In this document: in pieces, positions 1 through 20,858 of the stretch
Layout: each line of letters opens with the position of its first letter
Numbering within the stretch: the first letter of the stretch is position 1
DNA from: an uncultured Rivibacter sp.
GTDB lineage: Bacteria > Pseudomonadota > Gammaproteobacteria > Burkholderiales > Burkholderiaceae
NCBI GenBank assembly: GCA_946481025.1
Contig: CAMLNA010000074.1
Coordinates: forward strand, 1-20,858
DNA: 20,858 nt
Reading direction: 5' to 3'
Program-made: the position numbers and the translations under genes
Notes under the pieces: model-generated
The model's database searches: none
What the model was told of the DNA's origin: nothing
The model's input: only the letters and a program-made list of their open reading frames with translations

Positions 1-807
1 CACGATCCCCTGCCTGGCGGGGGTCTTGGCTGAGGCGTCGGCCATGCGCTTTGCCAATGCAGGTGCCTGGCCGCTGCGGTCTCGCAAGGGGTAGTTCAAC
101 TCGCGGCTGAAGCGCTCCCGCACCCCCTGCGCCATGAAGTCCGCCACGCCGAGCAGGTGCACCTCGTTGGCCTCCATCGCCATGGATACCGTGCGGCCCT
201 TGCCGACGTCGCCCTTGGCGGCGGCCTGCATGTCCACGCGGGTCATGCGCGCCGTGCGGCACCCGTCGGTGTCGTTCTTGAAGCGCTCACGCACGACCTT
301 GGTCCACCGGTGCCGGCTGAAGGCCACCCAGATCTGCGAATGGGCCGACGGATCGACGCAGAAGAACTGCGGGCCGATGTTGCTGTGCCCTTCGCGCTTG
401 CAGGCCACGCTGAGCTGCGTGCCGTCTGGCGTCTCGTCGAGGTCCTCGACCGGCATCTTGTTGAGCAGGCCGTCGACGCCCACCACGTAGGCGTCCCACA
501 CCATGTTGGACTTCAGCACGTAGAGGTAGCCCGCCGGCAGCACGCGCATGAAGTCCCACGACAGGGTGCGATCGGGGGTGGCCAGGCGCCCGTCGAGCGT
601 CTTCAAGGCCGCCGTTGCGGCGGCATCGGCGCGGTGCTTGTCGAACACCGAGCGCAGTGCCGGGCTGCCGGTCACAGGCAGGATGGCCAGGCCGGTCTTG
701 TGGCAGTTCTTGCAGTTGGAAGCTGACGCCCCCGAGCCCGAACCTGCAGCCTTGGCGATCTGCCCCTTGGCTTTCGGCTTCGGTGGGGCAATGGCGGTTT
801 CACCCAT
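1..807 (-). CDS. VasX-type T6SS effector, N-terminal part (runs off left edge)
   Basis: This open frame has no stop from its ATG at 807 to the window edge, so 269 N-terminal residues are visible. It matches the N-terminal region of VasX-type T6SS effectors: a short Ala/Lys/Ser-rich leader, then the cysteine motif C32-K-N-C35-H-K-T-G-L-A-I-L-P-V, then a conserved block containing GYLYVL, VVGVDGLL and the HSQIWVAFS segment at about residues 95-165. In this family the N-terminus is the delivery region bound by a DUF4123 adaptor, and the toxic part, often membrane-active, is C-terminal; that part is outside the window. The gene overlaps the DUF4123 stop by 8 bases. GGAGG lies 10 bases before the ATG at 807; the in-frame ATG at 816 lies almost on the Shine-Dalgarno and is less likely. 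Family assignment is strong, but the toxin activity and the immunity gene cannot be read here. Confidence 0.85.
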   Translation of the reverse strand, partial: MGETAIAPPKPKAKGQIAKAAGSGSGASASNCKNCHKTGLAILPVTGSPALRSVFDKHRADAAATAALKTLDGRLATPDRTLSWDFMRVLPAGYLYVLKSNMVWDAYVVGVDGLLNKMPVEDLDETPDGTQLSVACKREGHSNIGPQFFCVDPSAHSQIWVAFSRHRWTKVVRERFKNDTDGCRTARMTRVDMQAAAKGDVGKGRTVSMAMEANEVHLLGVADFMAQGVRERFSRELNYPLRDRSGQAPALAKRMADASAKTPARQGIV

Positions 808-1771
808 GATGTGCATTCCTCCCCTGGCTCGATAGCCAACGGCCATCGGCAATGGTTTCCAGTGTTGTTTCGTCCAGCGCCGCCGCGGCGTCGGCAAACG
901 ACTGCCCTGTGCTGCGACTGTTGGCAAGTGCTTGCGCAAACGCAGGATGTTCGTCGAAGCGCTCGTGCACGCACAGCGCGCAGGTCGCGAAGGTCATGCA
1001 GTCGGTGTCGGTGCGCAAGCCTGCCGCCTGGGCGCGAGCGAGCTGCGCGTCGAGCGCCAGGACCAGGTCATCGCCGGTGCGGTCCAGGCCCCAGTCGGCG
1101 GCTTGCGGCACCAGTTCGTTGACCCAGGCCATCCGGCCGAGCGCCGCCCACTGCGCGGCGTCAAAGCCCACCTCGGGCTTCGCCTGCAGCGGCACGCGCA
1201 AGGTTCTCAGTGAAAGATCGGGGCCGACGAAATGCCATGCGGCCACCGGCCCGAGCAGGTGGCGCAGCTGCCCCGGGCGAGCCAGGGCACTCAAACGCGC
1301 AAGGACACGTGGGTCGATGTAGCGCAACAACCTGCGCTCGCCCGACGGGCTTCTTGCCACGGAGGCATTGGCGATCAGCGCTGCCAACGCATCCCCGTCA
1401 AGGCCTTCTGCCGGCTGCGGGCTTCCGGCTGGCGCCACCTCGATCCAGCCGCAGACAGACCGGACCTGCCTTGCCTGGCCCACATTGCCCAATGCCTCTT
1501 CCATCGCCAGCCGCACCGTGCGGTTCAACAAGCGCTCGGCTCGGCGCTCATCGTTCAGCCACAACAAGTACGGCATGCGCTCGGCGGCAAGGTCGTCGTG
1601 CCGGATATGCACCACGTGCATGGAAGCCTCATCCGACGGCAGCACATCTTCGAGCGGGTCGGTGACCGCGCGGTCGATGATCACCGCCACCGGCGACGAA
1701 GCATCGCCGCGTGCCAACGCCGCACGCAAGGCGGCAATGCCGGCATCGGTCAGTTCATCGATCGAACGCAT
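800..1771 (-). CDS. DUF4123 T6SS effector adaptor (Tap/TEC type)
   Basis: The 323-residue product looks like a DUF4123-domain protein. The domain covers roughly residues 25-150 and beyond: it includes SPVAVIIDRAV and HVVHIRHDD near the start and the typical LLRYIDPRVLARL segment near residue 150. A helical C-terminal half follows. DUF4123 proteins are cytoplasmic chaperones that bind a specific effector and dock it on the VgrG C-terminal extension before firing. The neighbours fit: the VasX-type effector starts inside this gene's last codons, giving translational coupling, and a free DUF2345 protein is encoded 15 bases upstream. The ATG at 1771 has GGAGG 9 bases upstream. There is no signal peptide. 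A different fold is unlikely given the motif and context. Confidence 0.88.
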   Translation of the reverse strand: MRSIDELTDAGIAALRAALARGDASSPVAVIIDRAVTDPLEDVLPSDEASMHVVHIRHDDLAAERMPYLLWLNDERRAERLLNRTVRLAMEEALGNVGQARQVRSVCGWIEVAPAGSPQPAEGLDGDALAALIANASVARSPSGERRLLRYIDPRVLARLSALARPGQLRHLLGPVAAWHFVGPDLSLRTLRVPLQAKPEVGFDAAQWAALGRMAWVNELVPQAADWGLDRTGDDLVLALDAQLARAQAAGLRTDTDCMTFATCALCVHERFDEHPAFAQALANSRSTGQSFADAAAALDETTLETIADGRWLSSQGRNAHHG

Positions 1772-1786
1772 GCCCGTGCCTCCGGT

Positions 1787-2434
1787 TCAGACGATGGCAG
1801 CGCCGGTGGAGGCCGCATCGCCCAGGCGCGCAGCACACCCCTTCAACTCCCCCGCCTTCGGCAGGCTCAAGCTTGCACTCGCGCTCCCCGCCCCCGCCAG
1901 CTCCTTCATCGCCGCCTTGAAGCTCGCCGTTCCGCTGGTGCCCAACTCGATGTTGCCGCCCTCGATCTTGAGATAGGTGCCGCCGCCGGTCAGCAGGATG
2001 CTGTTGGGCGCGCTGATGGTGATGCCGGCGCTCGTGCTCGCGATCGTCACTGCCTTGTCGGCATTGAGCTGCGCCTTCGCGCTTTGCGCCTGCGCGCTCA
2101 CCTTGCCGCTGGCGGCATGCAGCTTCATGCCCACGTCCTGCACGCTGCGCTGCGTGTCCTGGGCCTTGCCGTAGGTGAACAGGGCGATGCCGTCCTTCAC
2201 CGCCACGGCCTGGTTTCGCTGCGTGTTGAGGTTGGCGTCCTGCCCGGCCACCAGGCTCAGCGTCTGGCCGGCGCTGGCCAGGGCGCTGGCCGGGGTGTAG
2301 GCGCCGATGCCGCCCGCGCCTGCGAGCACGAGGTCGGGCTTCGAGAAGACGGGGATGGTGCCGCCTCCGCCGCCGATGCCGAACTCGCCGGTGACGTTGG
2401 GGGTGGAGGGGATGGTTTTCTTCGATTCGCTCAT
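1787..2434 (-). CDS. Stand-alone DUF2345 protein (detached VgrG C-terminal beta-prism)
   Basis: The 215-residue product has no VgrG core but resembles the C-terminal DUF2345 region of Burkholderiales VgrGs. A Gly-rich leader (about 15-25) and the strand FSKPDLVLAGAGGIGAYTPA lead into repeated short beta strands: QTLSLVAGQDANLN at about 57-70, DGIALFTYGKA at 81-91, KLHAASGKVSAQAQ at 104-117, and GGGTYLKIEGGNIELGT at about 150-166. A tail containing KGCAARLGDAASTGAAIV resembles the extreme C-terminus of VgrGs, the part DUF4123 adaptors dock on. The start overlaps the preceding stop as ATGA. The VgrG upstream lacks exactly this domain. It may associate with the spike in trans or act as a docking platform for the DUF4123/VasX pair; this role is inferred. 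A decayed VgrG remnant is possible, but the frame is intact and coupled to its neighbours. Confidence 0.82.
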   Translation of the reverse strand: MSESKKTIPSTPNVTGEFGIGGGGGTIPVFSKPDLVLAGAGGIGAYTPASALASAGQTLSLVAGQDANLNTQRNQAVAVKDGIALFTYGKAQDTQRSVQDVGMKLHAASGKVSAQAQSAKAQLNADKAVTIASTSAGITISAPNSILLTGGGTYLKIEGGNIELGTSGTASFKAAMKELAGAGSASASLSLPKAGELKGCAARLGDAASTGAAIV

Positions 2435-2820
2435 GAGTTGCTCCCTGCAGAGGGCGATGCGCAGGCGGCGCGGTCCCAGATGCCGGCCTTCTCGTCCCAG
2501 CGCACTTCGTGAACGCGCGGCACGCCTGCGGCACTACGAATCACGCAGAACTCGGCGGTGTACGCGAAGGTGGGGTCGCCCGGGTCCTTCACTCGCGCCC
2601 CGAGTCCCACGGTGTACAGGCGGCCGAACTGCAGCGCAGGCGGGGAAGTGTGTGCCACGGACTGCCCAGGCACTTCGCCGTAGCGCAGGCACTGCCCTGG
2701 GAGGAAAGGAACAGGCTTCTCCAGCGTGAACGACCGGGTGGTTTCGTACCCACGACCGCCCTGCGTCTCGATGCGAGGCCCCAAAAGTTCCGGATCGCCC
2801 ATCCGCGTTGCCACCGGCAC
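2431..2820 (-). CDS. Small paralogue of the upstream lipoprotein, without signal peptide
   Basis: The frame stays open upstream through the neighbouring gene, but its protein-like part begins near a GTG at 2820, just after the preceding stop (2822). GGAGG lies about 8 bases before that GTG, giving 129 residues. The product is clearly homologous to the lipoprotein encoded directly upstream: both share G-Q-C-x-x-Y-G, then G-R-hydrophobic-Y-x-V, then Y-T-A-x-F-C. The two main cysteines are 48 residues apart in both (C44 and C92 here), and a third lies near the C-terminus (C120). Unlike its paralogue it has no signal peptide or lipobox and lacks the first part of the domain. It may be a cytoplasmic partner, a truncated duplicate, or the second domain of a two-domain lipoprotein broken by a frameshift. 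A role in immunity to the VgrG metallopeptidase is inferred from position only. Confidence 0.6.
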   Translation of the reverse strand: MPVATRMGDPELLGPRIETQGGRGYETTRSFTLEKPVPFLPGQCLRYGEVPGQSVAHTSPPALQFGRLYTVGLGARVKDPGDPTFAYTAEFCVIRSAAGVPRVHEVRWDEKAGIWDRAACASPSAGSNS

Positions 2821-2821
2821 G

Positions 2822-3349
2822 TCATCGCCCTCCGCTGTGTACCGGGGGCTCCAGGGGGCCGCAAGCCGCAGCCTGCAACTTGCCCTCCTTGCGCTCCACC
2901 GGCAGCACACGCGCTGAAGCGCCGGCTTCCCGCACCATGCAGAAGTGAGCCGTGTACAGATGAACCGGCTCACTCGCGTCTTCGACAACGGCGTTGACCA
3001 TGACGGAGTAGATGCGCCCGGGGGCCAACGGCTGCGGAGCCTTGAGCACCTGGCCCTCCGGCAGTGAGGCACCGTACTGAACGCACTGCCCCACGGGCAA
3101 TGGAACTCTCGGTGCGGCAGGCGCAACCATCGCCCGCCATACCGGGCTGCCCTTTCCCTCGCCTTCCGCGATGGACACGGAAACGGCTTGCAGCTGCGGA
3201 TTGCCTTCTCGTGTCGCGCGGGTGCTTGCGACGCCGAAGCACGGAAGCTCCGCGCGTTGAGTGACCACCGCCGTACCCATGCCCGAACGAGCGGCACAGC
3301 CACTCGCCAGCAGCGACAGCAACAGCAGCGCCAGGAAGCTCTTGTTCAT
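2822..3349 (-). CDS. Predicted lipoprotein, candidate immunity protein to VgrG metallopeptidase
   Basis: This encodes a 175-residue lipoprotein. Residues 1-18 form a lipoprotein signal peptide with a short charged start, a Leu-rich core and the lipobox A-S-G-C18. Alanine at +2 favours outer-membrane sorting by the usual Lol rule. The mature part has cysteines at 37, 89, 137 and 163; those at 89 and 137 sit in GQCVQYG and HFCMVRE and could form disulfides in the periplasm. The ATG at 3349 has GGAGA upstream; an open stretch further upstream is non-coding in character. The gene follows the VgrG stop by 19 bases. Pseudomonas VgrG2b, which carries a similar C-terminal peptidase, acts in the periplasm, so a periplasmic lipoprotein next to this VgrG is a plausible cognate immunity protein. 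I do not recognise a named family, and this role is inferred. Confidence 0.72.
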   Translation of the reverse strand: MNKSFLALLLLSLLASGCAARSGMGTAVVTQRAELPCFGVASTRATREGNPQLQAVSVSIAEGEGKGSPVWRAMVAPAAPRVPLPVGQCVQYGASLPEGQVLKAPQPLAPGRIYSVMVNAVVEDASEPVHLYTAHFCMVREAGASARVLPVERKEGKLQAAACGPLEPPVHSGGR

Positions 3350-3368
3350 GCCTGTTCTCCACACCCTT

Positions 3369-6300
3369 TCAGGAGCCACCCGGCAAGCTCGACCTGTCGG
3401 CAGGATCAGCAAGGAAGGTCTTGAGCGTGTACTGCTCGTAGTCACTCAAGGCGTTGGCGTATCGCTGCTGCCGCATCACCGTGGGGTCGCCAAGCACCTT
3501 CAGGGCGAAGTAGTCGGCCACGATGTCGCCCTGTGCTTCCATGTTGTAGTCAGCCAGGGTCTTGTCGTGGGCGAGTTGGTATGCGTAGGAAAGCCCGATC
3601 CGGATGGCGCCTCTGAGCTTCACCGGATAGTCGAGCTGGTACTGCCATACGTGAACCATCTCGTGCATGAACCAGTGCTTGTCCGCCGAGTCCTCCTTGG
3701 AGAAGTCTTCCTTGAAGTAGTCCGGGTTGAAATACATCTCCCCGTTCGGCGTCATCGCGGTGTTGTCCGGCTGCAGCCCGAACCAAAGGTATTCGCCGTT
3801 GTGGACCTTCACCTTCGAATAGTCGATCGAGTCCTTGAAGATCACCTTCGCCATGGCGATCTCGCCGGGTGTCATCGGGCGGGCCTTGCCCTTGGGCGTT
3901 TGCACCTGCACCACCGAAGCCCCCAGGTTCTGCGGGTTGGTGGCCACGCCGCTGATGGGCACCACCAGCGCAGCGGCCGAAGTGGAGCCGGCCTGTTGCG
4001 CATGCGCGGTGCAGCAGGACTCCAGCGGCCTGGGGCTCAGCTTCGCTTCGACGATGGGCTGTGCCTGGGCGGTCACGACCCGCTGCGTCAAGCCCTGCGC
4101 ATCGGTCTGCCCGGTCTCCACGCTGCCGTCGGCCAGCTTCAGCTCGTAGGCCACGTTGGCCAGCGGCGTTCCCTTGGCATTGAGGAACTGGATCTGCTCG
4201 TCGAACGACGTCGCCTCTTCCGACGCTTCGGAGCCTTCGGCCTCTGACGCCGCGCCCGCTGCGGCAGCCGTGGCCAGCGCGAGCGTGTCCACGGCCTGCA
4301 GCACTTCGAGCATGCCCGCCATGCCCTCGGCCACCGGCAGCTTCTCGGGCTCCGGCTCGCTGCCGATCCTGGCCTGGTGCTGCTGCGCCGCCTTGGCCAA
4401 TGCCAGCTGCAGCTCGCGGCTGGCGTCGAGCTGGGTCTGCGTTTCGCGCGTGTCCAGCTGCTGGGCCGAACCGGTGCTGGCCTGCCGGCCGTGGGTGCTG
4501 ATCAGCAGTCCGCTGCCGGCACGCAGTGCGCCGTAGGCGCTGGTGAACAGCTCCGCGCCATGCCCCTGGTGCTGCAGCCGCTGGTTGTCGCGCTGGTACA
4601 GCAGGTGCCCCAGCTGCAGGCGGCTGTTCGCGGTGCTGGTGGCCAGCAGCACGCGTGCCTCGCCCGGGCTCGCGTCGAAGACCAGCTGGTTGGCGCCGCC
4701 GGTGCCGCTCGCACTGGCGCTGACCTCCTGCGTCTTGAAGCCCACCTGCACCGCGTTGTGCTGGTGGCCTTGCAGCGCGCCGCTCCTGGCATCACCCGGA
4801 AACCACGCAGGCGCGTTGCCGGTGCTGCCGGCAGCACCGCCCGCCGCCTGGTTGCCCTGGGCATTGGCCTGGCCCACACCGTTGTAGACGCTGCCCACCA
4901 CCACCGGGCGGTCGATGTCGCCCTCGAGGAACTCGACCACCACTTCCTGCCCGGCACGCGGCGTGAACACGCTGCCCCAGTTGGCGCCGGCCAGCGGCGT
5001 GGCCACGCGCACCCAGGTGCCCGCGCGGTCGTTGGCGGGGGCGTTGTCGTCGCCGCCCTCGTCGGCCAGGCGGTGGCTGGCCTGGCCGCCGCGCTGCCAA
5101 TGGAACTGGACCTTGATGCGGTGGTCGCGGTCGGTGTGGATGGGGGCGCCGTCGCTCACCACGATGGCCGTCTGCGTGCCGTGTACCGCCGGCCGGGGCA
5201 GCAGCGTGGTGAGCTCATGCACGTGGGCGGCTCCTTGCACGTCGAGCCCCAGCGCCCGCACCGGCAGCTCGGCCGGCAAGGCCACCAGGTCGCACTCATA
5301 CAGCGGCGTGTCTTCTTCGCGCGGTGCCGCCAGACCCAGCAGCCTGGCGATGCCGGCCTGGGCGTCGGCCGCGAGGTTGTTGCGCGCGCGATGGCGCACG
5401 GCCATGACGGTGTAGCGGCCGCCGGCGCTGGCGTGTTCGGCCAGCTCGAAGGTGGTGGCAGGCGCCGCCATGCGGAAGCCGCCGCGCGCCTCGCACAGGC
5501 GGGCCGCGGCGTCGAGCGTCTGCTGCTGGCGCTGGGCGATGCGTTCGCCCTGTTCGCGGGTTTCGTAGACATACACGCCGGGCAGGTCGCGGCGCACCAG
5601 AGGCGGCAGGCCGGCCGCCGCCGCGCCATCGGCGCGCACCGGGCGCAGCGCGTTCTGGCGGTAGTCCCAGCTCTGCAGTTCGATGGCCGCGGTGGTGACC
5701 TGCGCGGTGGCGCCCCAGCGGGTGAGGGTGTCTTCCTTGAAGCTGGCACCGCTTTGCGCAAAGCGCACGCGGGCCTGGGCACCCGGCTTCACGGCGCCGT
5801 TGTGGTCGGCGATCACCAGGGTGTGCACGCCCAGGCTTTCGCTGGTGGCGTCGCCCTGGTGCTCGAACCAGGCGAACAGGCCTTCTTCGGCGAGCAGGCG
5901 CAACACGAAGGCGAGGTCGCTTTCCTGGTACTGCGTGACGAGGCTGCGCTGCGGATACACGCCGGCATCGGCGAATTCGAAGCGCCAGGCCGCGGCCAGC
6001 TTGCCGTGCGCCTGGTAGCGGCCGAACACCGCCTCCAGCACTTCGGGCACGGTCATGCCCTGGAAGCTGCGGCTGTCGGTGCGATGGGCCAGCAGCGCGA
6101 GCCACGGCTCGACCACGAGCCGGTAGCGCGCGAGGCCACCATCGCTGCCCAGCAGGCTGAATTGCGTGACGTGGCCGTGCCAGGGGCGGAGCGCGGTTCG
6201 GCTCGCGCCGGTCAGCAGCTCCAGCAGGACGGGTTGGCCGATGAGCTGCTTCAGCTCGTGGTGGGTGCTGGTGGACAGCGCGGTGAGTTCAAGCCGGAAG

Positions 6301-6455
6301 CCCGCATGGCCGGTGGCGGGTGCCACCGCTTCAACCCCGTCCAGCGTTTCGGCCAGCAGCACGTTGGGGCCCAGCGGCGTATGCAGGCGCAGCAGCCGCT
6401 CGTGCTGCACGGGGCCGCCGAACAGGCTGGCCAGGAGCGCGACGTCAAGCTTCAT
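3369..6455 (-). CDS. vgrG: Evolved VgrG (TssI) spike with C-terminal zinc-metallopeptidase domain
   Basis: The 1028-residue trimeric spike protein begins with the gp27-like core (about 1-400). The gp5-like OB domain follows, with HRIKVQFHWQR near 445-455 and WVRVATPLAGANWGSVFTPR at about 481-500, then EVVVEFLEGDIDRPVVVGSVYN near 504-525. The T6SS Vgr domain lies at about 588-655. A low-complexity Ala/Glu linker (about 700-750) replaces the usual DUF2345. A transthyretin-like segment sits at about 751-800, and the C-terminal domain contains H931-E-M-V-H935 followed by E973 in NMEAQGD, the signature of a zinc metallopeptidase. Architecture and length are close to Pseudomonas VgrG2b, a periplasm-acting toxin. 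The ATG at 6455 (AGGGA upstream) is preferred to a TTG at 6470; it overlaps the preceding stop by 11 bases. Spike assignment is certain; peptidase activity rests on the motif. Confidence 0.95.
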   Translation of the reverse strand: MKLDVALLASLFGGPVQHERLLRLHTPLGPNVLLAETLDGVEAVAPATGHAGFRLELTALSTSTHHELKQLIGQPVLLELLTGASRTALRPWHGHVTQFSLLGSDGGLARYRLVVEPWLALLAHRTDSRSFQGMTVPEVLEAVFGRYQAHGKLAAAWRFEFADAGVYPQRSLVTQYQESDLAFVLRLLAEEGLFAWFEHQGDATSESLGVHTLVIADHNGAVKPGAQARVRFAQSGASFKEDTLTRWGATAQVTTAAIELQSWDYRQNALRPVRADGAAAAGLPPLVRRDLPGVYVYETREQGERIAQRQQQTLDAAARLCEARGGFRMAAPATTFELAEHASAGGRYTVMAVRHRARNNLAADAQAGIARLLGLAAPREEDTPLYECDLVALPAELPVRALGLDVQGAAHVHELTTLLPRPAVHGTQTAIVVSDGAPIHTDRDHRIKVQFHWQRGGQASHRLADEGGDDNAPANDRAGTWVRVATPLAGANWGSVFTPRAGQEVVVEFLEGDIDRPVVVGSVYNGVGQANAQGNQAAGGAAGSTGNAPAWFPGDARSGALQGHQHNAVQVGFKTQEVSASASGTGGANQLVFDASPGEARVLLATSTANSRLQLGHLLYQRDNQRLQHQGHGAELFTSAYGALRAGSGLLISTHGRQASTGSAQQLDTRETQTQLDASRELQLALAKAAQQHQARIGSEPEPEKLPVAEGMAGMLEVLQAVDTLALATAAAAGAASEAEGSEASEEATSFDEQIQFLNAKGTPLANVAYELKLADGSVETGQTDAQGLTQRVVTAQAQPIVEAKLSPRPLESCCTAHAQQAGSTSAAALVVPISGVATNPQNLGASVVQVQTPKGKARPMTPGEIAMAKVIFKDSIDYSKVKVHNGEYLWFGLQPDNTAMTPNGEMYFNPDYFKEDFSKEDSADKHWFMHEMVHVWQYQLDYPVKLRGAIRIGLSYAYQLAHDKTLADYNMEAQGDIVADYFALKVLGDPTVMRQQRYANALSDYEQYTLKTFLADPADRSSLPGGS

Positions 6456-6840
6456 GCTGGATCCCTGCAAGCAGAGGAGACGCCGCCGCGAGCAGGAACA
6501 CGCGCTGCAGCTGCAAGGGGTCGCGGCGCAACACCAGGCAGTGGCGCTGCCCGGCGGCCACCACCGGCAGCAGCAGCTCGCCGGAGCCGGGCGAAGGCTC
6601 GGCCGGCTCGACGCTCCAGCGCGACGACTGCATGAGCTGCAGCAGGCGCTGCGAGCTCACCGCCGCCTGCGGCGTTGGCGACAGCAACACCTGGACCGCC
6701 AGCGCGGACCAGGAGTCCGCCATGCTGCCAAGCGCCTTCAGCTGGCCCGCGGCCGCGGGCCAATGGGCCGAGGCGCTGTTCGCCAGCACGGCGTCGGCAA
6801 GGCGCTGCTGCGCGGTTTTCGAATCGTTCTGGTCGCTCAT
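6445..6840 (-). CDS. Uncharacterised 131-aa protein between clpV and vgrG
   Basis: I do not recognise this family. The 131-residue product has no signal peptide or clear membrane segment. Residues 1-60 look helical (AQQRLADAVLANSAS, then a Leu/Ala-rich stretch). Residues 70-130 alternate hydrophobic strands such as GELLLPVV and HCLVLRRD, ending in a hydrophobic Leu/Ala-rich segment. The ATG at 6840 has GGGAGA about 8 bases upstream. It lies 37 bases after clpV and its last codons overlap the vgrG start, so the two genes are probably translationally coupled. Position and coupling suggest a spike-loading, assembly or accessory function for this VgrG. Codon and GC usage match its neighbours, which supports a real gene. 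Confidence 0.72.
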   Translation of the reverse strand: MSDQNDSKTAQQRLADAVLANSASAHWPAAAGQLKALGSMADSWSALAVQVLLSPTPQAAVSSQRLLQLMQSSRWSVEPAEPSPGSGELLLPVVAAGQRHCLVLRRDPLQLQRVFLLAAASPLLAGIQHEA

Positions 6841-6877
6841 GCTCGTTCTCCCTGTGGCGCGTGCGGTCGGTCGGCGG

Positions 6878-9613
6878 TCAAGACACCTTGTAGCGGAATT
6901 GCCCGTCCTTGCCGGCGCTCACCTTCACCTTCTGCAGTGCGGCACCCTCGGCCAGGCGGGCGAGCACGTGCTCGGCCACCTCGGGCAGCAGCGTGCCGTT
7001 CAGGATGTGGTCGACGTTGCGGGCGCCGGTGTCGACCTCGGTACAGCGTGACAGCACCGTCTCGACGAGCAGGTCGTCGTACAGGAACTGCGCGCCGTGG
7101 TTGGCCAGCACCCGCGCGGCAATGCGGTCGAGCTTCATGCGGATGATGCGTTCGAGCACGTCATCGCCCAGCGGGTAGAACGGCACCACCTTCATGCGGC
7201 CGATGAAGGCCGGCTTGAACGCCTTGTACAACTGCGGCCGCAGCATCTCGGCCAGCGCGTCGGCATCGGGCAGCTCCTCGGCCGGCTTGTTGAGGCAGGC
7301 CTGCATGAGCGCGCCGGAGCCGACGTTGCTGGTGAGGATGATGACGGTGTTGCGGAAGTCGATCTCGCGGCCTTCGGCGTCGTCCATCACGCCCTTGTCG
7401 AACACCTGGAAGAACATCTCCAGCACGTCGGGGTGGGCCTTTTCCACCTCGTCGAGCAGCACCACGCTGTAGGGCTTGCGGCGCACGGCTTCGGTGAGCA
7501 CGCCGCCTTCGCCATACCCCACGTAGCCCGGAGGCGAGCCTTTGAGGCCGCTCACGGTGTGGGCCTCCTGGTACTCGCTCATGTTGATGGTGATGAGGTT
7601 GCGCTCGCCGCCGTAGAGCACGTCGGCCAGTGCCAGCGCGGTTTCGGTCTTGCCCACGCCCGAGGGGCCGACGAACAGGAACACGCCCTTGGGCTTGTTC
7701 GGGTCCTCGAGGCTGGCGCGGGCGGTGCGCACCCGTTGCGCCACCGCCTCGATGGCAAACGGCTGGCCGACCACCCGCGCCTCGAGCGAGGGCTTGAGCT
7801 GCAGCACGGCCTTGATCTCGTCCTTGACCATCTTGCCCAGCGGAATGCCGGTCCATGCGGCCACGATGCCGGCGGCCACGGTGCCGTCCACCTGCATCGG
7901 CACCAGCGGCACCTCGCCCTGCAGCGCCGTCAGCTCGGCGAGCTTTTCCGCCAGGGCCGCACGCTGCGGGCTCGCGGCGGGCGCCGCGGTGTCCTTCTTG
8001 CGCCCCTTGGCTGCTCCCTTGGCCGGCTCGGCAGCGCCCTCGGTGACGAGCTCCGGCACTTCTTCGGCCGGCTGCGCCTCGACCCGGCTGCGCAGTTCGC
8101 TGATCTGCTGCACCAGGGCTTTCTCCTGCTCCCAGCGCGACTCGCAGGCGGCCAGCTCGGCCTGGGTGATGGTGCGGCTCGTGGCCAGCTCCGCCAGTCG
8201 CGTGCCGTGGTCGGCACCGGCCGCGCGCTCGCGCTTGAGCGCCTCTTCCTCGGCGGCCAGGCGCTCCAGCTTGCGCCGCGCCTCTTCGATGGGGGCGGGC
8301 GTCGCGCTCTGGCCCAGCGCCACCTTCGCGCAGGCCGTGTCGAGCACGCTGATGGCCTTGTCGGGCAGTTGCCGGCCGCTGATGTAGCGGGCCGACAGGC
8401 GCACCGCCTCGGTGATGGCCTCGTCGAAGATGCGCACGTTGAAGTGCTTCTCCATCAGCGGGCGCATCCCGCGCAGCATGGCGCAGGCGAGCTCCTCGCT
8501 CGGCTCCTCGACCTTCACGACCTGGAAGCGCCGCGCCAGGGCGGCGTCCTTCTCGAAGTACTTCTTGTACTCACCCCAGGTGGTGGCGGCCACGGTGCGC
8601 AGCTCGCCGCGCGCCAGTGCCGGCTTGAGCAGGTTGGCCGCGTCGTTCTGCCCGGCCTGCCCGCCGGCGCCGATCATGGTGTGCGCCTCGTCGATGAACA
8701 GGATGATCGGATGCGGGCTCTTCTTCACCTCGTCGATCACGTTCTTCAGGCGGTTCTCGAACTCGCCCTTCACGCTGGCGCCGGCCTGCAGCAGGCCCAT
8801 GTCGAGCACGTGCAGCGCCACGCCCTGCAGCGGCGGCGGCACGTCGCCCGACGCGATGCGCAGCGCCAGGCCTTCGACCACGGCCGTCTTGCCCACGCCG
8901 GCTTCGCCGGTGAGGATGGGGTTGTTCTGGCGACGGCGCATCAGGATGTCGATCACCTGGCGGATCTCGGCATCGCGGCCGATCACCGGGTCGACCTTGC
9001 CGTCCTTCGCGCGCTGCGTGAGGTTGGTGGTGTACTGGTCGAGCGCGGGCGTCTTGCCGGGCGCGGCCGGCTGCGTGCCGTCGGCTTCTTCGTCGCCGCC
9101 GGGCGCCGGGGCATCTGCCTCGCGCAGCACCTGCTGCGCTTCTTCGGAGCCACGGGTGAGCTTGTCGAGCTGGTGCTTCAGGTCGTCGAGCTTGAACCGC
9201 GCGAAGAGCTTGGAGCCGCGATAGGCCAGCTGGCTGAGCGAGGGCTCGGTCAGCAGCGCGAGCAACAGGTGGGCGCTGCGGATGCGCACGTTGTGCGACT
9301 CCAGCGAGGCGATCAGCCAGCCGTGCTCCAGCAGCACCGGCAGGTGGGCGCTGAACACCGGCGTGCGGGTGTTGCCGGCCTTGAAGCGGCCGATCTCCTG
9401 TTCGAGGTCGCGCTGCAGCTCGGTGTGCGAGATGCCGCTGTGGCGGCACAGCAGGCTGAAGTCGCTGGCCGACTGTTCCAGCAGCGCGAGGAACAGGTGC
9501 TCCAGGTCGACCTCATAGTGGCCGCGCGCCATGCACAGGCTGGCGGCGCGCTCGGCCGCGCGGCGGGTGGTGTCGTTGAGCTTGGAGATCAGCGTTTTCA
9601 GGTTGGTGGACAT
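6878..9613 (-). CDS. tssH: TssH/ClpV, T6SS sheath-disassembling AAA+ ATPase
   Basis: The 911-residue protein has full ClpV architecture. The N-domain (about 1-150) binds the contracted TssB/TssC sheath. NBD1 has Walker A GEAGVGKT at 236-243 and Walker B ILFIDEAH at about 304-311. A coiled-coil middle region (about 440-510) is followed by a Lys/Ala/Pro-rich low-complexity linker (about 511-550). NBD2 has Walker A GPSGVGKT at 649-656 and Walker B VVLLDEVEKAH at 717-727, and a C-terminal lid ends the protein. It unfolds contracted sheath in the cytoplasm so subunits can be reused. The N-terminal MSTNLKTLISKLND supports the ATG at 9613. No good Shine-Dalgarno is visible before it, so expression may depend on translation from tssG, 45 bases upstream. 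Distinguished from ClpB by the ClpV-type N-domain and the T6SS context. Confidence 0.97.
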   Translation of the reverse strand: MSTNLKTLISKLNDTTRRAAERAASLCMARGHYEVDLEHLFLALLEQSASDFSLLCRHSGISHTELQRDLEQEIGRFKAGNTRTPVFSAHLPVLLEHGWLIASLESHNVRIRSAHLLLALLTEPSLSQLAYRGSKLFARFKLDDLKHQLDKLTRGSEEAQQVLREADAPAPGGDEEADGTQPAAPGKTPALDQYTTNLTQRAKDGKVDPVIGRDAEIRQVIDILMRRRQNNPILTGEAGVGKTAVVEGLALRIASGDVPPPLQGVALHVLDMGLLQAGASVKGEFENRLKNVIDEVKKSPHPIILFIDEAHTMIGAGGQAGQNDAANLLKPALARGELRTVAATTWGEYKKYFEKDAALARRFQVVKVEEPSEELACAMLRGMRPLMEKHFNVRIFDEAITEAVRLSARYISGRQLPDKAISVLDTACAKVALGQSATPAPIEEARRKLERLAAEEEALKRERAAGADHGTRLAELATSRTITQAELAACESRWEQEKALVQQISELRSRVEAQPAEEVPELVTEGAAEPAKGAAKGRKKDTAAPAASPQRAALAEKLAELTALQGEVPLVPMQVDGTVAAGIVAAWTGIPLGKMVKDEIKAVLQLKPSLEARVVGQPFAIEAVAQRVRTARASLEDPNKPKGVFLFVGPSGVGKTETALALADVLYGGERNLITINMSEYQEAHTVSGLKGSPPGYVGYGEGGVLTEAVRRKPYSVVLLDEVEKAHPDVLEMFFQVFDKGVMDDAEGREIDFRNTVIILTSNVGSGALMQACLNKPAEELPDADALAEMLRPQLYKAFKPAFIGRMKVVPFYPLGDDVLERIIRMKLDRIAARVLANHGAQFLYDDLLVETVLSRCTEVDTGARNVDHILNGTLLPEVAEHVLARLAEGAALQKVKVSAGKDGQFRYKVS

Positions 9614-9658
9614 GGGAACTGCAGGAGGGTGATGACAGCGATGTTCGTGACCCGGCGG

Positions 9659-10771
9659 CTACGCGGCCGCGAGGACTTCATAGGAAGCGTCGTTGCGGTC
9701 GTCGTTGCTCGCGCCGCTGTGCAGGAAGCTGTTGAGGCCGAGCGCCGCGCCGCCGTCGAGCGAGACGCCCAGCACGTCGGCCGCGCGCAGCACCAGGCGC
9801 ACTTCGTATTCGAGCGTGGTGCCGCTCACCAGCTGGAGCAGTTGCGAAAGCGCCCGCGCCGCCCGGCCGCCGGGCAGGAAGCGTTCGTAGTCGGCGCGCT
9901 TGAGCGGCCCGATGGACAGGCGCAACCGGAGGTCGCGCTGCCAGATGCGCTCGCCCATCACGGCGCTCTGGCCGAGCACGCCGTTTTGCTGCCCCAGCAG
10001 CGAGGCGCCTTCGGCGGGCAGGTCGAACCAGCGCCCCACGAACTGCTCGACCCGCACCGGCACGCGGAAGTATTCGGCCACCATGCGCTGCAGCTGCACC
10101 GGCGACACCGGCCGGCGCTGCAGCGTGCCGGCAAAGAAGGCGAGCGACTCGTCCTGCACGCCGCCGTCGGCCGCCAGGCGCTGGCGCAGCGAACGCTGAC
10201 CCAGCCCCGCCAGCGACAGCACCAGCGGCGTGAAGCGGTTGTGCCGGTCGGCCTGGTACTGGACCGCCAGGCGGTGCTTGCGCCAGGCCTCGTAGAACAG
10301 CACCAGCGCCCGGTGCTGGAAGATGTCGAGGAAGGCGCGCGCCGCGCGGTCGCGGTGCAGCACCTCGCGCTGCGCGAACAGCTCGGTGTAGAAGTTGGGC
10401 AGCGCGCCGCCCGCCCCCAGCAGGCCCATGAAGGCCGGCGTGATGCGCACCTGGGCGATGTCCCGGGTCCGCGGGCCGGCCGACGTTGCGGTTGCGGCTT
10501 GCTGCGCCGCTTCGGTGGGCAGTTCGAGGTCGACGTGGGGCCGCTCGGCCGGCACGGTGTCGAACTCGGCGATCTCGCTGGCAGGGAAGGCGAGTGACAG
10601 CGAATTGCGGAACTGCAGCTTGAGCGACAGCACCGCCGCGCGGTTGAGCCCTTCTTCATGGGCGAACCACTGCTCCAGCACCTGCACGGCCTGGAAGAAC
10701 TGGAAGCGGTGCGGCTGCTCGAACAGCCGCTCGATCACAGCAAGGGGCTGTCGCCGCTGCGGCGTGGACAT
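9659..10771 (-). CDS. tssG: TssG, T6SS baseplate protein
   Basis: The 370-residue product is TssG (ImpH/VasB family). The start region contains AVIERLFEQPHRFQFFQAVQVLEQW (shortened here), the family hallmark. The middle includes VRITPAFMGLLGAGGALP at about residues 95-112 and an FYTELFAQRE segment. TssG forms the wedge with two TssF copies and one TssE in the cytoplasmic baseplate. The ATG at 10771 is chosen because conserved residues begin directly after it; upstream residues in this frame belong to the overlapping tssF frame. It overlaps tssF by 37 bases, a sign of coupling, and clpV follows after 45 bases. The protein is of normal length with no apparent interruption. Confidence 0.94.
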   Translation of the reverse strand: MSTPQRRQPLAVIERLFEQPHRFQFFQAVQVLEQWFAHEEGLNRAAVLSLKLQFRNSLSLAFPASEIAEFDTVPAERPHVDLELPTEAAQQAATATSAGPRTRDIAQVRITPAFMGLLGAGGALPNFYTELFAQREVLHRDRAARAFLDIFQHRALVLFYEAWRKHRLAVQYQADRHNRFTPLVLSLAGLGQRSLRQRLAADGGVQDESLAFFAGTLQRRPVSPVQLQRMVAEYFRVPVRVEQFVGRWFDLPAEGASLLGQQNGVLGQSAVMGERIWQRDLRLRLSIGPLKRADYERFLPGGRAARALSQLLQLVSGTTLEYEVRLVLRAADVLGVSLDGGAALGLNSFLHSGASNDDRNDASYEVLAAA

Positions 10772-12585
10772 CGGATGATCTCTTCCTGCGTGCGCGCCGA
10801 CACGACAGCGAGCTGCGTGAAGCTGTTGGCGTGCACGTACAAACCGAAGAAGTGGTCGAGCACCTGCACGAACAGGCGCAGGCCGGTGCCGACGAAACCC
10901 TGCTCGTCGAGCGTGAGGCGCACCTCGGTGCCGCGCACGAAGGTCGGGAAGGGCTGGCCCGGCAGCCAGGCGGTGGCGGGCTTGAAGTCGATGGCGACCA
11001 GCGCCTCGATCTGCCGGCGCGTGACCGCGCTGCGCGGCAGGTCGTACAGCCGCAGCATCTCGCGGATGGCGTCGATGCCGCCGGCCGACAGCGACAGGTG
11101 GTTGAGCGACAGGTGCGAGATGAGCCGCCACAACGCGCCGCGGCCGCGCTCGAAGCGATGCGGCTGGGTGGGTCGGCGCAGCAGCACGATCTCGCGCGCG
11201 ACGCTGCCGCCTTCGAGGAACAGGTCGCCGCCGGCGTTGCCGAAGCTCAGCATGGCCGGCAGGTCGCGGTTGGTGGCGGTCACCTCGATCGACAGCGTGT
11301 CGGTCTGGGGCGAGGCCGGGTTGAAGTCGGCATCGACGATGGCGAGTTCACATTCGAAACCCGGGCTGTGCTCGGCCACGGTTTCGTCGCGGTGCGCATA
11401 CCAGTAGCGCGCCGCCTCGTCGCCCTCTTCGCCCGACAGGTCGTCGTGGCGCAGCGAATAGAACGGACGGAACTCATCGATGCTTTCGCCCTGCGGGCTC
11501 TGCCGCACCCGGAACACCTTGTCGATCGAGTAGACCTCGTAGGCGAAGGCGCGGCGCGAGTCGGGCAGCAGCGGGTAGCTCGCGCTCTGGTGCGTCACCC
11601 GGATGGGGTCGGCGTTCTGGCGGAACAGGTTCACCACCGGCGTGCAGCCGGTGAGCAGGTTGTCGCGGCCCACGGTTTCGAGCAGGCGGGCCTCGTCGGA
11701 GTCGGCGCGGATGCCGCCCATCACGAGGTGCAGCGTCACCGGGCCGGCACCGGCCTGCTGCACGGCGGGCGGCAGCGGGATGTCGATGAAGTTGAACTTC
11801 TCGGCGAAGGCGAAGTACTCGGTGAGCAGCCGGTACGCCGGGTGCGAACGGGCGCTGAAGTCGATGAGCGCCTCGTCTTCCGCAAAACCCACCGAGGCCG
11901 GCAGGGCAGGGCCGCCGCTGCGCCACGGGCCGGTGCCGGCCGCCTGCACCAGCACGCCCAGCACACGGGAGGTCAGCGCCTCGCGAAGGGTGCTCACCTG
12001 CGAGCCTTCGCCGTCGATGTAGAAGCGCAGCGACGCGGCGCCGAGCGCCGCCCAGCTGACCTGTGCCGACGTGAGTTCGAGCTGCAGCGACAGCACCGAG
12101 GTGGCCCCCCTGGGCAGCGGCGTGCCGTCGGGCGCCGACACGGCGCCGCGGAAGGCGGCGGACACGAGCCGCAACGGCAGCAACGGCAGGTCGTAGGCGG
12201 TGCGGAACTTGCACGCCACGCCCTTGATGGCCTTGGACACGAGCGTGGTGCCACGCGGCACCACCGCCGCCTTGCTCATCTGCGAAGCGCCGCTGCCGAG
12301 CTCGAAGCGCGCGATCGAGCACGAAGGAAACGGCCGCAGGTAGTGCGGATACAGGACGTCGAGGAACGTCTCGGTGAACAGCGGGAAGTCGTCGTCGAGC
12401 CGCTTGTGGATGCGCGAGGTGAGCAGCGCAAACGCCTCGATCATGCGTTCGACGTGCGGGTCTTCGCCGACGTCGCCGGAGAGCATCAGCCGTCCGGCGA
12501 TCTTGGGGTACTGCCGCGCGAAGCTGCCGGCATGCGCGCGCAGGAAGGCGAGCTCGCGCTCGTAGTGCGGCAGCAGTTCATCCAC
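10735..12585 (-). CDS. tssF: TssF, T6SS baseplate protein
   Basis: The product is about 616 residues and matches TssF (ImpG/VasA family). It opens with DELLPHYERELAFLR, continues with YPKIAGRLMLSGDVGEDPHVERMIE (quoted in part) and shows FPLFTETFLDVLYPHYLRPFPS near residues 65-90, all family signatures. TssF is a main wedge component of the baseplate, binding TssG, TssE and TssK. Two GTG codons are candidate starts: 12594 abuts the GAGG Shine-Dalgarno, while 12585 sits 9 bases from it and places M-D-E-L-L at the start as in relatives, so 12585 is preferred. It overlaps the tssE stop by 8 bases. No frameshift or missing block is apparent. Confidence 0.94.
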   Translation of the reverse strand: MDELLPHYERELAFLRAHAGSFARQYPKIAGRLMLSGDVGEDPHVERMIEAFALLTSRIHKRLDDDFPLFTETFLDVLYPHYLRPFPSCSIARFELGSGASQMSKAAVVPRGTTLVSKAIKGVACKFRTAYDLPLLPLRLVSAAFRGAVSAPDGTPLPRGATSVLSLQLELTSAQVSWAALGAASLRFYIDGEGSQVSTLREALTSRVLGVLVQAAGTGPWRSGGPALPASVGFAEDEALIDFSARSHPAYRLLTEYFAFAEKFNFIDIPLPPAVQQAGAGPVTLHLVMGGIRADSDEARLLETVGRDNLLTGCTPVVNLFRQNADPIRVTHQSASYPLLPDSRRAFAYEVYSIDKVFRVRQSPQGESIDEFRPFYSLRHDDLSGEEGDEAARYWYAHRDETVAEHSPGFECELAIVDADFNPASPQTDTLSIEVTATNRDLPAMLSFGNAGGDLFLEGGSVAREIVLLRRPTQPHRFERGRGALWRLISHLSLNHLSLSAGGIDAIREMLRLYDLPRSAVTRRQIEALVAIDFKPATAWLPGQPFPTFVRGTEVRLTLDEQGFVGTGLRLFVQVLDHFFGLYVHANSFTQLAVVSARTQEEIIRCPRRSGDSPLL

Positions 12586-13075
12586 GGCGTGCACCCTCTG
12601 CCTGCGGGCGGCCGCTGCGCACGTCGTACTGCTGGGTCATCGTGTGCAGCACTGCATCGAAGCTCACCGGCTCCTGCAGCGGATGCGCCTGCAGCAGCGC
12701 ATGGATCGCGAAGCGAAGGCGGTCGGTGGCACCCGGGTCGTTCTCGATGCTCACCCGCACCTGGGCCAGGCGCGGCTCATGACGCGCAATGGCACCTTCG
12801 AGCGAGCGGCAAATGGCGTCGCGGTCGGCCGAACTCACCATCGACATCGACACGAAGTCGTCGAGCCCGAAGGCCAGCAGCGAACGCTGCGACAGCGGGA
12901 AGCCCTTGAGGTCTCGCGCAAGCGTGCCTCGCCGGCTGTTGAGCAGGCTCTCCACGTCGCGTGCGACGCTGGCCTTCAGTTCGTCGATCGACAGCGTGGC
13001 CTTGACGGCCGAGCCGCCGGCACGCGCCGGATGGTCGATCAGGCGGTCGAGCAGCGAGGGGATGAAGCGATGCAT
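12578..13075 (-). CDS. tssE: TssE, gp25-like T6SS baseplate protein
   Basis: The 165-residue product is a gp25/GPW-like protein. It begins with MHRFIPSLLDRLID, the usual TssE opening, followed by SIDELKASVARDVESLLNSR, where the gp25 domain starts, and SLLAFGLDDF near the middle. TssE resembles phage T4 gp25 and joins the wedge where the sheath is initiated. The ATG at 13075 is preferred; a TTG at 13117 falls in the terminator stem and adds 14 unlike residues. The Shine-Dalgarno before the ATG is weak, in keeping with low baseplate stoichiometry. The gene lies downstream of the hcp terminator, so its transcription needs read-through or a separate promoter. The C-terminal coding end overlaps tssF. 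Confidence 0.9.
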   Translation of the reverse strand: MHRFIPSLLDRLIDHPARAGGSAVKATLSIDELKASVARDVESLLNSRRGTLARDLKGFPLSQRSLLAFGLDDFVSMSMVSSADRDAICRSLEGAIARHEPRLAQVRVSIENDPGATDRLRFAIHALLQAHPLQEPVSFDAVLHTMTQQYDVRSGRPQAEGARRG

Positions 13076-13115
13076 CTCTGACGCTTGTGCTGGTGCGCGG
13101 GTACTGCCATGCGCC

Positions 13116-13145
13116 AAAAAGAAGGGCGAGCCAGGCCCGCCCTTC
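13116..13145 (-). terminator. Intrinsic terminator downstream of hcp
   Basis: On the minus strand an 8-bp perfect stem (GAAGGGCG pairing with CGCCCTTC) with a 9-base loop is followed by TTTTT. It lies 19 bases past the hcp stop and before tssE. This is a normal rho-independent terminator and would reduce transcription of tssE and later genes relative to tssB, tssC and hcp. Confidence 0.8.
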
Positions 13146-13164
13146 CCGAGCTAACGCAGGACGA

Positions 13165-13683
13165 TCAGGAGAACACCGGAGCGTTCTTCTCGAGGCTCCA
13201 CTGCTTGGTGAGCTTCTTGCCGTTGCTGCCGTCGATCTTGATCTCGTCGTAGGTCCACTCGATGGCGGAATACTTGAGGCTGAAGGTCTCGCTGGGCACG
13301 CCTTCGCCGCTGACGACGTTGGACACCGACGACACGATCGCGTTCTTCAGCTTGATCTGCAGGTACTTCTTGCGCGTCTGGCTGCCGGCAGCGGTGTTGC
13401 CGCCATAGGCGCGATAGAAGTGGATCTCGACGTCCTTCACCACGGTGCCCGACGAGCAGGCCACCAGCAGCGACGGGGTGGAGCTGTCGATGTCCTTCGT
13501 GAACACCAGTTCGCCGTGCTCGACGCGCTCGGCAGTGTGGCCGCCCGAGGTGGACGACGTCGCCGACTTCGGCTGGCGGATCTGGTGCGAGAAGGAGGTC
13601 ACCTCGACGGTGTCCTTGTGGGTGTTGTCGCGGCTGTCGCCCTTGATGTCGCCGGCCTTGAAGTCGACGTAGATGTCTTTCAT
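13165..13683 (-). CDS. hcp: Hcp (TssD), T6SS inner tube protein
   Basis: The 172-residue product is Hcp. It opens with KDIYVDFKAGDIKGDS, continues with VTSFSHQIRQPKS near residues 28-40 and GELVFTKDIDSSTPSLL near 57-73, and has EIHFYRAYGG and YSAIEWTYDEI toward the end. Hcp hexamers stack into the inner tube, can carry small effectors in the lumen and are secreted. Length is normal for the family and there is no C-terminal toxin extension. The ATG at 13683 has GAGAGGA about 8 bases upstream. It lies 38 bases after tssC. The strong Shine-Dalgarno and a terminator just downstream fit the high Hcp demand. Confidence 0.97.
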   Translation of the reverse strand: MKDIYVDFKAGDIKGDSRDNTHKDTVEVTSFSHQIRQPKSATSSTSGGHTAERVEHGELVFTKDIDSSTPSLLVACSSGTVVKDVEIHFYRAYGGNTAAGSQTRKKYLQIKLKNAIVSSVSNVVSGEGVPSETFSLKYSAIEWTYDEIKIDGSNGKKLTKQWSLEKNAPVFS

Positions 13684-13721
13684 TGGTTTTTCCTCTCTGA
13701 GTCGGGTACTTCTCTACAGGA

Positions 13722-15212
13722 TCATCCCTTGGCCGACTGCGGGAGTTCCGCAACCAGGCGCAGGGACACGGTCAACTCGTCCAGCTGGAAGTGCGGACGA
13801 ATGAACGACACGGCTCGGTAGTGACCCGGGCGGCCGGGCACTTCCGACACCTCGACCCGTGCCTCGCGCAGCGGGTACTGAGCCTTGACGTCCTGGGTGG
13901 CAGCGTCGTCGGTGGTGACGTACTGGTGGATCCAGTTGTTCAGGAACACCTCGACGTTGTCGGCCGACGCGAAGCTGCCGATCTTGTCGCGCATCATGGC
14001 CTTCAGGTAGTGCGCGATGCGGCACACCGAGAACATGTATTGCAGCTGCGCGGCCAGCGCCGCGTTGGCGTTGGCGGAATCGAGGTCGTACTTCTTGGGC
14101 TTTTGCGTGGACTGCGCGCCGAAGAAGGCCGCGTAGTCGGTGTTCTTGCAATGCACCAGGGGGATGAAGCCCAGGTCGGAGAGTTCCTTCTCGCGGCGGT
14201 CGGTGATGGAGATCTCGGTCGGGCACTTGAGCGCCACCTCGCCGTCGTCCGTCTTGAAGGTGTGGGTCGGCAGGTCCTCGACCAGGCCGCCGCCTTCGAC
14301 GCCGCGGATCGCCGCGCACCAGCCGTAGCTCTCGAACGCCGAAGTCAGCCGCGCGCCAAAGGCATAGGCGGTGTTGACCCAGAGGTACTTCGAGTGGTCG
14401 CTGCCGTCCACGTCCTCGACGAAGTTGAAGCCTTCGGTCGTCGTGCCGTCCTTGGGGTTGTAGGGCAGGCGGCCCAGGAAACGCGGCAGCGTGAGCGCCA
14501 CGTAGCGGGAGTCCTCGGACTCGCGGAAGGACTTCCACTTGGCGTATTCCACGGTGTCGAACACCTTGGAAAGATCGCGCGGCTTGCCGAGCTCGGTGAA
14601 CGACTCCAGCCCCATCAGCTCGGGCGAAGCCGCAGAGATGAAGGGGGCGTGCGAGGCGGCGGCCACATGCGCCATCTGCTCCACGAAGTACATGTCTTCG
14701 GGCTGGCGGGTGATGTCGAAGTCGCCGATGAGCGCGCCGAACGGCGAGCCGCCGAAGGTGCCGAACTCTTCTTCGTAGACCTTCTTGAACAGGGCGCTCT
14801 GGTCGAAGTCGATCGCGGTCTTGAAGTCGCGGATCAGCTCCTTCTTGGTGGTGTTGAGCACCTTGATCTTCATCTGCTCGCCGGTGCTGGTGTGCTTGCA
14901 CAGGTAGTGCAGGCCGCGCCAGGTGCCCTCGAGCTTCTGGAACTCGGCCGCATGCATCACTTCGCTCAGCTGCTCGGAGATGAGGCGGTCGAGTTCGGCC
15001 ACGCGGGCGTCGAGCGTGGCCGAGAGGTTGTCGGACACCACCACGGTGCCCTGCATCACCTCGCGCACGAGCTCGGCGATGATGTCCTTCGCGCGGCTGT
15101 GCTCGGTCTGCGTCTTGGCGACCTTGCTCTGCGCGACGATGTCGTCGAGCAGGCTGGTCGTGGTGGCGGCGGCGGAGGAGGCTTCGGCCAGGGCTTGGGG
15201 TTGGGCGCTCAT
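13722..15212 (-). CDS. tssC: TssC, large T6SS sheath subunit
   Basis: The 496-residue product is the large sheath protein (VipB/EvpB/ImpC family). Signatures include FQKLEGTWRGLHYLCKHT at about residues 90-107, FGTFGGSPFGALIGDFDI at about 152-170, FLGRLPYNPKDGT at about 242-255 and the C-terminal sheath-fold end at about 450-490. TssC pairs with TssB to build the contractile sheath around the Hcp tube. The ATG at 15212 has GGAG about 8 bases upstream; an in-frame codon at 15242 falls within tssB and gives unlike residues. The tssB stop lies one base upstream, so the pair should be coupled and made in equal amount. No odd features. Confidence 0.97.
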   Translation of the reverse strand: MSAQPQALAEASSAAATTTSLLDDIVAQSKVAKTQTEHSRAKDIIAELVREVMQGTVVVSDNLSATLDARVAELDRLISEQLSEVMHAAEFQKLEGTWRGLHYLCKHTSTGEQMKIKVLNTTKKELIRDFKTAIDFDQSALFKKVYEEEFGTFGGSPFGALIGDFDITRQPEDMYFVEQMAHVAAASHAPFISAASPELMGLESFTELGKPRDLSKVFDTVEYAKWKSFRESEDSRYVALTLPRFLGRLPYNPKDGTTTEGFNFVEDVDGSDHSKYLWVNTAYAFGARLTSAFESYGWCAAIRGVEGGGLVEDLPTHTFKTDDGEVALKCPTEISITDRREKELSDLGFIPLVHCKNTDYAAFFGAQSTQKPKKYDLDSANANAALAAQLQYMFSVCRIAHYLKAMMRDKIGSFASADNVEVFLNNWIHQYVTTDDAATQDVKAQYPLREARVEVSEVPGRPGHYRAVSFIRPHFQLDELTVSLRLVAELPQSAKG

Positions 15213-15213
15213 G

Positions 15214-15729
15214 TCAGTTCTCCTCGGGCTTGGCTTCGGCACCGAGCTTCTGGAGCTTTTCGGTGTTGGTCAGCACGTCGGCCAGGATGTCCTCGAGCTT
15301 TTCGTTGCCGGCCAGCTTGTTGCGCAGGTCGGACAGCTTGGTGCGAGCCTCGAGCAGCTTGCGCAGCGGCTCGACCTGCTGCACCACCGCCTCGGGGCGG
15401 AAGTCGTCGATTTCCTTGAACTCGAGGTTCACAGCGAACTCACCGCCTTCGGGGCTGAGCTTGTTCTTCACGCGGTACGACGCCTTGGGCGCCATGCCTT
15501 CCATCACCTCGTCGAAGTTGTCGAGGTCGACGTTGACGAACTTGCGCTCCTTGAGCTTGGGCAGCGGGTTGTTCGGGTCCTGCTGGCCGGTGAAGTCGCC
15601 GACCACACCCATCACGAAGGGCAGCTCCTTCTGCTCGATCGCGTCGCCGATCTCGACGTCGTAGGTGAGCTGCACGCGCGGCGGGCGCACCTTCTCGAGA
15701 CGCTTTTGCACACTGTCTTTCTTGGCCAT
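15214..15729 (-). CDS. tssB: TssB, small T6SS sheath subunit
   Basis: The 171-residue product is the small sheath protein (VipA/ImpB family). It opens with MAKKDSVQKRLEKVRPPRVQ and includes LPFVMGVVGDFTGQ at about residues 36-50 and a DNFDEVMEGMAP segment at about 70-82. A helical C-terminus contains LRNKLAGNEKLEDILADV; the ClpV-recognised element of the sheath is on TssC, so ClpV contact is not assigned here. The ATG at 15729 has AAGGA 7 bases upstream. It follows the TPR lipoprotein gene after 27 bases. Confidence 0.97.
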   Translation of the reverse strand: MAKKDSVQKRLEKVRPPRVQLTYDVEIGDAIEQKELPFVMGVVGDFTGQQDPNNPLPKLKERKFVNVDLDNFDEVMEGMAPKASYRVKNKLSPEGGEFAVNLEFKEIDDFRPEAVVQQVEPLRKLLEARTKLSDLRNKLAGNEKLEDILADVLTNTEKLQKLGAEAKPEEN

Positions 15730-15756
15730 GGTGAGTCCTTTGGCGGAACTGTTGGG

Positions 15757-16425
15757 TTACTGCAGGGCGCCGAACGGATTGCGCGGCGTCGCGCTCGCTT
15801 CCTTCTTGGCGGGAGCGGGGGCGGGAGCCGCCGGCGCAGCGGCGGCGGGGGGGTTGGCTGGCGCATCGGCTGCGCGCTTGGGCGGCGTGGCGGCCGAGCG
15901 GCGGGACGGCGCGGGCTTGGGGGCCGGTGCGGTGGCTTCGATCACCGACGGCGCCGGCACGAGCACGGTTTCACCGAGCGATTCGCGGATCTTGCGGGCC
16001 AGGCCTTCGGCCTCGGTGCGCGTGGTGCCGCTCACCGCGTCGCCCTGGCGCAGCTGCTGCAAGGCCATGGCCGAGGCACGCAGCCCGCTCACGGCGATGA
16101 GGCTGTTGGCGGTGGCGTCCTTCGTGTCGCGCTGCAGGACTTCCTGTGCCGCGACGATGGCGGCGCCGTAGTTGCCGCCGTCGAAGTGGATCTGCGCCAT
16201 GCGTGACCACGGAGCGGTGGCCGAGGGGTGGGCCCGGGTGGCGGCGTGGAGCACCGACAAGGCCTTGGCCGTGTCGCCGGCCTGCTGCGCTGCCCGAGAC
16301 TCCTCGAGCATTGCGCCGAGTTCGGGTTCGGGGGCCGGTGCCTTGGGCGCCGAGCTGCACCCCACCAACAGCGCCATCACGCAAGACAGCACACCCAGTT
16401 GCGCGAAACGTACGCGCTGCGTCAT
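15757..16425 (-). CDS. TPR-containing lipoprotein at head of the sheath operon
   Basis: The 222-residue product starts with a lipoprotein signal peptide: basic start, hydrophobic core VLSCVMALLVG, and lipobox L20-V-G-C23. Residues about 36-115 form tetratricopeptide-like helical hairpins (AAQQAGDTAKALSVLHAAT, then the ATAPWSRMAQIHFDGGNYGAAI pattern, quoted in part). Residues about 155-215 are Pro/Ala/Lys-rich and probably disordered. The ATG at 16425 has GGGAGG about 8 bases upstream. Similar lipoproteins often precede tssB in Burkholderiales T6SS loci; their role is poorly known, perhaps envelope anchoring or peptidoglycan-proximal assembly. As first gene of the operon it lies about 60 bases from a plausible promoter. 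No accepted symbol is given because I cannot match one safely. Confidence 0.85.
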   Translation of the reverse strand: MTQRVRFAQLGVLSCVMALLVGCSSAPKAPAPEPELGAMLEESRAAQQAGDTAKALSVLHAATRAHPSATAPWSRMAQIHFDGGNYGAAIVAAQEVLQRDTKDATANSLIAVSGLRASAMALQQLRQGDAVSGTTRTEAEGLARKIRESLGETVLVPAPSVIEATAPAPKPAPSRRSAATPPKRAADAPANPPAAAAPAAPAPAPAKKEASATPRNPFGALQ

Positions 16426-16492
16426 GTTGGGAACCTCCCTGCTACTACTTGTTCATCACCGGCGCAAAGCCTTCGAGCGCCAGCGGGGTTGG

Positions 16493-16522
16493 ATTAAACC
16501 CGAGCAGCCTAGCGACTGTCCC
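16493..16522 (-). promoter_or_regulatory. Candidate sigma-70 promoter for the leftward operon
   Basis: On the minus strand GGGACA (16522-16517) and TTTAAT (16498-16493) are separated by 18 bases. The -10 matches TATAAT at five of six positions and the -35 matches TTGACA at four. Transcription would begin near 16485, leaving a leader of about 60 bases before the TPR lipoprotein start at 16425. No sigma-54 (GG/GC) promoter was seen in this gap. Confidence 0.45.
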
Positions 16523-16537
16523 CCCCACGTTAGGGGA
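16519..16537. promoter_or_regulatory. GC-rich inverted repeat, possible operator
   Basis: TCCCC (16519-16523) is mirrored by GGGGA (16533-16537) around a spacer containing ACGTTA. It overlaps the -35 of the candidate leftward promoter and lies in the gap between divergent operons, so it may be a regulator site. A hairpin in either transcript is an alternative. Confidence 0.3.
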
Positions 16538-16608
16538 TCGTTTCATCTGCTTACCTTTCGTGTGGTAGGCACCCTCGATCGGGGGGCACCCACCCACACC
16601 GCGGCCCC

Positions 16609-16614
16609 TACACT
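16609..16614 (+). promoter_or_regulatory. Possible -10 element for the tssJ operon
   Basis: TACACT fits the -10 consensus at T1, A2 and T6, and start of transcription would be near 16621, about 43 bases before the tssJ GTG. No recognisable -35 is present 16-18 bases upstream, so an activator would be needed. Weak evidence. Confidence 0.22.
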
Positions 16615-16663
16615 CGCGGAGCTTTTTCGAGCCTTGCAAACAAACTCAACAGGGGGATCTCCG

Positions 16664-17359
16664 GTGCCGAGGGAGATGCTAGCGAGCGGTTGTGCGCTGT
16701 CGTTTCGCGCATGGGGCCGCAGTGTTGTGCGCAGCATTGCCGTGTTGCCGATCTGCTTCGTGCTGGGCGCCTGCGCCAGCCTGCCCACGCCGTCCGAAAT
16801 GGTCAGCAAGGCACTCGAAGCCACCGGGCTCAAGGCCCCCGAGCCCCCGACGAACCCGCTGGCCGAGGCCGACGTTTCGAAGCTCGATCCCTCGAAACTC
16901 GAGCTCTCGCAGGTGCCGCGCTTCGTCTCCTTCAAGCTGCACGCGAGCCCGGCGCTCAACATCGATGCGCAGGGCCGGTCCCTGTCGCTGGTGGCGCGGC
17001 TGTACAAGCTCAAGTCGCCAGACGCCTTCTGGAAGGCGCCCTATGCCGCCTTCGGCAACAGCGCCAAGGAAAAAGAGTTGCTGGGCGACGACATCGTCGA
17101 GGTGCGCGACATCCAGCTCGTGCCCGGCCAGCAGATCAACCTGCGCGAAAAGATGTCGCGCGACGTCGGCTACGTCGGCGTCGTCGCGCTGTTCCATTCG
17201 CCGGCGCCGCAGCGCTGGCGCTATGTGTTTGCCGCCAGCAAGCTCGAGTTCAGCGGCCTCGCGATGGGCGCGCATGCCTGCTCGCTGAGTGTGCTGGCCG
17301 GCGAACCGCTCTACCTCGACCCCGCACTCGCCCGGCTCGGCCCGGGCGTGTGCGCGTAG
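16664..17359 (+). CDS. tssJ: TssJ, T6SS outer-membrane lipoprotein
   Basis: The product is TssJ (VasD/SciN family), the outer-membrane lipoprotein that with TssM and TssL forms the trans-envelope complex. A hydrophobic stretch IAVLPICFVLGAC ends in lipobox L34-G-A-C37. The mature part carries the beta-sandwich motifs VSFKLHASPALNIDAQGRSL (about 87-106), LVARLYKLKSPDAFWKAPYAAF (quoted in part) and the C-terminal GYVGVVALFHSP. GTG at 16664 is preferred because AGGGGGA lies 6 bases upstream; this gives a long 20-residue n-region. The ATG at 16676 sits directly on a GGGAG and a GTG at 16727 would give a shorter signal peptide. tssK begins 25 bases after the stop. The family call is firm and the exact start is not. 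Confidence 0.92.
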   Translation: MPREMLASGCALSFRAWGRSVVRSIAVLPICFVLGACASLPTPSEMVSKALEATGLKAPEPPTNPLAEADVSKLDPSKLELSQVPRFVSFKLHASPALNIDAQGRSLSLVARLYKLKSPDAFWKAPYAAFGNSAKEKELLGDDIVEVRDIQLVPGQQINLREKMSRDVGYVGVVALFHSPAPQRWRYVFAASKLEFSGLAMGAHACSLSVLAGEPLYLDPALARLGPGVCA

Positions 17360-17384
17360 GACCGTCAGTTTCCAGGATGCAGTC

Positions 17385-18734
17385 GTGATCCCGACACAGA
17401 AACTTCTTTGGGGCGAGGGCCTGTTCCTGCGCCCGCAGCACTTCCAGCGCCAGGACGCCTACCACGAGTGGCGTCTGGCCCGGACCGCACGCGCGCTGCA
17501 CCCGTATGCCTGGGGCGTGCAGTCGCTCAAGCTCGACACCGATGCGCTGCAGTCCGGCATGGTGCGGCTGCTCGAGGCGCACGTCGTGTTCCCCGACGGC
17601 GAGATCCTGCAGGCACCCGGCGAAGACGAACTCCCGCCGCCGCTGGCACTGTCGTCCCTGCCGGACGTGAGTGCCGAGGTCGTGCTGCACCTGGCGCTGG
17701 CGCCGCTGCGCACCTCGGGCAGCAACTTCGCCGCCTCGCTCGAAGAGGCCGACACCGCCGTGCGCTATGTGCAGCACCAGCAGACCGCCCCCGACCTCTT
17801 CACCGGCGCGGTGGACTCCGAAGTGACGGTGCTGCGCAAGTCGGTGCGCCTGCTGGCCGACCACCAGCCGCGCGATCACCTCGTCAGCGTGCCGGTGCTG
17901 CGGCTGCGCCGCACCTCCACCGGCGGCTTCGAGCTCGACGGCCGGTTCGTGCCCCCCTGCCTGTCGATCCAGGCCTCGCCGGCCCTGTCGCTGCGCCTGC
18001 GCCGCCTGCTTGACGCGCTGGAGGCCAAGGTCGAGGCGTTGTACGGCTTCCACCGGGAACCCAGCAAGAACATCATCGAGTTCCGCTCCGGCGACGTGGC
18101 TTCGTTCTGGCTGCTGCACACGGCCAGCGGCGCCTTCGCCGAGCTGTCCCACTACTTCCGGCACCCGGGGCTGCACCCCGAGCGGCTGTACCAGTCGCTG
18201 CTGTCGCTGGCCGGCGCGCTGCTCACCTTCTCGAAGAGCTACCGGCTCGCCGACCTGCCGGCCTACGACCACGCCGCCCCCACGGCCGCGTTCACCAAGC
18301 TCGACGACATCGTGCGCGACCTGCTCGAAACGGTGATCTCCACCCGCTACTTCGCCATCGCGCTCAACGAGATCAAGCCCGCCTACCACCAGGGGCGGCT
18401 CGACAGCCAGCAGATCGACGGCAGCACCTCGCTGTACGTGGGCGTGAGCGGCAGCGTGCCGCCGGCCGAGCTGGTCGACATGGTGCCGCTGCGATTCAAG
18501 CTCGGCGCCCCCGACGACGTCGACAAGCTGGTGCTCTCGGCGATGCCGGGCGTGCGTCTCGTTCACCAGCCGCAGGTGCCGCCCGCCATTCCAGTGCGGC
18601 CGGGCACCTACTACTTCCTCATCGAGCCGCGGGGCCAGCTTTACGAGCGCATGCTCGCGGCCCAGGCGATCACGCTCTACACGCCCGGCAGCATCGGCGA
18701 CCTGAAGCTCGAGCTGCTGGCCGTCAACCCCTGA
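17385..18734 (+). CDS. tssK: TssK, T6SS baseplate to membrane-complex adaptor
   Basis: The 449-residue product is TssK (ImpJ/VasE family), the trimeric protein joining the baseplate to the TssJLM complex. It starts with IPTQKLLWGEGLFLRPQHFQ, a family signature. Later blocks include ELSHYFRHPGLHPERLYQ (about 250-270) and the C-terminal membrane-complex binding domain with FLIEPRGQLYERMLAAQ. GTG at 17385 is preferred, with AGGA 8 bases upstream and the conserved opening directly after it. An out-of-frame ATG at 17377 gives only three codons before a stop. The gene sits 25 bases after tssJ and ends 15 bases before the tssL ATG. Confidence 0.96.
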   Translation: MIPTQKLLWGEGLFLRPQHFQRQDAYHEWRLARTARALHPYAWGVQSLKLDTDALQSGMVRLLEAHVVFPDGEILQAPGEDELPPPLALSSLPDVSAEVVLHLALAPLRTSGSNFAASLEEADTAVRYVQHQQTAPDLFTGAVDSEVTVLRKSVRLLADHQPRDHLVSVPVLRLRRTSTGGFELDGRFVPPCLSIQASPALSLRLRRLLDALEAKVEALYGFHREPSKNIIEFRSGDVASFWLLHTASGAFAELSHYFRHPGLHPERLYQSLLSLAGALLTFSKSYRLADLPAYDHAAPTAAFTKLDDIVRDLLETVISTRYFAIALNEIKPAYHQGRLDSQQIDGSTSLYVGVSGSVPPAELVDMVPLRFKLGAPDDVDKLVLSAMPGVRLVHQPQVPPAIPVRPGTYYFLIEPRGQLYERMLAAQAITLYTPGSIGDLKLELLAVNP

Positions 18735-18749
18735 CTCTTGCGCGTTGCC

Positions 18750-19556
18750 ATGAACGTCAATCCCAACGCCGGCCTGCCCACCCAGCCGCCTTCGCTGTTC
18801 GGCAACACCGTGCCCGCGATGCCGGCACCGCAGCGCTCGCATGCCGCCCTCGAAGCCAGCTGCCTGCTCGACCTGATGTACGACGGCTTCTACATGCTGT
18901 TCCTGCTGCGCAACCAGCAGGCGCCGGCCGAGGCCGAGGGCTTTCGCGAGAAGGTGCGGGAGTTCCTGGTCGAGTTCGAGCGCGGCAGCAGCAAGCTCGG
19001 CGCCGCCAGCGAAGACGTCTACCTGTCCAAGTACGCCTTCTGCGCGCTGGTCGACGAAGTGGTGCTGCAGTCGCAGTTCACCGTGCGCGACGCCTGGGAG
19101 CGCCAGCCGCTGCAACTGCAGTTCTTCGGCGAGCAGCTGGCCGGCGAGAACTTCTTTGCCCGCCTGGAAGACCTGCGCCGCCAGGGCGCGGCGCGGTTGC
19201 AGGTGCTGGAGGTCTTCCACATGTGCCTGCTGCTGGGCTTCAAGGGCAAGTACCTGATCGAAGGCATCGAGAAGCTCAACTACCTCACTGCGCGGCTGGG
19301 CGACGAGATCGCGCAATGGCGCGGCCGCCACGCCGAGCTGTCGCCCCACTGGGCCGCACCCGACCGCATTGCCCACACCCTGCGCCACGAGGTGCCGCTG
19401 TGGGCCATCGCGTCGGTGTTCGCGCTGCTCGGCCTGGGCGCGTTCGTCGGCCTGAACTGGCACCTCTCGCGCGGCACCCGGCAGGACCTCGCGGCCTACC
19501 AGGACGTGATCAAGATGCCGCCCAAGGTGGCCAACGTGACCATCACCCTGCCATGA
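18750..19556 (+). CDS. tssL: TssL (DotU family), T6SS inner-membrane protein
   Basis: The 268-residue product is the short form of TssL. The cytoplasmic DotU domain covers about residues 35-190, with LLDLMYDGFYMLFLL near 39-53, YAFCALVDEVVL at 95-106 and VFHMCLLLGFKGKY near 155-168. One transmembrane helix lies at about 216-236 (PLWAIASVFALLGLGAFVGL), followed by a short periplasmic tail. There is no peptidoglycan-binding OmpA domain, so that function must come from another protein, possibly the one at the right edge. ATG at 18750 is preferred over a TTG at 18738; neither has a clear Shine-Dalgarno, suggesting coupling to tssK, whose stop is 15 bases upstream. Confidence 0.95.
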   Translation: MNVNPNAGLPTQPPSLFGNTVPAMPAPQRSHAALEASCLLDLMYDGFYMLFLLRNQQAPAEAEGFREKVREFLVEFERGSSKLGAASEDVYLSKYAFCALVDEVVLQSQFTVRDAWERQPLQLQFFGEQLAGENFFARLEDLRRQGAARLQVLEVFHMCLLLGFKGKYLIEGIEKLNYLTARLGDEIAQWRGRHAELSPHWAAPDRIAHTLRHEVPLWAIASVFALLGLGAFVGLNWHLSRGTRQDLAAYQDVIKMPPKVANVTITLP

Positions 19557-19629
19557 GATCTCAAGTGCCAACGTGGATTCCAAGCGTCTCGGACGGCCGA
19601 TCGTCGTACTCGACGAGCGGGGTGTCCGA

Positions 19630-20697
19630 ATGAGCGATACGACGCTGCTCGATGCCTTGCCCGGCGATGCCGTCTGCGGCGAGGACCTGTCGTTTTCTAC
19701 CGAGTTCGACCAGATCGCCGAGCTGCGCCGGCAGGACGACCCGACGCTCGACCAGGGCGAGTGGGTCACGAGCCTGAAGCAGGCCGACTGGCCCGCCGTG
19801 GCCCGCTTGTGCGAGCAGCTGCTGCGCGAGCGCACCAAGGACCTGCGGGTGGTCAACTGGCTGACCGAAGCCGACGCGCTGACCCGCGGCTATGCCGGCC
19901 TTGCCCGCGGCCTGGCCCTGGCCGCCGGCCTGTGCGAGCGGCACTGGGAGCTGCTGCACCCGCAGGCCGACGACGGCGACATGGAGCAGCGCATCGGCAC
20001 CCTGAGCTGGCTGCTCAATCGAGTGACCACGCTGGCGCGCCAGCTGCCGGTGCTGCGCAATGCGCAGCGCACGGTGAGCCTCACCGACATGGCCGAGGCC
20101 CGCGCCCTGCAGCAGGCCATCGAAAGGCAACCCGACGCAGCCGAGTCGCTGTCGCGCGGCAAGCTGGCGCTGGCCGACGTGGCACGCATCCAGAAAGAAA
20201 CGCCGCGCCCGTGGCTGCGCGAGCAGCTCGCCGCCTTGCACGACGCGGTGGCGGCGCTGGCCGGCCTGCAGGCATCGGTCGACGGCCACCTCGGTGCCGA
20301 CGGCCCGACCTTCGTGTCGGCACGCGAGGCCCTGGCCGGCGCGCTGCACGACCTCGAACGCCTGGCGCGCGAAACCGGCGCGGTCGAAGGCACGGCCGCC
20401 TCAACGCCGACCACGGCCGCCGCCGCGAGCGAGGGTGCCAACACAACCGCAAGCCAGGCCGCGCCAGGCGCTCCCGGCATGCTGGCGACGCGCGAGCAGG
20501 CGCTGGCGCAGTTGCGCCAGGTCGCCGACTTCTTCCGCCGCACCGAACCGCACAGCCCGGTGGCCTACCTGGCCGACAAGGCGGCGCGCTGGGGCGAGCT
20601 GCCACTGCACGAGTGGCTGCGGCAGGTGGTCAAGGACCAGACCTCGCTGGCACAGCTGGAAGAGCTGCTGGGCGTGCCGGGCGAACAGCAGCCCTGA
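19630..20697 (+). CDS. tssA: TssA, T6SS cap and assembly protein
   Basis: The 355-residue product is TssA. The ImpA N-terminal domain covers about residues 5-125: GDAVCGEDLSFSTEFDQIAE, then WPAVARLCEQLLRERTKDLR and ARGLALAAGLCERHW (segments quoted). Residues about 140-255 are helical. An Ala/Thr/Gly-rich linker (about 257-290) leads to a C-terminal helical domain with VADFFRRTEPHSPVAYL and WLRQVV, typical of TssA. TssA docks on TssKFG and the membrane complex and directs tail polymerisation. ATG at 19630 is preferred (GGGG about 9 bases upstream); GTG at 19573 would add 19 unlike residues. The 73 bases after tssL hold no gene. Confidence 0.93.
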   Translation: MSDTTLLDALPGDAVCGEDLSFSTEFDQIAELRRQDDPTLDQGEWVTSLKQADWPAVARLCEQLLRERTKDLRVVNWLTEADALTRGYAGLARGLALAAGLCERHWELLHPQADDGDMEQRIGTLSWLLNRVTTLARQLPVLRNAQRTVSLTDMAEARALQQAIERQPDAAESLSRGKLALADVARIQKETPRPWLREQLAALHDAVAALAGLQASVDGHLGADGPTFVSAREALAGALHDLERLARETGAVEGTAASTPTTAAAASEGANTTASQAAPGAPGMLATREQALAQLRQVADFFRRTEPHSPVAYLADKAARWGELPLHEWLRQVVKDQTSLAQLEELLGVPGEQQP

Positions 20698-20704
20698 TCG
20701 GGCC

Positions 20705-20785
20705 TTCACCGCAGAGACGCGGAGATTCGCGGAGGAATACGGGCTTCTCTGCGGTCCTCTGCGCCCTCCGCGCCTCCGCGGTGAA
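20705..20785. repeat. Imperfect inverted repeat of CGCRGAG units, REP-like
   Basis: The left end TTCACCGC-AGAGACGCGGAG is mirrored by the right end reading CTCCGCGCCTCCGCGGTGAA. Each arm contains repeated short CGCRGAG-like units, and the two arms could form a long imperfect hairpin. The element lies in the gap between convergent tssA and the OmpA-type gene, a typical place for dispersed palindromic repeats found in many proteobacterial genomes. It could terminate transcription on either strand, though no T-tract is present. Confidence 0.65.
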
Positions 20786-20815
20786 TGACTTTGGTGTGAA
20801 GGGCCAGTGGCGCGC

Positions 20816-20858
20816 TTACTGCCCCACGCGGAACTCGATGCGCCGGTTGCGCGCCCGC
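20816..20858 (-). CDS. C-terminal end of an OmpA-family protein (runs off right edge)
   Basis: Reading leftward, the edge encodes R-A-R-N-R-R-I-E-F-R-V-G-Q then TAA. N-R-R-I-E-F followed by a short tail is the usual end of OmpA-type peptidoglycan-binding domains. In T6SS loci such proteins (TagL-like) bind the cell wall for the membrane complex, and the short TssL here would need such a partner. Only 13 codons are visible, so the rest and the role are inferred. Confidence 0.6.
   Translation of the reverse strand, partial: RARNRRIEFRVGQ

What the first reader, a model, noticed from the sequence alone, without database searches (positions are those of the whole stretch)
1787..6455. Split VgrG: spike without DUF2345 and a free DUF2345 protein four genes along
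Seen: the VgrG ends its Vgr domain near residue 655 and goes through an Ala/Glu linker into a transthyretin-like segment and a metallopeptidase, with no DUF2345. A 215-aa gene at 1787-2434 carries that beta-prism region plus a VgrG-like C-terminal tail. The two pieces look complementary. Inference: a cassette (linker, peptidase, stop, two lipoprotein-family genes) was inserted in an ancestral VgrG and displaced its C-terminus, which now works in trans or as a separate docking platform.
Basis: partly seen in the sequence, partly recalled or inferred. Interest (0 to 1): 0.75.

Follow-up and report, generated by a model that had tools for sequence, protein, structure and literature searches.

The report
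Toxin wedge splits a T6SS spike
In this bacterium the protein spike of a type VI secretion weapon has been cut in two by a toxin-and-immunity cassette, leaving the spike's end piece as a separate protein; the same cut appears several times in related bacteria, so a known spike seems to gain a second toxin without losing its first.

Summary
The VgrG (3369-6455, minus) has gp27, OB and T6SS_Vgr domains, then a linker, a transthyretin-like part and a VgrG2b-type metallopeptidase, but no DUF2345. A 215-aa gene (1787-2434) is a free DUF2345. Relatives at the same T6SS site carry one full-length VgrG that the two pieces tile without overlap (window pieces: L026 residues 13-762 and 770-937), followed by the same effector types. 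So the metallopeptidase and immunity genes lie as a wedge between shaft and tip. DUF2345-less VgrG bodies fall in at least four places of the tree, and free DUF2345s fall in matching neighbourhoods; one origin is rejected for each half. Five of 11 such VgrGs share an exact contig length with a free DUF2345. One body is 98% identical to an unsplit VgrG, so exchange looks recent. Free DUF2345 genes are already published, with co-IP evidence that one bridges VgrG and toxin; insertion of effector modules into vgrG is published too. New, as far as my five paper searches show, are the wedge arrangement, its recurrence, and a shared N-terminal leader on freed tips. Docking in trans on this VgrG and dual cargo are inferred, not shown.

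The parts
3369..6455 (-). VgrG (TssI) without DUF2345, with C-terminal transthyretin-like part and metallopeptidase, 1028 aa
   Evidence: Pfam, NCBIfam TIGR03361, PDB 6h56 match
4386..4703 (-). T6SS_Vgr domain, VgrG residues 585-690
   Evidence: PF13296 E 1e-26
4209..4385 (-). linker, residues 691-749; the seam where similarity to unsplit VgrGs ends
   Evidence: alignments to L026, L016, L033, L021
3975..4193 (-). transthyretin-like segment, residues 755-827
   Evidence: profile made here from VgrG relatives; overlaps the 6h56 match
3396..3878 (-). metallopeptidase domain, residues 860-1020, HExxH at 931-935 (3651-3665)
2822..3349 (-). probable immunity lipoprotein 1 (175 aa)
   Evidence: position directly behind the metallopeptidase as in VgrG2b-PA0261; 57% identical to the L001 gene; weak NCBIfam 'putative T6SS immunity periplasmic lipoprotein' E 0.0038, under its cut-off
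2431..2820 (-). second immunity-like frame, 5' part with signal peptide missing
   Evidence: 77% identical over 127 residues to L001's 187-aa frame, 130 nt fewer at the 5' end
1787..2434 (-). free DUF2345 protein (215 aa), the displaced VgrG tip
   Evidence: PF10106 E 2.4e-41; aligns to L026 VgrG 770-937; dN/dS 0.12
2378..2434 (-). N-terminal leader of the free DUF2345 (residues 1-19, with IPSTPNV)
   Evidence: leader pattern in 55 of 122 complete-looking DUF2345 proteins with short N-termini, 0 of 70 fused
800..1771 (-). DUF4123-like adaptor (323 aa)
   Evidence: PF13503 E 0.00072, under the curated cut-off; similar to the adaptor-position genes of L016, L031, L078 and L202
1..816 (-). second effector, N-terminal 272 aa, runs off the window
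   Evidence: VasX_N E 1.5e-20; BTH_I2691 family E 5e-31, under its cut-off
6445..6840 (-). 131-aa protein between clpV and vgrG, function unknown
   Evidence: no Pfam match; 92% identical in L001
6878..9613 (-). TssH/ClpV, marks the site for comparison
   Evidence: TIGR03345

Best explanation
This is a split T6SS spike. A toxin-immunity cassette (transthyretin-like part plus VgrG2b-type metallopeptidase, stop, immunity genes, and probably the start codon and leader of the next gene) sits between the VgrG shaft and its DUF2345 tip. Shown by sequence: the two pieces tile one protein of relatives, the DUF2345-less form recurs in several VgrG lineages, and the freed tip is under purifying selection. 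Inferred: the cassette enters by homologous recombination, with the conserved vgrG 5' part and the DUF2345 gene as the two homology arms; the shaft now carries the metallopeptidase covalently; three copies of the freed tip stack on the shaft's beta-prism, perhaps helped by the leader, and keep presenting the original cargo (here DUF4123-like adaptor plus VasX_N effector). One spike would then carry two different warheads.
For: Tiling: L001 VgrG aligns to L026 VgrG 13-761 and L001's free DUF2345 (residues 20-268) to 770-1017; the window's pieces align to 13-762 and 770-937. The next gene in L026 is a 65% identical homologue of L001's 932-aa effector. Same clpV site, unsplit: L016 and L202 with DUF4123-like adaptor and VasX_N effector behind, L026 and L203 with the 932-aa type (64-65%). 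Body tree: DUF2345-less VgrGs in at least four places, one clade rejected p-AU 1.3e-5. DUF2345 tree: free ones beside fused ones of the matching neighbourhoods, one clade rejected p-AU 1.1e-8. Exact contig-length matches for 5 of 11 DUF2345-less VgrGs against 0 of 23 fused ones, about 0.04 expected. Cassette moved between bodies: P0128 groups with P0129/P0131 (99/97), body-B cassettes as one clade rejected p-AU 0.004. P0131 agrees with unsplit L203 at 685 of 700 residues in fourteen 50-residue windows, then drops to 29 of 50 and 3 of 20. Published: a free DUF2345 binds VgrG and an M35 toxin, and VgrG2b without DUF2345 is not secreted (PMC10673891, one section read).
Against: In held whole genomes the arrangement was seen only in G001: the peptidase end rings in 22 of 399 order genomes and 9 of 399 family genomes, and outside G001 no matched frame exceeds 704 aa (the 704-aa one, G383, showed the peptidase but no VgrG domain in the 3.4 kb held). 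For group A body and tip point to different Aquabacterium relatives. Fused and split forms interleave, so loss of the cassette is as cheap as gain for single steps. The leader pattern was drawn after looking at the sequences and is short. No complex was modelled; the monomer model of the free tip was poor (pLDDT 51).
Confidence: 0.68

Rival explanations
1. The free DUF2345 belongs only to the downstream adaptor-VasX_N cargo module and docks on another VgrG of the cell; the metallopeptidase VgrG works without any DUF2345.
For: Free DUF2345 genes followed by an adaptor-position gene and a VasX_N effector, without a VgrG in the fetched stretch, exist (L017, L024, L025). M. rhizosphaerae has T6SS_Vgr plus DUF2345 frames, cut by contig ends, on two other contigs.
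Against: The stand-alone free DUF2345s lack the leader (0 of 4: L017, L020, L024, L025) that 7 of 7 free DUF2345s linked to a DUF2345-less VgrG have. Both halves of the split spikes fall in matching neighbourhoods. VgrG2b without DUF2345 is not secreted (PMC10673891).
Confidence: 0.2
2. The free DUF2345 is a leftover without a job, kept because it serves as the 3' homology arm for exchange.
For: It sits at the switch between conserved and swapped sequence: window and L001 agree to residue 191 and then carry different tails and effectors.
Against: dN/dS 0.12 over 185 codons; own start with overlap to the upstream stop, the same in L001; kept in several lineages.
Confidence: 0.07
3. Reverse direction: the split spike is older in these lineages and the unsplit VgrGs arose by loss of the cassette and fusion.
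For: Within clade C split and fused bodies interleave (P0129, L202, P0131, L203), which allows loss as well as gain.
Against: Fused forms dominate: of 25 listed matches of a free tip (P0158) in 24 of 399 family genomes, 22 lie in frames of 956-1447 aa, 2 at contig ends and 1 is G001's free gene; DUF2345 is fused in 23 of 35 peptidase-end hits.
Confidence: 0.12
4. Two unrelated modules lie side by side by chance, with no ancestral single protein.
For: DUF2345 tips and VgrG bodies do recombine; the window's body is nearest Aquabacterium A7-Y (L021, 62%) while its tip is nearest other Aquabacterium (L007, 64%).
Against: Tiling on L026 with the same downstream effector and the same clpV site; matching neighbourhoods of body and linked tip in groups C and D.
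Confidence: 0.05

Closest known systems
VgrG2b (PA0262) with immunity PA0261, P. aeruginosa (PMC6899460; passages read)
   Same: VgrG with transthyretin-like part and HExxH metallopeptidase, immunity gene directly behind; sequence match to 6h56
   Different: VgrG2b keeps DUF2345 inside the same protein; here it is a separate gene behind the immunity genes
Stand-alone DUF2345 of E. coli PAR, VgrG-DUF2345-M35 (PMC10673891; abstract, passages and one section read)
   Same: DUF2345 as its own gene next to a DUF2345-less VgrG, with a metallopeptidase that corresponds to that of VgrG2b; shown there to bind both
   Different: There VgrG, tip and toxin are three genes in that order; here the toxin is fused to the shaft, and the tip lies behind the immunity genes and before a second cargo effector
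Insertion of effector-immunity modules into vgrG-3 of V. cholerae (PMC5361080; passages read)
   Same: Effector-immunity module enters a vgrG gene by recombination and shifts older genes downstream
   Different: There the effector end is usually replaced and immunity genes are shifted; here a structural tip domain is displaced and kept as a gene under selection
EAEC VgrG (PDB 6sjl, 6sk0, 6ski)
   Same: Its residues 621-775 match the free DUF2345
   Different: DUF2345 is part of the VgrG chain there

Membership tests
VgrG / TssI | gp27-like and OB domains of the T6SS tip protein | tested here: met
   TIGR03361 306 bits over cut-off 186; PF05954, PF04717, PF13296
VgrG2b-type evolved VgrG (Tpe metallopeptidase) | C-terminal metallopeptidase domain with HExxH | tested here: met
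   6h56 E 1.3e-29; HExxH at 931-935
VgrG2b-type evolved VgrG (Tpe metallopeptidase) | DUF2345 between shaft and effector in the same protein | tested here: not met
   no PF10106 up to E 0.1; 12 of 35 peptidase-end hits, one of them a near-copy of the window's protein and one a fragment, also list none
VgrG2b-type evolved VgrG (Tpe metallopeptidase) | adjacent exported immunity protein | tested here: inconclusive
   a lipoprotein-like gene follows directly; no family match over cut-off
Stand-alone DUF2345 | DUF2345 domain as its own gene in a vgrG locus | tested here: met
   PF10106 E 2.4e-41, 215 aa
Stand-alone DUF2345 | binds VgrG and bridges a toxin to it | not testable with these tools
   shown for E. 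coli PAR in PMC10673891, not for this protein
VasX_N / BTH_I2691 cargo effectors with DUF4123 adaptor | VasX_N domain behind a DUF4123 gene | tested here: met
   VasX_N E 1.5e-20 over cut-off; the DUF4123 part is weak, E 0.00072 under cut-off
Effector-immunity module inserted into vgrG | unsplit relative at the same site with the rest in order | tested here: met
   L026, L016, L202, L203

The most novel reading that the evidence does not exclude
A mobile toxin-immunity wedge with a built-in restart (start codon and docking leader) repeatedly enters VgrG genes exactly between shaft and tip, using shaft and tip as its homology arms; it turns a one-piece trimeric spike into a two-piece one that assembles non-covalently through the leader and fires the fused toxin and the original cargo together. 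T6SS spikes would thus be modular along their axis, not only at their C-terminal end.
Probability: 0.4. Interest if true: 0.7.

Novelty: new variant of a known kind. Interest (0 to 1): 0.55.

Why it matters
It gives a natural, repeated experiment on whether the VgrG beta-prism must be one chain, and a way for a T6SS to add a warhead while keeping the one it has. It also makes DUF2345 directly testable as a docking tip: the same shaft exists without the tip (P0131) and with the tip fused (L203), bodies 98% identical. Effector prediction that assumes cargo is read from the VgrG C-terminus would mis-assign such loci.

Tried and rejected
A genome-wide split in M. rhizosphaerae looked likely (five short DUF2345 frames) and was dropped: four of them end at contig ends and two of those carry T6SS_Vgr in the same frame. 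Of the 17 stretches fetched to look at short DUF2345 frames, eight ended within about 1.3 kb of the match because the contig ends there. A single insertion inherited by descent was rejected (for the cassettes only weakly, p-AU 0.02). L031's 'free' DUF2345 is an almost identical 3' copy of its own vgrG with linker attached, not a leader-type free gene. Genomes of the genus of L026 held no peptidase match (0 of 11; the tool warns that such an empty answer shows little). Viral contigs gave 6 peptidase loci; my gene caller missed even the peptidase there, a scan of all frames found the peptidase in 6 of 6 and VgrG domains in none. Plasmids gave 53 records, all under 60% identity, not followed up. 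The AlphaFold monomer of the free tip was poor (pLDDT 51), so no fold search was made. Papers were searched five times; none of the listings showed the wedge arrangement by title or abstract, but only PMC10673891, PMC6899460 and PMC5361080 were opened and none was read whole.

Rows dropped before counts: P0121 (near-copy of the window's VgrG) from all trees and; P0122; P0127 (595-aa fragment) from the body trees; both L053 rows, L031's copy and the fused-peptidase rows. Searches used rows that I chose (25 free and 22 fused; 11 DUF2345-less and 20 fused). 86 of 208 DUF2345 hits (no clean start or long N-terminus) were dropped from the leader count. The contig lengths compared were typed and leave out part of the list; by eye none of the omitted lengths matches either. 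One search listed the best 120 of 340 hits.

Full report
What is there. The window holds a main T6SS cluster: TssG, TssF, TssE, Hcp, TssC, TssB, TssK, TssL and TssA were named by NCBIfam and ClpV/TssH. Behind clpV, on the minus strand, come a 131-aa protein, the VgrG, two immunity-like frames, the free DUF2345, a DUF4123-like adaptor and the start of a VasX_N effector. The VgrG has no DUF2345 up to E 0.1; its last 294 residues match the VgrG2b effector structure 6h56. The 215-aa protein is DUF2345 and matches the tip part of the EAEC VgrG structure.

Which organism. The genome is not held. The best relative found is Methylibium rhizosphaerae C1-9 (L001): 90.9% DNA identity over 9.5 kb, with the same gene order from clpV as far as the free DUF2345.

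Do the two pieces tile one protein? Yes. In Rhizobacter sp. MAG_54 (L026) a single 1018-aa VgrG follows clpV. L001's VgrG aligns to its residues 13-761 and L001's free protein to 770-1017; the window's pieces align to 13-762 and 770-937. The next gene in L026 is 65% identical to L001's 932-aa effector. In Albitalea terrae (L016) an unsplit VgrG at the same site is followed by a DUF4123 adaptor and a VasX_N effector, the same kinds of gene that follow the window's free DUF2345. Two further unsplit loci show the same two alternatives behind a clpV that is 80% identical to the window's: L202 (weak DUF4123 match, then a 1051-aa VasX_N protein) and L203 (transthyretin-like end, then a 64% identical homologue of L001's effector). 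So there are two joints: one between linker and DUF2345, where the peptidase cassette lies, and one behind DUF2345, where cargo modules are swapped (window against L001).

Is it one event? No. Of 35 relatives of the peptidase end, 12 list no DUF2345 and 23 do. In the body tree of 91 rows the 12 DUF2345-less rows (two of them the window and L001) fall in at least four places: A with the window; B (P0124, P0128, P0136) near Ideonella and Albitalea; C (P0129, P0131, P0142) with Rhizobacter; D (P0126, P0135) beside Oxalobacteraceae. A careful tree of 31 chosen rows rejects one clade, p-AU 1.3e-5. In the DUF2345 trees the free proteins form groups beside fused DUF2345s of matching neighbourhoods; one clade of 25 chosen free rows is rejected, p-AU 1.1e-8. 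For A the match is looser: its body is nearest Aquabacterium A7-Y and its tip nearest other Aquabacterium.

Are the halves physically together outside Methylibium? Contigs of the metagenome proteins could not be read. Six of the 11 have no match. The matched tips fall where the bodies predict in C and D: P0158, matched to P0129, sits with L026, and P0161, P0168 and P0183 sit in the group beside Oxalobacteraceae and Zoogloeaceae.

How does it move? The peptidase cassettes do not follow the bodies: P0128 (body B) groups with P0129 and P0131 (body C), 99/97, and one clade for body-B cassettes is rejected, p-AU 0.004; one clade for all DUF2345-less cassettes is rejected only weakly, p-AU 0.02. P0131's body agrees with the unsplit L203 at 685 of 700 residues in fourteen windows of 50, then falls to 29 of 50 inside the linker and 3 of 20 behind it. 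This fits exchange by homologous recombination in the conserved shaft; the DUF2345 gene would be the other arm. That last step is inference.

The leader. Free DUF2345s of all four groups share a short N-terminal stretch such as TIPSTPNVT before the first glycines of the domain. The pattern is in 55 of 122 complete-looking proteins and in 0 of 70 fused VgrG frames; it is in 7 of 7 free proteins linked to a DUF2345-less VgrG and in 0 of 4 stand-alone ones. The pattern was drawn after looking, the rows are related, and the 122 include some VgrG fragments. It may be the 3' end of the cassette or a docking peptide, or both.

Is the freed tip alive? Its start overlaps the upstream stop in window and L001, and dN/dS is 0.12 over 185 codons. 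The second immunity frame, in contrast, lacks its 5' part in the window, while L001 has a longer, lipoprotein-like copy.

What is known. Stand-alone DUF2345 genes were reported in 2023, with an E. coli locus in which VgrG, DUF2345 and an M35 peptidase are three genes, co-IP showing the DUF2345 between the other two, and VgrG2b lacking DUF2345 failing to be secreted (PMC10673891). The window's VgrG is in effect a natural VgrG2b without DUF2345, so a tip in trans is expected if the rule holds here. Module insertion into vgrG-3 was reported in V. cholerae (PMC5361080). I therefore call this a new variant of a known kind.

Against it. In held genomes the wedge was found only in G001, although those searches saw samples of 399 genomes each. 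The interleaving of split and fused forms also allows loss of the cassette. Docking and dual cargo were not tested, and the tip's monomer model was poor.

Noticed in passing
window 2431-2820: The second immunity-like frame lacks its signal-peptide end relative to L001, so the window may rely on the first immunity gene alone.
   Followed up: partly
L059 8650-10804 and L073 1-1258 (Dechloromonas denitrificans): In two loci a gp27-like frame (444 aa, or cut by the contig end) is followed by an overlapping 283- or 294-aa DUF2345 frame, with no OB or Vgr domain found between; either another kind of split VgrG or decay.
   Followed up: no
L017, L024 around 10000 and L025 around 4000: Free DUF2345 followed by a roughly 300-aa gene at the adaptor's place (no DUF4123 Pfam match; L024 and L025 resemble the window's adaptor over about 90 residues) and a roughly 830-aa VasX_N effector, with no VgrG domain in the fetched stretch: cargo modules that carry their own tip.
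   Followed up: partly
window 6445-6840: 131-aa protein overlapping the vgrG start, without Pfam match; a 111-aa gene sits at the same place in L016.
   Followed up: no
L001 10851-13649: 932-aa effector without Pfam match, swapped for the adaptor-VasX_N module between L001 and the window; homologues at the same place in L026 (65%) and L203 (64%).
   Followed up: partly
L204-L209 (viral contigs): VgrG2b-like metallopeptidase genes in six contigs of the viral collection, some with phage-like neighbours by eye; no VgrG domain found in all frames of the stretches held.
   Followed up: partly
L031 9797-10588 (Ideonella sp. MAG2): A second, almost identical 3' end of the upstream vgrG, linker included, placed before another DUF4123-like gene and a VasX_N gene.
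   Followed up: no
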